In this document: one piece after another, positions 1 through 64,000 of the stretch | How positions within the stretch are numbered: the first letter of the stretch is position 1 | Layout of the letters: each line of letters begins with the position of its first letter | Source: Streptosporangium brasiliense | GTDB lineage: Bacteria; Actinomycetota; Actinomycetes; Streptosporangiales; Streptosporangiaceae | Assembly: GCF_030811595.1 (NCBI RefSeq) | Contig: NZ_JAUSRB010000002.1 | Location: 4,526,001 to 4,590,000 of the forward strand | DNA length: 64,000 bases | Reading direction: 5' to 3' | Made by a program: the position numbers and the translations under genes | The notes under the pieces: model-generated | The model's database searches: none | What the model saw: only the letters and a program-made list of their open reading frames with translations | What the model was told of the DNA's origin: nothing

Positions 1-1632
1 CTGGTCGGCTCCGCCGTCGCAGGTGTACAGCAGCAGGTTCGCGCCGCTCGCCGGGGCGCCGCCGGGCACGTCCAGGCACTTTCCGCCCGACTTGAGCTCG
101 GTGTAGGCCAGCGCCTTCTTCGTCTCCCAGGTGAACACCTGCCGGGAGTCGCCGGAGTCGCAGGGGGCCAGTGTCAGCCGGTCGCCGTGGGCACCACCGG
201 GGAGCGTGGCGCACAGCGTGGGCGCGTCGGCGGCGTGCAGGCGCGCGCCGTCATGGGTCCAGCGCTGGGCGGGGCCGCCGTGGCAGTCCCACACCTGGAT
301 CGCGGTGCCCGCGGCCAGCCGGCCGCCGTCGACGTCCACGCAGCGGTCGTGCGAGAGCTCGGTGTGCAGGGTCCTGCGCGCCGGGTCGTACCAGAACGCC
401 TGGTTGCGCGTGCCCTCGCAGGCCCAGCCGATCAGCTTGCGGCCGTTGCGCGTGGAGTTGCCGTCCACGTCCAGGCAGTCGCCGGTCGCGCCGCTCCTGA
501 GCTGCCTGAACTCGGGCAGGCCGGGGTAGAGCGCCGGGGTGAGCGTGCCGGCGGGGAGCATGCAGGTGGCCTGGGTGGCGTCGGCGGCGTAGAAGCGCCC
601 CAGGCAGGCGCCGAACGCGGCGTGCCCGGCGGAGTTCGGGTGGAAGGACTGCTGGGTCGCCCGGGGGTTGAACAGGTCGCCGTTCACCGCGTGCAGCCCG
701 GTCACCCAGGGGCCGTCCATGCAGACCTCGCGGCCGTGGAAGAGCCGGCTCGCGTCCAGGTAGCGCGCGCCGGCCAGGCTCGCGGCCCTGCGGATGCCCT
801 GCTCGAAGATCGGCACCGCCTTGTTGCGGGCGAAGGCCAGGTCGGAGAGATAGCCGAGACAGCCGCCGTTGTACCAGCCGGGGAAGTTCGGGTTGTCCTC
901 CACGTCCGGGCTGGCGGGGCCGGGGTAGCTCATGGCGATGAGCTGGTAGTCCGCGGGCGTGTAGCCGGCCTCCGTCATGATCTGCCGGACGTCGCGCAGG
1001 GCCTTCTCCACCCGGGGCACGATGAAGTCGATCCGGCCGGCCCAGGTCGAGGAGTGCGCGGGCCAGCAGTTCCCCCTGAACAGGACCCGTCTCTCCACGC
1101 ACCCGGTCATGGTCGGCCCGAACTCGGGGCCTCCGGTGTCGTTGGCCCCGGCCACCACCGTGATCATCTCGATCCGGGTGTTGCGGGCCTTGATCGCCAG
1201 GTTGTCGCCCTGGTTGAGCTCGTCGTACTGGTGGGTCCCGCCGATGGTGATGTCGTTGGTCTGCGCGCCGGAGCAGGCGAGGTTGAAGGTCACGTCGGCC
1301 GGGATGCCGGTGACGTGGACGGCGGCCTTCTTCGACCGGTGGCACCAGTTGTCGGGCCCGTCCGTCCCCGGCTCGTAGAGGGAGCGGTCGAAGGCGCCCT
1401 CGCCGGAGATCTCGCTGTCCCCCAGCGAGACGAGCCCGGTCTTGCGCTGGTCCATGGGGCGGATGGCCTCGTCGCCGTAGAGCTTGACGGCCTCGGCCCT
1501 GCGGACGGTCTCCAACTGCGGAGGGAGTGGACTGACCTCGTTCTGTGCGGCGTGCGCCGCGGGGGCGGCGAGGACGGCGCCGATGACCGCGACGAGCGCG
1601 GCCATGACGGGTCCGGGCAGGCGGAGGGGCAT
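1..1632 (-). CDS. Secreted SGNH/GDSL hydrolase with C-terminal ricin-type lectin domain (partial)
   Basis: The reading frame is open from the ATG at 1632 to the window edge (544 codons), so the C-terminus lies outside. Residues 1-28 look like a Sec signal peptide ending AAHA. The block LVSLGDSEISGEG puts the nucleophile at Ser73 (GDSE rather than the usual GDSY in this position), AGANDTGG supplies the Gly/Asn oxyanion block, and SFHPNSAGHAAF the catalytic His of SGNH esterases/lipases. From about residue 365 the Cys/Gln/Trp pattern (for example GTAIQVWDCHGG) is a ricin B beta-trefoil that should bind carbohydrate. The likely role is an extracellular esterase targeted to polysaccharide; the substrate is unknown. 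AGAGGTG eight bases upstream supports the start. Palindromes at 1669-1692 lie in its promoter region. The long open frames on the opposite strand are GC shadows. Confidence 0.88.
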   Translation of the reverse strand, partial: MPLRLPGPVMAALVAVIGAVLAAPAAHAAQNEVSPLPPQLETVRRAEAVKLYGDEAIRPMDQRKTGLVSLGDSEISGEGAFDRSLYEPGTDGPDNWCHRSKKAAVHVTGIPADVTFNLACSGAQTNDITIGGTHQYDELNQGDNLAIKARNTRIEMITVVAGANDTGGPEFGPTMTGCVERRVLFRGNCWPAHSSTWAGRIDFIVPRVEKALRDVRQIMTEAGYTPADYQLIAMSYPGPASPDVEDNPNFPGWYNGGCLGYLSDLAFARNKAVPIFEQGIRRAASLAGARYLDASRLFHGREVCMDGPWVTGLHAVNGDLFNPRATQQSFHPNSAGHAAFGACLGRFYAADATQATCMLPAGTLTPALYPGLPEFRQLRSGATGDCLDVDGNSTRNGRKLIGWACEGTRNQAFWYDPARRTLHTELSHDRCVDVDGGRLAAGTAIQVWDCHGGPAQRWTHDGARLHAADAPTLCATLPGGAHGDRLTLAPCDSGDSRQVFTWETKKALAYTELKSGGKCLDVPGGAPASGANLLLYTCDGGADQ

Positions 1633-1668
1633 GGGGGGTCACCTCTCGCGTAGGGATGGGAGGTCGGG

Positions 1669-1692
1669 ACAAGCGCTTGTTACCTCAGGTAA
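1669..1692. promoter_or_regulatory. Two abutting palindromes upstream of the SGNH hydrolase gene
   Basis: acaagcgcttgt (1669-1680) is a perfect 12-bp palindrome with the AAGCGCTT core typical of LacI-family operators. It shares its last base with ttacctcaggtaa (1680-1692), a perfect 13-bp palindrome of a different type. Together they lie about 37 bp upstream of the hydrolase start, where a repressor would block transcription. Binding by two different regulators is inference. Confidence 0.5.
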
Positions 1693-1843
1693 CCCCAGAA
1701 TCCAGAAAAGGTGAACAGCGCTCATGTATCGGATTGGTCTCGCCCTCCCGACGCGCCGATGATGCAAAATGGCACGGTCCCTTGCTTGACGCGGGCTTTG
1801 CCGTACAGTCGCTTAGCGTGATCTTGATAGGAGTGTTCGGCCG

Positions 1844-2572
1844 ATGATGGGACACACGCACGCGCTGACGGGGGCCATCGCCTGGCTGGGGGTGGCGCCG
1901 ACGCTCGCGGCCCTGCCGCTGCTCACCGAGTCCTCCCGGTTCATCGAGACCGGCGTCATGGCGGACGCGCTCACCCCGGCCGAGTTCGTCGCCGGGGCGC
2001 TGGTCTGTTCCGGGGCCGCGATGCTGCCGGACCTGGACCACCCCAGTGCCACGATCGCCCAGACCTTCGGCCCGGTGACCTGGGGGCTGAGCAAGGCCGT
2101 CGCCTGGCTGAGCGGCGGTCACCGCAACGCCACCCACTCGCTGCTGTTCGCCATCGCCGCCGGGTTCGGCGCCCACTACCTCGCCAACACCTATCCGATC
2201 GGCCGCGACATCCTGGTCGTGCTGCTCATCGGCCTCGCGCTGCGGTCGATCGGGATCGGCGTCCCGGGCAAGAAGTTCGCCTCCGCGATGGTCAACATCG
2301 CCCTGACGGTCGGGCTGTTCGCGGTGTTCCGCAGCGACAACGTGGGCTATGCCTGGCTGGGGCTGGCGGTCGCGGTCGGGTGCCTGACCCACGTCGTCGG
2401 CGACTGCTGCACCGAGAAGGGCTGTCCGGTGCTGTGGCCGATGAAGCAGCGCTGGCTGCTGCCGTGGAAGATCGGGATCAAGACCGGCCGTGCCTTCGAG
2501 CAGAAGTTTCTCGCCCCGGTACTTTCCGTGGTCGTTCTCGGGCTGCTGTACTTCCGGCTCGCCCCGCTCTGA
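1844..2572 (+). CDS. Membrane-bound metal-dependent hydrolase (YdjM/DUF457-like)
   Basis: This 242-residue protein has several hydrophobic helices and the His/Asp motifs of the membrane-bound metal-dependent hydrolase family: GHTHALTG at the N-terminus, LPDLDHP near residue 65 and GHRNATHSLLF near residue 90. Such proteins are thought to be integral-membrane enzymes with a bound divalent metal; the substrate is not known. The start is either ATG at 1844 or the adjacent ATG at 1847; AGGAG at 1829-1833 fits either. It is divergent from the SGNH hydrolase and shares a 200-bp regulatory gap with it. A Cys pair (DCCTEKGCP) near residue 190 is an extra feature of unknown meaning. Confidence 0.85.
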   Translation: MMGHTHALTGAIAWLGVAPTLAALPLLTESSRFIETGVMADALTPAEFVAGALVCSGAAMLPDLDHPSATIAQTFGPVTWGLSKAVAWLSGGHRNATHSLLFAIAAGFGAHYLANTYPIGRDILVVLLIGLALRSIGIGVPGKKFASAMVNIALTVGLFAVFRSDNVGYAWLGLAVAVGCLTHVVGDCCTEKGCPVLWPMKQRWLLPWKIGIKTGRAFEQKFLAPVLSVVVLGLLYFRLAPL

Positions 2573-2585
2573 GCATACTGAGAGG

Positions 2586-2631
2586 TAACTTGATGTCGAG
2601 ATATCTCTAGGGATATCTTGATGTCGAGACA
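2586..2631. promoter_or_regulatory. Twin dyad operators upstream of acnA (TamR-like candidate)
   Basis: taacttgatgtcgagata (2586-2603) and tatcttgatgtcgagaca (2614-2631) are two copies of one element, 28 bp apart. Each has the form TCTTGA-TG-TCGAGA, a 6-2-6 inverted repeat with one mismatch. Between them agatatc (2599-2605) and gatatct (2612-2618) form another perfect inverted repeat. The MarR-family regulator TamR is known to control aconitase in Streptomyces coelicolor and to bind an inverted repeat there; assigning this site to TamR is inference. Confidence 0.5.
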
Positions 2632-2653
2632 TCCGCTGCAACCTGTGGCCACC

Positions 2654-2671
2654 GGTTAGGCATACCTAACT
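2654..2671. promoter_or_regulatory. Iron-box-like element upstream of acnA
   Basis: The sequence gttaggcatacctaac (2655-2670) is an inverted repeat that matches 14 of the last 16 bases of the IdeR/DmdR/DtxR consensus (TTAGGTTAGGCTAACCTAA). It lies 88 bp upstream of the aconitase GTG start, after the twin dyads. An iron-responsive regulator acting on an Fe-S enzyme is plausible; binding has not been shown. Confidence 0.5.
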
Positions 2672-2758
2672 GACGTGGGCACTCCGACGGTGCGGCAGGA
2701 TTCAATTGCGCCTTTTATGGTGGCGCGCCGGACAACTGGGTGATGAGGGAGGCGAACC

Positions 2759-5530
<2,772 letters not shown>

Positions 5531-5537
5531 CGCAGGG

Positions 5538-5564
5538 GGGCGGAGCCGCACGTAAGCTCCGCCC
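5538..5564 (+). terminator. Hairpin after acnA (first)
   Basis: gggcggagc (5538-5546) pairs perfectly with gctccgccc (5556-5564) around a 9-base loop, starting 8 bases after the acnA stop. No U-run follows, as is common in actinobacteria. Confidence 0.6.
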
Positions 5565-5592
5565 ACGACAGGGGGAACACCCCGGACGTGAG

Positions 5593-5623
5593 CCGCCCGG
5601 CGGGACATCATCCCGCCGGGCGG
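5593..5623 (+). terminator. Hairpin after acnA (second, strong)
   Basis: ccgcccggcggga (5593-5605) and tcccgccgggcgg (5611-5623) form a perfect 13-bp stem with the 5-base loop catca. It separates acnA from the downstream TetR gene, which argues for independent transcription. Confidence 0.75.
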
Positions 5624-5721
5624 TTCCGCGTCCCGGCCCCCCGTGGCCGTCGGAAGGATGATGCCACCAAGTGGCAAAAAGAAGTCAAAGAGCAACCGCC
5701 CCTCAGGGGTAAGATGGCGTC

Positions 5722-6324
5722 ATGACCATGCCGCTCCGTGAGCGTAAGAAGCTCCGCACCCGCAAGGCGCTGACGGACACGGCCCTGCGGCTGTTCACGG
5801 AGAAGGGCTACGACGCCACGACGCTCGACGAGCTGGTCGACGCGGTGGACGTGTCCAAGCGCACGTTCTTCCGCAACTTCCCCTCCAAGGAGGATGTGGC
5901 GCTGGCCGCCGACACCGAGCTGTGGTCGACGTGGCTGCGGGAGGTGGACGCGCGTGAGCTCCAGGGGCCGCTGCTGGCCTACCTGCGGCAGACGCTCGAC
6001 GTGAGTCTCGGCGAGATGGACGACGACTGGGAGCGGCGTTTCCTGGCCGCCCGCGCGCTCTGCGCGAAGGTGCCGTCGGTGCAGGCCCACAGCCTGCGAT
6101 ACTGCAACGACACCACCGGGGTCGCCGTCGAGCGGGTCGGCGCGCGTGCCGGGCTCGCGGGAGACGTACGGCTCCGCCTCGCGGTGGAGATCATGATCGC
6201 GGCCTGGCGGTGCGCGGCTCTCGAATGGACCGAGACGGGCGGCGCGGGCGGGCGTCAGGGGCTCGGCCGCCTGCTCGACGAGACCTTCGCCGCCGTGCCC
6301 GACAGCATCGTCCTGTCGATCTGA
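5722..6324 (+). CDS. TetR-family transcriptional regulator
   Basis: This 200-residue protein has a TetR N-terminal helix-turn-helix at about residues 10-56, with the typical block LFTEKGYDATTLDELVDAVDVSKRTFFRNFPSKEDV (written here as LFTEKGYDATTLDELVDA, then VSKRTFFRNFPSKE). The C-terminal ligand domain resembles MftR/TetR_C types but its ligand cannot be named. The ATG at 5722 has no strong ribosome site, only a weak GGGGTAAG upstream. A strong terminator separates it from acnA. It is not clearly related to corynebacterial AcnR despite its position. Its stop codon forms part of the first unit of a 45-bp tandem repeat. Confidence 0.88.
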   Translation: MTMPLRERKKLRTRKALTDTALRLFTEKGYDATTLDELVDAVDVSKRTFFRNFPSKEDVALAADTELWSTWLREVDARELQGPLLAYLRQTLDVSLGEMDDDWERRFLAARALCAKVPSVQAHSLRYCNDTTGVAVERVGARAGLAGDVRLRLAVEIMIAAWRCAALEWTETGGAGGRQGLGRLLDETFAAVPDSIVLSI

Positions 6325-6502
6325 CCCCGGCCGCTCCGGACCCGGCTGCCCCGGCCCCGGCTGCCCCGGATCCGGCCGCTCTGGACTCGACTGCCCCGGC
6401 CCCGGCCGCCTTGGATCCGGCCGCTCCGGACCCGGCTGCCCCGGCCCCGGCCGCCTTGGATCCGGCCGCTCTGGACTCGACTGCCCCGGCCCCGGCCGCC
6501 TG
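6323..6502. repeat. 45-bp tandem repeat, four copies, starting on the TetR stop codon
   Basis: Units begin at about 6323, 6368, 6413 and 6458. Each is a variant of gatccggccgctccggac... ending in ccccggccccggccgcc. The alternating units (6368 and 6458) are nearly identical, so a 90-bp higher-order period also exists. The first unit begins in the TGA of the TetR gene. This is the start of an 828-bp gap (6325-7152) without a credible gene. Confidence 0.85.
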
Positions 6503-6570
6503 AACCTGGCTGCTCCGACCGAGCCGGACCGCGCCGGGTTGAGCTGTGCCGGGCTGGACCCGTGTCGGAT

Positions 6571-6660
6571 CGTGCCGGGTTGAGCCATGCCGGGTTGAGC
6601 CGTGCCGGGTTGAGCCGTGCCGGGCTGGGCCGTGCTGGGTTGGACCCGTGTCGGGTCGTG
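6571..6660. repeat. 15-bp minisatellite array
   Basis: Six 15-bp units related to cgtgccgggttgagc follow each other at 6571, 6586, 6601, 6616, 6631 and 6646, and degenerate copies continue to about 6780. Frames through it give AGLSR-type pentapeptides on one strand and QPGTA-type on the other; no start, ribosome site or codon pattern supports a protein. The remainder of the gap, 6780-7152, becomes less GC-rich and holds the xylF promoter region. Confidence 0.8.
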
Positions 6661-6973
6661 GCGGGCTGGGCCGTGCCGGGTGGACCCGGGTTGAGCCGGG
6701 CCGCGCTGAACCGGGCGGTGCTGGGCTGGACCGTGCCGGATTGGGTAGTACTCAGATGAGGCCGGGCTGAATCCCGCCGGACCGGGTGGTGCGGGCCTGC
6801 GACCAGGCGGACCGGGTCGGGTGACCTGAGCCCGTCGCGCCGGTCCTGCCGCTCTGGGAGCGCGCCGGCTCCGCCGTCCCCTGGGGGGGCGGGGCGCGAT
6901 CCCCGGCCGGGCCGCGGCGTCGGCCGCCTCGCTGACCGTCCAGAGCGCACCCGGTTGAGTCCGCGTTTCTGGA

Positions 6974-7053
6974 TTGTTACCGGCCACAACAAACTTTACC
7001 CACCGGGGGGCTGGCGTTCCTGGCCAATGGCGGAATACGTTGCCGCAAACAAC
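6974..7053. promoter_or_regulatory. Candidate operators upstream of the xylose transporter operon
   Basis: ttgttaccggccacaacaa (6974-6992) has 5-bp inverted arms, and gttgccgcaaacaac (7039-7053) is a second short inverted repeat with related CAAC/GTTG ends. They lie in the AT-richer stretch before xylF, the natural place for binding by the ROK regulator encoded at the end of the operon. The arms are short, so this is tentative. Confidence 0.3.
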
Positions 7054-7152
7054 ATTCAACGGAACGGCTAGCCGAGATCCGGGGGCCGCGCCGGCGAATT
7101 CACCGTGCCCCACCCAGACCCCCCAACTTTTCGAAGAAAGGACCCGTGCACC

Positions 7153-8268
7153 ATGCGCAAGGGGATCCTCAGCCTGACCGCCGCTGCCGCGGCGATGACC
7201 CTCGGTCTCACCGCCTGCGGGGGCGAGAGCGGCGACACCACCACTGCCCAGAACAGCGCCGCCCCCGCCGAGAGCAAGGCAGCCGGAAAGATCGGCGTCA
7301 TCCTGCCGGACAGCAAGTCCTCCGCCCGCTGGGAGACCGCGGACCGCAAGTATCTGGAGGAGGCGTTCAAGGCCGCGGGCGTCGCCTACGACATCCAGAA
7401 CGCCCAGGGTGACAAGACCCAGTTCCAGACCATCGCCGACCAGATGATCACCAACGGTGCGACCGTGCTGATGATCGTCAATCTGGACAGCGGCACCGGA
7501 AAGGCCGTCCTCGACAAGGCCAAGTCCCAGGGCGTGGCCACGATCGACTACGACCGGCTGACCCTGAACGGCGGCGCCTCCTACTACGTCAGCTTCGACA
7601 ACACCAAGGTCGGCACCCTGCAGGGCGAGGGCCTGGTGAAGTGCCTGACCGACAAGAAGGCCGACAAGCCGATCGTGGCCGAGCTCAACGGCTCACCCAC
7701 CGACAACAACGCCACGCTGTTCAAGAACGGCTACGACGGCGTGCTCAAGCCCAAGTACGACGCCAAGGAGTACGTCAAGGGCCCGGACCAGTCCGTGCCG
7801 GACTGGGACAACGCCCAGGCGGGCACGATCTTCGAGCAGATGCTCACCGAGCAGCCGAAGATCGCCGGCGTGCTGGCGGCCAACGACGGCCTCGGCAACG
7901 CCGCCATCACGGTGCTGAAGAAGAACAACCTCAACGGCAAGGTCCCGGTCACCGGCCAGGACGCCACCGTGCAGGGCCTGCAGAACATCCTCGCCGGAGA
8001 CCAGTGCATGACGGTCTACAAGGCGATCAAGAAGGAGGCCGACGCGGGCTCCCAGCTCGCCATCGCGCTGGCCAAGGGTGAGAAGCCCACGGTGAGCGGT
8101 TCGGTGAAGGACACCGAGAGCGGCGCGGACGTGCCCGCGGTCCTGCTCGACCCGCAGGCCATCTTCCTCGACAACGTCAAGGACGTCGTCACCGACGGAT
8201 ACGTGACCAAGGACGAGCTGTGCACCGGCGAGTACGCCGCCAAGTGCACCGAGGCCGGAATCCAGTAA
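7153..8268 (+). CDS. xylF: Sugar ABC transporter substrate-binding lipoprotein, XylF-like
   Basis: This 371-residue lipoprotein has the signal LGLTACGG with Cys22 as the lipidated residue, so it sits on the outer face of the membrane. The mature part is a type I periplasmic-binding fold close to D-xylose-binding XylF: KIGVILPD, a YDRL block, YYVSFDNTKVG, GSPTDNNA, ANDGLGNAA, VPVTGQDAT and QCMTVYKAIKK. It should deliver xylose or a related sugar to the permease encoded downstream. The ATG at 7153 is preferred over upstream codons because it opens the lipoprotein signal and has AAAGGA about 11 bases before it. It is the first gene of a four-gene set ending with a ROK regulator. Confidence 0.93.
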   Translation: MRKGILSLTAAAAAMTLGLTACGGESGDTTTAQNSAAPAESKAAGKIGVILPDSKSSARWETADRKYLEEAFKAAGVAYDIQNAQGDKTQFQTIADQMITNGATVLMIVNLDSGTGKAVLDKAKSQGVATIDYDRLTLNGGASYYVSFDNTKVGTLQGEGLVKCLTDKKADKPIVAELNGSPTDNNATLFKNGYDGVLKPKYDAKEYVKGPDQSVPDWDNAQAGTIFEQMLTEQPKIAGVLAANDGLGNAAITVLKKNNLNGKVPVTGQDATVQGLQNILAGDQCMTVYKAIKKEADAGSQLAIALAKGEKPTVSGSVKDTESGADVPAVLLDPQAIFLDNVKDVVTDGYVTKDELCTGEYAAKCTEAGIQ

Positions 8269-8274
8269 CGCGCC

Positions 8275-8312
8275 GGGGGCACGGCCGGCGGCGCTCCGCC
8301 GGCCGTGCCCCC
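8275..8312 (+). terminator. Perfect 16-bp hairpin between xylF and xylG (attenuator)
   Basis: gggggcacggccggcg (8275-8290) pairs exactly with cgccggccgtgccccc (8297-8312) around a 6-base loop. It lies just after the xylF stop and 18 bases before the xylG start. In binding-protein transporters such hairpins stabilise the upstream message or lower readthrough, so that the binding protein is made in excess. Confidence 0.7.
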
Positions 8313-8330
8313 GCATCCGAGGAGCCACAC

Positions 8331-9095
8331 ATGACCCCCGTTCTGGAACTCCGCAGGATCGACAAGAGCTTCGGTCCCGTACAGGTCCTGCACGACGTCG
8401 CCTTCTCCGTCTATCCCGGGGAGGTGACCGCCCTGGTCGGCGACAACGGCGCGGGCAAGTCCACCCTCGTCAAGTGCGTCGGCGGCATCCACCCGATCGA
8501 CTCGGGCGAGTATCTCTTCGACGGCAGACCCGTCCAGATCCACAGCCCGCGCGACGCCGCGGACCTGGGCATCGAGATCGTCTACCAGGACCTCGCGCTC
8601 TGCGACAACCTCGACATCGTCCAGAACATGTTCCTCGGCCGCGAGCACAAGCGCGGCATCGTCCTCGACGAGGACACGATGGAGGAGATGGCGGCCAGGA
8701 CCCTGGAGAGCCTGTCGGTCAGGACCGTCAAGTCCATCCGCCAGCACGTCGCCAGCCTCTCCGGCGGCCAGCGGCAGACCGTCGCCATCGCCAAGGCCGT
8801 GCTCTGGAACAGCAAGGTCGTCATCCTCGACGAGCCCACCGCCGCCCTCGGCGTGGCCCAGACGGCACAGGTGCTGGAGCTGGTCCGCCGCCTCGCCGAC
8901 CAGGGCCTGGCCGTCGTGCTCATCTCGCACAACATGAACGACGTGTTCGCCGTGTCCGACCGGATCGCGGCCCTCTACCTCGGCCGGATGGCGGCCCAGG
9001 TGAAGACCGCCGACGTCACCCACGCGCAGGTCGTCGAACTGATCACCTCTGGCCGGAGCGGGGACCTCGGCCTCACCAACGGAGTCACGGTATGA
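8331..9095 (+). CDS. xylG: Sugar ABC transporter ATP-binding protein, XylG-like (single domain)
   Basis: This 254-residue cytoplasmic ATPase powers the importer. Walker A is GDNGAGKS (residues 37-44), the signature is LSGGQRQ, Walker B is VVILDEPTAALG and the switch His is in LISHN. Classical XylG/RbsA proteins are about 500 residues with two fused ATPase domains; this one has a single domain, so a homodimer is expected. The start ATG 8331 follows GAGGAG by six bases. Its stop overlaps the permease start (ATGA). Confidence 0.93.
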   Translation: MTPVLELRRIDKSFGPVQVLHDVAFSVYPGEVTALVGDNGAGKSTLVKCVGGIHPIDSGEYLFDGRPVQIHSPRDAADLGIEIVYQDLALCDNLDIVQNMFLGREHKRGIVLDEDTMEEMAARTLESLSVRTVKSIRQHVASLSGGQRQTVAIAKAVLWNSKVVILDEPTAALGVAQTAQVLELVRRLADQGLAVVLISHNMNDVFAVSDRIAALYLGRMAAQVKTADVTHAQVVELITSGRSGDLGLTNGVTV

Positions 9096-10339
9096 GCGCC
9101 ACGATTTCCCCCGAGCGCAGGGCCGAGGCACCCTCGATCAGCGCCAACGTCCGCGGCTACGCCGAGCGGGTGCGCGGCGGCGACATGGGCGCGCTGCCCG
9201 CGGTGTTCGGCCTGGTGGTGCTCTGCACGGTCTTCGCCCTCCTGCGCCCCTCCTTCCTCACCGCGGGCAACTTCGCCAACCTGCTGACCCAGGGCGCCGC
9301 GGTCACCGTGATCGCCATGGGCCTGGTCTTCGTGCTGCTCCTCGGCGAGATCGACCTGTCGGCGGGCTTCGCCAGCGGCGTCTGCGCCTCGATCCTGGCG
9401 ATCCTGCTGACCAACCAGGGGCTGCCCTGGTATGTGGCGGTGGCCGCGGCCATCCTGGCCGGCGTGGTGATCGGCGCCACGCTCGGCTCCATCGTCACCA
9501 AACTCGGGATCCCCTCGTTCGTGGTGACCCTCGCCGCCTTCCTGGCCTTCCAGGGGCTCGTCCTGCTGCTGATCAAGGGCGGCACCATCATCGCCATCCG
9601 CGACGAGACGATCCTCGCGGTCGCCAACAAGAACCTCCCGCCCGCGCTGGGCTGGGCGCTGCTGGCCGCCGGAGTCGTCGCCTACGCCGGGCTGCAGCTG
9701 CTGCGGGCGCGCAAGCGGATCGGCCGGGGCCTGACCTCCGACCCCATCTCGCTGATCGCGGTCCGGGTGGGCGCCCTCGCCCTGCTCGGCGGGGTCGCGG
9801 TCTACTTCCTCAACGTGGAGCGCAGCCGTAACGCGGCCGTCGTCTCGCTCGCGGGCATGCCGATCGTGGTCCCGGTCATCCTGGTGCTCCTGCTGATCTG
9901 GACGTTCGTGCTCCGCCGTACCGCGTTCGGCCGTCACCTCTACGCGGTCGGCGGCAACGCCGAGGCCGCGCGCCGGGCGGGCATCAACGTCGACCGGATG
10001 AAGATCAGCGCGTTCGTGATCTGCTCGTCGATGGCCGCCGTCGGCGGCATCATCGCCGCCTCCCGGGCCAGCTCGGTCGACCCCAACACCGGCGGCAGCA
10101 ACGTGCTGCTGTACGCGGTGGGCGCCGCCGTCATCGGCGGGACCAGCCTGTTCGGCGGCAAGGGACGGGTGCTGGACGCGATCCTCGGCGGCACCGTGGT
10201 CGCGGTCATCGAGAACGGCATGGGCCTGATGGGCTACAGCTCCGGCGTGAAGTTCATGGTCACCGGTTCGGTCCTGCTGCTGGCCGCCGGGGTGGACGCA
10301 CTGTCCCGCAAGCGGGCGGCAGCCACTGGTCTAAGGTGA
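9092..10339 (+). CDS. xylH: Sugar ABC transporter permease, XylH-like
   Basis: This 415-residue membrane protein has about ten hydrophobic helices and the BPD_transp_2 pattern of ribose/xylose permeases, including LLGEIDLSAGFASG, KLGIPSFVVTLA, YAVGGNAEAARRAGI and AAVIGGTSLFGGKG. A longer polar loop near residues 205-260 (around ARKRIGRGLTSDP) is typical of the xylose-type permeases. The ATG overlaps the ATPase stop by four bases, implying translational coupling. The N-terminal ~35 residues are polar and cytoplasmic. Confidence 0.93.
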   Translation: MSATISPERRAEAPSISANVRGYAERVRGGDMGALPAVFGLVVLCTVFALLRPSFLTAGNFANLLTQGAAVTVIAMGLVFVLLLGEIDLSAGFASGVCASILAILLTNQGLPWYVAVAAAILAGVVIGATLGSIVTKLGIPSFVVTLAAFLAFQGLVLLLIKGGTIIAIRDETILAVANKNLPPALGWALLAAGVVAYAGLQLLRARKRIGRGLTSDPISLIAVRVGALALLGGVAVYFLNVERSRNAAVVSLAGMPIVVPVILVLLLIWTFVLRRTAFGRHLYAVGGNAEAARRAGINVDRMKISAFVICSSMAAVGGIIAASRASSVDPNTGGSNVLLYAVGAAVIGGTSLFGGKGRVLDAILGGTVVAVIENGMGLMGYSSGVKFMVTGSVLLLAAGVDALSRKRAAATGLR

Positions 10340-10374
10340 TCAGCGACCCCGACCCCCCGAAGGAAACCCAAACG

Positions 10375-11580
10375 ATGCGGGCTGGCCCCTCCCAGGAGGA
10401 GATCCGGCGCCACAACCTCGGCGCCCTCCTCCGCCACGTGCACCTCGGCGGCCCGACCTCGCGTGCGGAGCTCACCAGCCGGATGGGGCTCAACCGCAGC
10501 ACCATCATGGCCCTCACCGCCGACCTGACCGCCGCCGGCCTGGTCAGGGAGGAGCTCCCCAGGGAGACCGGCAGGGCCGGGCGCCCGTCCCTCGTGGTGC
10601 GCCCGGAGTCGGCGCGGGTCTACGTCTTCGCCCTCGACGTGGGCGTCGACCGGCTGGTCGCGGCCCGTGTCGGCCTGGGCGGCACGATCCTGGACCGCCG
10701 CGAGGCGGTACGGCGGCGCGGGCCGTTCTCACTGGAGGAGATCGTCGGCCCGCTGGCCGGGTTCGCCCGGCAGATGCACCGCAAGACCCGGCCGGACACG
10801 GTGTGCGTCGGGGTGGCGGCGGCCTTCTCCGGCGGGGTGGGCCGCGCCGACGGGGTCATCAGGTTCGGGCCGAACATGCACTCGGTGGACGTGCCGCTGG
10901 CCGAGGAGATGGCCCGCAAGCTGGCCCTCGGCCTGCCGGTGACCGTCGGCAACGACGCCAACCTCGCCGCCCTCGCCGAGCACACCCGTGGGGTCGGCGT
11001 CGGCTGCCGTGACCTCATCTACCTCCACGGGGACGTGGGCATCGGCGGCGGAGTGATCGTCAACGGCCAGCTCCTGGGCGGCCACGCCGGCTTCGGGGGG
11101 GAGGTCGGGCACATGATCGTCAACCCCAAGGGCCGTCTCTGCGGCTGCGGCTCGCTCGGCTGCCTGGAGGCCGAGGCGGGGGAGCGGGCCGTGCTGGAGG
11201 CCGCCGGCCGCTCCGGCACGCACCAGCTGGGCAGGGACGCCGTCCGTGACGTGGTCGACGCCGCCGACCGCGGCGACATCGTCGCGCAGGCGGCGCTCAG
11301 CCGCGTCGGCGACTGGCTCGGCCTGGGCGTCGCCAACCTCGTCAACGTGTTCAACCCCGAGATGGTCATCTTCGGCGGCATGCTCCGCGAGGTCTACCTC
11401 GGCTCCGCCGCGCAGGTCCGCAGCCGCCTGGCCGTCGACGCCCTGCCGCCCTCGCGTGACGGCCTCCGCCTGCGCACCTCGGCACTCGGCGATGACGCCA
11501 CCCTCGTCGGCGCCGCCGAGCTCGCCTTCGCCCAGGTTCTCGCCGACCCCCTCGAAGTCCTCGCCCGCGCGGGCTCCTGA
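10375..11580 (+). CDS. ROK-family transcriptional regulator (XylR-type)
   Basis: This 401-residue protein has an N-terminal winged helix (HNLGALLRHVH, then TSRAELTSRMGLNRSTI) and a ROK sugar-kinase-like domain. The ROK zinc motif is present as CGCGSLGCLEAEAG, and ALDVGVDRLVAARVGLGG is the phosphate-loop-like start of that domain. The ATG at 10375, with AAGGA nine bases upstream, is chosen; an in-frame GTG at 10336 overlaps the permease stop but has no ribosome site. As the last gene of the transporter set it probably represses xylFGH in the absence of its sugar. Confidence 0.9.
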   Translation: MRAGPSQEEIRRHNLGALLRHVHLGGPTSRAELTSRMGLNRSTIMALTADLTAAGLVREELPRETGRAGRPSLVVRPESARVYVFALDVGVDRLVAARVGLGGTILDRREAVRRRGPFSLEEIVGPLAGFARQMHRKTRPDTVCVGVAAAFSGGVGRADGVIRFGPNMHSVDVPLAEEMARKLALGLPVTVGNDANLAALAEHTRGVGVGCRDLIYLHGDVGIGGGVIVNGQLLGGHAGFGGEVGHMIVNPKGRLCGCGSLGCLEAEAGERAVLEAAGRSGTHQLGRDAVRDVVDAADRGDIVAQAALSRVGDWLGLGVANLVNVFNPEMVIFGGMLREVYLGSAAQVRSRLAVDALPPSRDGLRLRTSALGDDATLVGAAELAFAQVLADPLEVLARAGS

Positions 11581-11621
11581 CCCCCCGTACGGCCGCGGCG
11601 GAGCGGACCGGGGACGGACAA

Positions 11622-11655
11622 CCGCCGGCACCCCTCGTCCGAGGAGTGCCGGCGG
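11622..11655. terminator. Bidirectional hairpin between ROK gene and coiled-coil gene
   Basis: ccgccggcacccctcg (11622-11637) pairs with cgaggagtgccggcgg (11640-11655) with one mismatch and a very short loop. The flanking genes converge on it. Confidence 0.65.
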
Positions 11656-11665
11656 CCGCCGCGTG

Positions 11666-12274
11666 TCACTTGATCAGGCCGGCCACCAGGTTGCGCAGCT
11701 CGACGTGACCGGCCTTGAGCTCGGCCACGTCGTCCTCGACCCGCCGCGTCGAGGTCTCCAGGTTCCCGACGGACCGCTTGACGGAGGCCATGTCCGAGCG
11801 GAGCTCGTTCTGGCCGCTCTGCAGGTCGGTGGTGGCGATCCGGAGTCCGGCGACGTTCGCCCGGAGCTCGTTCTGGCCCCTGCGGAGCTCGTCCTGGCCC
11901 CTGCGGAGGTCATCGGTGACGGCCTTGAGCCCGGTCATCTCGGTCTTGAGTCCGGTCATGTCCGTCTTGAGTTCGGTCATCTCGGTCTTGAGTCCGGTCA
12001 TGTCCGTCTTGAGTTCGGTCATCTCGGTCTTGAGTCCGGTCATGTCCGTCTTGAGTCCGGTCATGTCCGTCTTGAGCCCGGTCACGTCCGTCCTGAGTCC
12101 GGTCACGTCCGTCCTGAGCCCCGTCACCTCCGTCCGCAGCTCCGTGGTGACCGTGCGCAGGTCGCCGAGCACCTCGAACATCGCCGAAGTCATCGTCCTG
12201 TTCTCCTCCGTCCGCAGGTGGAGCACGGCCACGTCGGTCTCCAGGGCCTGCAAGCGTGCGTCTGTCGCGTTCAA
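11666..12274 (-). CDS. Heptad-repeat coiled-coil protein of unknown function
   Basis: This 202-residue, signal-less protein is predicted to be almost entirely coiled coil. Residues about 45-115 are a run of near-identical heptads of the form TGLKTDM/TELKTDM encoded by 21-bp DNA repeats; before and after them come less regular heptads such as LRRGQDELRRGQNELR. The start is TTG at 12274, supported by GAGGAGAAG nine bases upstream. It has no recognisable catalytic or membrane segment. It lies alone, convergent to the ROK gene, upstream of the metallopeptidase gene on the same strand. It resembles the tropomyosin-like or tape-measure-like small coiled-coil proteins, but no role can be assigned; copy number of the heptads may vary between strains. 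Confidence 0.82.
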   Translation of the reverse strand: MNATDARLQALETDVAVLHLRTEENRTMTSAMFEVLGDLRTVTTELRTEVTGLRTDVTGLRTDVTGLKTDMTGLKTDMTGLKTEMTELKTDMTGLKTEMTELKTDMTGLKTEMTGLKAVTDDLRRGQDELRRGQNELRANVAGLRIATTDLQSGQNELRSDMASVKRSVGNLETSTRRVEDDVAELKAGHVELRNLVAGLIK

Positions 12275-12490
12275 CGCGTTCTTCTCCTCGCCATCGAGCG
12301 ATCGGGGGGCCGACCCTGGTGTTGCCGTGGCGCGGAGGCGTTCAGGTCGGTAAGGGCACGATACTCCGAGTCGGCGGACGGTCGCCGTCCGTGTCCGGTG
12401 CCGGGGTGGCGCACGCCGTACCCGGGTAGAGGAAAACCACCCGGCGCGCGGCTGTGGGACGGCGGCGGGTGGCTCTCGGCGCGGTGGGGG

Positions 12491-13270
12491 TCAGGCGACC
12501 TTGGACCTGGGGGCGGAGAAGGTGTTGCAGGCGCCGGGGCTCTCCTGGTCGAAGCCACGCTTCAGCCAGTAGGCGATGTTGGCGGCCTTGCCGTGGGTGG
12601 CGGTGTCGTAGGCGGCGCGCAGGACGTAGGTGAAGTCGGACTCGCGGCGGTTCAGGGACTGCCAGACGCTGCCGATGAAGGCGCCGCTGAGGCACTCGGC
12701 CTGGAGCTCGACCTTGCGGAGCTCGGGGAGGAATGCCTTGTCGTTCTTGTAGTGACGGCTCTCGACGGCGCCCATGATCCCGGACAGCTGCTGCACGTGG
12801 TGGCCGTACTCGTGGGCCATCACCTGGAACAGGAACAGCTCGGTCGACTGGGAGAGGATCCCCGGGTCCAGGAAGAAGGTGATCTTCTTGTTGGCCGGGC
12901 AGTAGACCGCCTGGGCGCCCTCGGGGAACGCGCCGCAGCCGGTGGCGCGGCCGATGCGCGAGATCGTCTCCAGCCTGGGCTTGGAGAAGGGCAGCTTCGC
13001 CTTGGAGAACTGGTACTCCCAGCTCTCGTTGAGGCAGTCCATCAGGAACTCGAGGTAGACCCGTGAGGAGTCGAGGTCATTGGGGATGACGGGCTGTTCC
13101 TCGCACTGCTTGAGCTCGAGCTGCCCTGTCTTGTAGATCGGGTTGGCGGTCAGGGCCGTCTTGCCCGTGGGCGCCGGTCCGGACCGCTCCGCGACGCCTG
13201 CGCCGGCCGTACCGGTCAACAGCAGGCTTGCGAGCAGGCCGGACAGCACGGCGATGAGGGGGGTACGCAT
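12491..13270 (-). CDS. Secreted neutral zinc metallopeptidase (YpfJ-like), copy 1
   Basis: This 259-residue protein has a signal peptide (about residues 1-24) and the zincin motif MAHEYGHHVQQLSG at about residue 164. The downstream segment VELQAECLSGAFIGS carries the third-ligand Glu typical of the YpfJ/neutral zinc metallopeptidase family. NPIYKTG follows the signal peptide and is shared with the neighbouring paralogue. Four or more Cys residues could form disulphides. The substrate is unknown; members may act on cell-wall proteins. The ATG at 13270 has only a weak Shine-Dalgarno sequence. A hairpin at 13313-13343 separates it from copy 2, so the two are probably transcribed separately. Confidence 0.9.
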   Translation of the reverse strand: MRTPLIAVLSGLLASLLLTGTAGAGVAERSGPAPTGKTALTANPIYKTGQLELKQCEEQPVIPNDLDSSRVYLEFLMDCLNESWEYQFSKAKLPFSKPRLETISRIGRATGCGAFPEGAQAVYCPANKKITFFLDPGILSQSTELFLFQVMAHEYGHHVQQLSGIMGAVESRHYKNDKAFLPELRKVELQAECLSGAFIGSVWQSLNRRESDFTYVLRAAYDTATHGKAANIAYWLKRGFDQESPGACNTFSAPRSKVA

Positions 13271-13312
13271 GATCCCGAACCCTAGTAGAGGCGCAGGTGG
13301 GGGTAAAGCGAA

Positions 13313-13343
13313 ATGCGGCCGTGCGGGGAGCGCACGGCCGCAT
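13313..13343 (-). terminator. Hairpin after metallopeptidase copy 2
   Basis: atgcggccgtgcg (13313-13325) and cgcacggccgcat (13331-13343) form a perfect 13-bp stem with a 5-base loop, just beyond the stop at 13361. Confidence 0.7.
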
Positions 13344-13360
13344 GGTCGGCGGGAGGGGGT

Positions 13361-14200
13361 TCAGGCGACGCTACGGGAGGAGGCGGTCCAGGTGTTGCAC
13401 GCCGACGGGGAGCCGGCGTTGAAACCGCGCTCCATCCAGTAGGCCTGGCTGCGGCCCTTGCCGTGGTCGTTGGACGCCCAGGTCTTGTGGCCGTTCTCGG
13501 AGACCCAGCGGACCATCGAGTCCCACTGCTCCTGCTCGACCGGCAGGTCGTCGGCGATCTGCCGCAGGAAGGCGGATCCCAGGCAGTCGGCCTGCAGTTC
13601 GAGGCGGCGGGAGAAGGCGAGCTTGGTGGAGGTCCTGGCCCGCCAGACGCTCTGGCCGTAGTAGTTCATGATGCCGGACAGCTGCTGCACGTGGTGGGCG
13701 TACTCGTGCGCCATGAACTGGGCGTGGTTGGGGGCGTAGGGGTTCTTCAGGACGTCGCGGAAGACGCCGATGTAGATGGTGCGGTTGCTGGAGCAGTAGT
13801 AGCCGCCCGCGCCGCCGGGCCAGCGGCCGCAGGGGCTGCCCACCTTGGTGGTGGTGAAGCGGAGCCTGGGCTGGGCGAAGGGCAGCCTCGCCTTCTTGAA
13901 CTGGGTCTTCCACGCCAGGTTCAGACAGCGGTTGACGCGGGTCATGAAGACCTTGTACGAGGCCGCGCTCCCCGCGCGGATCTGTCCGGTCGTGCAGCTC
14001 ACGGCGGGCAGCGTGCCCGTCCGGTAGATGGGGTTGGCCGTGGCGGCGGTGCGGCCGCGCGGTACGGCCTGCTCCTTCGCGACGGAGGCCTTGGCGGTCG
14101 ACGGAGTGGCGGCGTTCGCGGCACCGACGCCCGTGACCAGGGTAAAAGCCAAGGAAGCGACGATGAGTGACGATAGTTGCCTAAAGGGGAGAGTGCTCAT
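13361..14200 (-). CDS. Secreted neutral zinc metallopeptidase (YpfJ-like), copy 2
   Basis: This 279-residue paralogue of the neighbouring gene has a signal peptide ending near AANA (residue 30), the NPIYRTG segment, the zincin motif MAHEYAHHVQQLSGIM and the third-ligand segment LELQADCLGSAFLRQ. Both paralogues share the C-terminal pattern KGxxxAYWMERGFNxGSPxACNTW. The two genes almost certainly arose by tandem duplication followed by divergence. The ATG at 14200 has no obvious ribosome site, and the gene is divergent from dxs. The product is probably exported and monomeric; function on a specific substrate is not known. Confidence 0.9.
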   Translation of the reverse strand: MSTLPFRQLSSLIVASLAFTLVTGVGAANAATPSTAKASVAKEQAVPRGRTAATANPIYRTGTLPAVSCTTGQIRAGSAASYKVFMTRVNRCLNLAWKTQFKKARLPFAQPRLRFTTTKVGSPCGRWPGGAGGYYCSSNRTIYIGVFRDVLKNPYAPNHAQFMAHEYAHHVQQLSGIMNYYGQSVWRARTSTKLAFSRRLELQADCLGSAFLRQIADDLPVEQEQWDSMVRWVSENGHKTWASNDHGKGRSQAYWMERGFNAGSPSACNTWTASSRSVA

Positions 14201-14319
14201 GGTGAGGCAAAGGCTATTGCAAGTGTGAATAAAACGTGCAGAATCCTCGTCCCTGGGAGGAGCGCCCGCCGCGCGAACTAGACTCGGTCTGATGCTGACT
14301 GGACAGAGGGGATGATTCC

Positions 14320-16239
14320 GTGAGTGAGCGGACCGGACGGCCTGGCAGTCTTCTGGAATCGGTCAAGGGGCCACGGGACCTGAAGCTGCTGGGAGCCGAG
14401 GAGCTGCCCCGGCTCGCCGCCGAGATCCGCGACCTGCTGGTCAGCTCCACGGCCCGCATCGGAGGCCACCTGGGGCCCAACCTCGGCGTGGTCGAGCTCA
14501 CGATCGCCCTGCACCGGGTCTTCGACTCGCCGCGCGACCGCATCCTCTGGGACACCGGTCACCAGGCGTACGTCCACAAGATGCTCACCGGCCGCGCCGG
14601 GCGGTTCGAGACGCTCCGCCAGGAGGGCGGCCTGTCGGGCTACCCGAGCCAGGCGGAGTCCGAGCACGACATCATCGAGAACTCCCACGCCTCGACCGCG
14701 CTGTCGTACGCCGACGGCCTGGCCAAGGCCTACAAGCTGCGCCGTGAGGCCGACCGCACGGTCGTGGCGGTGATCGGCGACGGGGCGCTCACCGGGGGCA
14801 TGGCCTGGGAGGCGCTCAACAACATCGCCGCGCACAAGGACCTGCCGCTGATCATCGTGGTCAACGACAACGGCCGCTCCTACTCGCCGACCATCGGCGG
14901 CCTCGCCTCGCACCTGGCCTCGCTGCGCGCCACCCAGCGCTACGAGGACGTGCTGGAGTTCGTCAAGGACAACCTGACGAAGGTCCCGGTGGTGGGGCCC
15001 CCGGTCTACGACGCGCTGCACGGCGTGAAGAAGGGCATCAAGGACGTCCTGGCCCCGCAGGTCATGTTCGAGGACCTCGGCCTGAAATACATCGGGCTGG
15101 TCGACGGCCACGACGAGCAGGCCGTGGAGACCGCGCTGCGCAAGGCCCGCGGCTTCCGCCGCCCGGTCATCGTCCACGTGCTCACCAAGAAGGGCTTCGG
15201 CTACTCCTTCGCCGAGAACCACGACGAGGACTGCTTCCACTCGCCGGGCGTCTTCGACCCGCTGACCGGTGAGGAGAAGCCCAAGCCGCACGGCTGGACC
15301 AACGTCTTCAGCCAGGAGATCGTACGGCTGGGCGCCGAACGGCAGGACATCGTGGCGATCACCGCCGCGATGCTCGGCCCGACCGGCCTGATCCCGTTCT
15401 CCGAGGCCTACCCCGACCGCCTCTACGACGTCGGCATCGCCGAGCAGCACGCCCTGACCAGCGCCGCCGGCCTGGCGCTCGGCGGGCTCCACCCGGTGGT
15501 GGCGGTCTACGCGACCTTCCTCAACCGGGCCTTCGACCAGCTCCTCATGGACGTCGCCCTGCACCGGCTGCCGGTCACGGTCGTGCTCGACCGGGCGGGC
15601 GTCACCGGCGACGACGGCGCCAGCCACAACGGCATGTGGGACCTGTCGATCCTCCAGGTCGTCCCGGGCCTGTCCGTCGCGGTCCCGCGTGACGAGCCAC
15701 GCCTGCGCGAGCTGCTGGCCGAGGCGGTGGCCGTCGACGACGGCCCCACCGTCGTCCGCTACCCCAAGGGGCCGGTGGCCACCGAGATCGAGGCGGTCGG
15801 GCAGCTCGGCGGGATGGACGTGCTGCGCGCCGGCGACGCCGACGTGCTGATCGTCTCCGTCGGCCCGATGGCCGAGCTGTGCCTGGAGGCCGCCGCCCTG
15901 CTCGACGCGCAGGGGATCTCGGCCACCGTGGTGGACCCGCGCTGGGTCAAGCCGCTGGACGAGGCGCTGGTGCTGGCCGCCGGCGCGCACAAGCTGGTCG
16001 TGGTGGTCGAGGACAACGGCCGGGTGGGCGGCGTCGGTGACGCGGTCGCCCGCATGCTGCGCGACGCCGACGTGGACGTCCCGGTCCGCACCTACGGCAT
16101 CCCGCAGCGCTTCCTCGACCACGCCAAGCGGGCGAAGATCCTCAACGAGATCGGCCTGAACTCGCAGGACATCGCCCGCGAGATCACCGAGGCGGTGGCG
16201 AAGCGGTCCGCGGTGCTGGAGAACCACCCGGCTCGCTGA
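14320..16239 (+). CDS. dxs: 1-deoxy-D-xylulose-5-phosphate synthase
   Basis: This 639-residue cytosolic enzyme condenses pyruvate and glyceraldehyde-3-phosphate to DXP, the first step of the MEP isoprenoid pathway, using thiamine diphosphate and Mg2+. Evidence: the TPP/Mg motif [16 protein letters not shown] near residue 155, the N-terminal [18 protein letters not shown], the transketolase pyrimidine-binding domain with DVGIAEQHA near residue 370, and RYPKG. The GTG start has AGAGGGG eight bases upstream. It is a single-gene unit convergent with the DedA gene, and the two coding regions overlap by 56 bases at their 3' ends. Confidence 0.97.
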
Positions 16240-16867
16240 CCTCGCTGCCCTGACTGACCTGGCTGACCGCGACGGCCCTGGCCGCCCGGACCCGCCGACC
16301 GATCACCATGAGGCCGGCGGCCAGGATGGCGAGGCATCCGGCGATCGGCACCGTCAGGTGCTCGTTGTGCCGGACGAAGTCGCCCGCGAGGGAGCCGAGC
16401 ACCAGATAGGTGCTCACCCAGACCGTGCCGCCGGCCAGCGCCCAGCGGATGAACCGGCGGTAGGGCATGCCGAGGGTCCCGGCGAGGATGGGGGTCAGCG
16501 AGTTGACCACGGGCAGGAAGTAGGCGGCGGCGAGGGCGGGGCCGCCGCCCTCGCCGGTGGCCAGCCGCTCGGCCCGGGCCCAGCGGTGCTCGCCGATCCA
16601 GCGCCCGGCCCTGCTGTGGCGCACGCGCGAGCCGTACCGGCGGCCGATCAGCCAGCCGCCGGTGGCACCCAGGTAGCATCCGGCCACCCCGGCGACCGCC
16701 GCCACCACGATTTCGGCGGGACCCGTCAGCGCCGTCCCCGCCACGACGATCGCCGCGTCCCCGGGGAGCACGGCCCCGATCAGTAGGGAACCGTCCAGCG
16801 CCAGCACCACCAGCAGCACCGCGCCGACCAGATATGGGTCTAACTGTCCCAGCATGTCCAAGAGCAT
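16184..16867 (-). CDS. DedA-family membrane protein
   Basis: This 227-residue protein has five or six hydrophobic segments and SNARE-associated/DedA features: an N-terminal [20 protein letters not shown] segment (shown here as [13 protein letters not shown]), GWLIGRRYG and the signature-like [19 protein letters not shown] in place of the classic FxRFxPxxRxxxP (Phe and Pro kept, Arg replaced by Asn/Ser context). DedA proteins act in membrane-lipid or proton/undecaprenyl-phosphate homeostasis. The ATG at 16867 is preferred as it begins the first amphipathic helix. The C-terminal 40 residues are polar and overlap the end of dxs on the other strand. Confidence 0.85.
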
Positions 16868-17009
16868 GACCTGATGTTGCCGCGCCGGAGGGGCCCGGGG
16901 CATCGGGACTTTCCCCGAAAGAACCCCTAGTCCACCGTTCAGCCGTTGATCAGATGGGCATGACTTGATCTGTGGATGACAACGACTCCAGATGGTCAAG
17001 GGGGATCCC

Positions 17010-18479
17010 ATGGAGGTTTTCCGCGTCAAGTCGATAGAACAGTCGATCCGCGACACCGAAGAGCCCGAGCATCGGCTGCGCAAGGACCTCTCCGCCATCG
17101 ACCTGACCGTCTTCGGTATCGGCGTCATCGTGGGGACCGGCATCTTCGTCCTCACCGGCCGGGTGGCCAGGGACCTGGCCGGTCCCGCGGTCGCCCTGTC
17201 GTTCGTGGCCGCCGGGATCGTCTGCGCGCTGGCCGCGCTCTGCTACGCGGAGTTCGCCTCCACCGTGCCGGTGGCGGGCTCGGCCTACACCTTCTCCTTC
17301 GCCACGCTCGGTGAGTTCCCCGCCTGGATCATCGGCTGGGACCTGACCCTGGAGATGGCGCTGGGCGCCGCGGTCGTGGCGGTCGGCTGGTCGGGCTACC
17401 TGACCTCGCTGCTGTCGTCCCTGGGGATAACGCTGCCCAGTGCGATCGCCGGGGAGGGGGCGACCTTCAACCTGCCGGCGGCGCTGGTCGTGCTGGCGCT
17501 CACCGCGATCCTGGTCGCCGGGATCAAGCTCTCCTCCCGGTTCAACCTGGTCGTCGTCACGATCAAGATCGCGGTGGTGCTGCTCGTCATCGTGGCGGGG
17601 CTGTTCTTCATCAACGGGGCCAACTACACCCCGTTCATCCCGCCGGCCAAGCCCACCCCCGCGGTGGGGGGCCTGGCGGCGCCGCTGATCCAGGTGCTGT
17701 TCGGGATCACCCCCGTCGCCTTCGGCGTGCTGGGCATCTTCAGCGCCGCGGCGATCGTGTTCTTCGCCTACATCGGCTTCGACGTGGTGGCCACCGCGGC
17801 GGAGGAGACCCGCAACCCCCAGCGGGACCTGCCGATCGGCATCATCGCCTCGCTCGTCATCTGCACCGTGCTGTACGTCGCCGTCTCCCTGGTCGTCGTC
17901 GGCATGCAGCCCTACTCGCAGCTCAGCGAGGCCGCGCCGCTGGCGGACGCGTTCAAGGCGGTCGGCCAGACCTGGGCGGCGACGCTCATCAGCATCGGCG
18001 CCCTGGCCGGTCTGACCACCGTCGTGATGATCCTCATGCTGGGCCAGTCGCGGGTGCTGTTCGCGATGTCCCGCGACAACCTGCTGCCGCGCGGGCTGTC
18101 CAAGGTGCACCCGCGGTTCGGCACGCCGTACCGGATCACCATCCTGATGGGCGTCATCGTGGCGGTCCTGGCGGGGTTGGTGCCGCTGTCGACGATCGCC
18201 GAGCTGGTCAACATCGGCACGCTCTTCGCGTTCGTGATCGTCTCGATCGCGGTGGTCATCCTGCGGCGCACCCGCCCCGACCTCCCGCGCTCCTTCCGCA
18301 CCCCGCTGGTCCCGCTGGTGCCGATCCTGTCGGTGCTGGCCTGCCTCTACCTCATGCTCAACCTGCCGGTGGAGACCTGGCTCAGGTTCGTCGTCTGGAT
18401 GATCATCGGCGTCGTCGTCTACGTCACCTACGGCTACCGCCACAGCCGGGTGGCGCGGCAGCCGCTGACGGGCCGGTAG
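17010..18479 (+). CDS. APC-superfamily amino acid permease
   Basis: This 489-residue integral membrane transporter has about 12-13 helices and the cationic-amino-acid-transporter-like pattern GIGVIVGTGIFVLTG in helix 1, FAYIGFDVVATAAEETRNP in the conserved loop, and LGQSRVLFAMSRDNLLP. The polar N-terminus EHRLRKDLSAIDLTV is typical of YfnA/CAT-type permeases. Its amino acid cannot be told from sequence. The ATG 17010 follows AAGGGGG by five bases; a GTG/ATG upstream at 16992 is less well placed. It is a single-gene unit ended by a strong hairpin. Confidence 0.92.
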   Translation: MEVFRVKSIEQSIRDTEEPEHRLRKDLSAIDLTVFGIGVIVGTGIFVLTGRVARDLAGPAVALSFVAAGIVCALAALCYAEFASTVPVAGSAYTFSFATLGEFPAWIIGWDLTLEMALGAAVVAVGWSGYLTSLLSSLGITLPSAIAGEGATFNLPAALVVLALTAILVAGIKLSSRFNLVVVTIKIAVVLLVIVAGLFFINGANYTPFIPPAKPTPAVGGLAAPLIQVLFGITPVAFGVLGIFSAAAIVFFAYIGFDVVATAAEETRNPQRDLPIGIIASLVICTVLYVAVSLVVVGMQPYSQLSEAAPLADAFKAVGQTWAATLISIGALAGLTTVVMILMLGQSRVLFAMSRDNLLPRGLSKVHPRFGTPYRITILMGVIVAVLAGLVPLSTIAELVNIGTLFAFVIVSIAVVILRRTRPDLPRSFRTPLVPLVPILSVLACLYLMLNLPVETWLRFVVWMIIGVVVYVTYGYRHSRVARQPLTGR

Positions 18480-18560
18480 CCGCCGCGGCCGGGTCCGCCC
18501 GCGGACGGCACGGAGTACGGCCCGGCCGGGCGGCGGCCCCGGCGCGGGCAGGCGCCCGGA

Positions 18561-18602
18561 GCTCCCTCCCGGCCGGTGAGCGGGTCACGGCCGGGAGGGA
18601 GC
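18561..18602. terminator. Bidirectional hairpin between permease and fadB
   Basis: gctccctcccggccg (18561-18575) and cggccgggagggagc (18588-18602) pair perfectly over 15 bp with a 12-base loop, between two convergent genes. Confidence 0.75.
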
Positions 18603-18646
18603 CGCGGGTGGACGGCCCGGCCCGTACAGGCCGCTCCAGGAGGCGG

Positions 18647-20719
18647 CTAGGCGGGGACGGAGGCCACGCCCGGCGGCAGGAAACGCGGCTCGGCGATCCC
18701 GGCCCGGTCCAGATACGGGGTGATGCCGCCCAGGTGGAACGGCCAGCCCGCGCCGAGGATCATGCACAGGTCGATGTCCTGGGCGGCCGCGACCACGCCC
18801 TCGTCGAGCATGATGCGGACCTCCTCGGCGAGCGCCCGCAGCGCGCGCAGCCGTACCTCCTCGGCGGTCGACGGGGAGGTCCCGCCGGAGAAGAGGGCCA
18901 CCGCCTCGGCGTCCAGCGAGAAGTCCGGCGCGTAGACGCCGGGCTTGCCGGCCGCGACCAGCCTGGCGAGGTTGTCCGACACCCCGTAGCGGGACGGGAA
19001 GGCCGCGTGCATGGTCTCGGCGACGTGCAGCGCGACGGCCGGGCCGACGAGCTGCAGCAGCGTGAACGGGGTCATCGGCAGGCCGAGCCCGTCCAGCGCG
19101 TGGTCGGCGACCTCCAGCGGGGTGCCCTCGTCGACGGCGCCGATGACCTCGCCCATGAAGCGGGTCAGCAGCCGGTTGACCACGAACGCGGGCGCGTCCT
19201 TGACCAGCACCGACGACTTCTTCAGCGACCTGCCGACGGCGAAGGCCGTGGCCAGCGTCGCGTCGTCGGTCTCGGCGCCCCGGATGATCTCCAGCAGCGG
19301 CATCACGGCCACCGGGTTGAAGAAGTGGAAGCCCACGACCCGCTCGGGGTGCCGCAGCGCGGCGGCCATCTCGGTCAGCGACAGCGAGGAGGTGTTGGTG
19401 GCCAGCACGCACTCGGCCGAGACGACCTCCTCCACCTCGGCGAACACCTTCTGCTTGACCTTCAGGTCCTCGAAGACGGCTTCGATGACGAAGTCGGCGT
19501 CGGCGAAGGCGTCCTTGGTCAGCGAGCCGGTCACCAGGGCCTTGAGCCGGTTGGCCTGGTCGCCGGAGATCCGGCCCTTGCCCAGCAGCTTGTCGATCTC
19601 GGCGTGGACGTAGCCGACGCCCTTGTCCAGCCGGGCCTGGTCCAGGTCGGTCAGCACGACCGGGACCTCCAGGCGGCGGGCGAACAGCAGCGCCATCTGC
19701 GAGGCCATCAGACCCGCGCCGACGACGCCCACCTTGGTGACCTTGCGGGCCAGGGCCTTGTCGGGGGCTCCGGCGGGCTTCTTGGCCCGGCGCTGCACCA
19801 GGTCGAAGGAGTAGAGGCCGGCGCGGAGCTCGTCGCCCATGAGGAGGTCGGCCAGCGCCCGGTCCTCGGCGGCGAAGCCCTCCTCACGCGAGGCGGTGCG
19901 GGCCAGCTCGATCAGCTCCAGCGCCCGGTAGGGGGCGGGGGAGGCGCCGTGCAGCTTCATGTCGACCAGGAAACGGGCGTCGGCGACGGTCTTGGACCAG
20001 TCGTCGGCGGTGTGGTCGGCGCGGGAGACGGTCACCTCGCCGCGCAGCACCCGGGCCGCCCAGCGCAGCGACTCCTCCAGGAAGTCGGCCGGCTCGAACA
20101 TCGCGTCGGCGACACCGGCCGCGAAGGCGTCCCGGCCCTTGATCATGCGGTTCTGCGAGAGCGGGTTCTCGATGATCAGCTTGATGGCCGCGGCCGGGCC
20201 GATCAGACGGGGCAGCAGCTGGGTGCCGCCCCAGCCGGGCACCAGGCCGAGGAAGCACTCGGGCAGGGCCACCGCGGGCACGCCGGAGGAGATGGTCCGG
20301 TAGGTGCAGTGGAGGGCGACCTCCAGGCCGCCGCCCATCGCCGCGCCGTTGACGAACGCGAACGACGGCACCTCCAGCTCGCCGAGGCGGCGGAACACCT
20401 CGTGGCCCAGCCTGCCGATCGCGAGCGCCTGCTCCCGCTCGGCGACCGTGGCGGCGCCCTTGAGGTCGGCGCCCACCGCGAAGATGAACGGCTTGCCGAT
20501 GACGCCCACGGCCGCCAGGTCCCCGCGGCCGGCGATCGAGTCGAGAGCCTCGTTCAGGGAGGTGAGCCCCCCGGGGCCGAACGTGGACGGCTTGGTGTGG
20601 TCGAAGCCGTTGTCCAGCGTGATCAGCGCCATGGTGCCCGCGCCGTAGGGCAGTTCCACGTCGCGGACGATCGCCTTGGTGACGACCTCGTCGGCGAACA
20701 GTTCCTTGATGTCCGTCAC
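18647..20719 (-). CDS. fadB: Fatty-acid oxidation complex alpha subunit (enoyl-CoA hydratase / 3-hydroxyacyl-CoA dehydrogenase)
   Basis: This 690-residue bifunctional enzyme hydrates trans-2-enoyl-CoA and oxidises the 3-hydroxyacyl-CoA with NAD+. Residues about 1-290 form a crotonase domain (AVGADLKGAA, NGAAMGGGLEVALHC, and the catalytic Glu region GLVPGWGGTQLLPRL). From about 325 comes the Rossmann domain VGVVGAGLMASQMALLFARR, then ATNTSSLSLTEMA and GFHFFNPVAVMPLLEII of the 3HCDH domain, and a second 3HCDH C-terminal repeat. It begins with GTG, overlapping the stop of fadA by four bases (GTGA), so the pair is coupled. It acts with FadA in the cytosol. Confidence 0.95.
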   Translation of the reverse strand: MTDIKELFADEVVTKAIVRDVELPYGAGTMALITLDNGFDHTKPSTFGPGGLTSLNEALDSIAGRGDLAAVGVIGKPFIFAVGADLKGAATVAEREQALAIGRLGHEVFRRLGELEVPSFAFVNGAAMGGGLEVALHCTYRTISSGVPAVALPECFLGLVPGWGGTQLLPRLIGPAAAIKLIIENPLSQNRMIKGRDAFAAGVADAMFEPADFLEESLRWAARVLRGEVTVSRADHTADDWSKTVADARFLVDMKLHGASPAPYRALELIELARTASREEGFAAEDRALADLLMGDELRAGLYSFDLVQRRAKKPAGAPDKALARKVTKVGVVGAGLMASQMALLFARRLEVPVVLTDLDQARLDKGVGYVHAEIDKLLGKGRISGDQANRLKALVTGSLTKDAFADADFVIEAVFEDLKVKQKVFAEVEEVVSAECVLATNTSSLSLTEMAAALRHPERVVGFHFFNPVAVMPLLEIIRGAETDDATLATAFAVGRSLKKSSVLVKDAPAFVVNRLLTRFMGEVIGAVDEGTPLEVADHALDGLGLPMTPFTLLQLVGPAVALHVAETMHAAFPSRYGVSDNLARLVAAGKPGVYAPDFSLDAEAVALFSGGTSPSTAEEVRLRALRALAEEVRIMLDEGVVAAAQDIDLCMILGAGWPFHLGGITPYLDRAGIAEPRFLPPGVASVPA

Positions 20720-21915
20720 TTGTTACCTTCCCAGCCCAGGTTCTCCCAGATGACCGTCCCGCCCATGCCCATGCCGACGCACATCGTGGTCACGCCGTAC
20801 CGGACGTCGGGGCGCTCGCCGAACTCGCGCGCCAGCTGCGTCATCAGCCGCACGCCCGAGGAGGCCAGCGGGTGACCGAAGGCGATCGCGCCGCCGTAGG
20901 GGTTGACGCGGGCGTCGTCGTCGGCGATGCCGAAGTGCTCCAGGAACGCCAGCACCTGCACGGCGAAGGCCTCGTTGATCTCGAACAGGCCGATGTCGGA
21001 GATGGAGAGCCCGGCCAGGCGGAGCGCCCGCTCGGTGGACGGGATCGGGCCGACCCCCATGACCTCGGGGTCCACGCCGGCGAAGGCGTAGGAGACCAGG
21101 CGCATCTTGGGCGCCAGGCCGAGCTCCTCGGCGACGTCGGAGGCGGCCACGATGCAGCCGGTCGCGCCGTCGTTGATGCCGGAGGCGTTGCCCGCGGTGA
21201 CCCGGCCGTGCGGGCGGAAGGGGGTCTTCAGCGCGGCGAGCCCCTCCAGGGTGGTGCCGGGGCGGGGGGCCTCGTCGGCGGTGGCCAGGCCCCAGCCCTG
21301 CTCCGCCGACCGGGTGGCCATCGGGACCAGGTCGGGCTGGATCCTGCCGTCGGCGTAGGCCTTGGCGACCTTCTCCTGCGAGGCGAGGGCGAAGGCGTCC
21401 GCGCGCTGCTTGGTGATGGTGGGGTAGCGGTCGTGCAGGTTCTCCGCGGTCATGCCCATGACCAGGGCGGAGCCGTCCACGAGCTGCTCGGCCAGGAACC
21501 GGGGGTTGGGGTCCACGCCCTCGCCCATCGGGTGGCGGCCCATGTGCTCGACGCCGCCGGCGATGGCGACGTCGTAGGCGCCGAAGGCGATGCCTCCGGC
21601 GACCGAGGTCACGGCGGTCATGGCGCCGGCGCACATGCGGTCGATGGAGTAGCCGGGCACGCTCTTGGGCAGTCCGGCCAGCACCGCGGCGGAGCGGCCG
21701 ATGGTCAGGCCCTGGTCGCCGATCTGCGTGGTGGCCGCGATGGCCACTTCGTCGACGCGCTCCGGCGGCAGGTTCGGATTACGCCGGATCAGCTCGCGGA
21801 TGACGCGGATCACCAGATCGTCGGCGCGCGTCTCGGCATACAGCCCCTTGGGGCCCGACTTGCCGAACGGCGTGCGCACACCGTCGACGAATACGACGTC
21901 ACGAGAGGAAGGCAC
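20716..21915 (-). CDS. fadA: Acetyl-CoA C-acyltransferase (thiolase)
   Basis: This 399-residue thiolase cleaves 3-ketoacyl-CoA to acetyl-CoA, the last step of beta-oxidation, with the FadB partner encoded next. The nucleophile is the Cys in IDRMCAGAMTAV (near residue 92); the second active-site Cys is in TTMCVGMGMGGTVIWE, and the general-base His in GGAIAFGHPLASSG. NEAFAVQ is the other thiolase signature. The GTG start at 21915 is preceded by GAGGAG. It is the first gene of the fadAB operon and diverges from the LacI gene; a palindrome at 21956-21967 is the likely operator. Confidence 0.95.
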   Translation of the reverse strand: MPSSRDVVFVDGVRTPFGKSGPKGLYAETRADDLVIRVIRELIRRNPNLPPERVDEVAIAATTQIGDQGLTIGRSAAVLAGLPKSVPGYSIDRMCAGAMTAVTSVAGGIAFGAYDVAIAGGVEHMGRHPMGEGVDPNPRFLAEQLVDGSALVMGMTAENLHDRYPTITKQRADAFALASQEKVAKAYADGRIQPDLVPMATRSAEQGWGLATADEAPRPGTTLEGLAALKTPFRPHGRVTAGNASGINDGATGCIVAASDVAEELGLAPKMRLVSYAFAGVDPEVMGVGPIPSTERALRLAGLSISDIGLFEINEAFAVQVLAFLEHFGIADDDARVNPYGGAIAFGHPLASSGVRLMTQLAREFGERPDVRYGVTTMCVGMGMGGTVIWENLGWEGNK

Positions 21916-21955
21916 GGGGTTCGCTCCTCGTTGCTGGGTAGCTTCCCCCCTATGC

Positions 21956-21967
21956 TACTGGTCAGTA
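21956..21967. promoter_or_regulatory. Inverted repeat in the fadAB promoter region
   Basis: tactggtcagta has 5-bp inverted arms tactg/cagta separated by gt, 41 bp upstream of the fadA start. It has the form of a TetR-type operator, as expected for a fatty-acid degradation operon; the regulator is not in the window as far as can be told. Confidence 0.4.
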
Positions 21968-22035
21968 ACAATACTCCGCGCGGCCAGGGTGTCCGGCGGG
22001 TCCGGGATGCGGGAGGGGGCCGACTCTGGCAGACT

Positions 22036-22051
22036 GGGAAAACGCTTTCCC
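22036..22051. promoter_or_regulatory. LacI-type operator in front of the LacI gene
   Basis: gggaaaacgctttccc is a 16-bp inverted repeat with one off-centre mismatch and a central CG, the classical LacI-family form. It ends 12 bp before the LacI start codon, so it would support autoregulation. It matches the operator at 27284-27299 in 14 of 16 positions. Confidence 0.7.
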
Positions 22052-22063
22052 TGGAGGTTGCCG

Positions 22064-23056
22064 ATGGTCACGCTGGAAGATGTCGCCCGGCGGGCAGGCG
22101 TCTCGCTCGCCACGGCGTCGCGGGTGCTCAACGGGAGCACCCGTCAGGTGGGGGCGTCCCTGCGGGCCAAGGTGGAACTGGCCGCCGCCCAGCTCGGCTA
22201 CCGGACCAACGTGGCCGCCCAGACGCTGGCCCGGGGGGCCAGCAACGTGATCGGGCTGGTGGTCCACGATCTTACCGACCCCTACTTCGCCGCGCTCGCG
22301 GACGGGGCCATGCGGGTGGCCGAGAGCCAGGAGCTCGTGGTCATGGTCGGCACCACGCACCGTGACCCCGAACGGGAGATCGCCTACGTCTCGACCCTGA
22401 ACGCGCAGCGGGTCTGCGCGGTGCTGCTCGCCGGCTCCCGGGTCGCCGACCCCCTGGTGACCCGCCGGCTCCGGGAGGAGCTCGACCGCTACCGGGAGAC
22501 CGGCGGCCGGGTGGCCTGTGTCGGCCAGGACCTGCTCGGCGCCGACACGGTGGTGCCGGGCAACCACGAGGGCGCCGCCGCGCTGGCCCGGTCCCTGGCC
22601 GGGCTGGGCCACCGGCGCTTCGCCGTGCTCGCGGGCCCCGCCGGGCTGATCACGGCCCGCGACCGGGTGGCGGGGTTCGCCGGGGCGCTCGCCGGGCTCG
22701 GCCTGCCCGCGCCGCAGATCGTGCACGGCTCCTTCGACCGGGACGGCGGCTACGCGGCGGCGGCCGAGGTCTCCGGCGCCACGTGCGTGTTCGCCGTCAA
22801 CGACGTGATGGCCGTGGGCGCGCTGGCCTCCTTCCGGGACCGGGGTGTGCGGGTGCCGGACGACATCTCCGTGGCGGGCTTCGACGACATCGCCACCCTG
22901 CGCGACCTGGTCCCGGCGCTGTCCACGGTACGGCTGCCGCTGGCCGACATGGGCGCCCGCGCGCTGGAGCTGGCCCTGGACGCGGCCCCGGAGGTCCGGG
23001 TCGAGCCCGTGGCCGGAGAGGTGGTCCTGCGGGAGAGCACCCGCCGACCGGCCTGA
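22064..23056 (+). CDS. LacI-family transcriptional regulator
   Basis: This 330-residue repressor starts with a canonical LacI helix-turn-helix and hinge, MVTLEDVARRAGVSLATA followed by SRVLNGS, then the GLVVHDLTDPYFAALADG start of the periplasmic-binding-like effector domain, VFAVNDVMAVGALASFRDRG and the C-terminal SVAGFDDI block. The effector sugar is unknown. GGAGG six bases before the ATG fixes the start. Its own operator lies just upstream and a near-identical one precedes the sugar-catabolic operon 4 kb away, which points to that operon as its target. The last codons and stop lie in a 65-bp tandem duplication. Confidence 0.93.
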   Translation: MVTLEDVARRAGVSLATASRVLNGSTRQVGASLRAKVELAAAQLGYRTNVAAQTLARGASNVIGLVVHDLTDPYFAALADGAMRVAESQELVVMVGTTHRDPEREIAYVSTLNAQRVCAVLLAGSRVADPLVTRRLREELDRYRETGGRVACVGQDLLGADTVVPGNHEGAAALARSLAGLGHRRFAVLAGPAGLITARDRVAGFAGALAGLGLPAPQIVHGSFDRDGGYAAAAEVSGATCVFAVNDVMAVGALASFRDRGVRVPDDISVAGFDDIATLRDLVPALSTVRLPLADMGARALELALDAAPEVRVEPVAGEVVLRESTRRPA

Positions 23057-23147
23057 GCGCCCCGCGGCACGCGGGAGCCCTAGAGGTGGCTCTGCGGGAG
23101 AGCACCCGCGGGCCGGCCTGAGCGCGCCGTGGCAGGCGGGAGCCCTT
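23018..23147. repeat. 65-bp tandem duplication across the LacI stop codon
   Basis: Positions 23018-23082 and 23083-23147 are two diverged copies of the same sequence, each beginning gaggtgg and containing cggcctgagcgc with a TGA at the same place (23054-23056 and 23119-23121). The rest of the gap to 23313 is GC-rich with a terminator and no gene. Confidence 0.85.
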
Positions 23148-23263
23148 CCGGTCCCGGTGAGGCCGTCTCTCGCGGTCCGGGTCGCCGCTCCGGCCCGCCC
23201 CGGCCCGCCCCGGCCGGGACGGCTCCGTCGGCCCGAGCCCGGTGGCCGGCCCGTGACGGGGAT

Positions 23264-23295
23264 CCGGACCGGACATCCGCGGAGGTCCGGTCCGG
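23264..23295. terminator. Hairpin between LacI and the four-repeat protein
   Basis: ccggaccggac (23264-23274) and gtccggtccgg (23285-23295) form a perfect 11-bp stem; the 10-base loop itself contains the palindrome tccgcgga. The flanking genes converge. Confidence 0.65.
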
Positions 23296-23313
23296 TGGCG
23301 CCGTGAGGGACGG

Positions 23314-24060
23314 TCAGCGGCCGCCGGAGGCCGGCCTTCCCTGCTCGTTCACGGGCGGGACGGTGAGCTGCCCCCGCAGCCAGCGGATCGTGCGGACGAC
23401 CCCGTCGCCGTAGCCGGGAGGGTGCTGGCGGCCCCGGCCGAGCTGCCGGGAGACGTCCTCGGCCGCGCTCTCCTCCATCCCGAGGTTGAGCCCGGTCGGC
23501 CCGTGAATGGGCCGCGGCGTGTTCCGGACGGGTGACTTCCGACGGGTGCCGAGCACCCATTCGCACACGGCGGCCGTCCCGGAGCACCACGCCCTGTCCG
23601 GCTCGCCGGAGGTGCCCGCCTGGCCCGCCCGGGCCAGCTCGGCGATCCGGCCGATCTCCGCCTCGGTGCGCACGATCACCCCGCGGCCGCCGACCAGATG
23701 TCCCCATCCTTCGGAGGAGCGGCGGCCGGGCATCGGCACCGTGTCCCTGACACCGATCAGCCAGTGCAGGATGCTGATGACCCCGTCGGCCGGGACCACC
23801 CGGCCCTCGCGCGGGACCCGTTCGGCGGCGTCGATCTCCGCGCGCGCCTCGGCGAGGGTCGGCGGGGCTCCCGTCGTCGGGCGGCCGCTGACGGGCGCCT
23901 GCTCACTCTTGCCGAGAGCCCACAGGATCGCCTGTCCTTGTCCGGACGGGGACGACCCCGGGTTGGCGGCCTCCCACTCCTGGATCGCTTCGAATACAGC
24001 CATCACATGTTCCGCCGGCCGCTGTACGGCGGGGCTGGCTTCGCTGCCTGCGATCGTCAT
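23314..24060 (-). CDS. Unknown protein with four internal repeats
   Basis: This 248-residue protein has no signal peptide or membrane segment and is not recognised. It is built from four repeats of about 55-60 residues, each a predicted helix followed by a conserved block: QGQAILWALGKSEQAPVSG, DGVISILHWLIGVRDTVPMP, GTAAVCEWVLGTRRKSPVRN and DGVVRTIRWLRGQLTVPPVN. The shared pattern is G-hydrophobic-x-x-hydrophobic-x-Trp-hydrophobic-x-Gly followed a few residues later by Pro-Val/Met. Such W-G-P modules recur in uncharacterised actinobacterial proteins. The ATG at 24060 has AAGGA very close upstream. It stands alone between the LacI gene and the sugar operon and need not be related to either. Coding is favoured by the in-frame conservation of the repeats. 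Confidence 0.75.
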   Translation of the reverse strand: MTIAGSEASPAVQRPAEHVMAVFEAIQEWEAANPGSSPSGQGQAILWALGKSEQAPVSGRPTTGAPPTLAEARAEIDAAERVPREGRVVPADGVISILHWLIGVRDTVPMPGRRSSEGWGHLVGGRGVIVRTEAEIGRIAELARAGQAGTSGEPDRAWCSGTAAVCEWVLGTRRKSPVRNTPRPIHGPTGLNLGMEESAAEDVSRQLGRGRQHPPGYGDGVVRTIRWLRGQLTVPPVNEQGRPASGGR

Positions 24061-24140
24061 GTCCTTACCGTACGTTCATCCGCCTCATGACTCCAACGCG
24101 GAGCGGTCGTCCGGAGCGGGCGGACACGTCCCCCCGGGTC

Positions 24141-24968
24141 TCAGCCGCCGATCAGCTCGCCGTACCTGGCCATGATCCGCGACAGCACCTCGTCGGGGTC
24201 GGCGGCCCACACGTCGGCGTTGAAGATCTCCACCTCGATGTCCCCGGTGTAGCCCGCCTCGGTCACCGCCCTGGTCAGGGGCGCGAAGTCGATCACGCCG
24301 TCGCCCATCACGCCCCGGCCGAGCAGGACGTCGGCCGGCAGGGGCGACAGGAAGTCGCACACCTGGTAGCCGGCGATCCGCTCCCCGGCCCTGGCGATCT
24401 GCTGGAAGACCTGCGGGTCCCACCAGACGTGGAAGGTGTCGACGATGACGCCGACCTGCTCGGCCGGGTATGGTTCGGCCAGGTCCAGGGCCTGGCCGAG
24501 GGTGGACAGCACGGCCCGGTCGGCGCAGTACATCGGGTGCAGCGGCTCCAGGGCCAGCCTGACGCCGCGCTCGCCGGCGTAGGGGGCCAGGACGGCCAGC
24601 GCCTCGGCGACCCGTTCCCGGGCGCCCGCCAGGTCACGGGAGATCGTGCCCAGGGGTTCGCCGGGGACCACCCCCGGCAGGCCGCCGACCACCATGACCA
24701 GGCACGCGGCCCGCAGCGCGGCGGCCTCGTCGATCGCCCTGCGGTTGTCGTCGAGGGCGTCCCCCGAGGTCAGGAAACCGCCCCGGCACAGGGACGACAC
24801 CCGGAGCCCGGCGTCCGCGACGAGCTTGACGGTCTCCTCCAGCCCCTGCTCGGCGACGTTCTGCCGCCACAGGCCGATCGCCTCGACGCCGTGCCGCACG
24901 CACCCGTCGACGGCCTCGGCCACCGACCAGCGCCGGGTGGTCCACTGGTTCAGCGCGAAACGGCTCAT
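24141..24968 (-). CDS. Sugar phosphate isomerase/epimerase (AP endonuclease-2/TIM-barrel family)
   Basis: This 275-residue TIM-barrel protein of the xylose-isomerase-like family has metal-ligand patterns LALEPLHP, VGVIVDTFHVWWDP, and GDIEVEIFN at the ends of strands. Such enzymes isomerise or epimerise sugars or polyols, for example in inositol or rare-sugar breakdown. The ATG at 24968 begins MSRFALNQWTTRRWS, a normal family start; longer frames upstream are read-through of an unrelated frame. It is the third gene of an operon after the Gfo/Idh dehydrogenase and the DUF993 protein and is separated from the latter by 26 bp. The operon promoter carries LacI-type operators. Confidence 0.9.
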   Translation of the reverse strand: MSRFALNQWTTRRWSVAEAVDGCVRHGVEAIGLWRQNVAEQGLEETVKLVADAGLRVSSLCRGGFLTSGDALDDNRRAIDEAAALRAACLVMVVGGLPGVVPGEPLGTISRDLAGARERVAEALAVLAPYAGERGVRLALEPLHPMYCADRAVLSTLGQALDLAEPYPAEQVGVIVDTFHVWWDPQVFQQIARAGERIAGYQVCDFLSPLPADVLLGRGVMGDGVIDFAPLTRAVTEAGYTGDIEVEIFNADVWAADPDEVLSRIMARYGELIGG

Positions 24969-24994
24969 GTCCCGTCCGCTCTCCGCTCCCGCGC

Positions 24995-26125
24995 TCACAG
25001 TCCGTGCACCGCCAGCAGGGACCTCATCCGGGAGACCGCCAGCTCGGGGTCGGCCAGCAGCCCGGCCCGGTCGGCCAGGCGGAACACCTCGGCCAGGTGG
25101 GGGAGCGAGCGGGCCGCCTGGGCGCCGTTGACCATGGCGAAGGCGTCCTGATGACCGTTGAGCCAGGCCAGGAAGACGATGCCGGTCTTGTAGTTGTAGG
25201 TCGGCGTCTCGAAGATCTTCCGGGAGAGGGCGACCGTCGGGTCCATGATCTCGTCGTAGCGCGCGAGATCGCCCGCGTCGAGCGCCTGCAGGGCCGCCGC
25301 CGCGGCCGGGGCGATCGCGTCGAAGATGCCCAGCAGCGCGTGGCTGCCCGACTTGATCAGCGAGGGGTAGTTGAAGTCGTCGCCGGTGTACAGCCTGACG
25401 CCCTCGGGCAGCGCCGCGCGCAGCCCGATCTCGTGGTCGGCGTCCAGCAGCGAGACCTTGACGCCCTCCACCATCGGCGCGTGCTCGGCGATCAGCGCCA
25501 GGAACGACGCGGTGGCCTCGGCCACGTCCGCCGAGCCCCAGTAACCCGCGAGCTGGGGGTCGAACATCTCGCCGAGCCAGTGCAGGATCACCGGGCGGTC
25601 CACCTGGGAGAGCAGCTTGCCGTAGACCGCGTGGTAGTCCTCGGGCCCCCGCGCGATCCGGGCGAGCTGGCGGCTGGCCATGACGATGACGCCGGCCTCC
25701 GCCTCCCGCACGGTCTCGATCTGCTCGGTGTAGGCGGCCACGACCTCCTCCAGCGTCGCCGCCCGCGGCGCGTGGTCGGTGCCCGCGCCGCAGGCCACCA
25801 GCGTGGCGGCCGTGCCGAAGGAGGCCGCCTCGGCGGCGCTGCGCCGGATCAGCTCGCGGGTGGCCGCCCAGTCCAGGCCCATGTTGCGCTGGGCGGTGTC
25901 CATGGCGTCGGCGACCCGCAGGCCGTGTGACCACAGGTGGCGGCGGAAGCGCAGCGTGGCGTCCCAGTCGACGGCGGCGGGGGAGCCGGGGGTGTTGTCG
26001 CCGAGCGGGTCGGCGACGACGTGGGCGGCGGCGTAGACGACGCGGCTCCTGGCGGGGCCGGCGGGCACCGCCCAGGTCACCGGCTCGCGCAGGGTGTGCT
26101 CCCCGCCGGGCAGCGCGATCCTCAT
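24995..26125 (-). CDS. DUF993 family protein (dihydrodipicolinate-synthase-like aldolase)
   Basis: This 376-residue protein matches the DUF993 group as remembered, often annotated as dihydrodipicolinate synthase-like. Visible blocks include WDATLRFRRHLWSHGLRVAD, MDTAQRNMGLDW, VIVMASRQLARIARG, ILHWLGEMFDP and the Lys-containing GVKVSLLDADHE where a Schiff-base Lys could sit. An aldolase acting on a sugar-derived keto acid is inferred. Its ATG at 26125 overlaps the stop of the upstream Gfo/Idh gene (ATGA), so translation is coupled. Confidence 0.82.
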   Translation of the reverse strand: MRIALPGGEHTLREPVTWAVPAGPARSRVVYAAAHVVADPLGDNTPGSPAAVDWDATLRFRRHLWSHGLRVADAMDTAQRNMGLDWAATRELIRRSAAEAASFGTAATLVACGAGTDHAPRAATLEEVVAAYTEQIETVREAEAGVIVMASRQLARIARGPEDYHAVYGKLLSQVDRPVILHWLGEMFDPQLAGYWGSADVAEATASFLALIAEHAPMVEGVKVSLLDADHEIGLRAALPEGVRLYTGDDFNYPSLIKSGSHALLGIFDAIAPAAAAALQALDAGDLARYDEIMDPTVALSRKIFETPTYNYKTGIVFLAWLNGHQDAFAMVNGAQAARSLPHLAEVFRLADRAGLLADPELAVSRMRSLLAVHGL

Positions 26126-27267
26126 CACGGCTCCACCGGCAGGCGGCGGCCCTCGGCGGAGGAGCGCAGGCCCAGCTCGGCGAGGCGGACGCCCCGCGCG
26201 CCGGAGGCGAAGTCGTGGGGGAAGGGCGCGTCCTCGATCACGTGGCGGACGAACATCTCCCACTGGATCTTGAAGCCGTTGTCGAACTCGGCGTTGTCGG
26301 GCACCTCCTGCCAGCCGTCACGGAAGCGCGCGGTGACGGGCAGGTCGGGGTTCCAGACCGGCTTGGGGGTGGTGGCGCGGTGCTGGACGCGGCAGTTGCG
26401 CAGGCCCGCGACCGCGCTGCCGTGCGTGCCGTCCACCTGGAACTCCACCAGCTCGTCCCGGTTCACCCTGACGTTCCAGGAGGAGTTGATCTGGGCCACG
26501 ATGCCGTTGTCGAGCTCGAAGACGCCGTAGGCGGCGTCGTCGGCGGTGGCCGGGTAGGTCCTGCCCTGCTCGTCCACGCGCTCGGGGATGTGGGTGACGG
26601 CCTGGGCGTAGACCGACCGCACCTGGCCGAAGAGGTTCTCCAGCACGTAGGCCCAGTGCGGGAACATGTCGAGGACGATGCCGCCGCCGTCCTCGGCGCG
26701 GTAGTTCCACGACGGGCGCTGCGCGGCCTGCCAGTCTCCCTCGAAGACCCAGTAGCCGAACTCGCCGCGCACCGACAGGATCCGGCCGAAGAAGCCGCCG
26801 TCGATCAGGCGCTTGAGCTTGAGCAGGCCCGGCAGGAAGAGCTTGTCCTGCACGACGCCGTTCTTCACGCCCCTGGCGGTCGCGGCCTCGGCCAGCGCCA
26901 GCGCGTCCTCGAAGGTCTCGGCGGTCGGCTTCTCGGCGTAGACGTGCTTGCCCGCCTCTATCGCCTTCAGCACCGACTTCACCCGGGCCTGGGTGACCTG
27001 GGCGTCGAAGTAGACGAGGTTGCCCTCGTCGGCCAGCGCGGCGTCCAGGTCGGTGGTCCAGTCGGCGATGCCGTGGTCGCCGGCCAGCTTCTCCAGCTTC
27101 TCGGCGCTCCGGCCCACCAGCACCGGCTTGAGCGTCACCCGGCTGCCGTCGGACAGCGCCACGCCGCCCTGCTCGTTGATCGCCAGGACCGATCGGACCA
27201 GGTGCTGGCGGTAGCCCATCCGGCCGGTGACGCCGTTCATCACGACGCCGATGCTTCGCGGGGACAT
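26125..27267 (-). CDS. Gfo/Idh/MocA-family oxidoreductase
   Basis: This 380-residue NAD(P)-dependent sugar or polyol dehydrogenase is the first gene of the three-gene operon. It starts IGVVMNGVTGRMGYRQHL (Rossmann glycine motif near residue 12) and has the family signature AGKHVYAEKPTAETFEDAL with the catalytic-type Lys, then the C-terminal alpha/beta domain containing LDMFPHWAYVLENLFG. AGGAGG eight bases before the ATG at 27267 fixes the start. Its substrate is unknown. Promoter operators at 27285-27298 and 27329-27342 suggest control by the LacI regulator encoded at 22064. Confidence 0.92.
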   Translation of the reverse strand: MSPRSIGVVMNGVTGRMGYRQHLVRSVLAINEQGGVALSDGSRVTLKPVLVGRSAEKLEKLAGDHGIADWTTDLDAALADEGNLVYFDAQVTQARVKSVLKAIEAGKHVYAEKPTAETFEDALALAEAATARGVKNGVVQDKLFLPGLLKLKRLIDGGFFGRILSVRGEFGYWVFEGDWQAAQRPSWNYRAEDGGGIVLDMFPHWAYVLENLFGQVRSVYAQAVTHIPERVDEQGRTYPATADDAAYGVFELDNGIVAQINSSWNVRVNRDELVEFQVDGTHGSAVAGLRNCRVQHRATTPKPVWNPDLPVTARFRDGWQEVPDNAEFDNGFKIQWEMFVRHVIEDAPFPHDFASGARGVRLAELGLRSSAEGRRLPVEP

Positions 27268-27284
27268 CTTCTTGAGCCTCCTAT

Positions 27285-27298
27285 GGAAAGCGCTTTCC
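27285..27298. promoter_or_regulatory. LacI-type operator O1 of the sugar operon
   Basis: ggaaagcgctttcc is a perfect 14-bp palindrome 18 bp upstream of the Gfo/Idh start. It matches the operator in front of the LacI gene except at the central position and one outer base. Confidence 0.75.
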
Positions 27299-27328
27299 CG
27301 CTTACCGTACGGCAGCCGCCGCCTCCTC

Positions 27329-27342
27329 GGCAAGCGCTTACC
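27329..27342. promoter_or_regulatory. Second, weaker LacI-type operator of the sugar operon
   Basis: ggcaagcgcttacc shares the perfect core aagcgctt (27332-27339) with O1 and lies 44 bp from it centre to centre, about four helical turns, a spacing that would allow looping or cooperative binding. Confidence 0.5.
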
Positions 27343-27411
27343 GGGGAGGCGGCCGCAGGAGCCGGCCGGTCCGGCGCGGAGCCGCTCGGGGCGGCTCCCG
27401 GGACCGCCGGG

Positions 27412-28638
27412 TCAGATCTCGCCCTTGGTCTCCAGCCGGATCAGCGCCTTGGCCATCGGGTGGGCGGTCAGGCCGATCTGCCACTCCCTGGCGCCCAGCT
27501 CGCGCAGCCGGACCGTGACGCTCTCCTCGTCGACGACCGCGGGCGGCTCCCAGGTCAGCCGGCGTACCGCGTCGGGCTGGAGCAGGTTCTCCGTGGGCAT
27601 GTGGTGCTCGTCGGCGAGTGCGGCCACCACGGCCCGGGCGGCGGCCAGCCGCCGGGCGGCGACCGGGTCGCGGTCCATCCACCGGTTGGCGGGCGGCGGC
27701 CCGTCACCCGGGGTGCTGGGCTGCGGGAGCTCCGACTCCGGCAGCGCCCGCCCCCGGCCGATCGCGGCCAGCCAGTCGCGCAGGTGCCGGCGGGCGCTGC
27801 GGCCGGTGAAGGGGGGGATCTCGGTGAGCGCCTTGGTGGTGCGGGGCAGCTCCAGGGCGGCGGTGACGATCGCCGCGTCGGGCAGGACCCGGCCCGGCGC
27901 GAGGTCCGACTCGCGGGCGAACTCGTCGCGGAGCGTCCACAGCTCCCGGACCACGGCCAGGCCGCGCAGCGAGCGGACCTTGTGGATCCCGGAGGTGCGC
28001 CGCCACGGATCCGAGCGCGGCGCCGGGGACCTGTGCGCCAGCACCGAGGCGAACTCCTCCTTCGCCCAGGCCAGCTTCCCGCTGGACTCCAGCTCCTCGT
28101 GGAGGACGTCGCGCAGCTCGACCAGGACCTCGACGTCGAGTGCCGCGTAGCGCAGCCAGTCTTCCGGCAGCGGGCGGGTGGACCAGTCGGCGGCGGAGTA
28201 GCCCTTCTCCAGCTTCAGCCCCAGGACGTTCTCCACCATCATGCCGAGCCCGACCCGCTCGTAGCCCAGCAGCCGCCCGGCCAGCTCGGTGTCGAACAGC
28301 TCCCGAGGATGGAAGCCCAGCTCCGCCAGGCATGGAAGGTCCTGTGAGGCCGCGTGGAGCACCACTTCCGCGCCGTCCAGCGCCGCGTCGAGCTCCGACA
28401 GGTCCGGGCAGTGGACCGGGTCGATCAGGGCGCTGCCCGCACCCGCGCGGCGTAGCTGCACCAGATAGGCGCGGCCGCTGTAGCGGTAGCCGGAGGCCCG
28501 CTCGGCGTCCACGGCGACCGGGCCGGTGCCCTCGGCGAAGGCGCGCACGGCGCGTGCGAGGCCGGCGGGATCCTCGATGACGGGTGGGATTCCCTCTCGC
28601 GGCTCCAGCAGCGGAACAATGGTTGTCTCGTCGGTCAC
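27412..28638 (-). CDS. rnd: Ribonuclease D with HRDC domain
   Basis: This 408-residue protein is a 3'-5' exoribonuclease that trims stable RNA precursors. The DEDD metal ligands appear in VAVDAERASGYRY, HAASQDLPCL and YAALDVEVL within residues 40-210; an HRDC domain follows (IHKVRSLRGLAVVRELW) and a second HRDC-like segment lies at the C-terminus. The GTG start at 28638 overlaps the stop of the DUF3000 gene (GTGA), so the two are coupled. The order DUF3000-rnd near hemE is common in actinobacteria. Confidence 0.93.
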   Translation of the reverse strand: MTDETTIVPLLEPREGIPPVIEDPAGLARAVRAFAEGTGPVAVDAERASGYRYSGRAYLVQLRRAGAGSALIDPVHCPDLSELDAALDGAEVVLHAASQDLPCLAELGFHPRELFDTELAGRLLGYERVGLGMMVENVLGLKLEKGYSAADWSTRPLPEDWLRYAALDVEVLVELRDVLHEELESSGKLAWAKEEFASVLAHRSPAPRSDPWRRTSGIHKVRSLRGLAVVRELWTLRDEFARESDLAPGRVLPDAAIVTAALELPRTTKALTEIPPFTGRSARRHLRDWLAAIGRGRALPESELPQPSTPGDGPPPANRWMDRDPVAARRLAAARAVVAALADEHHMPTENLLQPDAVRRLTWEPPAVVDEESVTVRLRELGAREWQIGLTAHPMAKALIRLETKGEI

Positions 28639-29231
28639 GTTCGGAAGGGCTCCGGATCTTCGCGACGGCGTGGCGGCAGGGTCGCCACGTCGGGTGGCAG
28701 GGGGGGTATACCCGCCGCGAGGCACATCAGATCGCACCAGGCGGCGACATGGCCGGAGAGATCCTCCTCCAGCGGAGACCAGGAGGCGCGCAGCTCCAGC
28801 TCCGTGCTCACCGGGTCGTCGGCCTTGTTGCCGAAGCCCTCGGAGACCGCCCGGGTGACGGTCCCCCCGGCGGCGGCGTAGCCGGCGCCGTGCGCGTCGA
28901 GCGACTCGGTGAGCCAGCTCCACGCGACGGGACCGAGCAGCGGATCTTCGGTGATCTCCAGCTCCATGTCCGCCCGGACGTAGGCGACCAGGCGGAACGG
29001 CCCGTCCCAGCCGCGCTGGCCGTCCGGGTCGAAGAGCATGATGAGGCGGCCGACCGCCAGCTCGTCGTCGTCGCGATAGACCGACGCGCCGATGGCGGCC
29101 GAATAGGGGGCCAGGCGCTGCGGCGCCGGGATGTCCTCCAGCTCGATCTCCGGTCTGACCTCGGCCGGGCGCAGAGTGGCCGCCGCACGCCGGAAGGCGG
29201 CGGGAGCGGGCGGTGCGTCACCGAGGGTCAT
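28635..29231 (-). CDS. DUF3000 family protein
   Basis: This 198-residue soluble protein begins TLGDAPPAPAAFRRAAATLR and contains LEDIPAPQRLAPYSAA and the C-terminal block SPLEEDLSGHVAAWCDLMC, which match the actinobacterial DUF3000 family as remembered. Function is unknown. The ATG 29231 has no Shine-Dalgarno sequence; either the message is leaderless or translation begins further upstream (in-frame ATGs lie at 29264 and 29300). It is coupled to rnd by a four-base overlap. Confidence 0.85.
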   Translation of the reverse strand: MTLGDAPPAPAAFRRAAATLRPAEVRPEIELEDIPAPQRLAPYSAAIGASVYRDDDELAVGRLIMLFDPDGQRGWDGPFRLVAYVRADMELEITEDPLLGPVAWSWLTESLDAHGAGYAAAGGTVTRAVSEGFGNKADDPVSTELELRASWSPLEEDLSGHVAAWCDLMCLAAGIPPLPPDVATLPPRRREDPEPFRT

Positions 29232-29300
29232 ATCGGAAGCGTAGGTCGGAACTGAGCGCATTGGGACCACTGGGGTGTGTGTAGGAGCCATTGGAGCCAA

Positions 29301-29513
29301 TCAAGCCACTGCCATCGACCGGCGGAGAGCGGGCGCGCCCTCGCCGTCGGGGACCCCCAGGAACAGGGCGTGGCCGCACTCGACGCAGGCCCACTCGGGG
29401 CACCGGCCCGGTCCGTGGCCGTCGGAACAGGGGGGCTGCTCGAAAACCCGCTCGGCGGCACAGGAAGCACAGTGCTCACCGCGGCGTTCGGTTGAACTCC
29501 ACATCGTGGACAT
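29301..29513 (-). CDS. Cys-rich small protein (putative zinc-binding)
   Basis: This 70-residue protein has Cys15/Cys18 (CASC), Cys29, Cys38 and Cys43/Cys46 (CVECG), with a conserved-looking core FEQPPCSDGHG and CPEWACVECGHALF. The pattern is that of a small treble-clef or zinc-ribbon protein. From memory, similar small proteins with this core are conserved in Streptomyces near hemE. The ATG at 29513 has AAAGG eight bases upstream. It lies 69 bp before the DUF3000 gene on the same strand and may be its operon leader. Its function is not known. Confidence 0.78.
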   Translation of the reverse strand: MSTMWSSTERRGEHCASCAAERVFEQPPCSDGHGPGRCPEWACVECGHALFLGVPDGEGAPALRRSMAVA

Positions 29514-29915
29514 CGCACGGGCCTTTCGTCGGGTCGTGGTCCGACGTTGGCACGTCGCGCCGACAATTCCGCGCAACGTGCTCGGCGTGTCCCGAAAGTG
29601 GTGCCGGAATCGATGCCGCGCGGTGACTTGACAGACATTTGGACCAGCCATGGGCCGTGCCAAGTTCATCAATGGGAGAAACTGTACCCGGAAACATGAT
29701 CGCTCCGTGCCTTCCGCCGCCGCCGGATGCCTGCCGACATCGCTTTCTAGCGGACGAAGCACTCGAAACCGGCAGAACCCGATCGTCATCATGACTTGAA
29801 ACTGTCTGGGCGTTGTTCGCCGTGATCTCATTGAATAACAGGTGATTTCGTACCGAGAACCTCGGTCAATGGCCTTGATGAGCGGACCGCGCCCCCGGCA
29901 TGGCACCCTGGGAGG
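29514..29915. other. 402-bp gap of lower GC between the Cys-rich gene and hemE
   Basis: This stretch is clearly less GC-rich than its neighbours and carries no credible gene. It contains ttgaca at 29628-29633 and ttgaaa at 29796-29801 on the plus strand without a good -10 partner, and the inverted repeat accgag-aac-ctcggt at 29852-29866. It must hold the divergent promoters of hemE and the Cys-rich gene. A small RNA cannot be excluded. Confidence 0.5.
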
Positions 29916-30953
29916 GTGACTCCCGAGCTTGCCGACTCCCCGTTCGTCCGCGCCTGCCGCCGCCTGCCCGTCTCCCGCACGCCCGTGTGGTTCATGCGCC
30001 AGGCCGGCCGCTCGCTGCCCGAATACCGGGCCGTGCGGGGCGGGGTGCCGATGCTCACCGCGTGCGCCACCCCCGACCTGATCGTGGAGATCACGCTGCA
30101 GCCGGTCCGCCGCTACGGCGTGGACGCGGCCATCTTCTTCAGCGACATCGTGGTGCCGCTCAAGGCGATCGGGATCGACCTGGACATCAAGCCCGGCGTC
30201 GGGCCGGTGGTGGCCGAGCCGATCAGGGACGCCGACGCGATCAGGACGCTGCGCCCGATCGAGCCCGACGACGTCTCCTACGTCACCGAGGCCGTCCGGA
30301 CGCTGACCGGCGAGCTGGGCCCGACCCCGCTCATCGGCTTCGCGGGCGCGCCGTTCACCCTGGCCTCCTATCTCATCGAGGGCGGCCCCTCCAAGAGCCA
30401 CGACCGCACCAAGGCGATGATGTACGGCCGGCCGCAGCTGTGGCACGCCCTGATGGAGCGGCTGACCGGGATCACCCTCGAATTCCTGCGCATCCAGATC
30501 GCCGCCGGGGCCTCGGCGGTCCAGCTCTTCGACTCCTGGGTCGGCGCCGTCGCCCCCGAGGACTACCGCGAGTTCGTCCTGCCCTACACCAGCCGCATCT
30601 TCGCCGGCCTGACCGACCTGGACGTCCCGCGCATCCACTTCGGCGTCGGCACCGGCGAGCTGCTCGCCCTGCTCGGCGAGGCCGGGGCCGACGTGGTCGG
30701 CGTCGACTGGCGGGTCCCGCTCGACGAGGCCGCCCGGCGGGTCGGCCCGGGCAAGGCGCTGCAGGGCAACCTCGACCCGGCGACGCTGTTCGCCCCGTGG
30801 GAGGTCGTCGAGCGCCGCGCGGGCGACATCCTCGTCCGCGGCGCCAAGGCCGAGGGCCACATCTTCAACCTCGGCCACGGCGTGCCCCCCGGCGCCGACC
30901 CCGACCAGCTCGCCCGCCTCACGGACTTCGTGCACGAGGCCTCCACCCGCTGA
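29916..30953 (+). CDS. hemE: Uroporphyrinogen decarboxylase
   Basis: This 345-residue enzyme decarboxylates uroporphyrinogen III to coproporphyrinogen III in the cytosol. Signatures: [15 protein letters not shown] near residue 23, the Asp in [30 protein letters not shown], and [11 protein letters not shown] and [12 protein letters not shown] near the C-terminus. The GTG start at 29916 directly abuts GGGAGG, leaving no usual spacer; no better in-frame start exists nearby. Together with cgoX and chdC downstream it forms the heme branch that runs through coproporphyrin. The DUF4349 gene is inserted on the other strand. Confidence 0.96.
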
Positions 30954-30969
30954 CCTCCCGCCGCGGGGG

Positions 30970-32136
30970 CTACGGACGCCCGGGCGGAGCCGGCTCCTCC
31001 GGCTGCCCAGGCCCCTCGGGGGCCCGCGCGGCTCCCTCGCCGTCCGAGGCCCGCTCGGAGGCCCGTCCGCGCTCGGGGGACCGTTCGGAGGCCCGCGCGG
31101 CTCCCTCACCGTCCGGGGCCCGTCCGGGCCCGTCGCCGGCGGGGATCCGCCCGGGGCCGTCGCCGGGGAAGATCCCCGCCGGCCCGCCCGGACCGGCCGT
31201 GCGGGGCGGTGCCGTCCGGACGGCGCGCTCCCGGCTACGGCGGAGCAGGAAGGCCAGCAGCAGCCAGAGCGGCACGATCAGGATCAGCCAGGGCAGCAGC
31301 ACGCCCAGGACCGTCAGCCCGACCTTGAGGGCCGTGACGAAGCTCTTCCAGCCGGTCTGCAGCCCGCCGAGGAAACCGGACGGCTCATCCTCCTTCTCGG
31401 GCACCACGGTCGCCGGGCCCACCAGGTTCAGCGTCAGCGTCGCCATGCTCGTCTGTGAGGCGAGCGTCTTCTGCCTGGCCTGCAGCGCCTCCAGGTCGGA
31501 CTCGCGGCCGGAGATCTCCCGCTCCACGTCCAGCACCTCGCCGATCGTGTCGGCCTTCTTCAGCAGCGCGCGCAGCGAGTCGAGCGCCGAGCGCGCCGAC
31601 CTCAGCCGGCTCTCCACGTCGGCCACCTGCTCGGTGACGTCCTCGGTGTTCTGCTGGAGCGACTCGCGCGTGCCGAGGTCCTTGCCCAGGCGCTCCAGCA
31701 CGCCGGGATAGCCCCCGGGCGGGACCTTGAAGACCAACTGCGCGGAGCCCTCGCCACCGGTGTAGGCGTCCGACTTCTCCATGGACAGATAGCCGCCGGC
31801 GGTGGTGACGATCTGCCGGGCCCTGTCGGCCGCCGCGGTGATGTCCTTGGCCCGGACCGTCATCTCCGCCGTGTAGATGATCGCCCGATCCTGCGGGACC
31901 AGCTTCACCTGCCCGTTCTGTCCGGGTTTCTGGTCAACCTGGCGGGGCTCGGCGCCGCGCGCGCTCCCGCCCGCGTCGGATTCCGCCTCCTTGGCCGCGG
32001 TGTTCATGTCGGCGGCGGGGGCCGGGGCGCTGAGGGGGGAACCGCTGGTCGCCTGTCCGCCCGCGCAGGCGGACAGCGACAGCGCCACCCCCGCCAACGC
32101 GACCGCCGGGCGCATGCCGTACCGGAATCTGCTCAT
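30970..32136 (-). CDS. DUF4349 lipoprotein with membrane anchor and low-complexity tail
   Basis: This 388-residue protein has a lipoprotein signal (LSLSACAGG, lipidated Cys near residue 23), an extracytoplasmic DUF4349 domain with a long coiled coil (QVADVESRLRSARSALDSLR, then REISGRESDLEALQ), a C-terminal membrane helix (VLLPWLILIVPLWLLLAFLL) and a 90-residue Gly/Pro/Arg/Glu-rich tail with repeated DGPGR and DGEGAARA units. The topology would place the tail in the cytosol. DUF4349 proteins are of unknown function, possibly envelope stress sensors. AAGGAAGG precedes the ATG at 32136. Confidence 0.88.
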   Translation of the reverse strand: MSRFRYGMRPAVALAGVALSLSACAGGQATSGSPLSAPAPAADMNTAAKEAESDAGGSARGAEPRQVDQKPGQNGQVKLVPQDRAIIYTAEMTVRAKDITAAADRARQIVTTAGGYLSMEKSDAYTGGEGSAQLVFKVPPGGYPGVLERLGKDLGTRESLQQNTEDVTEQVADVESRLRSARSALDSLRALLKKADTIGEVLDVEREISGRESDLEALQARQKTLASQTSMATLTLNLVGPATVVPEKEDEPSGFLGGLQTGWKSFVTALKVGLTVLGVLLPWLILIVPLWLLLAFLLRRSRERAVRTAPPRTAGPGGPAGIFPGDGPGRIPAGDGPGRAPDGEGAARASERSPERGRASERASDGEGAARAPEGPGQPEEPAPPGRP

Positions 32137-32267
32137 GCCTTCCTTGACGGCTGCCGCGCCGGCGGGGTTTGGCGGAGGCAATCACGATGGAGTCACGTTC
32201 TCCATACCCGCCGATCACGGGGTGGCGGGAGCGGGGGCGGCTGCCGGGGGCGGTACGGTCAGGAGTC

Positions 32268-33707
32268 ATGGAAGGCAACCGGTGCCATGTGGTGGTCGTC
32301 GGCGGTGGGATCGCGGGGCTGGCCGCCGCGTGGTACCTGCGGCAGGGCGGCGAAGGTGTCCGGGTGACCGTGCTCGACGGCGCCCGGCGGATCGGCGGCA
32401 AGCTCCTCGCCACCGAGGTCGCGGGGGTCCCGGTGGACGCCGGGGCGGAGGCCATGCTCGCGCGGCGGCCCGAGGGCAGAGAGCTGGCCCGGATGGTCGG
32501 CCTCGGCGACGAGTTACGGCATCCCGGCGCCACCCAGGCGGCCGTCCTGACCCGGGGCGCGCTGCGGCCCATGCCCAAGGGGCACGTCATGGGGGTCCCC
32601 TCCGACCTGACGTCGCTGGCCAGGTCCGGTGTCCTCAGCCCCGGCGGCCTCGCCCGGGTGCCCCTGGACCAGATCCTCCCGGCCACGCTCATCGACACCG
32701 ACGTGTCGGTGGCCGCCTACATCCGCGCCCGGATGGGCGGGGAGGTGGTCGAGCGCCTGATCGAGCCGCTGCTCGGCGGCGTCTACGCGGGCCAGGCCGA
32801 CAGGCTCTCGCTGGAGGCGACGATGCCCAGGATCGCCATCGCCGCCCGTTCGGAGCGGTCGCTGCTCGCGGCCGCCCGGGAGATCATCGCCGAGGCGCCC
32901 AAGGACGCCGGACCCGTCTTCACCACCCTGCGGCAGGGGATGGGCGCGCTGCCCGAGGCGGTGGCCGCGGCCTCCGGCGCGGAGATCAGGACCGGCGTCA
33001 TGGTGCGGGAGATGCACCGGGCCGAGCGCGGCTGGCGGCTGGTGACCGGGCCGGTGCCCGAGCCCGAGGTCATCGAGGCCGACGCGGTGATCGTCGCGGT
33101 CCCGGGGCCGTCGGCGAGCCGCCTGCTCGCCGCCGAGGTGCCCCAGGCCGCCGCCGAGCTGGCCCGGATCGACTACGCCAGCATGGCCATCGTCACCCTC
33201 GCCTACCCCCGGGAGGCGTTCCCGGAGCCGCCGGTCGGCAGCGGCTATCTGGTCCCGCCCGTCGACGGGCGCCCGATCAAGGCGGCCACGTTCAGCTCGG
33301 TCAAGTGGCCGCACCTGGCCGAGGCCGACCCCAACCTGATCCTGCTGCGCTGCTCGATCGGCCGTCTCGGCGAGGAGGCGGTGCTCCAGCGCGACGACGC
33401 CGAGCTGGTCGCCCTGGCGATGGCCGAGATGGTCGAGGTCATGGGTGTGCGCGGGCTGCCGCGCGACTCCAGGGTGACCCGCTGGGGCGGCTCCCTGCCG
33501 CAGTACGACGTGGGCCACCTCGACCGGGTCGCCCGCATCCGCGCCGCCGTCGCCTCCCAGCCGGGGCTGGCGCTGTGCGGCGCCGCCTACGACGGCATCG
33601 GCATCCCGGCCTGCGTCTCCACCGCCCGTACCGCGGCGGCCCGGATTCTGGACCACCTGGACCCCACGGAAGAATGGCAGAAGAGAGCCGATTCGCTGAC
33701 GAGCTGA
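32268..33707 (+). CDS. cgoX: Coproporphyrinogen III oxidase, HemY-type
   Basis: This 479-residue FAD protein has the N-terminal dinucleotide fold VVVVGGGIAGLAAAWYLRQG and ends with the FAD-contact block GLALCGAAYDGIGIPACVST. Gram-positive HemY enzymes oxidise coproporphyrinogen III to coproporphyrin III, so cgoX is used rather than protoporphyrinogen oxidase. AGGAG lies just before the ATG at 32268; longer frames upstream lack support. It is followed by chdC after 24 bp, probably in one message. Confidence 0.93.
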   Translation: MEGNRCHVVVVGGGIAGLAAAWYLRQGGEGVRVTVLDGARRIGGKLLATEVAGVPVDAGAEAMLARRPEGRELARMVGLGDELRHPGATQAAVLTRGALRPMPKGHVMGVPSDLTSLARSGVLSPGGLARVPLDQILPATLIDTDVSVAAYIRARMGGEVVERLIEPLLGGVYAGQADRLSLEATMPRIAIAARSERSLLAAAREIIAEAPKDAGPVFTTLRQGMGALPEAVAAASGAEIRTGVMVREMHRAERGWRLVTGPVPEPEVIEADAVIVAVPGPSASRLLAAEVPQAAAELARIDYASMAIVTLAYPREAFPEPPVGSGYLVPPVDGRPIKAATFSSVKWPHLAEADPNLILLRCSIGRLGEEAVLQRDDAELVALAMAEMVEVMGVRGLPRDSRVTRWGGSLPQYDVGHLDRVARIRAAVASQPGLALCGAAYDGIGIPACVSTARTAAARILDHLDPTEEWQKRADSLTS

Positions 33708-33731
33708 CACGCCGGCGGAGCTGACGAAAGG

Positions 33732-34439
33732 GTGAGGACGACGGACGGGAACCCGCGGCCCAAGGCACGCGACCTGAACCAGGTGATCCGCTACACGATG
33801 TGGTCGGTCTTCAAGCTGACCGAACGCTGTCCGGGCAACCGTGAGGGCATGGCCGAGGAGGTCGAGGACCTGCTGGCCCAGATGGCGGAGAAGGACGTGG
33901 TCACCCGCGGCCTCTACGACGTGACCGGGTTCCGCGCCGACGCCGACTTCATGTTCTGGTGGCACGCGCCGACCGCCGAGGACCTGCAGGAGACCTACGC
34001 CCGCTTCCGCCGCACCGACCTCGGGCTGCTGACCGAGCCGGTCTGGTCGGCGATGGCGCTGCACCGCCCGGCCGAGTTCAACAAGTCGCACATCCCGGCC
34101 TTCCTGGCCGAGGAGGAGGCGCGCCGCTACGTCAGCGTCTACCCGTTCGTCCGTTCCCTGGAGTGGTACCTCCTGGACGACGCCGACCGCCGCCGGATGC
34201 TCGCCGAGCACGGCAAGATGGCCCGCGACTACCCGGACGTCCGGGCCAACACCGTCGCGTGCTTCTCCCTGAACGACTACGAGTGGATGCTCGCCTTCGA
34301 GGCCGACGACCTGCACCGGATCGTCGACCTGATGCGCACCCTGCGCGCCGCCGAGGCCCGGCGGCACACCCGGGAGGAGACTCCCTTCTTCACGGGGATC
34401 CGCAAGCCGGTCGGCGAGCTGATCACCGCGCTGCCGTAG
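33732..34439 (+). CDS. chdC: Coproheme decarboxylase (HemQ, chlorite-dismutase family)
   Basis: This 235-residue enzyme converts coproheme to heme b with H2O2, the last step of the coproporphyrin-dependent pathway. It has the actinobacterial HemQ pattern: [14 protein letters not shown], the [18 protein letters not shown] segment, the proposed catalytic Tyr in [14 protein letters not shown] and the heme-ligand His in [13 protein letters not shown]. The GTG at 33732 has GAAAGG directly before it and GGAG eleven bases before it. The ferrochelatase of the pathway is not in the window. Confidence 0.95.
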
Positions 34440-34442
34440 CCG

Positions 34443-34466
34443 GGCCGCGGCCCCGCCGCCGCGGCC
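34443..34466 (+). terminator. Hairpin after chdC
   Basis: ggccgcggc (34443-34451) pairs with gccgcggcc (34458-34466) with a 6-base loop, starting 4 bases after the chdC stop. Confidence 0.6.
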
Positions 34467-34648
34467 TGTCACCGCGGCCCGTCACCGCGCGGGGGGGGGG
34501 GCGTCCCAGGGGCGGCGGGAGCGCCGTCGCCCCCGGGCGCGGACGTGGTCTCTCCGGGGCGTCGTCCGGCCCGATCCGGCGAAACCTCGGATATTCTCCC
34601 GCCATTTGTCATACTCAGGGAAAATCACCTGTCTATGTGAGGCCAAGG

Positions 34649-35260
34649 GTGAAAAGGGGCGAAGATCTGGCACGGTCCACACGGCGCGAGGGGGCGGGCC
34701 GCCGGCGGCGGGCCCGGTCTCGGGTAGCCGAGGTCTCGGTGGGGGTGGCCGCGCTGGCGGTCGCCGGGCTGGCGCTGGGCGGGTCCCTGCTGCGGGCCCC
34801 GCAGCAGCAGCAGCCGCCCTCCTACGGGCAGGCGGCCCCGGTCGCCCCTGGGGCGCCGCAGGGCGCCGCGGCGGGCGGCGGGCCGGTGGCGGCGGCCGAG
34901 TCCGGCGCGGAGAAGCGGGCGGCCGACGAGTCGGAGGCGGCCGGGCTGTCCAAGCACACCGACAAGAAGGCGCTGGCCTACTTCGAGGGCCACAAGGCGG
35001 CCAAGCGGGTCAAGGACATCCGCATAGTCGGCGGCTATCTGCGGATATATACGGATCTTCCGGAGTCGGCGGGCAACTCCAAACAGGCGCTCAAACTGTG
35101 TGAGACGGGTGTGAGCTATCTCGTCGGGGAGCTCGGGGTGTCCAGCCCGGTGGTCTTCGTCCAGGCGAAGTTCGGGGAGAACGGCAATCCGGTGCTCGCC
35201 AACATCCTCGGGCCCGGCGACTCCGACTGCCGCGTCACCCATCCCAGGCCTGGCGGATAG
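34649..35260 (+). CDS. Unknown membrane-anchored extracytoplasmic protein
   Basis: This 203-residue protein has a basic N-terminus (RREGAGRRRRARSR), one hydrophobic helix at about residues 31-52 (VGVAALAVAGLALGGSLL) and an outside part with a Gln/Pro/Ala/Gly-rich linker, then a compact C-terminal domain of about 95 residues from KHTDKKALAYFEG onward. That domain contains GGYLRIYTDLPES and two Cys (LCETG and SDCRV) that could form a disulphide. No family is recognised. The GTG at 34649 has GAGG and AAGG just upstream; a GTG at 34637 is an alternative. It stands alone between chdC and a very small gene on the opposite strand. Confidence 0.75.
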   Translation: MKRGEDLARSTRREGAGRRRRARSRVAEVSVGVAALAVAGLALGGSLLRAPQQQQPPSYGQAAPVAPGAPQGAAAGGGPVAAAESGAEKRAADESEAAGLSKHTDKKALAYFEGHKAAKRVKDIRIVGGYLRIYTDLPESAGNSKQALKLCETGVSYLVGELGVSSPVVFVQAKFGENGNPVLANILGPGDSDCRVTHPRPGG

Positions 35261-35277
35261 CGGAGCGTCCCGGCCGC

Positions 35278-35376
35278 TCAGGTCACCCGGACCCGGGTCT
35301 TGCCGCAGATCTTGCAGCGCTGGGTGACCACCCGGCCGATGATCTCGATGATCACCCACTTGTGCCGGATGTGCAC
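35278..35376 (-). CDS. 32-residue CxxC microprotein
   Basis: A GTG at 35376 with GAGGAG six bases upstream opens a 32-codon gene ending in TGA at 35278. The product starts HIRHKWVIIEIIGRVV and carries Cys21-Lys-Ile-Cys24-Gly followed by basic residues (GKTRVRVT). It resembles half of a zinc ribbon or a metal-binding peptide, amphipathic at the start. The strong ribosome site and the non-random composition favour a real gene, but its length makes this uncertain. It lies between the unknown membrane protein (convergent) and msrB (same strand, behind a terminator). Confidence 0.55.
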   Translation of the reverse strand: MHIRHKWVIIEIIGRVVTQRCKICGKTRVRVT

Positions 35377-35555
35377 GGCGACTCCTCGAGGAAGACCACT
35401 TTGCGGATGTGCTCGCGTACTCCGCGTGACTTCGCTCTACCCCGCCGCGGCCCGTCCTTACCTCCCGTAAAGGGGAGTGTGGCCTCATCCGGCCGCCGGG
35501 CGCGGCCCGGACCCGCCCGTCCCCGGACCTGCCCGCCGCCTGGGGCCGGACCCGT

Positions 35556-35590
35556 CCGCCGCCCGGGCGGCCCTCCCGTCCGGGCGGCGG
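35556..35590 (-). terminator. Hairpin after msrB
   Basis: ccgccgcccgg (35556-35566) and ccgggcggcgg (35580-35590) form a perfect 11-bp stem with a 13-base loop, beginning 8 bases beyond the msrB stop. Confidence 0.65.
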
Positions 35591-35598
35591 TCCGGCGG

Positions 35599-36000
35599 TC
35601 AGCCGGTGGGCTCCAGTCGGAGGGACACGGAGTTGATGCAGTAGCGGTCGTCGGTGGGAGTCCCGTAGCCCTCGCCGTGGAAGACGTGGCCGAGATGGGA
35701 GTCGCAGGTCGCGCAGCGGACCTCGACGCGGACCATGCCCAGCGAGCGGTCCTCGATCAGGGTCACCGCCTCCGACTTGGACGGCTCGTAGAAGCTCGGC
35801 CAGCCGCAGTGGCTGTCGAACTTGGTGTCCGACCGGAACAGCTCGGCGCCGCAGGCCCGGCAGCTGTAGACGCCTTCGGTCTTGGTGTCGACGTATTCTC
35901 CGGTGAAGGGGCGCTCGGTGCCCGCCTGGCGGAGAACGTGAAACTCCTCGGGAGAGAGCTGGACGCGCCATTCGGCGTCGCTCTTGACCACCTTGTCCAT
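35599..36000 (-). CDS. msrB: Peptide-methionine (R)-S-oxide reductase
   Basis: This 133-residue cytosolic enzyme reduces methionine-R-sulfoxide in proteins. The zinc ligands are Cys47/Cys50 (CRAC) and Cys96/Cys99 (CATC). The catalytic Cys121 is in [11 protein letters not shown] and Cys65 in SHCGWPSF is placed to act as resolving Cys. [20 protein letters not shown] is the family core. The ATG at 36000 is preceded by a weak GGCGAG. It is a single-gene unit with its own terminator. Confidence 0.96.
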
Positions 36001-36357
36001 CTCGCCAGCCTATGCGGTCGCGGGCGCCCCCGGAGGGGCGGGCGGGGCCGGGCGCTCCGGCCGGCACGCCGCCCGATATGCCCGAAAAAATCTTTTAGGG
36101 CGAAGCATCCATTTATGTCTGATTTGGCGTCTTTATCACTGTGGGGGGTTTTTCGCCTTCCCTGATTGAGGGTGAGATCACCTGTCAGGCCGTCCACCGA
36201 TCAACTTGGGCGGTCAAGGCCGCCGGCCGGGTGGCGCGCCAGCGCCCGGAACCGGAGAGCGAGACGGGTGGTCACAGGGTCCGTCCCGTCGAGAGCCCGG
36301 TCCCGCCGCCGTGGCGGCTCCGGGACGGACCCGCCCTTTGTGGAGTACCTTCGATCC
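36001..36357. other. 357-bp divergent gap with an AT-rich core
   Basis: The segment 36080-36175 is strikingly AT-rich for this genome and contains runs such as gaaaaaatcttttaggg and ggggggtttttcgcc. It must contain the divergent promoters of msrB and the polymerase gene. No gene or clear palindrome was found. The flank 36180-36357 is normal GC-rich sequence. Confidence 0.5.
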
Positions 36358-37362
36358 ATGGCGTCGCCGTACATCGAACTCGCGGTCGGAGACCGGGTCG
36401 TCAAGGTCACCAACCCCGACAAGGTCTATTTCCCGGAGATCGGCGCGACGAAGCGCGAGCTGGTCGAATATTACGTCAGCGTGGGCGAGGGGGCGCTGCG
36501 CGCCCTCCGTGACCGCCCCACCTTCCTCAAACGGCATCCCGGCGGGGTCGAGTCCGAGGGGATCTACCAGAAGCGGGTGCCTCCCAAGCTCCCCGAATGG
36601 TTCGAGACGGTCACGATCCGCTTCCCCAGCGGGCGCACCGCCGAGACGCTCCGGATCACCGAGGTCGCCCACATCGCCTACTGCGCGAACCTGGGGACCA
36701 TCGACTTCCACCCCTGGCCGGTCCGCGCCGCCGACGTGGAGCACCCCGACGAGCTGCGCATCGACATCGACCCGCAGCCCGGCACGGGCTTCGAGGAGGC
36801 CCGCAAGGTGGCCTTCGCGGCCGACGAGATCCTGCGCGAGCTCGGCATGACCGGCTTCCCCAAGACCTCCGGCAACCGGGGCATCCACATCAACGTGCGG
36901 ATCGAGCCGCGCTGGGACTTCATCCAGGTGCGCCACGCCGCGATCGCCTTCGCCCGCGAGGTGGAGCGCCGCGTGCCCGCCCTGGCCACCACCGCGTGGT
37001 GGAAGGAGGAGCGGGGGGAGCGGGTCTTCATCGACTACAACCAGAACGCCCGCGACCGGACCGTGGCCGCCGCCTACTCGGTGCGGGCCCGGCCGCACGC
37101 CCCGGTCTCGGCCCCGCTCACCTGGGAGGAGCTGGCCGACGCCGACCCACGCGACTTCGACATCCGGACGGTCCCGGGCCGCTTCGCCAAGCTGGGCGAC
37201 GTGCACGCCGCGATCGACGACCGGGCCTTCCCGATCGACGCCCTGCTCGAATGGTTCGAGCGCGACGGCCGGGAGGACATGCCCTACCCGCCCAACTACC
37301 CGAAGATGCCCGGCGAGCCGAAGCGGGTGCAGCCGAGCAAGGCCCGCGACGACTCCCGCTAG
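36358..37362 (+). CDS. LigD-type polymerase/primase domain protein (Prim-PolC-like)
   Basis: This 334-residue stand-alone archaeo-eukaryotic-primase-like polymerase corresponds to the polymerase domain of LigD. Metal-binding Asp residues lie in LRIDIDPQPGTGFEEA, the conserved SGNRGIHINVRI follows, and VFIDYNQNARDRTVAAAYSV is the family signature. No ligase or phosphoesterase domain is fused. In mycobacteria the homologous Prim-PolC is encoded next to LigC and works in gap-filling excision repair; here a LigC-type gene lies 4.3 kb downstream. The ATG 36358 has GGAG about 13 bases upstream; an in-frame GTG at 36340 is an alternative start. Confidence 0.9.
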   Translation: MASPYIELAVGDRVVKVTNPDKVYFPEIGATKRELVEYYVSVGEGALRALRDRPTFLKRHPGGVESEGIYQKRVPPKLPEWFETVTIRFPSGRTAETLRITEVAHIAYCANLGTIDFHPWPVRAADVEHPDELRIDIDPQPGTGFEEARKVAFAADEILRELGMTGFPKTSGNRGIHINVRIEPRWDFIQVRHAAIAFAREVERRVPALATTAWWKEERGERVFIDYNQNARDRTVAAAYSVRARPHAPVSAPLTWEELADADPRDFDIRTVPGRFAKLGDVHAAIDDRAFPIDALLEWFERDGREDMPYPPNYPKMPGEPKRVQPSKARDDSR

Positions 37363-37413
37363 GCGGGCCGGCCCCGCCGTACGGGATCCGGCCCCGCCGC
37401 ACGCCGTGCGGGA

Positions 37414-39612
37414 TCAGGGGTCGCGGGGGAGGCCCAGGGCGCGTTCGGCGATGATGTTGAGCTGGATCTCGGTCGTGCCGCCGCCGATGGTGAAGGCCCT
37501 CGTGGTGAGGATCATCCGGTTCCAGTACGGCGAGGCGGGGGCGATGGACCAGCAGAACTCCGAGACGGCCTGGGAGTGGCGCATGCCGAGGAGCTTGCGG
37601 ACGCTCGCGGCGGTCCCGGAGTCGCCGCCGGACAGCTGGGACAGGGTGACGCGCAGGCCGAGGGCGGACAGGGCCTGACCGGAGGCCCACAGGCGCCCGG
37701 CCTCCTCCAGGGCGGCCGGGCGCAGGGCGTCGGGGCCGCCCAGCTCGCCGATCAGCTCGACCATGTCGGTGTGCCGGGAGCCGGGGCCCCAGGAGTCGCC
37801 GAGGGCGACGCGCTCGTGGGAGAGGGTGTCGCGGGCGATCCGCCAGCCCTGGCCGGCCCGGCCGACCACCAGGTCGTCGGGGACGAAGACGTCGTCGAGG
37901 AAGACCTCGTTGAAGATCTCCTCGCCGTTGATCTCCTTCAGCGGGCGGACGGTCACCCCGGGAGAGGACATGTCGACCAGGAAGTAGGTGATGCCCTCGT
38001 GCTTGGGGGCGTCGGGATCGGTCCTGGCCAGGCAGATGGCCCACTGGGCCCACTGGGCCAGCGAGTTCCAGATCTTCTGGCCGCTCAGGGACCAGCCGCC
38101 CGCCACCCGGACGGCCTTGGTGGACAGCGCGGCGAGGTCGGAGCCGGCGCCGGGCTCGCTGAAGAGCTGGCACCACATGATCTCGCCGGTCAGGGTCCTG
38201 GGCAGGAAACGCTCCCGCTGCGCAGGGGTGCCGTGGCGGACGATCGAGGGGACGGCCCAGGCGGCGATGCCGAGGTTGGGCCTGCCGAGTTCCCGGAACT
38301 CCTGGTGGATGACGACCTGCTCCAGCGGTGCGGCGGCGCGGCCCCAGGGCCTGGGCAGGTGGGGCATGATCCAGCCCTCGCCGGCCAGGCGGGCCAGCCG
38401 CTCGGCCGGCTCCGCCCGGGCCAGCGACGCCACCGCGGCCCTGATCTCCGCGCGGAGGGTCTCGGCCTCCTCGGGCAGGTCGGGCTCCATCGACCGGCGG
38501 ACCCCGCCGGCGGCCAGCCGGGCCACGCGCTCGGCCCACTCGCCGGGGTCGCCGCTCAGCGCCCGCAGCGACAGCGCCCGGCGGTAGTAGAGGTGGGCGT
38601 CGTGCTCGTAGGTGTAGCCGATGCCACCCAGGACCTGGATCGCGTCGGCGGTGCACCGTACGGCGGCGTCCGCGGCGAGCACCCCGGCCGTGCCGGCCGC
38701 CAGCGCCGCCTCCTCCCCGAGGGCGTCCCCGTCGAGGGCCCGGGCGGCGTCCCACACGGCGGCACGGGCGTGTTCGAGCGTGACGAGCATCGCGGCGCAC
38801 CTGTGCTTGACGCCCTGGAACTGGCCGATCGGGCGGCCGAACTGCTCGCGGACCCTGGCGTGGCCGGCGGCGGCGGCCACCGCCCAGGCGGCCACCCCGC
38901 AGGCCTCCGCGCCGAGCAGGACGGCAGCCAGGTCCGCCACGAGGCCGGAGGTCACCCCGGCCAGCACTCGGCCGTCCGGTACGGCGCGCGCCTCCACGGA
39001 CGCCAGCCGGCGTGACAGGTCGATGCCGTCGACCCCCTCGGTCCCGCAGTCGGCCCGGTCGAGGGCGGCCCAGCGGCCGTCGGGGAGCGGCAGGACGTAC
39101 AGGTCGGCGTCGGGGGAGCCGAGCGCGGTCACGGCCCCGCCCGCCCCGCCCGCCGCCCGCGCCCCGCCGGGCAGGGCCACGGCTGCGGTCAGGGTGCCGT
39201 CGGCCAGGGCGGCGAGCAGGCCGTGCGCCGGCGGGGGCGCGGGCCGCGTGGGCGCGGCGTCCCCGGCAGGCGAGGGGGCCGCGGGAGGTGGGGCGTCCCT
39301 GGCCGGAGAGGGGCCCGGGGGGAGGGCGGGTGCCGTCACGGCGCGGGCGATGATCGCCGAGGCCAGGACCGTGGGCAGGTGGGAGCCGGGAGCGCAGTGC
39401 TCGCCGAGCGCCTCCAGGGCGACGGCCAGCTCCGGCAGACCTCCTCCCTGCCCGCCGTGCTCCTCGGGCAGGTGGAGGCCGAGCAGTCCTTGGGCGGCCA
39501 GGGCGGCGCGGAAGGGCTCGTGGTCCATGCCCCGCGCCGTGATGTTCCGCCCGGCGAAGCCGTGGACGGAGGCCGCCAGCGCCCGGTGTTCCTCGGTGAT
39601 TCCGATGCCCAT
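37414..39612 (-). CDS. Tandem acyl-CoA dehydrogenase fusion
   Basis: This 732-residue protein contains two acyl-CoA dehydrogenase units. The first half (about 1-365) has LHLPEEHGGQGGGLPELAVA and a C-terminal helical domain with QVLGGIGYTYEHDAHLYYRR, interrupted near residues 100-130 by a Pro/Ala-rich stretch (PPGPSPARDAPPPAAPSPAG). The second half has WCQLFSEPGAGSDLAALSTK, FNEVFLDDVFVP and FTIGGGTTEIQLNIIAERAL, the intact FAD and catalytic region. Such double enzymes, like FadE pairs in steroid degradation, probably have one active and one structural unit. It follows the aldehyde dehydrogenase gene by 70 bp on the same strand. Confidence 0.9.
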   Translation of the reverse strand: MGIGITEEHRALAASVHGFAGRNITARGMDHEPFRAALAAQGLLGLHLPEEHGGQGGGLPELAVALEALGEHCAPGSHLPTVLASAIIARAVTAPALPPGPSPARDAPPPAAPSPAGDAAPTRPAPPPAHGLLAALADGTLTAAVALPGGARAAGGAGGAVTALGSPDADLYVLPLPDGRWAALDRADCGTEGVDGIDLSRRLASVEARAVPDGRVLAGVTSGLVADLAAVLLGAEACGVAAWAVAAAAGHARVREQFGRPIGQFQGVKHRCAAMLVTLEHARAAVWDAARALDGDALGEEAALAAGTAGVLAADAAVRCTADAIQVLGGIGYTYEHDAHLYYRRALSLRALSGDPGEWAERVARLAAGGVRRSMEPDLPEEAETLRAEIRAAVASLARAEPAERLARLAGEGWIMPHLPRPWGRAAAPLEQVVIHQEFRELGRPNLGIAAWAVPSIVRHGTPAQRERFLPRTLTGEIMWCQLFSEPGAGSDLAALSTKAVRVAGGWSLSGQKIWNSLAQWAQWAICLARTDPDAPKHEGITYFLVDMSSPGVTVRPLKEINGEEIFNEVFLDDVFVPDDLVVGRAGQGWRIARDTLSHERVALGDSWGPGSRHTDMVELIGELGGPDALRPAALEEAGRLWASGQALSALGLRVTLSQLSGGDSGTAASVRKLLGMRHSQAVSEFCWSIAPASPYWNRMILTTRAFTIGGGTTEIQLNIIAERALGLPRDP

Positions 39613-39682
39613 GCGCCGACTCTAGAACGATATTCGGTCCATCGTAAGGGGAGCCGCCGCCCCGTCCGCCGGGCGGCGCGGG

Positions 39683-41122
39683 TCACGACTGGATGATCGC
39701 CGCCTTCTCCCGGGTGTACTCCAGCACGGCGTCGTGGCCGTAGCCGGAGTCCTTGACGCCGCCGAACGGCAGGCCGGGCGGCATCTGGCGGAAGGTGTTC
39801 ACCCAGACCGTGCCGGTCCGCAGCTCGGCGACGAACCGGTGGGCGCGGCCGAGGTCGCGGGTCCACACGCCCGCCGCGAGCCCGTAGGGGGAGTCGTTGG
39901 AGACGGCCAGGGCCTCCTCGTCGGTGTCGAACGGGATCGCCACGGCCACCGGGCCGAAGATCTCCTCCTGGCAGACGCGCAGCGTGTTGTCGGAGGTGGT
40001 GAACAGCGTGGGGGCCACCCAGTAACCGCCGGGCATGGACGGGACGACGTCGGCCCCGGTCCGGCCGCCGAACACCAGCTCGGCCCCCTCCTTCTCGGCG
40101 ATGTCGAGGTAGGAGGTGACCCGTTCGTACTGCCCCTCGGACACGATCGGGCCCATCGTGGTGGTCATGTCGAGGGGGTCGGCCAGCGTGACGCGCGCCG
40201 CGATCGCGGTGATCCGCTCGATCATCTCGTCCCAGACCGAGCGGTGGATCAGGATGCGGGACCCGGCCACGCAGACCTGCCCGGCGTTGCCGGTGTAGAT
40301 CGAGTTCACCGTCACGCCCTGGGCGGCGGCGTCCAGGTCGGCGTCGGGGAAGACGATGTTCGGGGACTTGCCGCCGAGCTCGAACGTCAGCGGCTTCAGG
40401 TGGTCGGCCGACGCCCGGGTGATGGCCTGGCCGGTCTGGGTGGAGCCGGTGAGGCTGATCTTGTCGACCCCGCGGTGCCGGACCAGCGGGTCCCCGACGT
40501 CCTCGCCGAGGCCGCTGACGATGTTGAGCACGCCGGGCGGGAGCACCTCGGCCAGCAGCTCGCCCAGCCGCAGCACGGAGGCGCAGGCCTGCTCGGCGGG
40601 CTTGACGATCACCGTGTTGCCCGCCGCCAGCGCGTAGGCCGCCTTGGCGGAGAAGGTCGAGACGGGCGAGTTCCACGGGATGATGCACAGCGCCACGCCG
40701 TACGGCTCGCGCCGGGTGAGGCCCATGCTGCCGGGGCCGAGGATCACGGTCTCGCCCTTGACCGCGTCGAGCACCTGGCCGGCGGCGATCTGCCACAGGT
40801 GGGTCATGCCGGGCAGGTCCTTCTTCAGGGTGTCCCGCAGGATGCGGCCGTTGTCGGTGGTCTCGATCCTGGCCAGCTCCTCGGCGTGCCGGGCGAAGAC
40901 CCCGGCCACCTCGCGCAGGAAGTGCGCCCGGCCGAGCGCGGGCATGCCCGACCACATCGGGAACGCCTTGCGCGCCGCCGCCACGGCGGCCTCGGCGTCG
41001 GCCCTGCCGCCGGCCGGGACGCGGGCCCACACCTCGCCGGTGGCCGGGTTGACCGAATCCAGCGTGCGGCCGTCGGCCGCGGCCACCAGGCGCCCGCCGA
41101 TCAGGTTGCGGTACTCGTTCAC
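39683..41122 (-). CDS. NAD(P)-dependent aldehyde dehydrogenase
   Basis: This 479-residue enzyme oxidises an aldehyde to the acid. Active-site motifs: IIPWNSPVSTFSAKAAYALA, the catalytic Glu in FELGGKSPNI, the nucleophile Cys in YTGNAGQVCVAGSRI (near residue 283) and EEIFGPVAVAIPF. The substrate is unknown; the company of an acyl-CoA dehydrogenase suggests an aliphatic or side-chain aldehyde. The GTG at 41122 has GGGAG eight bases upstream. It is the first gene of a probable two-gene operon with a palindrome in its promoter. Confidence 0.94.
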   Translation of the reverse strand: MNEYRNLIGGRLVAAADGRTLDSVNPATGEVWARVPAGGRADAEAAVAAARKAFPMWSGMPALGRAHFLREVAGVFARHAEELARIETTDNGRILRDTLKKDLPGMTHLWQIAAGQVLDAVKGETVILGPGSMGLTRREPYGVALCIIPWNSPVSTFSAKAAYALAAGNTVIVKPAEQACASVLRLGELLAEVLPPGVLNIVSGLGEDVGDPLVRHRGVDKISLTGSTQTGQAITRASADHLKPLTFELGGKSPNIVFPDADLDAAAQGVTVNSIYTGNAGQVCVAGSRILIHRSVWDEMIERITAIAARVTLADPLDMTTTMGPIVSEGQYERVTSYLDIAEKEGAELVFGGRTGADVVPSMPGGYWVAPTLFTTSDNTLRVCQEEIFGPVAVAIPFDTDEEALAVSNDSPYGLAAGVWTRDLGRAHRFVAELRTGTVWVNTFRQMPPGLPFGGVKDSGYGHDAVLEYTREKAAIIQS

Positions 41123-41157
41123 TGCTCACTCCCGCGTCGGCCGTACAGAAACGTAGC

Positions 41158-41171
41158 CAAGCGTACGCTTG
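41158..41171. promoter_or_regulatory. Perfect palindrome upstream of the aldehyde dehydrogenase operon
   Basis: caagcgtacgcttg is a perfect 14-bp palindrome 36 bp upstream of the aldehyde dehydrogenase start, the expected place for a repressor of TetR or LacI type. No adjacent regulator gene exists. Confidence 0.5.
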
Positions 41172-41212
41172 CTTGACTACGTCGGGAAGCCGGGACCCGT
41201 GACCGGCGGGTC

Positions 41213-41572
41213 CTAGCGGCGCCGGCCGAGGGCGAAGGCCACGTTCACCCCCACGATGCCGAGCCAGAGGATCAGTATCACGACCACCGGGATCTCCTGG
41301 GCGGTGACGGAGATGCCGGTCGTCGCCGACGCGCCGAACACCAGGGAGACGATGGACAGCGCCAGCCGCTGGCCGGCGTCCACGGACGGGCGGACCGCCG
41401 GGGCCTCCTTGCGGGAGCGGGCGGCGATCCGGTCGTCCACCCGCCGGTCGATCTCCTGGTCCATCTTCTCCAGGAAGCCCTCGACCAAGGAGTCTTCGTA
41501 GTCGGGGCCGAGGTCGCGGCGGGCCGCGACGGCGGCCCGCAGTTCGTCGTCAGAGGAGGATGATCTCACCAT
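41213..41572 (-). CDS. Small membrane protein, unknown
   Basis: This protein of about 119 residues has an acidic/basic N-terminal half, DDELRAAVAARRDLGPDYED followed by LEKMDQEIDRRVDDRIAARS, and two membrane helices near the C-terminus (ALSIVSLVFGASATTGIS and VVVILILWLGIVGVNVAFAL). From memory, the N-terminal half is common to a family of small actinobacterial membrane proteins. The start is uncertain: ATG 41572 is favoured by domain boundaries, ATG 41593 is possible; neither has a good ribosome site. It lies between the operon promoter region and LigC, on the same strand. Confidence 0.75.
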   Translation of the reverse strand: MVRSSSSDDELRAAVAARRDLGPDYEDSLVEGFLEKMDQEIDRRVDDRIAARSRKEAPAVRPSVDAGQRLALSIVSLVFGASATTGISVTAQEIPVVVILILWLGIVGVNVAFALGRRR

Positions 41573-41620
41573 AGTCGAGATATATCGCCTCATGGCGCCC
41601 GTGTCTACGCGGAGGCCGCC

Positions 41621-42658
41621 CTAACCGGCCAGGATGTCGTCCAGGTCGTAGGAGAGCGGCCGTTCGAGCTGCTCGAAGGTGCACGACTCGGGGGTGCGGT
41701 CGGGGCGCCAGCGGCGGAACTGGGCGACGTGCCGGAACCGGCTGCCCTCCATGTGGTCGTAGGCGACCTCCAGCACCAGCTCCGACCTCAGCGGCACGAA
41801 CGACAGGTCCTTGGTGGCGCTCCACTTGGAGACCGCGCCGGGCAGCGACTCGGCGCTCCAGGGGTGGCCGTCCTGGCTGACGTACGGGGCGAGCTCCTCG
41901 ACCAGCTCGGCCCGGCGCTTCATCGAGAAGGCCGCCGCGACGCCGACGTGGCGGAGCGTGCCGCCGGAGTCGTGCAGTCCCAGGAGGAGGGACCCGACCA
42001 CCGGGCCCGACTTGTGCCAGCGGTATCCGGCCACCACCACGTCGGCCGTCCGCTCGTGCTTGACCTTCGACATCACCCGCTTGTCCGGTTGGTACGGCAG
42101 GCCGCCCGGCTTGACCACGATGCCGTCGAGTCCCGCGCCCTCGAAGGTGTCGAACCACTCGGCCGCCTGCTCCTCGGACGTGGTGACCGGTGTCAGCCGG
42201 ATCGCCCGCCCCGCGCCGCCGAAGATCGACTCCAGCCGTGCCCGGCGTTCGGAGAACGGGGCCTCCAGCAGGGACTCCTCGCCCAGGGCCGGCAGGTCGA
42301 AGGCGATGAACGACGCCGGGGTCTGCTCGGCCAGCAGCTTCACCCGGGAGGCGGCCGGGTGGATGCGCTGCTGCAGGGCCTCGAAGTCGAGCAGCTGGCC
42401 GTCGCGGACGACGATCTCCCCGTCGACCACCACCCGGTCGGGCAGCTCCGCCTTCACCGCCTCGACCAGCTCGGGGAAGTAACGGGTGAAGGGCCGCTCG
42501 TTGCGGCTGCCGAGATAGACCTCGTCCCCGTCGCGGAACACCACGCACCGGAAGCCGTCCCACTTCGGCTCGTAGAACAGGGTGCCGTCCTGCGGCGGCA
42601 GGCCGTTGACGGTCTTGGCCAGCATCGGCGCGAGCGGTGGCGCTATCGGCAGTCTCAT
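41621..42658 (-). CDS. ligC: ATP-dependent DNA ligase, LigC-type
   Basis: This 345-residue ligase seals nicks using ATP. The nucleophile is Lys32 in YEPKWDGFRC; further nucleotidyltransferase motifs are VVVDGEIVV, LDGIVVKPGG and RVMSKVKHER, and an OB domain follows. The length matches mycobacterial LigC (about 350 residues), without the extra domains of LigD or the N-terminal domain of LigB. The ATG at 42658 starts MRLPIAPPLAPMLAK; upstream frame is not family-like. Its likely partner is the polymerase encoded at 36358. Confidence 0.93.
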   Translation of the reverse strand: MRLPIAPPLAPMLAKTVNGLPPQDGTLFYEPKWDGFRCVVFRDGDEVYLGSRNERPFTRYFPELVEAVKAELPDRVVVDGEIVVRDGQLLDFEALQQRIHPAASRVKLLAEQTPASFIAFDLPALGEESLLEAPFSERRARLESIFGGAGRAIRLTPVTTSEEQAAEWFDTFEGAGLDGIVVKPGGLPYQPDKRVMSKVKHERTADVVVAGYRWHKSGPVVGSLLLGLHDSGGTLRHVGVAAAFSMKRRAELVEELAPYVSQDGHPWSAESLPGAVSKWSATKDLSFVPLRSELVLEVAYDHMEGSRFRHVAQFRRWRPDRTPESCTFEQLERPLSYDLDDILAG

Positions 42659-42774
42659 CCCGCGGCCCCGGCCGGACGGACGGCGGCGGGGACCCGGCCG
42701 CGGCGCTCGACGTCGGACTCGTTCTGCTCGTCCACTACGGCTCCGAACATGTGTCGTCGTGCCCGGCGGTGAAC

Positions 42775-43509
42775 TCACCTCACCGGTTCACCAGGGCTCC
42801 GAATATATCTGGTGAACAGGAAACCGTCCTCCTCCAGCACGTGGGCCAGGTGGAGCCGGGTGAGCGAGGCCGGGCCGTCGAGGACCCGGGAGGCGTCCCC
42901 GCCGATCAGCATCGGGCTCAGCGTGAGGCAGAGCTCGTCGACCAGGCCGGCCGCGGCGAGCTGGGCGTTGATCTTCGCTCCGCCCTCGCACAGCACCCGC
43001 CCCAGGCCGCGCTCGCCGAGCTCCCCGACCGCCGCCGCCAGATCCACCCGGTCGTGACCGGCCACGATGACCTCGGCGTGCCGGGCGGCCTCCTCGCGCC
43101 GGTCCCTGGGGGCGGCGTCGCAGGTGATGACGATCGTCCGGGAGTCCGGCCCGGCCTCGGCGAACAGCGGGCCCGTCAGATCCAGGTCGAGGCGCCGGGT
43201 CACCACGGCCACCGGAGGGGCGGCCGGACGGCCCTCGCGCAGCGGGCGCCACGATTCCCTCGGCCGGGCCGGGCCGTACCCCTCGGCCCGCACGGTCGCC
43301 GCCCCCGCCACGATGACGTCGGCCAGCCCGCGCAGCACCCCGAAGACCCGCCGGTCGCCCTTGCCCGACAGCCCGCCGGACAGCCCCTCCAGCCAGGTCC
43401 CGCCGTCGGCGCTGGCCACCATGTTGACGCGGACGCACCGGCCGTCCGGATAGGCGTAAACCCGGGCGAGGTCGACGTCGCCGGAGGTCATGGGATGGAT
43501 GAGACGCAT
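42775..43509 (-). CDS. RibD C-terminal-like pyrimidine/dihydrofolate reductase family protein
   Basis: This 244-residue protein has the RibD_C fold: VRVNMVASADGGTW near residue 28, DVIVAGAATVRAEGYGP, VVTRRLDLDLTGPLF and the nucleotide-binding GLGRVLCEGGAKINAQL. It lacks a deaminase domain. Such proteins may act as 5-amino-6-ribosylaminouracil reductase in riboflavin synthesis or as other NADPH reductases; no rib genes are nearby, so the role stays open. The ATG 43509 lies right after GAGGG. Confidence 0.88.
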   Translation of the reverse strand: MRLIHPMTSGDVDLARVYAYPDGRCVRVNMVASADGGTWLEGLSGGLSGKGDRRVFGVLRGLADVIVAGAATVRAEGYGPARPRESWRPLREGRPAAPPVAVVTRRLDLDLTGPLFAEAGPDSRTIVITCDAAPRDRREEAARHAEVIVAGHDRVDLAAAVGELGERGLGRVLCEGGAKINAQLAAAGLVDELCLTLSPMLIGGDASRVLDGPASLTRLHLAHVLEEDGFLFTRYIRSPGEPVR

Positions 43510-43631
43510 CCCTCTACCTTGGCACAGCGCCGGTCGCCGGGTTCCCCGGCACGGTCGATAACGGATTCGACGCGCCTGATGACTTCGGTTGACTCCCGTT
43601 ACATGATTCTCATGGAGATCCAGGAGGTTCC

Positions 43632-44036
43632 GTGGGGCTGGTCGCGATCGTGACATGGTTGATCACCGCGATGGTCGGGATCTACCTGCTGTATCTGTGG
43701 CTGTCCGGCGGGGGGCTGCGCCAGCAGGCGACGAAGGTCACCCGCTTCCCCGCCGTGCTGGTCTTCGCCCATCCGGGGCTGGCGGTCTCCGCGCTGGCCT
43801 GCTGGATCGTCTACGTGCTCACCTCCGAGCGGGCCTTCGCGTGGCTGTCGTTCGGGGTGCTCGCGGCCTCGGCGCTGCTGGGGTTCACCATGTTCACCCG
43901 CTGGCTGGGCGGCGGCCGCCACGCGCGCGGCGCCGAGCAGCGCCTGCCCGTCCTCGCCGTCGCGCTGCACGGCGTGGCCGGGGTGACCACGTTCGTCCTG
44001 GTGCTGCTCACCGCCGCCATCGCCACCGGGCTCTGA
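43632..44036 (+). CDS. Small four-helix membrane protein
   Basis: This 134-residue protein has about four membrane helices: IVTWLITAMVGIYLLYLWL, AVLVFAHPGLAVSALACWIV, WLSFGVLAASALLGFTMF and a C-terminal one. A conserved-looking His-Pro-Gly and a later His (ALHGVAGVTTFVLV) could bind heme or metal, reminiscent of small cytochrome-b561-like or DUF membrane proteins, but this is uncertain. The GTG at 43632 is well placed, with AGGAGG five bases before it. Confidence 0.8.
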   Translation: MGLVAIVTWLITAMVGIYLLYLWLSGGGLRQQATKVTRFPAVLVFAHPGLAVSALACWIVYVLTSERAFAWLSFGVLAASALLGFTMFTRWLGGGRHARGAEQRLPVLAVALHGVAGVTTFVLVLLTAAIATGL

Positions 44037-44094
44037 CCCACCGGCCCGCGCGCCCGCCCGCGGGGCACGCCCGATCACCGGCGGCCGGCGGGAC

Positions 44095-46215
<2,121 letters not shown>

Positions 46216-46582
46216 GTGGCCCTATTCTCCTCCAGTTAAGCCCTCGTGCGCAGGGTGTCGTCGTGCTTGTCACCCTTGTGCGGCGGGGGGACACGAGCGG
46301 CCGGACCGGCTGCCGGAGCATCGGGGAGCTCACGAGGTTACCCAGGTCTTCTTCGGCTGCTTGCTCTGTTGATCGGATCGTGACCGGGCCGCGGGGACGG
46401 CCCTCGGCCGGGACACGACGCCGTCGGGTGTCCCGGTCACCGGATGGTGCGCCCAGCAGGGCGGGATTGCCTGAGTGTATGTGCCCCCGGGCACTGTGCG
46501 GAACACCCGGCGGCAGGGCCGGGACCTGCGGATTCGGCGCGCCGGTCCGGGGCGGGGCGGGAGCCGGGCGCGGGGCCGAGGG

Positions 46583-46667
46583 GCCGTGCGGGAGCCGCGG
46601 GGACGGGCGGGCCGGAGGCCGTGCGGGAGCCGTGGGGCTGTACGGGAGCCGCGGGGACGGGCGGGCC
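46583..46667. repeat. 18-bp-period repeats in the 579-bp gap between glgX and the OsmC gene
   Basis: Related 18-bp units start at 46583, 46619 and 46637 (gccgtgcgggagccgcgg and variants), and a 25-bp block is repeated exactly 54 bp apart (46589-46613 and 46643-46667). The gap 46216-46794 otherwise holds the glgX promoter side (46216-46400), unremarkable GC-rich sequence and a terminator. No gene is supported in it. Confidence 0.7.
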
Positions 46668-46743
46668 CGGGGTGCCCGGCCGGGGAGCCGGGCCGGGACG
46701 GCCGGGGCGGAGTGCCGGCCGTCGGGGCGCCGGGAGGCCCTCT

Positions 46744-46782
46744 CGTGGCCGCGCACGCCGCGGACGGGCGTGCGCGGCCACG
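46744..46782 (-). terminator. Strong hairpin after the OsmC gene
   Basis: cgtggccgcgcacgcc (46744-46759) and ggcgtgcgcggccacg (46767-46782) form a perfect 16-bp stem with a 7-base loop, 12 bases past the stop codon. Confidence 0.75.
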
Positions 46783-46794
46783 GGAGGCCGGAGA

Positions 46795-47223
46795 TCAGCT
46801 CAGCAGCTCGGCGTCGAGGGTGATCGTCGTGCCCGCCAGGGCCTTGCTCACCGGGCAGTTGGCCTTGGCCGTCTCGGCCGCCTTCTGGAACTCCTCGGCC
46901 GACAGGCCGGGGACCTGGGCGCGGACCGAGATGACGATCCCGGTGATGCCCTCGCCCGGCTGGAAGGTCACATCGGCCTTGGTCTCCACCGTCTGCGGCG
47001 GGGTGCCGGCCTGCGCCAGCCCGTGGGACAGGGCCATCGAGAAGCAGGAGGAGTGCGCCGCCGCGATGAGCTCCTCCGGCGAGGTCTTGCCGTTGGCCTG
47101 CTCGGCCCGCGAGGGCCAGGACACGTCGAAGGTGCCCACTCCGGAGGAGTCGAGCGAGACGGTGCCCGAACCGTCGAGCAGCGCACCCTTCCACTGAGTC
47201 GTCGCGGTACGTGTCGTCGCCAT
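46795..47223 (-). CDS. OsmC-family peroxiredoxin-like protein
   Basis: This 142-residue protein is an OsmC-type thiol peroxidase, reducing organic hydroperoxides. The two active Cys are Cys60 (AAAHSSCFSMALS) and Cys123 (ANCPVSKAL), with the catalytic Glu in SPEELIAAAHSSC. The N-terminal WKGALLDGSGTVSLDS places it in the OsmC rather than Ohr subgroup (YhfA-like). AAAGGA seven bases before the ATG at 47223 is a good ribosome site. It is divergent from a sigma-factor gene. Confidence 0.94.
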   Translation of the reverse strand: MATTRTATTQWKGALLDGSGTVSLDSSGVGTFDVSWPSRAEQANGKTSPEELIAAAHSSCFSMALSHGLAQAGTPPQTVETKADVTFQPGEGITGIVISVRAQVPGLSAEEFQKAAETAKANCPVSKALAGTTITLDAELLS

Positions 47224-47452
47224 GGCGATGTCCTTTCGATCACGAAGCGTTAACCATCAACGACCCTACTCGCCGGGAGAGCGGTGATCATCCCCGGAGC
47301 GCTCGTTGCCGCCCGCCCGTCTCCGCCCGCGCCGCTCTCATTGGTCCACGGGAGAACAATCGTCACTTTCAGTCGCCATTCATGTCCGTTCTGTAATCGA
47401 ACCCTCGGTGCCGGACGTAAGAACGGTGACGGCATGTTGGGAAGGGGCGGCC

Positions 47453-47983
47453 GTGTCGGAGGACGACGAGGAGAAATGGTTCGATTGGATGTTCCGCACC
47501 TTCTATGAGCCCGTGTGGGCGTACGCGGCGCGCCGGGTCGGCCTCGCGGTGGCCGACGACATCGCCTCCTGCACCTTTCACACCGCCTGGCGCAAGAGGC
47601 ACCGGATCCCCCGGGACGACGACCGGGCCGTCGTCGCCTGGCTGTACCGCGTGGCCTGGGGGCACGTCAGGAACGCCACCCGCGGTGAGTGCCGCAGGCA
47701 GCGGCTGGCGGGGCTGCTGCGGCAGCTGCCGCCCGACCCGCCCGGGGGCGGCTCCCGTGACGAGGAGGTCCGCGGCGCGATGGAGACGGCCATGGCGCGG
47801 CTGCGCCCCAAGGACGGCGAGGTCCTGCGCCTGCACTACTGGGAGGACCTCGCCGTCGAGGAGATCGGCCGGATCCTCGGCCTGACGCCCAACGCGGTCC
47901 GCGTACGGCTGTGCCGGGCCCGCCTGCGGCTGGCCGAGTCCCTGCGCGGGATGCACCTGGAGTGCGGGGAGGGGGAGCGGTGA
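47453..47983 (+). CDS. RNA polymerase sigma factor, ECF type
   Basis: This 176-residue sigma factor has region 2 (YEPVWAYAARRVGLAVADDI, with the -10-reading helix near TAWRKRHRI) and region 4 (RLRPKDGEVLRLHYWEDLAV, then LGLTPNAVRVRLCRARLRL). The GTG at 47453 is chosen because GAAGGGG lies six bases before it and the region before has no sigma homology; a longer frame starts at 47306. Its stop overlaps the GTG of the next gene (GTGA), so sigma factor and the following membrane protein are coupled, the usual sign of a sigma/regulator pair. Confidence 0.9.
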   Translation: MSEDDEEKWFDWMFRTFYEPVWAYAARRVGLAVADDIASCTFHTAWRKRHRIPRDDDRAVVAWLYRVAWGHVRNATRGECRRQRLAGLLRQLPPDPPGGGSRDEEVRGAMETAMARLRPKDGEVLRLHYWEDLAVEEIGRILGLTPNAVRVRLCRARLRLAESLRGMHLECGEGER

Positions 47984-49104
47984 TCCCGGAAGACCACGAC
48001 GAGATCCGCGAGCTGATGGTCCGGCACAACCCGGTCCCCCCGCATACGGCGCGCGGGGCCGGTCCCGGCGCGGAGGAGGCTCTCCGGCGGGTCATGCGCG
48101 GGGACGCCGCCCGGCGGCCCGGACGGCCGTGGGGGCTGCGGGGGAGAGGGGCGGCGCTGGCGGTCACGGCCCTCGGGGTCGCCGTGGCGGCGGTGGTCCC
48201 CTTCCGGATCCCGCCGCAGCCCGGGCCGGTCCCGGCGCCCGCCGGGGCCACGCCGCCGCCGGGCCCCGCCGGCCGTGCCGGCCCGGAGCTCTCGGAGGGC
48301 CTGGCGAGGATCGCCCGCATCGCGGCCAGCGAGCCCCTGGGGCAGCCGCCGCCCCGCCCGATGGCGTCCTTCCCGCCGGCCTCGGCCGAGCTGCTGGAGC
48401 TGGCCGCCCTCGCCGAGGCCCGGCCGCGTCCCGAGGCCGGGCCGTGGAGCTACGTCAGGACCGAGGAGTGGCTGCTGGCCACCACCGTGGGGCCGGGCGA
48501 CGCGACCTCGGAGATCATGCCGTGGGTGGTCCGGCGCTGGGCCCCGGTGAGCGGCCGGGGGACCTACCGCACGCTGCGGACGGCGGGCAGGCCGTTCGGG
48601 GGCGGCGGCTGGGCGAGGATCTCGCCCGAGGTCCGGCACTCGGTCCCGGGCCCGGCCGAGAACACCGGCCGGGCGGCGGACCTGCGGCCGCGGGCGGCCA
48701 CGCTGTCGCGCTCCGGGCCACGGCTGCGCGGGCAGCTCCTGGCCACCGAGCCGCAGACCACGATGACGCGCACACGCCGCCTCGTCCGGGCGATGGAGAA
48801 CCTCCACTCCCACGACGTGGTCGAGCCGGAGCTGGCGGCGGCGCTGTGGCGGGTCCTCGCCCGCCAGGGCGACCTGCGCTCGCTCGGGCCGCTCAGGGAC
48901 CGGTCGGGGAGGCCGGGACGGGGGTTCGGATTCGAGGACGGGCCGCTGCTGGGGGTGTTCGTCGTCAGCCCGGCCACGGGCGGGCTGCTGGCGACCGAGC
49001 TCATCAGGCTCGCCGGCGACCCCGGGTCCCTCCGTCCGGCAGTCGAGGAGTATCGGACCTACGCCGTCAGCGGCTGGGTCGACGGCGAGGGACGGACGCC
49101 GTGA
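47980..49104 (+). CDS. Membrane-anchored CU044_5270-like protein, putative sigma partner
   Basis: This 374-residue protein has a cytoplasmic N-terminus (IPEDHDEIRELMVRHNPVPP), one membrane helix at about residues 57-73 (AALAVTALGVAVAAVVPF), a Pro-rich linker and a large outside domain with SYVRTEEWLLATTVG and LVRAMENLHSHDVVEPELAA. The layout matches CU044_5270-type proteins that are commonly encoded after ECF sigma factors. It lacks the HxxxCxxC zinc anti-sigma motif, so anti-sigma activity is inference from the coupled start only. Confidence 0.8.
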   Translation: MIPEDHDEIRELMVRHNPVPPHTARGAGPGAEEALRRVMRGDAARRPGRPWGLRGRGAALAVTALGVAVAAVVPFRIPPQPGPVPAPAGATPPPGPAGRAGPELSEGLARIARIAASEPLGQPPPRPMASFPPASAELLELAALAEARPRPEAGPWSYVRTEEWLLATTVGPGDATSEIMPWVVRRWAPVSGRGTYRTLRTAGRPFGGGGWARISPEVRHSVPGPAENTGRAADLRPRAATLSRSGPRLRGQLLATEPQTTMTRTRRLVRAMENLHSHDVVEPELAAALWRVLARQGDLRSLGPLRDRSGRPGRGFGFEDGPLLGVFVVSPATGGLLATELIRLAGDPGSLRPAVEEYRTYAVSGWVDGEGRTP

Positions 49105-49143
49105 CCGGCCGGTCGCGGCCGGCGGCCCGGGACGGCGGGTGAG

Positions 49144-49167
49144 CGCCGGGCCGTCCGGGGCCCGGCG
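49144..49167. terminator. Hairpin between convergent genes
   Basis: cgccgggcc (49144-49152) pairs perfectly with ggcccggcg (49159-49167) with a 6-base loop. Confidence 0.55.
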
Positions 49168-49178
49168 GACGCGCGGAT

Positions 49179-49763
49179 TCAGAGATCACGGCAGTCGCGC
49201 AGGGTGGGATGGGCGTTCACCCAGCGCCACGCGCCCACGGGGTCGGTGTTTCCGTAGCCCCTGCCCGGCGGGAAACAGCTCCCGCGTTCGTCCGGGCTCC
49301 GCCGGACGAGAAAAACGAAAGGGCGGTCGTTTTTTATGGACATGATAATTCCCGTCCCGTTCAGCTTTATCGGCCCGGTCACCTTGACGGCCTGACGGGA
49401 TCCCTCGAACGCCCGGCGGTCGTACAGGCATACCGCGTTGTCGAGGACGCCGTCCTCGTCGCAGTCGCGCTCGGCGCCCCGCCGGGCGGCGCCGCAGGAC
49501 GGCGGCCGGAACGTGATCACCTCCGCGCCGTCGCCGTAGGAGAGCGCGTCCGGCGGGACGAACCGCCCGTCGGGTGCCCTCTCCAGCTGCGAGGCGACCG
49601 CCCGGGCGGTGTCGGACTCGCACCGGGACGGCGCGGCCGCGCGGGAGGTCGCGCCGGAGACCGTGCCGGGGAGCGCACCGGAGACCGTGCCGGGGGCCGC
49701 GGCGAGGATCCCCGAGAGGAGGACGGCGCATGCCGCGCCCGGTCTCCTGGAGCTGATTCTCAT
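49179..49763 (-). CDS. Secreted protein of unknown function
   Basis: This 194-residue protein has a signal peptide (RRPGAACAVLLSGILAAAP) followed by the repeated octapeptide PGTVSGA (two copies, mirrored in the DNA). The mature part has six or more Cys (PSRCESD, PSCGAARRG, RDCDEDG, AVCLYDRRAFEG, GSCFPPG, RDCRDL), suggesting disulphides, and a Cys-Leu-Tyr segment followed by Phe-Glu-Gly that recalls beta/gamma-crystallin-like or I36 inhibitor-like secreted proteins; the resemblance is weak. AAAAGGA seven bases before the ATG at 49763 supports the start. Its 5' half is less GC-rich than the surroundings (for example gataattcccgtcc and a T-run at 49330). Confidence 0.75.
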   Translation of the reverse strand: MRISSRRPGAACAVLLSGILAAAPGTVSGALPGTVSGATSRAAAPSRCESDTARAVASQLERAPDGRFVPPDALSYGDGAEVITFRPPSCGAARRGAERDCDEDGVLDNAVCLYDRRAFEGSRQAVKVTGPIKLNGTGIIMSIKNDRPFVFLVRRSPDERGSCFPPGRGYGNTDPVGAWRWVNAHPTLRDCRDL

Positions 49764-49968
49764 GATTAGTCCTTTTCGCGGGGGCCAATCGCGGCGGCGA
49801 TATCCGACCGGTTTTCGCAGATATGAGAGTAGACCGGCGGATGGGGTACGCACCGGTAAGGGATCGCGTTCTTTCCACAACGAACATCCGCGCATCTGCC
49901 TGTAATGAACGCTGCTCCGGCGGACGTTTACCACCGGAAACACTTCCCGGCAGAACGGAGCGCCCCGG

Positions 49969-50574
49969 ATGCGGATCCCACCTTGGAACCAGACGGGTTA
50001 CCCCGGCCACCGCGAGCCGCTGCCCCGCGACGGCACCCGCGACTGCGGAGTGCTGGAGCGGGTGATCCGCCGGCACTGGTCCGGGGCGCCACGGCGGGAG
50101 CTGGTGGCCGCGGTGGACGAGCTCGCCGGGCTCCCCGTGCACCTGGCGACCCGGCTGGCCGAGGACCTCGACGGGATCTGGCTCGGCGCCGACACGCTCG
50201 CCGAGCAGCCGGAGCCGGACGGCTCCTGCGACGCCCGGGTGGCCGACTCCGCCGGCCTCTACATGGGGCGCACGGTCGTCATCGCCGGCGGGGCGCACTC
50301 GTCCGGGGCGCTGGTCCACCACATGATCGGACACGCGCTGTGCGACCTGGACGAGACGGACCGGACCCCGGAGTGGCGCAGGATCATGCGGTTCTGCCGT
50401 CCGCTGCTCGGCCTGGACCGCTACCGGGACCACCCCTCCGAGTGGTGGGCCGAGACCTACGCGCTCTGCGCGAGCCGCAGGCTCGACCGGCTCGTCCGGC
50501 TGCTGGCCGGCGACGGCGGGGCCGCCGCGGCCGTGGCGGCCTACCACCAGAGGCGTCAGGGGTGGGTCAGATGA
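49969..50574 (+). CDS. Zincin-like protein with degenerate active site (pseudo-protease)
   Basis: This 201-residue soluble protein looks like a small zinc-metallopeptidase domain. The helix that should carry HExxH reads LVHHMIGHALCDLDE: His118 and His122 are kept but the catalytic Glu is Met119. The downstream segment SEWWAETYALC (Glu162) matches the third-ligand helix of such domains. Loss of the catalytic Glu suggests a non-catalytic metal-binding or regulatory protein. The ATG at 49969 has ACGGAG nine bases upstream. It is divergent from the secreted protein gene and overlaps the end of the AidB-like gene by 8 bases on the opposite strand. Confidence 0.75.
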   Translation: MRIPPWNQTGYPGHREPLPRDGTRDCGVLERVIRRHWSGAPRRELVAAVDELAGLPVHLATRLAEDLDGIWLGADTLAEQPEPDGSCDARVADSAGLYMGRTVVIAGGAHSSGALVHHMIGHALCDLDETDRTPEWRRIMRFCRPLLGLDRYRDHPSEWWAETYALCASRRLDRLVRLLAGDGGAAAAVAAYHQRRQGWVR

Positions 50575-52186
50575 CGGCCCGCTCGATGAGGGCGTCCAGA
50601 TCCAGGCGCGGGGGAAGGGTGCCGAAGGCGCGTCCCGCCTCACCGGCCAGACGGGAGGCGCAGAAGGCGTCGGCGACGGCCGCGGGCGCCAGCCGTACGA
50701 GCAGGGAGGCCTGCAGGACCAGGGCCATGTCCTCGGCGACGCGGCGGGCGCGGGCCTCGATGTCGGTCAGGTCGCCCAGGGACTTGCGCAGGCGGTCGAC
50801 GGCCTCGTCCAGGTGCCGGTCGGCCCCGGCGGCGAGCGTGACCTCGGAGAAGAACGCCTCCAGCGTCTCCGGCTCGCGGCCCAGCGCGCGCAGCACGTCC
50901 AGTGCCGCCACGTTCCCCGAGCCCTCCCAGATGCCGTTGAGCGGCGACTCGCGGAACAGCCGGGGCATCTGTGACTCCTCGACGTAGCCGTTGCCGCCCA
51001 GGCACTCCAGCGCCTCGGCCGCGTGGACGGGCCCGCGCTTGCACACCCAGTATTTGCCCACCGCCAGCGTGGTGCGGCGCAGCGCGCTCTCGGCCCGGTC
51101 CCCGGCGACGGCCCGGTCGGTGGCACCGGCCAGCCGCGTCATCAGGGTGGTCGCGGCCTCCGACTCCAGGGCCAGGTCGGCCAGGACGTTGCGCATCAGC
51201 GGCTGGTCGATCAGCCTCCTGCCGAACGCGCCGCGGTGCGTGGCGTGGTGGACGGCCTGCGTCACGCCGTAGCGCATGCCGGCCGCCGAGCCGATCACGC
51301 AGTCCAGCCGGGTCATGTTGACCATCTCCAGGATGGTCCGCACGCCCCGGCCCTCCTCACCCACCAGCCAGGCGACCGCGCCGTGATACTCCACCTCGGC
51401 GCTGGCGTTGGACCGGTTGCCCAGCTTGTCCTTCAGCCGCATCAGGCGCACGGCGTTGCGGGTGCCGTCGGGCAGGACCCGGGGGAGCAGGAAGCACGAC
51501 AGGCCGCCGGGAGCCTGGGCGAGGACCAGGAACACATCGCACATCGGGGCGGAGTTGAACCACTTGTGCCCGGTCAGGGCGTAACCACCGTCCCCCAGGG
51601 GCTCGGCCCGGGTGGTGCCGGCGCGGACGTCGGAGCCGCCCTGCTTCTCGGTCATCGCCATCCCCGCGAGCACCCCGCGCTTGCCCAGCGGCGGGCGCAG
51701 CCCGAAGTCGTAGCTGCGGGAGGTCAGCAGGGGCTCCCAGTCGGCGGCGAGCGCGGGGCTGTGGCGCAGCGCGGCGACCGCGGCGTAGGTCATGGAGATC
51801 GGGCAGCCGTGCCCCGCCTCCACCTGGCTCCAGAGGTAGAACTTGGCCGCGCGGGCCACGTGCGCGCCGGGCCGGGCACTGGACCACGGGGCGGCGTGCA
51901 GGCCGTTCTCGACCGCCACGGTCATCAGCTCGTGCCAGGCGGGGTGGAAGTCCACCTCGTCGATCCGGTGGCCGTAGCGGTCATGGGTGCGCAGGACCGG
52001 CGGATGCTCGTTGGCCAGCCGCCCCCACTCCCCGGCCTGCTCCGACCCGGCGAGCGTGCCGAGCCGGCGCAGCTCCTCGGTGGCCCAGCCGGCGTTCTCG
52101 CGGGCCGTCCCCGCCAGCAGCGCGGGGTCGGCGGACACGTCGTGACCGGTGAGCGGGGGGACCTGGTTGAAGACGTCATGGGTCAC
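50567..52186 (-). CDS. Acyl-CoA dehydrogenase, AidB-like
   Basis: This 539-residue flavoprotein has the AidB pattern: an extended N-terminal domain (DVFNQVPPLTGHDVSADPAL, then VDFHPAWHELMTVAVENG), the FAD region MAMTEKQGGSDVRAGTTRAE, YALTGHKWFNSAPMCDVFLV, and the C-terminal ECLGGNGYVEESQMPRLFRE with the Arg-rich DNA-contact region. AidB proteins are linked to protection from DNA alkylation, though related members are ordinary isovaleryl-CoA dehydrogenases. The GTG at 52186 is supported by GGAGG seven bases upstream. Single gene. Confidence 0.92.
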   Translation of the reverse strand: MTHDVFNQVPPLTGHDVSADPALLAGTARENAGWATEELRRLGTLAGSEQAGEWGRLANEHPPVLRTHDRYGHRIDEVDFHPAWHELMTVAVENGLHAAPWSSARPGAHVARAAKFYLWSQVEAGHGCPISMTYAAVAALRHSPALAADWEPLLTSRSYDFGLRPPLGKRGVLAGMAMTEKQGGSDVRAGTTRAEPLGDGGYALTGHKWFNSAPMCDVFLVLAQAPGGLSCFLLPRVLPDGTRNAVRLMRLKDKLGNRSNASAEVEYHGAVAWLVGEEGRGVRTILEMVNMTRLDCVIGSAAGMRYGVTQAVHHATHRGAFGRRLIDQPLMRNVLADLALESEAATTLMTRLAGATDRAVAGDRAESALRRTTLAVGKYWVCKRGPVHAAEALECLGGNGYVEESQMPRLFRESPLNGIWEGSGNVAALDVLRALGREPETLEAFFSEVTLAAGADRHLDEAVDRLRKSLGDLTDIEARARRVAEDMALVLQASLLVRLAPAAVADAFCASRLAGEAGRAFGTLPPRLDLDALIERAVI

Positions 52187-52333
52187 GCGCGGCCTCCGAT
52201 GAACTCAGCTGGACCCGTAACCGGGTGCTGTCCCCATCTCAGCACCCATTCCATGATCTTCACACGTCCGGGGGAGCCGGGCCACCGGCGCCCCCCGGGC
52301 CCGGCGCGGACCAGCCCCCCGCCCGGCCGTGTC

Positions 52334-53782
52334 CTAGGACTCGCGGACCAGGTCGCGGACGTAGTCGTCGTCCTCGTCGCTCTCGGCGAGCACGCGGGCC
52401 ACGCCTCTGCGGGCGCGCGAGTCGCCCCGGGCGGCCAGGCCGCGGGTGGCCTCGGCCACCGTGGTCAGGTCCTCGTCGTCGAGCCGCGCGGCCAGCGCGT
52501 CACGGATCTGCTCGGTGTCCTCCGTCAGCCCGGCCAGGCCCATGGTCGCCCAGTCGCGCACCTCCTCGTCGGGGTCCTCCGTCATGGAGACGAGCAGCGC
52601 GAGCCCCTCGGCGTGGCCCGGCGGCAGGACGGCGGCCAGCGCGGCCGGGTCGGCCTGGGTGCGGGTCCAGCCGTCGGCGGTGATGATCTCCAGCACCTCG
52701 GGCAGCGACCGCGGGTCGGCGTGGTGGCCGAGCGCGCCGAGCACCGAACGCAGCACCCGCTCGTCGCCCTCGGTGGCGGCCATCCGCCGCAGGATCGGCA
52801 GCGTCCGGTCGAGGAAGGGCTTGGCGCCGTCGGTGAAGCCGAACTGCGCGAGCACGTCGACGGCGAACTCCCGCTTGCGCGGGTCCTCACTGACGCACAG
52901 GCGCGCCGCGGCCTCGAAGGTGTCCTCGTCGCCCCGCTCGCTCAGCGCGCTCGCCACGGTCCACCAGGTCTCGGCCTCCTCGTCGATGTCCCGGTACGGC
53001 AGCGCCCGCTCGACCAGCTCGTCGAAGGGCAGCCGCTCGGAGGTCGCGACCTCCAGGAGGGTGGCGACGGCGGCGTGGCCGCGCTGGCACACGACCTCGA
53101 CCGCGCGCTCGCCGTCCGGTCCCACGGCCGTGACGGTCACCAGGTCGGTGCCGTCGGAGGCGCGGCTGCGGCCCACGACGAACTGGGAGTCCTCGGGGGC
53201 CTGCTCGGTGACCTGCTCCAGCAGGGCGCTCTCCAGCTGCGTGCCCAGCCAGTCGTAGGCGATGGCCAGCGGCGTGTCGCCCTCGCCGTCGGAGCGGGTG
53301 GGGTCGGCGCCGGCCGCCAGCAGCGCGCGCACGGCGCCCAGCGCCCCGCGCCGGGTGGCCAGGGTGAGCGCGGTCTCACCGCTGTCGTTGGCCTCCTCGG
53401 GGTCGGCCCCGGCGGCCAGGAGAAGGTCGAGCATCTCGGCCCGCCCGTTGGAGGCGGCCCACAGCAGGGCGGTCCACCCGCCGCCCTCCCGGCCGGAGGG
53501 CCCGGCCCCGGCGGCCAGCAGCGCCTGCGCGACCTCGGCGTGGCCCCAGGCCGCGGCCCCGCACAGCGGCAGCCCCTCCTCCTCGCCGCCACTGATCCGG
53601 TCGGGGTCGGCCCCGGCGGCCAGCAGCGCCCGCACGATCGCCGTCCGGCCGTCCACCGAGGCCCGGTAGAGGGCCGTCGTCTCACCGGCGCCGTCCGGAT
53701 CGGCGCCCGTCCCGCTCTGGAGCAGGCGCTCGACCCGCTCGGCGTCGTTCCCGGCCACCGCGTCCAGCAGTTCTTCATACAT
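52334..53782 (-). CDS. Ankyrin- and HEAT-repeat protein
   Basis: This 482-residue protein has about five ankyrin repeats in residues 1-165, e.g. TALYRASVDGRTAIVRALLA, GLPLCGAAAWGHAEVAQALL and ALTLATRRGALGAVRALLAA, each with the AGADP loop. A middle segment (about 165-270) is unassigned, and the rest is HEAT-like (VLRSVLGALGHHADPRSLPE, DPDEEVRDWATMGLAGLTED). The protein is acidic and without signal or membrane segment, so a cytosolic scaffold or regulator of a partner protein is likely. The ATG 53782 is preceded by CCGGAG. It is divergent from the DUF1707 gene. Confidence 0.88.
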   Translation of the reverse strand: MYEELLDAVAGNDAERVERLLQSGTGADPDGAGETTALYRASVDGRTAIVRALLAAGADPDRISGGEEEGLPLCGAAAWGHAEVAQALLAAGAGPSGREGGGWTALLWAASNGRAEMLDLLLAAGADPEEANDSGETALTLATRRGALGAVRALLAAGADPTRSDGEGDTPLAIAYDWLGTQLESALLEQVTEQAPEDSQFVVGRSRASDGTDLVTVTAVGPDGERAVEVVCQRGHAAVATLLEVATSERLPFDELVERALPYRDIDEEAETWWTVASALSERGDEDTFEAAARLCVSEDPRKREFAVDVLAQFGFTDGAKPFLDRTLPILRRMAATEGDERVLRSVLGALGHHADPRSLPEVLEIITADGWTRTQADPAALAAVLPPGHAEGLALLVSMTEDPDEEVRDWATMGLAGLTEDTEQIRDALAARLDDEDLTTVAEATRGLAARGDSRARRGVARVLAESDEDDDYVRDLVRES

Positions 53783-53966
53783 GTCTCCGGATAATAGGTG
53801 GCCGGGAGGGCCGCCGGTCGCCTCCGCGGGAGGGCTCAGCCGGTCCGGGACACGGCCGTCCCGCGGGCCGCCCGGCGCCCGGCGCCCGGGATGTAGGCCG
53901 CCGCGGGCCGTAGCTCCTCCTTGCGAAGGATCCACCGCGGAGAGAACTCGCGATATGTTGTGATTC

Positions 53967-54701
53967 ATGAACGATCCCGGTGCGATACGGGCCTCCGACA
54001 CCGAGCGGGAGGCCGTCGTCGAACGGCTGCGGGTCGCCTCCGTCGAGGGACGGCTGACTCTCGGCGAGCTGACCGAGCGCACGGAGATGGCCTACACCGC
54101 CGTCACCCAGGCTGAGCTGGCCGTCATCACCTCGGACCTGCCGTCGGCCGACCACTCCCACGCGCCCGCCTACGCCCCGGCCCCGGCCCCGGCTCCGGCG
54201 CCGCAGGGCGGCCGGGCGCGTCGCTGGTTCGTGGCCGTCATGGGCGACTCCAAGCGCCGGGGCAAGTGGCGGATCGACCAGGGCCTCGGGGCGGTCGCCG
54301 TCATGGGCGACGTCCTGCTCGACCTGCGTGAGGCCGAGGTCCGCACCGGAGTGGTGGACATCGTGGCCACCGCGGTCATGGGTGATGTGAAGATCATCGT
54401 CCCGGACGGCGTGGACGTCGACCTTGAGGGCATCGCGATCATGGGGGACAAGAAGGTCCAGGTCCTGGAGGCTCCCGCCGGGATGAACGTGCCGCTCATC
54501 CGGGTCAGGGCGTACGCCGTCATGGGCGACGTCAAGGTGATCGGCGACGCCAAGGCCAAGCCCGTCAAGAAGCCCTGGGCCGCATGGCGGGAGCAGTGGC
54601 GCGAGCTGCGCGGCGAGCTCACGGGTGAGCCCCGGCCTCCCCTGCCGCCGGCCCCTCCCGCGGGTCCCCACGGGCACCCCGGCCATCACTGGCCCCACTG
54701 A
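53967..54701 (+). CDS. DUF1707 protein with LiaF-like C-terminal domain
   Basis: This 244-residue protein starts with the DUF1707 helical domain (IRASDTEREAVVERLRVASV, EGRLTLGELTERTEMAYTA) followed by a Pro/Ala linker (PAYAPAPAPAPAPQ) and a beta-rich domain with the repeated motif AVMGD (five times, e.g. FVAVMGDSKRRGKW, GAVAVMGDVLLDL) as in cell-wall-active antibiotic response proteins. DUF1707 proteins are widespread actinobacterial envelope or SHOCT-like factors of unknown role. No ribosome site precedes the ATG; TATGTT lies 13-17 bases upstream, so a leaderless message is possible. An array of 18-bp repeats starts 24 bases after the stop. Confidence 0.88.
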   Translation: MNDPGAIRASDTEREAVVERLRVASVEGRLTLGELTERTEMAYTAVTQAELAVITSDLPSADHSHAPAYAPAPAPAPAPQGGRARRWFVAVMGDSKRRGKWRIDQGLGAVAVMGDVLLDLREAEVRTGVVDIVATAVMGDVKIIVPDGVDVDLEGIAIMGDKKVQVLEAPAGMNVPLIRVRAYAVMGDVKVIGDAKAKPVKKPWAAWREQWRELRGELTGEPRPPLPPAPPAGPHGHPGHHWPH

Positions 54702-54724
54702 CCGTCCGGTCCTCACCGGGGCCC

Positions 54725-54814
54725 CGGGCTCACCCGGGGTCCGCTCCTCACCGGCCGTCCGCTCCTCACCGGCCGTCCGGTCCTCACCGGCCGTTCTCTC
54801 CTCACGGGCGGTCC
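54725..54814. repeat. 18-bp minisatellite after the DUF1707 gene
   Basis: Units of gctcctcaccggccgtcc begin at 54725 (divergent), 54743, 54761, 54779 and 54797. The array lies in the 437-bp gap 54702-55138, in which no gene is supported. Confidence 0.85.
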
Positions 54815-54850
54815 GGTTTCATCGGGATCTGCTCCTCACCGGCGGTCGGG

Positions 54851-55030
54851 GTGATCGTCGGCCGTCCGCTCCTCACGGGCGGCCCGGTTTCACCCGGGGG
54901 CCACTCCTCACGGGCGGTCGGGGTGATCGTCGGCCGTCCGGTCCTCACGAGCGGCCCGGTTTCACCCGGGGGCCACTCCTCACGGGCGGTCGGGGTGATC
55001 GTCGGCTGTCCGCTCCTCACCGGCCGTCCG
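54851..55030. repeat. 72-bp tandem repeat after the DUF1707 gene
   Basis: Two full copies start at 54851 and 54923 with gtgatcgtcgg, and a partial third at 54995. A partial copy also precedes them from about 54829. The period is four times the 18 bp of the neighbouring array, and both share the block tcctcac; they probably arose from one another. Confidence 0.85.
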
Positions 55031-55074
55031 GAGTCCGCCGGCGCCGTCTCCGGCCGGGACGTTCCACGGGGCGT

Positions 55075-55103
55075 GCAACGTCTGCGGGGGCCCGGCGCGT
55101 AGT
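55075..55103 (+). promoter_or_regulatory. Candidate ECF promoter of the SigE-type sigma gene
   Basis: gcaacg (55075-55080) and cgtagt (55098-55103) are separated by 17 bp and end about 35 bases before the sigma-factor start. The pair has the GCAAC/CGT character of ECF promoters, so autoregulation is possible. No test was made. Confidence 0.4.
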
Positions 55104-55138
55104 GATCGGTGACGGACACCGAACAGTGAGGACCCCGA

Positions 55139-55636
55139 ATGCGAGATCGGGCCGACTTCGAGCGCTACGTGGAGCAGCGCTCGGCCCGGCTGCTGCAGAC
55201 GGCCTACCTGCTGTGCCGCGACTGGGGCACGGCGGAGGACCTTCTGCAGACGGCGCTGGCCAAGGCATGGTTCGCCTGGCGGCGGGTGGGCGACAACCCC
55301 GACCCCTACGTCTACCGCATCCTGACCAACACCCACGCCTCCTGGTGGCGGCGTAAATGGCGGGCCGAGGTGCCGACGGCTGAGCTGCCCGACGTGGCGG
55401 GGGAGGACCGGACGGGCGAGATCGGGGCGCGCGAGGCCGTACGGCACGCCCTGGCGGGGCTGCCCGGCAGGCAGCGCGCCGTGATCGTCCTGCGCTACTT
55501 CGCCGACCTGCCCGACCCGCAGATAGCCGAGATCCTCGGCTGCTCGGTGGCGACCGTCCGCAGCCAGGCCAGCCGGGCGCTGGCCAAACTACGCGTCGAT
55601 CCCGCGGCGGTCGCCGCGATCACCACGGGGAGCTGA
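55139..55636 (+). CDS. SigE-family RNA polymerase sigma factor
   Basis: This 165-residue sigma-70 relative has region 2 (FERYVEQRSARLLQTAYLLC, DWGTAEDLLQTALAKAWFAW, YVYRILTNTHASWWRRKWR) and region 4 (GLPGRQRAVIVLRYFADLPD, AEILGCSVATVRSQASRAL). The NTHASWWRR segment is the hallmark of the actinobacterial SigE-type (SigE70) group. GAGGA precedes the ATG 55139 by seven bases. The next gene begins one base after its stop, so the pair is co-translated. Its signal is unknown. Confidence 0.92.
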   Translation: MRDRADFERYVEQRSARLLQTAYLLCRDWGTAEDLLQTALAKAWFAWRRVGDNPDPYVYRILTNTHASWWRRKWRAEVPTAELPDVAGEDRTGEIGAREAVRHALAGLPGRQRAVIVLRYFADLPDPQIAEILGCSVATVRSQASRALAKLRVDPAAVAAITTGS

Positions 55637-55637
55637 G

Positions 55638-56435
55638 TTGACGATCACCGAATCCGAGCTGCGCGAGATCCTGGGCCAGGAGGGCGGCGACGGTCTGCAC
55701 AGGGGCGTGACCGTCGCCGACGTCGACCGGCGCGCCCGCAGGATCAGGCGCCGCCGCCTCCAGGCCCTGGGGGGCGCGGCCGCGGCGGGACTCGCCGTCG
55801 CGGTGGCGTTCACCCTGCCCGCGGGCGGCGTCACCCCGGTCCCCGACGACCTCTGGACCGGGGTCATGGCCCAGCCGTCGCCTGTCCTGCCGACGGTCTC
55901 GTGGCCCGGGAGGGAGGACATGGTCCCCCGCGGCGAGATCGCACGGCGGGACTACCGCGTGGCGGGGACGCGCGAGAGGCTCCGGGTCGAGGCGGGTGAG
56001 GCCCGGATCATGGTGCAGGTCATGTGCGCCGGGCCGCTACGGCGGCTGGTCATCCGGGTCGACGGCGGCGCCCCCCACGAGCAGTTCTGCGGGCAGGGGC
56101 CCGAGGGCCTCACCTACGCGGGGTACTGGGAGGACAGGACCGCCAAGGCCGCCAAGGTCGCGGAGCGCGTCGTGTCCGTGGCCGTGCTGCCGGGCGAGGT
56201 CGACGCGGGCGCGATGACCGTCGAAGAGCTGTTCGCCCGGAAGGACACGTTGTTCGACGGCTGGGAGCGGCAGTTCGTTGGCGCGGAGAGGTTCTCCCTC
56301 GAATGGTCCGTCACGGTCAGGGAGCTGGCCCGTCCGGCCTGCCGGGACGATGTCCGCCAGGTCGACCCGGCCACCGGCCGGGTCGTCGTGGTCCGGTGCG
56401 CCCCGGCCGGTGAGGCCGGCGGGGGGACCGGCTGA
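55638..56435 (+). CDS. Membrane protein following the SigE-type sigma factor (putative anti-sigma)
   Basis: This 265-residue protein has a short cytoplasmic N-terminus (TITESELREILGQEGGDG, with the RARRIRRRR basic run), one membrane helix (about 41-61, ALGGAAAAGLAVAVAFTLP) and an extracytoplasmic beta-rich domain with four Cys (QVMCAGPLR, EQFCGQGPEG, RPACRDD, VRCAPAG). It starts with TTG at 55638, one base after the sigma stop, with GGGGAG six bases upstream. Position and topology suggest an anti-sigma factor though no known anti-sigma motif is seen. Its stop lies in a tandem duplication. Confidence 0.82.
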   Translation: MTITESELREILGQEGGDGLHRGVTVADVDRRARRIRRRRLQALGGAAAAGLAVAVAFTLPAGGVTPVPDDLWTGVMAQPSPVLPTVSWPGREDMVPRGEIARRDYRVAGTRERLRVEAGEARIMVQVMCAGPLRRLVIRVDGGAPHEQFCGQGPEGLTYAGYWEDRTAKAAKVAERVVSVAVLPGEVDAGAMTVEELFARKDTLFDGWERQFVGAERFSLEWSVTVRELARPACRDDVRQVDPATGRVVVVRCAPAGEAGGGTG

Positions 56436-56476
56436 GCCCAACCGGTCAGGTGATCGGCTGAGCCCCACCGGTCAGG
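56429..56476. repeat. 26-bp tandem duplication across two stop codons
   Basis: The block cggctgagccc[a/c]accggtcagg occurs at 56429-56450 and again at 56455-56476, offset 26 bp. The first copy holds the TGA of the putative anti-sigma gene; the second runs into the convergent stop codon of the cbiX-like gene. Confidence 0.8.
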
Positions 56477-57230
56477 CCGTCGCGAAGGCCCTCTCCCGCC
56501 GCACCGCCTGCTCGTAGCGTTCGATCAGCACGGCCGCGAGCTCGGGGGCGGCGCCCAGCACGTCGGCGACGGCCCCGGCGCCCGCGGCCAGGCTGTCACG
56601 GCGGATCTTGTCGGCGAAGTGGCCCGGGGCCAGCAGGTAGGGGGCCACCACCACGCGCGGGGCGCCGGCCGACAGGAGCCGCCGGACCTCCTGCGCGGGG
56701 GTGGGCTCGGCGGCCGAGGCGTAGGCCGCGGTCACCGACCACCAGCCGCGCCCGGCCCACTCTCCGGCCATCCCCGCGACCGTCGCGTTGGCCCGCCGGT
56801 CGCTGGAGCCGGCCGAGACCAGCACCACGGCGGTGCCGGGGTCGCCGGAGGCCACCCCGGCCTCCGCCAGGCGCCGCTCCAGGGCGGTCAGCAGCAGGGG
56901 GTGCGGGCCCAGGGTGGCGCCCCGGTGCACGCGCAGCAGCGGGCGGCGGGCCGTCACCTCGGCGAGCGCGCCGGGGATGTCCACGCGGCTGTGGTAGGCC
57001 TCGGTGAGCAGCAGCGGCAGCACCGCCGCCTCGGCCAGCCCGGACAGCGCCATGGGGAGCGTCGGGGGAGCGTGGTCGAGGTAGGCGGTGCGCACGGGGA
57101 TCTCGGGGCGTGCCCGCCGTACCAGGTCGAGCAGGTCCTCCACCGTCGCGGCGGCGCGCGGGTCACGGGACCCGTGCGCCACCGCGACCAGCGGGACCGC
57201 CGGCGCCGTGCCGTGGACGCGCCACGTCAT
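56472..57230 (-). CDS. Sirohydrochlorin chelatase/CbiX-like protein
   Basis: This 252-residue protein has the CbiX/SirB pattern in duplicate: VPLVAVAHGSRDPRAAATVE at the N-terminus with the metal-binding His, LPLLLTEAYHSRVDIPGAL with a second His, then a second half with AVVLVSAGSSDRRANATVAG and VVVAPYLLAPGHFADKIRRD. It would insert Fe2+ into sirohydrochlorin to make siroheme, the cofactor of the sulfite reductase encoded in the same operon. The ATG at 57230 overlaps the cysH stop (ATGA). It is the last gene of the operon. Confidence 0.9.
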   Translation of the reverse strand: MTWRVHGTAPAVPLVAVAHGSRDPRAAATVEDLLDLVRRARPEIPVRTAYLDHAPPTLPMALSGLAEAAVLPLLLTEAYHSRVDIPGALAEVTARRPLLRVHRGATLGPHPLLLTALERRLAEAGVASGDPGTAVVLVSAGSSDRRANATVAGMAGEWAGRGWWSVTAAYASAAEPTPAQEVRRLLSAGAPRVVVAPYLLAPGHFADKIRRDSLAAGAGAVADVLGAAPELAAVLIERYEQAVRRERAFATA

Positions 57231-57964
57231 AGATGCAGCCCGCATTCCGTCTTCGCCATCCCGGCCCAGCGCCCGCTGCGCGGGTCCTCGCCCGGGGCGA
57301 CCTGGCGGGTGCAGGGGGCGCAGCCGATCGAGGGGTAGTTGTCGTAGTGCAGCGGGTTGATGAGCACGCCGTTGTCGGCCATGTAGTTGTCGACGTCGTC
57401 CTGCGTCCACCGGGCGATCGGGTTGATCTTGACCATCTGGCGCTTGGCGTCCCACTCCACGACCTTGACACCGGCGCGGGTGGCGGCCTCGTCGCGGCGG
57501 ATGCCGGAGACCCAGGCGAGGTAGGGCTCCAGCGCCCGGTTGAGCGGTTCCACCTTGCGCAGGTAGCAGCACAGGTCGGGGTTGCGCCCGAACAGGCGCG
57601 GACCCAGGTCGCGTTCCTGCTCGGCCACCGTCCGGGACGGCTTCACGTCGATCACGTTGACGTCATAGACCTGCCGCACGGCGTCACGGGTGCCGATCGT
57701 CTCGGCGAAGTGGTAGCCGGTGTCGATGAACAGCACGTCGACACCGGGTTTGACCCGGCTGACCAGGTCGATCAGCAACGCGTCGCTCATCGAGGAGGTC
57801 AGGCAGAGCCGGTCGCCGAAGGTGGCCGCGGCCCAGCGGATGATCTCCAGGGCGGAGGCGTCCTCCAGGAACTGCGCGGCCGACTCGACGATGTCCTGCA
57901 GGTCGAGCGCGCCGCGCTGCTGTCGTAGTCCGACTTCTATGTCCACCAGTGTCATGTCGCTCAC
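57227..57964 (-). CDS. cysH: Phosphoadenylyl/adenylyl-sulfate reductase (APS-type)
   Basis: This 245-residue enzyme reduces activated sulfate to sulfite. It has the PP-loop-like SSMSDALLIDLVSRV, the Cys pair in DLCCYLRKVEPLNRAL and the second Cys pair in SIGCAPCTRQV, which together hold a [4Fe-4S] cluster typical of APS-using reductases, plus the C-terminal catalytic Cys in ECGLHL. Hence APS rather than PAPS is the likely substrate, and no cysC is needed. The GTG at 57964 overlaps the stop of a 26-codon gene (GTGA) and has GAGGAG just before it; ATG 57955 is an alternative start. Confidence 0.94.
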   Translation of the reverse strand: MSDMTLVDIEVGLRQQRGALDLQDIVESAAQFLEDASALEIIRWAAATFGDRLCLTSSMSDALLIDLVSRVKPGVDVLFIDTGYHFAETIGTRDAVRQVYDVNVIDVKPSRTVAEQERDLGPRLFGRNPDLCCYLRKVEPLNRALEPYLAWVSGIRRDEAATRAGVKVVEWDAKRQMVKINPIARWTQDDVDNYMADNGVLINPLHYDNYPSIGCAPCTRQVAPGEDPRSGRWAGMAKTECGLHL

Positions 57965-58041
57965 CACTCCTCGTTCGCCACGCAGGCCGCCCGTGCCTCG
58001 CCGGCCACCGCGCTCACCGCGCCGGGCTCGCTCCGCGTCAT
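57961..58041 (-). CDS. 26-residue coupling gene between the zinc-ribbon microprotein and cysH
   Basis: ATG at 58041 to TGA at 57961 gives 26 residues beginning MTRSEPGAVSAV and ending ACVANEEW. Its ATG overlaps the stop of the upstream 47-residue gene (ATGA) and its stop overlaps the GTG of cysH (GTGA), so all three form an unbroken chain of start-stop overlaps. CGGAG lies seven bases before the ATG. The peptide has no recognised motif. Function could be purely to couple translation of cysH to the upstream gene. Confidence 0.55.
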   Translation of the reverse strand: MTRSEPGAVSAVAGEARAACVANEEW

Positions 58042-58181
58042 GACCGCACTCCGATTCCCAGGAACTTCAACTTGAAGGCGCGCACGCATGAGCGGCAGTA
58101 CCAGCCGCCGTCGCCCTCGTAGGGTTCGAGATCCTCTTCGCCGCAGTAGGGGCAGTGGAAGGGGACTGCTCGCTCGCTCAT
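58038..58181 (-). CDS. 47-residue zinc-ribbon microprotein of the sulfite reductase operon
   Basis: The product has Cys10/Cys13 (CPYCG) and Cys29/Cys32 (CRSCV), a CxxC-x15-CxxC zinc ribbon or rubredoxin-like knuckle, followed by a basic tail with FKLKFLG. From memory, a protein with this pattern occurs between the sulfite reductase and cysH genes in Streptomyces. A redox or Fe-S/zinc helper role in sulfate assimilation is inference. It starts 34 bases after the sulfite reductase stop and is coupled to the 26-residue gene. Confidence 0.8.
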   Translation of the reverse strand: MSERAVPFHCPYCGEEDLEPYEGDGGWYCRSCVRAFKLKFLGIGVRS

Positions 58182-58215
58182 CGGACCCTGCCCGCCCCGC
58201 GGCCCGCCGGGCCGC

Positions 58216-59898
58216 TCACTTGAGGTCCGTCTCGTCGGCCCGCTGGACCCAGTCGGAGAAGGTCTCGCCGTCGTTCTTCTGCTTCTCGAAGTTGCGCACG
58301 ACGCGCTCCACGTAGTCGGGCAGCTCCTCGGCCGTGGCCTTCAGGCCGCGGACCTTGCGGCCGAAGCCCGGGTTGACGCCCAGGGAGCCGCCCAGGTGGA
58401 TCTGGAAGCCCTCGACCTGCTCGCCCCTGTCGTTGACGACGAGCTGCCCCTTGAGGCCGATGTCGGCGACCTGGATGCGCGCGCAGGAGTTGGGGCAGCC
58501 GTTGACGTTGATGGTCAGCGGCTCCTTGAAGTCCGGCAGGCGCTGCTCCAGCTCGTCGATCAGGTCGGAGGCGGTGGCCTTCGTCTCGACGATCGCCAGC
58601 TTGCAGAACTCGATGCCGGTGCAGGCCATGGTCTGGCGGCGGAAGGTGGAGGGGTTGACCCGCAGGTCGTTGGCCTCCAGCTCGGCGACGACGCTGTCGA
58701 CCCGGTCGGGCGCGACGTCGAGGATGACCATCTTCTGCTCGACCGTGGTGTGCACCCGGTCCGAGCCGTGCCGCTGGGCGATGTCGGCGATCAGGTGCAG
58801 CTTGTCGCCGTCGAGGCGGCCGACCCTGGGCGCGAAGCCGACGTAGAAGTTGCCGTCCTTCTGCGGGAAGACGCCCACGTGGTCGCGGCGCCCGCCACGC
58901 GGCTGCTCCGGCGCGGGGCCGTCGGGCAGCGCGTACCCCAGGTATTCCGTCTCGAGGATCTCCCTGAACTTCTCCACGCCCCAGTCGTTGACCAGGAACT
59001 TGATCCGGGCCCGGTGGCGCAGGCGGCGGTAGCCGTAGTCGCGGAAGATGCCGATCACGCCGCCCCAGACCGGGGTGACCTGCTCGGGGGTGACGAAGAC
59101 GCCCAGCCGCTTGGCCAGCATGGGGTTGGTCGACAGGCCGCCGCCGACCCACAGGTCGTAGCCCTTCTCGCCCCGCTCGTTGACCACGCCCACGAAGGCG
59201 ATGTCGTTGATCTCGTGCACGGTGCAGTGCGCCGGGCAGCCGCTGACCGCGGTCTTGAACTTGCGCGGCAGGTTGGAGAAGGCCGGGTCGCCGATGTAGG
59301 TGTCGTAGATCTCGTCGATCTGCGCGGTGCCGTCGAGGACCTCGTTGTCGTCGATCCCGGCCAGCGGGCAGCCCAGGATGACGCGCGGGGTGTCGCCGCA
59401 GGCCTCGGTGGTGGACAGGCCCACCGCCTCCAGCCGCTTCCAGATGTCGGGGACGGCCTCGATCTCGATCCAGTGGAGCTGGATGTTCTGGCGGTCGGTG
59501 ACGTCGGCGGTGCCCCGGCCGTAGAGGTTGGAGATGTCGGCGATGGCGCGGAGCTGCTCCAGGTTGAGCCGCCCGCCGTCGATCCGGACCCGGAGCATGA
59601 AGTAGCGGTCGTCGAGCTCCTCCGGCTCCAGGATCGCGGTCTTGCCGCCGTCGATCCCGGGCTTGCGCTGGGTGTAGAGCCCGTACCAGCGCATCCGGCC
59701 CCGCAGGTCGGCGGGGTCGATGGAGTCGAAACCGTTCTTGGCGTAGATGTCGATGATCCGCTGACGGACGTTGAGCCCGTCGTCGTTCTTCTTGTTCTCC
59801 TCGTTCTTGTTCAGCGGTTCGCGGTAACCGAGAGCCCACTGACCTTCGCCTCGCGGGCGCTTGTGGTGGCGGTTAGCCGGCTTGGCCGGGGTCGTCAT
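58216..59898 (-). CDS. sir: Ferredoxin-dependent sulfite reductase
   Basis: This 560-residue siroheme/[4Fe-4S] enzyme reduces sulfite to sulfide. The cluster and siroheme ligands are Cys426, Cys432 (ACTGIEFC) and Cys468, Cys472 (NGCPNSC). Two nitrite/sulfite-reductase half-domains are seen, with DVTDRQNIQLHWIEIEAVPD in the first. The N-terminus (RHHKRPRGEGQWALGYREPL) is as in actinobacterial SirA/NirA. The ATG 59898 follows GAAGGA by six bases. A leader peptide with adjacent Cys codons lies upstream, pointing to control by cysteine supply. Ferredoxin as donor is known for this family; nitrite reduction cannot be excluded. Confidence 0.94.
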   Translation of the reverse strand: MTTPAKPANRHHKRPRGEGQWALGYREPLNKNEENKKNDDGLNVRQRIIDIYAKNGFDSIDPADLRGRMRWYGLYTQRKPGIDGGKTAILEPEELDDRYFMLRVRIDGGRLNLEQLRAIADISNLYGRGTADVTDRQNIQLHWIEIEAVPDIWKRLEAVGLSTTEACGDTPRVILGCPLAGIDDNEVLDGTAQIDEIYDTYIGDPAFSNLPRKFKTAVSGCPAHCTVHEINDIAFVGVVNERGEKGYDLWVGGGLSTNPMLAKRLGVFVTPEQVTPVWGGVIGIFRDYGYRRLRHRARIKFLVNDWGVEKFREILETEYLGYALPDGPAPEQPRGGRRDHVGVFPQKDGNFYVGFAPRVGRLDGDKLHLIADIAQRHGSDRVHTTVEQKMVILDVAPDRVDSVVAELEANDLRVNPSTFRRQTMACTGIEFCKLAIVETKATASDLIDELEQRLPDFKEPLTINVNGCPNSCARIQVADIGLKGQLVVNDRGEQVEGFQIHLGGSLGVNPGFGRKVRGLKATAEELPDYVERVVRNFEKQKNDGETFSDWVQRADETDLK

Positions 59899-60046
59899 TT
59901 GCGCGTCCTTCGGATCGATGGAGTGATTTCCGGACACGCACAGACGGCACCTACCGCCTCATCGTCGAGTGCGGGGGTTGCTTGCTCACAAGAAGGAGGA
60001 CGCCTGTCGCGCGCCCGAGCTGGGTGAAATCAGCGGAGGGCGACGG

Positions 60047-60130
60047 TCAACGGACGTCACAACAGATGGCACTGCGGACACGCAAGAGGTCGACGTGGCG
60101 TCGCACGACGAGCAATGGGTCCGCTGGCAT
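60047..60130 (-). CDS. Cys-codon leader peptide of the sulfite reductase operon
   Basis: The 27-residue open frame from ATG 60130 to TGA 60047 ends with RRHVDLLRVRSAICCDVR. The RRHVDL...SAICC pattern is that of actinobacterial Cys-rich leader peptides known upstream of sulfur-assimilation genes, with the Cys23-Cys24 pair near the end. AGGGA lies close before the ATG. Ribosome stalling at the Cys codons when cysteine is short is expected to favour expression of sir-cysH. The 148 bases between leader and sir contain the sites for the decision; no folding was run. Confidence 0.8.
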   Translation of the reverse strand: MPADPLLVVRRHVDLLRVRSAICCDVR

Positions 60131-60236
60131 GTCCCTGACGATACCTTGGTCGACTGAGATGTCCAATGTCGGGTCCACACTCTGGACTGTCTCCAGGCTC
60201 AACCTTGGTCCGCGGGCCCGGTTCCGGCTGTCCGGA

Positions 60237-60362
60237 TCATCCCTGGCGCGGCCAGTCCAGCGCCGACTCGTGGGGCCGCTCGGCCTCCTGGTGCTGGCAG
60301 TCGCACCATGAGCCGCCCCGGCACTCACCGTGACGGCGGTCCTTGCACTGTTCGCAGATCAC
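60237..60362 (-). CDS. 41-residue Cys-rich microprotein
   Basis: A GTG at 60362 opens 41 codons ending at TGA 60237. The product has Cys3, Cys6, Cys14, Cys20 and Cys22, in CEQCKDRRHGECRGGSWCDC, followed by His and an acidic tail. This is a small zinc- or iron-binding knuckle; similar short proteins are, from memory, common in actinobacteria. The ribosome site is weak, so a leaderless message is possible. It lies upstream of the leader peptide on the same strand, and diverges from the MDMPI-domain gene. Confidence 0.7.
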   Translation of the reverse strand: MICEQCKDRRHGECRGGSWCDCQHQEAERPHESALDWPRQG

Positions 60363-60446
60363 TCTTGTGGGGTGCCCCTGGAATCGAAGGACTATCCCCT
60401 AGAACATCGCTCGGTTACCCTTGCCTTGGCCGGATGGGGAGGTGCC

Positions 60447-61259
60447 GTGAGCCTGCTGGGCGAGTTGCTGGCCGATCTGCGCGCGGAGACCGCCGAGCTC
60501 GACGCCATGGTCCGCGGGCTCGATCCGGCGGCCTGGGAGCTGCCCACCCCCGCCGAGGGATGGGCGGTGCGCGACCAGATCAGCCACCTCGCCTGGTTCG
60601 ACGACGCCGCCACCGCCGCGGCGACCGACCCCGACGGCTTCCGCGCCACCCTGCCCGCCTTCCTCGGCCGCGGATACTCGGCGGTGGACGAGATCGCGGC
60701 CGCCTCCCGCAGCCTAGCCCCGGGCCAGGTCCACGACTGGTTCCGCGCCGCCAGGGCGCGCAGCCTGGAGGCGTTCGCCCGGCTCGACCCCGGGGTCAGG
60801 CTGCCCTGGTACGGCCCTGACATGTCGGCGGCGTCCTTCGTCACCGCGCGGCTGATGGAGACCTGGGCCCACGGCCAGGACGTGGCGGACGCGCTCGGCC
60901 TGGCCCGCGTCCCCACCGCCAGGCTCAGGCACGTGGCGACGCTCGGGGTGCGGGCCATGCCCTACGGCTTCGCGATGCGCGGCCTGCCGCCGCCGGCCGG
61001 GCCGATCCGGGTCGAGCTGACGATGCCCGACGGGTCGCCGTGGACGGCGGGGCCGGCCGGGGCCGCGGACGTGGTCAGGGGGCCGGTGCTCGACTTCTGC
61101 CTCCTGGTGGTCCAGCGCCGGCACCTCGACGACACCTCCCTGGAACTGCGGGGCGAGGGCGCGCGGGCGTGGGCACGGGTCGCCCAGGCCTTCGCCGGGC
61201 CCCCGGGCAAGGGGCGGGCACCGCTCGGATCAGGGGTTTCTCAGGGACGGACCGGATAG
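60447..61259 (+). CDS. Maleylpyruvate isomerase N-terminal (DinB-like) domain protein, TIGR03084-like
   Basis: This 270-residue protein has an N-terminal four-helix DinB-like domain: LADLRAETAELDAMVRGLDP, WAVRDQISHLAWFDD (metal-ligand His) and METWAHGQDVADALG (two further His/Asp). A C-terminal beta-rich domain follows (VELTMPDGSPWTAG, VLDFCLLVVQRRHL). These proteins are mycothiol-dependent transferases or isomerases; the substrate is unknown. The GTG at 60447 is preceded by GGGGAGG. No close partner genes. Confidence 0.88.
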   Translation: MSLLGELLADLRAETAELDAMVRGLDPAAWELPTPAEGWAVRDQISHLAWFDDAATAAATDPDGFRATLPAFLGRGYSAVDEIAAASRSLAPGQVHDWFRAARARSLEAFARLDPGVRLPWYGPDMSAASFVTARLMETWAHGQDVADALGLARVPTARLRHVATLGVRAMPYGFAMRGLPPPAGPIRVELTMPDGSPWTAGPAGAADVVRGPVLDFCLLVVQRRHLDDTSLELRGEGARAWARVAQAFAGPPGKGRAPLGSGVSQGRTG

Positions 61260-61292
61260 AACCCGCCCGATCCCGCCTGACATCCTCAAATC

Positions 61293-61691
61293 ATGCGGAC
61301 TCTGTTGAATGTCATCTGGCTGGTGTTCGCGGGGATCTGGCTGGCCGCCGGCTACGTCCTCGCGGGCGTCATCTGCTGCATTCTGATCATCACCATCCCG
61401 TTCGGCATCGCGTCGTTCCGGATCGCCGCCTACGCGCTGTGGCCCTTCGGGCGGACCGTGGTGCGCGATCCCGGCGCCGGCTGCCTGTCCACCGTGGGGA
61501 ACGTGATCTGGTGCGTGGTGGCCGGGATCTGGCTGGCCATCGGGCACCTGCTGACCTCGATCCCGCTCTTCCTGTCGGTCATCGGCATCCCGCTGGGGAT
61601 CGCCAACATCAAGCTGATCCCGGTCTCGCTGCTGCCGCTGGGCGCCCGGATCGTCGACGTGGACGACCCGGAGGCGTTTTATCGCAGGTAG
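61293..61691 (+). CDS. YccF domain membrane protein
   Basis: This 132-residue protein contains two tandem YccF repeats, NVIWLVFAGIWLAAGY...ITIPFGIASFRIAAYALWPFG (written in parts) and GNVIWCVVAGIWLAIGHLLT followed by SVIGIPLGIANIKL. Each repeat has an Asn-x-Ile-Trp start and a Pro-Phe/Leu-Gly-Ile turn in the membrane. The function of YccF proteins is unknown. The ATG 61293 has no strong ribosome site. It stands 33 bp after the MDMPI-domain gene and may be co-transcribed. Confidence 0.9.
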   Translation: MRTLLNVIWLVFAGIWLAAGYVLAGVICCILIITIPFGIASFRIAAYALWPFGRTVVRDPGAGCLSTVGNVIWCVVAGIWLAIGHLLTSIPLFLSVIGIPLGIANIKLIPVSLLPLGARIVDVDDPEAFYRR

Positions 61692-61769
61692 CGCGGACGG
61701 TGGACAAGAGATTCGATCGTTGCCGGACGGACTCGTGATCAAGCGTCACTAGGAAATACGTTGTGTGCC

Positions 61770-62735
61770 ATGACGTCCACTGATGCTCAGGCGCACCGCC
61801 CCGGGCCTGACAGGCGCTCGCCGCGCGGGCGGGGGGCCAGGCTGCGCGCCGGGCTCACCTGGGTACGCGGGACGGGCGTCTGGGCACTGGCCAGCGCCAC
61901 GGTCAACGCGGGCGTCACCTACCGGGTCACCGGTCTGGCCGGTGAGGCGGCCTTCTTCGCGCTGCTGTCGCTGCCGCCGTTCATGCTCGGCCTGATCGGC
62001 GTGCTCGGCCAGCTCACCCGGGTGTTCGGCCCCGAAACGCTGCAGAGCGTCCGGGAGTGGATCGACGCGCAGGCGCACCTGCTGTTCACCGACAACGCCG
62101 TGGACACCGTCGTCACCCCGCTCGTCGACGACGTGCTGAAACCCGAGAACCAGGTCTCGCTGATCTCGCTGGGCTTCCTGCTGGCGCTCTGGTCGGGCTC
62201 GCGGGCGCTGTTCGTCTACGTGGACCTGATCTCGGTCGCCTACGGTCTCGGCGAGGAGCGCGGGATCATCCGCACCCGCCTGATGTCCTTCGGCCTCTAT
62301 CTCGCGGGCCTGCTGACCGGGCTGCTCGTCATGCCGGTGCTCGTCCTCGGCCCGGCGGCGCTGCGCGGCGCCCTGCCCCCCGACTACGCCCCGCTGGTCG
62401 ACAGCCTCTACTGGCCGGTGGTCATCATCGGCTCGGTGTTCTTCCTCACCCTGCTCTACCACGTGAGCGTGCCGGTGCGCACACGCTGGTGGCGCGAGCT
62501 GCCCGGGGCGGTGCTCGCGTTCATCATCTGGATCGCCTGCGCCGCGGTGCTGCGCGCGGTGCTGGCGGCCTGGTTCTCCCCGGTCTCGATCTACGGCTCG
62601 CTCGCCGCCCCGATCGCGGTGCTGCTGTGGCTCTACATCACCGCGCTGGCCGTGCTCATCGGAGCCACCCTAAACGCCGAGGTGGACCGGCTCTGGCCGG
62701 TGGACGGAGCGGGCCGCGCCGGCCGTGCCGGCTAG
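61770..62735 (+). CDS. YihY/virulence factor BrkB family membrane protein
   Basis: This 321-residue protein has about six membrane helices and the family blocks LAGEAAFFALLSLPPFMLGL, LKPENQVSLISLGFLLALWS, LLYHVSVPVRTRWWRELPGA and SVYGSLAAPIAVLLWLYITA-like SIYGSLAAPIAVLLWLYITA near the C-terminus. BrkB/YihY proteins are of unknown transport-like function. The ATG at 61770 is chosen; a TTG at 61761 with AGGAAA four bases upstream is an equally possible start. It precedes the glyA leader. Confidence 0.88.
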   Translation: MTSTDAQAHRPGPDRRSPRGRGARLRAGLTWVRGTGVWALASATVNAGVTYRVTGLAGEAAFFALLSLPPFMLGLIGVLGQLTRVFGPETLQSVREWIDAQAHLLFTDNAVDTVVTPLVDDVLKPENQVSLISLGFLLALWSGSRALFVYVDLISVAYGLGEERGIIRTRLMSFGLYLAGLLTGLLVMPVLVLGPAALRGALPPDYAPLVDSLYWPVVIIGSVFFLTLLYHVSVPVRTRWWRELPGAVLAFIIWIACAAVLRAVLAAWFSPVSIYGSLAAPIAVLLWLYITALAVLIGATLNAEVDRLWPVDGAGRAGRAG

Positions 62736-62749
62736 TCCGCTATCGTCTA

Positions 62750-62822
62750 AGACGCGACTGGCGCATTGGGTGGGAGGGACCACCGGGGAGCGTAATGGCG
62801 AAGGCCGTGCGCCTGGGTCTTC
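62750..62822 (+). ncRNA. ZTP (pfl) riboswitch in the glyA leader
   Basis: The glyA leader contains gcgactggcg (62754-62763), gggaccaccggggagcg (62776-62792) and ccgtgcgcctgggt (62805-62818) in the order and spacing of the ZTP/pfl motif, whose conserved parts read GACUGGCG, ACCACCGGGGAGCG and CCGCCUGGG. The motif is known upstream of glyA and one-carbon/purine genes in actinobacteria. It senses ZMP/ZTP, which builds up when 10-formyl-THF is short, and would raise glyA expression. It ends 34 bases before the glyA ATG. Confidence 0.88.
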
Positions 62823-62856
62823 GCGACGTCAACGACGACAGAGGAGTGAAGGCCCC

Positions 62857-64000
<1,144 letters not shown>

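Follow-up and report, generated by a model that had tools for sequence, protein, structure and literature searches.

How does the sulfite reductase operon of the soil actinobacterium Streptosporangium brasiliense use a reading frame of only 27 codons that lies just upstream of its first gene and contains cysteine codons near its end? We analyzed this frame in a 64,000-nt stretch of DNA (contig NZ_JAUSRB010000002.1, positions 4,526,001 to 4,590,000), referred to below as the window, for which a preliminary description had proposed a Cys-codon leader peptide controlling sir-cysH. The frame lies on the minus strand 5' of sir-cysH-cbiX, at a distance of 148 nt from the sir ATG (Table 1). Its peptide scored 30.8 bits against the NCBIfam model NF042934 ('putative leader peptide'; cut-off 27), so the frame is not a chance one, and the basic idea of a leader at this site is therefore already known. 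By profile score there is no difference from NF042934, which is annotated as cis_reg_atten; as a protein profile, it does not cover codon spelling and RNA stems. The peptide fell below the cut-offs of the Cys-rich leader models NF042936 (leader_Ms4527A; 20.6 against 45) and NF042933, and so stands outside the Ms4527A family, whose leader presumably precedes sirA-cysH. A Pfam search with the peptide gave no match, and an Rfam search of the leader region gave no family at gathering level or at E<=1. The sir product matched the NCBIfam nitrite/sulfite reductase group models, all below their cut-offs, and its best named relative is from Streptosporangium minutum (96%). The sir start codon was taken as the ATG at 59898-59896, although translation might also begin further upstream at a GTG (59937). 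Elsewhere in the window, a ZMP/ZTP riboswitch (RF01750, 52.9 bits, 62744-62825, plus strand) lies directly 5' of a frame that by eye encodes a glyA-type serine hydroxymethyltransferase.

Table 1. Features of the leader region and of the operon, in the order in which the minus strand is read (positions in the window).
Feature	Position	Strand	Remarks
Predicted -35 element TTGGAC (TGGACA in the other register)	60161..60166	minus	read from sequence
Predicted -10 element TATCGT	60138..60143	minus	ends 7 nt before leader ATG
Leader ORF, 27 codons and stop	60047..60130	minus	translation MPADPLLVVRRHVDLLRVRSAICCDVR
RRHVDL block codons	60086..60103	minus	pN/pS 0.10 for R(R/L)HVDLxR, family set
Leader stretch GCGTGTCC (GCGUGUCC), codons 16-19	60076..60083	minus	complementary to sir Shine-Dalgarno stretch GGACGCGC
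Anchor Cys codon UGU (Cys23)	60062..60064	minus	11 codons after His12
RNA segment 1 (leader tail)	60038..60058	minus	5' arm of terminator-like hairpin
RNA segment 2 GGGCGCGCGACAGGCGTC	59999..60016	minus	partner of segment 1 in the terminator-like stem or of segment 3 in the antiterminator
Weak U-tract CTCCTTCTTG	59998-59989	minus	directly after segment 2
Conserved hairpin between segments 2 and 3	59954..59974	minus	RNAalifold on alignment A1
RNA segment 3	59932..59946	minus	pairs with segment 2 or sir Shine-Dalgarno region
sir Shine-Dalgarno region AAGGACGCGC	59901..59910	minus	can pair with segment 3 or leader
sir, NirA/SirA-type sulfite reductase	58216..59898	minus	PF01077, PF03460
cysH, phosphoadenylyl/adenylyl-sulfate reductase	57227..57967	minus	PF01507; NF002537 over cut-off
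CbiX-type sirohydrochlorin chelatase, start uncertain	56472..57200	minus	PF01903; NCBIfam chelatase models below cut-offs

The frame is kept in relatives. A family set was assembled from 61 genomes of 60 genera of the organism's own family, the own genome included; sir was present in 59 of these, and all 58 testable sir loci carried the leader frame, 57 of them with the Cys, one locus (L048) being cut by a contig end. Together with the NF042934 score, this bears out the preliminary description in that the frame is real and constitutes a conserved leader of the cysteine type at sir-cysH, whose sequence is related, by profile scores, to the mycobacterial leader models. Across the class, sir was present in 112 of 148 sampled genomes and an NF042934 match over the cut-off in 96 of the 148. 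Among 104 further class sir loci outside the family set (some from additional members of the own family, e.g. L099-L101), the leader frame was found in 86, with Cys at the anchor place in 83, one codon later in 2 and no Cys there in 1; 3 of the 104 loci were cut by contig ends (the cut loci of both sets being L048, L135, L146 and L180), no such frame was found in 15, and the sir loci G140 and G201 do not enter these counts. At three of the 15 (L207, L209 and L234) the leader precedes cysH on the opposite strand, divergent from a sir for which no leader was found. Furthermore, the frame preceded sir in 80 of 80 loci of a named-genome set, and in a phylum sample of 119 genomes, which contains some class members, only one weak match lay outside the class. 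The NF042934-type leader family is thus common in the class. Other copies of the leader precede genes that by eye resemble cysK/cysM-type, sulfurtransferase, cystine-symporter, sulfonate-ABC and cysH genes; the leaders of L073, L095, L096 and L098 belong to sir and were excluded from this other-gene set. At L005 and L248 the leader precedes an apparent 2-oxoacid:ferredoxin oxidoreductase subunit gene, which has no obvious link to cysteine. At L001 (1483-2166; G000:C2:8031478) the leader RHHVDLCRVASALC is fused in frame, with no stop, to what by eye is the C-terminal part of a TauD-like dioxygenase, and a 5S rRNA-like sequence (by eye) follows the fusion.

The preliminary description had pointed to two adjacent Cys codons in the leader. 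The window leader does have two, but only the first is conserved: a second Cys directly follows the anchor in 8 of 57 family leaders, and 43 of the 57 have a single Cys codon from the H to the stop. The unit is one codon and not the pair, and this codon is spelled UGU in every examined leader that has this Cys. At the anchor position, 11 codons past the histidine (or alanine) of the HVD motif, UGU was found in 231 of 231 leaders (57/57 family, 83/83 class and 91/91 other-gene leaders; 216 distinct 60-nt cores), all selected by a protein motif with obligatory H (at other genes also A and a few more), V or I (also L or M at other genes), D, R or H at -6, and Cys at the anchor. In the named genomes, which were scanned with no residue prescribed at this place, the anchor codon was UGU in 80 of 80 leaders, 47 of which are new relative to the 231. 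In comparison, UGU accounts for 44 of the 238 other Cys codons in the same 231 leader frames (Fisher 4e-89 versus the anchor) and for 17 of 424 Cys codons in 54 sir coding sequences, and the third base is T in 96 of 695 NNY codons in the same block. Chance or codon bias as the source of the fixed spelling was excluded by these three controls. Since the codons flanking the anchor are variable and the anchor itself lies outside the stems described below, we saw no base-pairing need for its U. The distance from UGU to the stop is mostly 1-6 codons.

Departures from the anchor rule were few. In L181 and L185 the Cys (TGT) stands one codon past the anchor position, and HVD frames lacking the anchor Cys are those of L061 and L161 (Cys at other positions only) and a second frame in L083. 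L061 keeps RRHVDFLRIRSAI and has CCC where the anchor Cys codon stands elsewhere. The second leader-like frame of L083, RRHIDLLRVCSAI, lies on the reverse strand near base 232 and has its TGA stop precisely where the anchor codon would be, as though TGT had mutated to TGA. A further regularity of spelling was seen at codon -3, where Ser is encoded by AGY in 126 of the 129 sir leaders that have Ser there, compared with about 24% AGY in sir genes; this may reflect descent, AGY to TCN being two steps, or an additional constraint.

What could set UGU apart from UGC? The own genome carries three tRNA-Cys genes, all with anticodon GCA (of 60 tRNA genes, 7 of 82-90 nt were not read and one was left unassigned). 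With a single tRNA-Cys species, UGU would be read by G-U wobble and should therefore be the slower Cys codon. Passages of PMC4046918 report that for Cys tRNA, among others, NNC is translated faster than NNU, and that this bias is strongest for codon pairs served by one tRNA whose base in the third-position pair is G. Selective charging of tRNA isoacceptors, given in part of PMC1183508 as an earlier explanation for codon choice in attenuator leaders, cannot explain the fixed UGU, because there is one tRNA-Cys species in the one genome checked.

Selection on the leader acts at the level of the peptide. In the family set, pN/pS by nearest-pair comparison was 0.15 when the DNA was read in the coding frame, compared to 2.0 and 6.2 when it was read in the other two, and the differences fell 22/8/80 on the three codon positions. 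The corresponding values were 0.29 versus 1.6 and 1.9 for the class set and 0.29 versus 1.2 and 3.5 for the other-gene leaders; in these two sets the conservation of residues is partly a product of selecting the sequences and pN/pS is biased low, because the motif fixes several residues. The family set is free of this caveat, as the frame is accounted for at every testable locus. Constraint was strongest over R(R/L)HVDLxR, with pN/pS of 0.10, 0.14 and 0.17 in the family, class and other-gene sets compared to 0.20, 0.55 and 0.42 for the tail. Moreover, Arg at -13, which the motif does not demand, was present in 230 of 231 leaders and was spelled CGC, CGA, CGT, CGG or AGG. Conservation of RRHVDL as RNA only was ruled out by the frame-specific pN/pS. 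The block is thus conserved as amino acids, and the peptide itself therefore probably matters; to this extent the preliminary description, which had ranked the block above the Cys run and suggested a role for the peptide beyond stalling, holds, with the run itself reduced to one codon. Taken together, the conserved residues and the fixed UGU suggest that peptide and codon spelling may both matter, beyond the mere presence of cysteine. Peptide-level selection is also the sole, and indirect, pointer to a possible stalling of the nascent chain of the kind seen with arrest peptides.

These data bear directly on a simpler explanation, that of plain starvation attenuation, in which only slow decoding of Cys matters and RRHVDL is kept for the RNA or by descent. 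Attenuators such as trp are not known to require peptide conservation other than at the regulated amino acid, which favors such a scheme, and two of the 15 sir loci without the leader frame (L157 and L194) contain several Cys codons but lack the HVDL block. Furthermore, codons -16 to -9 fold into a local hairpin in the RNAalifold output and codons -7 to -4 pair with the sir Shine-Dalgarno sequence, so that in the close group the coding region may in part be constrained as RNA. However, the variation within the block is synonymous and spares the amino acids, and we consider plain starvation attenuation unlikely as a full account.

The leader is probably the first thing transcribed. A promoter scan identified TGGACA-16-TATCGT (9/12; mean 0.1 in shuffles), and TGGACA, TTGGAC or TAGACA occurs at the same distance in 48/57 family leaders. 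A NANNNT motif whose end lies 6-7 nt 5' of a candidate start was found in 52/57 family, 69/83 class and 60/91 other-gene leaders, compared to 0-12, 0-12 and 1-17 in two-position controls. This recurring spacing of the predicted -10 element makes a leaderless transcript likely, with a putative start at or beside the leader ATG. An SD-like sequence preceded the candidate leader start in 4/57 family, 4/83 class and 18/91 other-gene leaders; in the distant members L065-L068 an SD is present instead (by eye).

We analyzed the RNA downstream of the anchor in two alignments. A1 comprises 20 hand-picked close leaders aligned from UGU to the sir ATG (L013, L021 and L023 excluded). A2, which is not independent of A1, comprises 28 sequences, namely the window and 27 of the 48 named loci L334-L381, which were assigned to 12 close genera by their given organism names; 17 loci with shorter spacers were left out, as were L376-L379, which had no start by the rule used. 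Segment 1 consists of GACGTC (60058-60053, UGU+6 to +11), GTTG (60051-60048) and, past the stop, CGCCC (60042-60038). In A1, stem 1:2 joins the last leader codons (GACGCC or GACGTC) and the stretch after the stop with segment 2, and RNAalifold unaided found most of this stem as well as the middle hairpin between segments 2 and 3, one pair of which is GC in 15 and AU in 5 sequences. Stem 1:2 was paired in 91.2% of cells in A1 and 96.6% in A2, and its covariation score was reached by 3/500 and 32/500 shuffles, respectively; in A2, pairs changed on both sides were not above the shuffles (1 vs 1.1). Stem 2:3 was paired in 89.3% of cells in A1 and 89.7% in A2, its score was reached by 2/500 and 3/500 shuffles, and in A2 it had 5 pairs changed on both sides, a number matched by 1/500 shuffles; segment 3 is misaligned in several rows of A2 (e.g. 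L341, L343 and L347), which lowers the 2:3 figures as well as those for 3:4 given below. These shuffle counts are not probabilities, because the sequences share ancestry and also served to derive the structures. The covariance analysis proposed earlier thus did yield alternative stems 3' of UGU that are conserved and show some covariation, weaker for 1:2 in A2, and a competing antiterminator, 2:3, whose formation excludes the terminator-like stem 1:2. Two alternative folds lay within 5 kcal/mol of each other in the 4 sequences compared (e.g. -61.9 and -63.9 in L010), and stem 1:2 was largely broken in L022 and L027.

The hairpin of the window (60058-59999) has a predicted energy of -28.0 kcal/mol. 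A strict terminator test, requiring a hairpin and a tract with 5 or more T in 8, failed in the window (4 T in 8) and in its closest relatives L334-L340; a looser scan allowing a shorter inner stem reported a terminator-like site in the window. The strict test was passed by 22 of the 48 named close loci (3.3 expected from shuffles), all sampled members of 7 of the 12 genera, and in 22 of 22 the 5' arm lies inside the leader, starting 3-8 nt after the first UGU base. Likewise, it was passed by 18 of 57 family loci (6.5 expected), 17 of these with the 5' arm at the leader end. The six-base arm after UGU has a downstream complement in 31 of the 48 named close loci (chance 6.4%); in 11 genera every locus has it (31/31), and in Nonomuraea none does (0/17). 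The Nonomuraea loci (L353, L355-L358, L360 and others) keep the leader and the UGU and have no complement to the hairpin arm, so their output step is probably different. Terminator-like hits were at chance level elsewhere, with 4/83 in the class set (3.0 by chance; three of the 4 are family members), 5/91 in other-gene leaders (5.5) and 2/32 in L382-L413 (3.0); the output step must therefore differ there.

A ribosome holding UGU in its A site would lie over the beginning of the arm. Removing UGU+6 to +11 changed the mean hairpin energy of 20 sequences from -25.6 to -17.0 kcal/mol, and a modelled ribosome mask at UGU reduced 1:2 pairing from 0.31 to 0.095 (p=0.0012, A1), with p=0.076 only for a rise of 2:3 and p=0.11 for a fall of 3:4 in the same alignment. 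A mask at the stop codon suppressed 1:2 more than one at UGU, and timing and release would therefore matter.

Rho-dependent attenuation would offer a different output: C-rich RNA after the stop recruits Rho, and a ribosome waiting at UGU hides it. C exceeded G in the 80 nt after the stop in 55/57, 81/82 and 29/30 family, class and other-gene leaders (30 of the 91 other-gene leaders counted), compared to 46%, 56% and 27% in an upstream comparison stretch, and the first 20 nt after the stop of sir leaders are 49.5% C and 22.1% G. This bias, present in all groups, is possibly a Rho entry site, and Rho would suit loci without a terminator. Rho was also suggested for mycobacterial cys leaders, in a prediction that its authors, in passages of PMC1262725, call rather weak. 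However, the close genera have a specific hairpin, followed by a U-run in 7 of 12, and an excess of C over G may be general for untranslated leaders in these organisms. A Rho-dependent output is, in our judgment, unlikely.

The leader can also reach the sir Shine-Dalgarno sequence itself. When the alignment was extended upstream, RNAalifold placed the SD complement at UGU-19 to -12, codons -7 to -4, opposite the stretch GGACGCGC (59908-59901); such a complement is one feature of a translation attenuator by uORF:SD pairing. Pairing was 8/8 in the window and 156/160 cells in A1, and runs of 7 or more pairs occurred in 17 of 20 A1 sequences (14% of shuffles), 38/57 family and 14/66 class loci. 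Covariation was almost absent, since the stretch varies little; peptide constraint acts on these leader bases as well. The alternative partner, segment 3, pairs with the SD (3:4) at 8/8 positions in the window and in 89.2% of cells in A1 and 82.2% in A2; no covariation was seen for 3:4 in A1, where its score was reached by 220/500 shuffles, compared to 14/500 in A2. A ribosome mask at UGU produced no change in modelled SD accessibility across 123 of 140 sir loci (p=0.83), and a wider mask gave no clear change in A1 (p=1.0), the family (p=0.058) or the class (p=0.21). Pairing of a uORF with the SD, broken by stalling, is described in part of PMC13236596 as a general scheme of translation attenuation, which the leader:SD pairing found here resembles. 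SD sequestration as the sole output was superseded by the T-rich tract after segment 2 and by the support for a terminator in related genera; SD masking is a fair candidate for a second output.

Altogether, we favor, at a probability of roughly 60%, a cis-acting, cysteine-responsive, ribosome-mediated attenuation at one slow codon, probably aided by the nascent peptide. The missing hairpin arm in Nonomuraea and the lack of a clear change in modelled SD accessibility lowered our confidence in this reading. The frame, the peptide-level selection, the invariant UGU, the pairing possibilities and the position of the hairpin are computed. The transcript would begin at the leader ATG or right beside it. 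Under a shortage of Cys-tRNA, the ribosome would wait with the single anchor UGU in its A site, and the R-R/L-H/A-V-D-L-x-R block, by then 6-13 residues back in the exit tunnel, would probably prolong the pause. The waiting ribosome would cover the end of the leader, whose final codons make up the 5' arm of a terminator-like hairpin that starts mostly 5-6 nt after UGU begins, and also the codons just 5' of UGU that are complementary to the sir SD. With hairpin and SD mask both hindered, segment 2 would be free for segment 3, and sir-cysH-cbiX would be made. When cysteine is ample, the ribosome would finish the leader and leave, hairpin and SD mask would form and expression would fall. What we infer is the stalling, the response to cysteine, the contribution of the nascent chain, the promoter and, as cellular events, termination or SD masking.

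TnaC-like sensing by the peptide, with free cysteine or some other small molecule detected inside the exit tunnel rather than a shortage of Cys-tRNA, appears very unlikely. The conserved R, D and R, which precede the arrest codon at constant distances, have a layout like that of arrest peptides, and L061 has the block but no Cys; the anchor Cys is present in nearly all leaders seen, however, and because a ribosome paused at UGU opens the operon in the predicted fold, stalling should accompany low and not high cysteine. That the 27-residue peptide is a trans-acting small protein is scarcely credible, for although its amino acids are strongly conserved, such a protein would need neither one synonymous codon fixed in all leaders seen nor a terminator arm built from its last codons.

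How does attenuation at a single anchor codon compare to known systems? In trp-type transcription attenuators, stems 1:2 and 2:3 are mutually exclusive and the leader codons adjoin segment 1. The stems 1:2 and 2:3 of the sir leader are mutually exclusive too; unlike in the trp type, the terminator-like stem is here 1:2, with its 5' arm inside the leader ORF, and segment 4 is the SD. Mycobacterial polycysteine leaderless sORFs were reportedly described by Canestrari and colleagues in 2020; both systems have a Cys leader, and a leaderless start is predicted here as well, whereas the mycobacterial attenuators have a run of Cys codons and the leaders here one to two. This precedent is referred to in passages of citing papers (PMC9094748, PMC9031893 and PMC13236596). 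Seliverstov et al. (2005) predicted cys leaders in Mycobacterium and P. acnes, according to parts of PMC1262725; these are likewise short ORFs with Cys codons near the stop, before cys operons, but in the passages concerned they have Cys-codon runs and no conserved terminator hairpin, in contrast to the one anchor and the terminator-like hairpin of the close genera. The cysS leader of Rhodobacterales, uORFC-8-2, is likewise portrayed in excerpts of PMC8632094 as a Cys-codon uORF with stems and an apparent terminator; it has two tandem Cys codons with UGC dominant, and this dominance in an alphaproteobacterial leader makes the rule found here, UGU throughout and in another phylum, stand out. 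Eight leader peptides are listed for Streptomyces lividans in the text taken from PMC8079986, none of them assigned there to cysteine. No statement of the fixed-UGU rule was found in the literature searched, and Canestrari et al. 2020 may contain one. We also found no description there of the peptide-level conservation of RRHVDL or of the leader-end hairpin arm in 11 of 12 close genera.

More tentatively, and at a confidence short of even, attenuation at one slow codon may extend to the whole class: the leaders would then be single-codon cysteine sensors of Actinomycetes, in which R-x-[HA]-V-D-L-x-R primes the ribosome and one obligatory UGU, read by wobble, times the pause. If this is true, changing UGU to UGC would break regulation even with protein and tRNA unchanged. 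The leaders provide a natural test of whether the wobble reading of one codon, together with the nascent chain, can set a metabolic switch.
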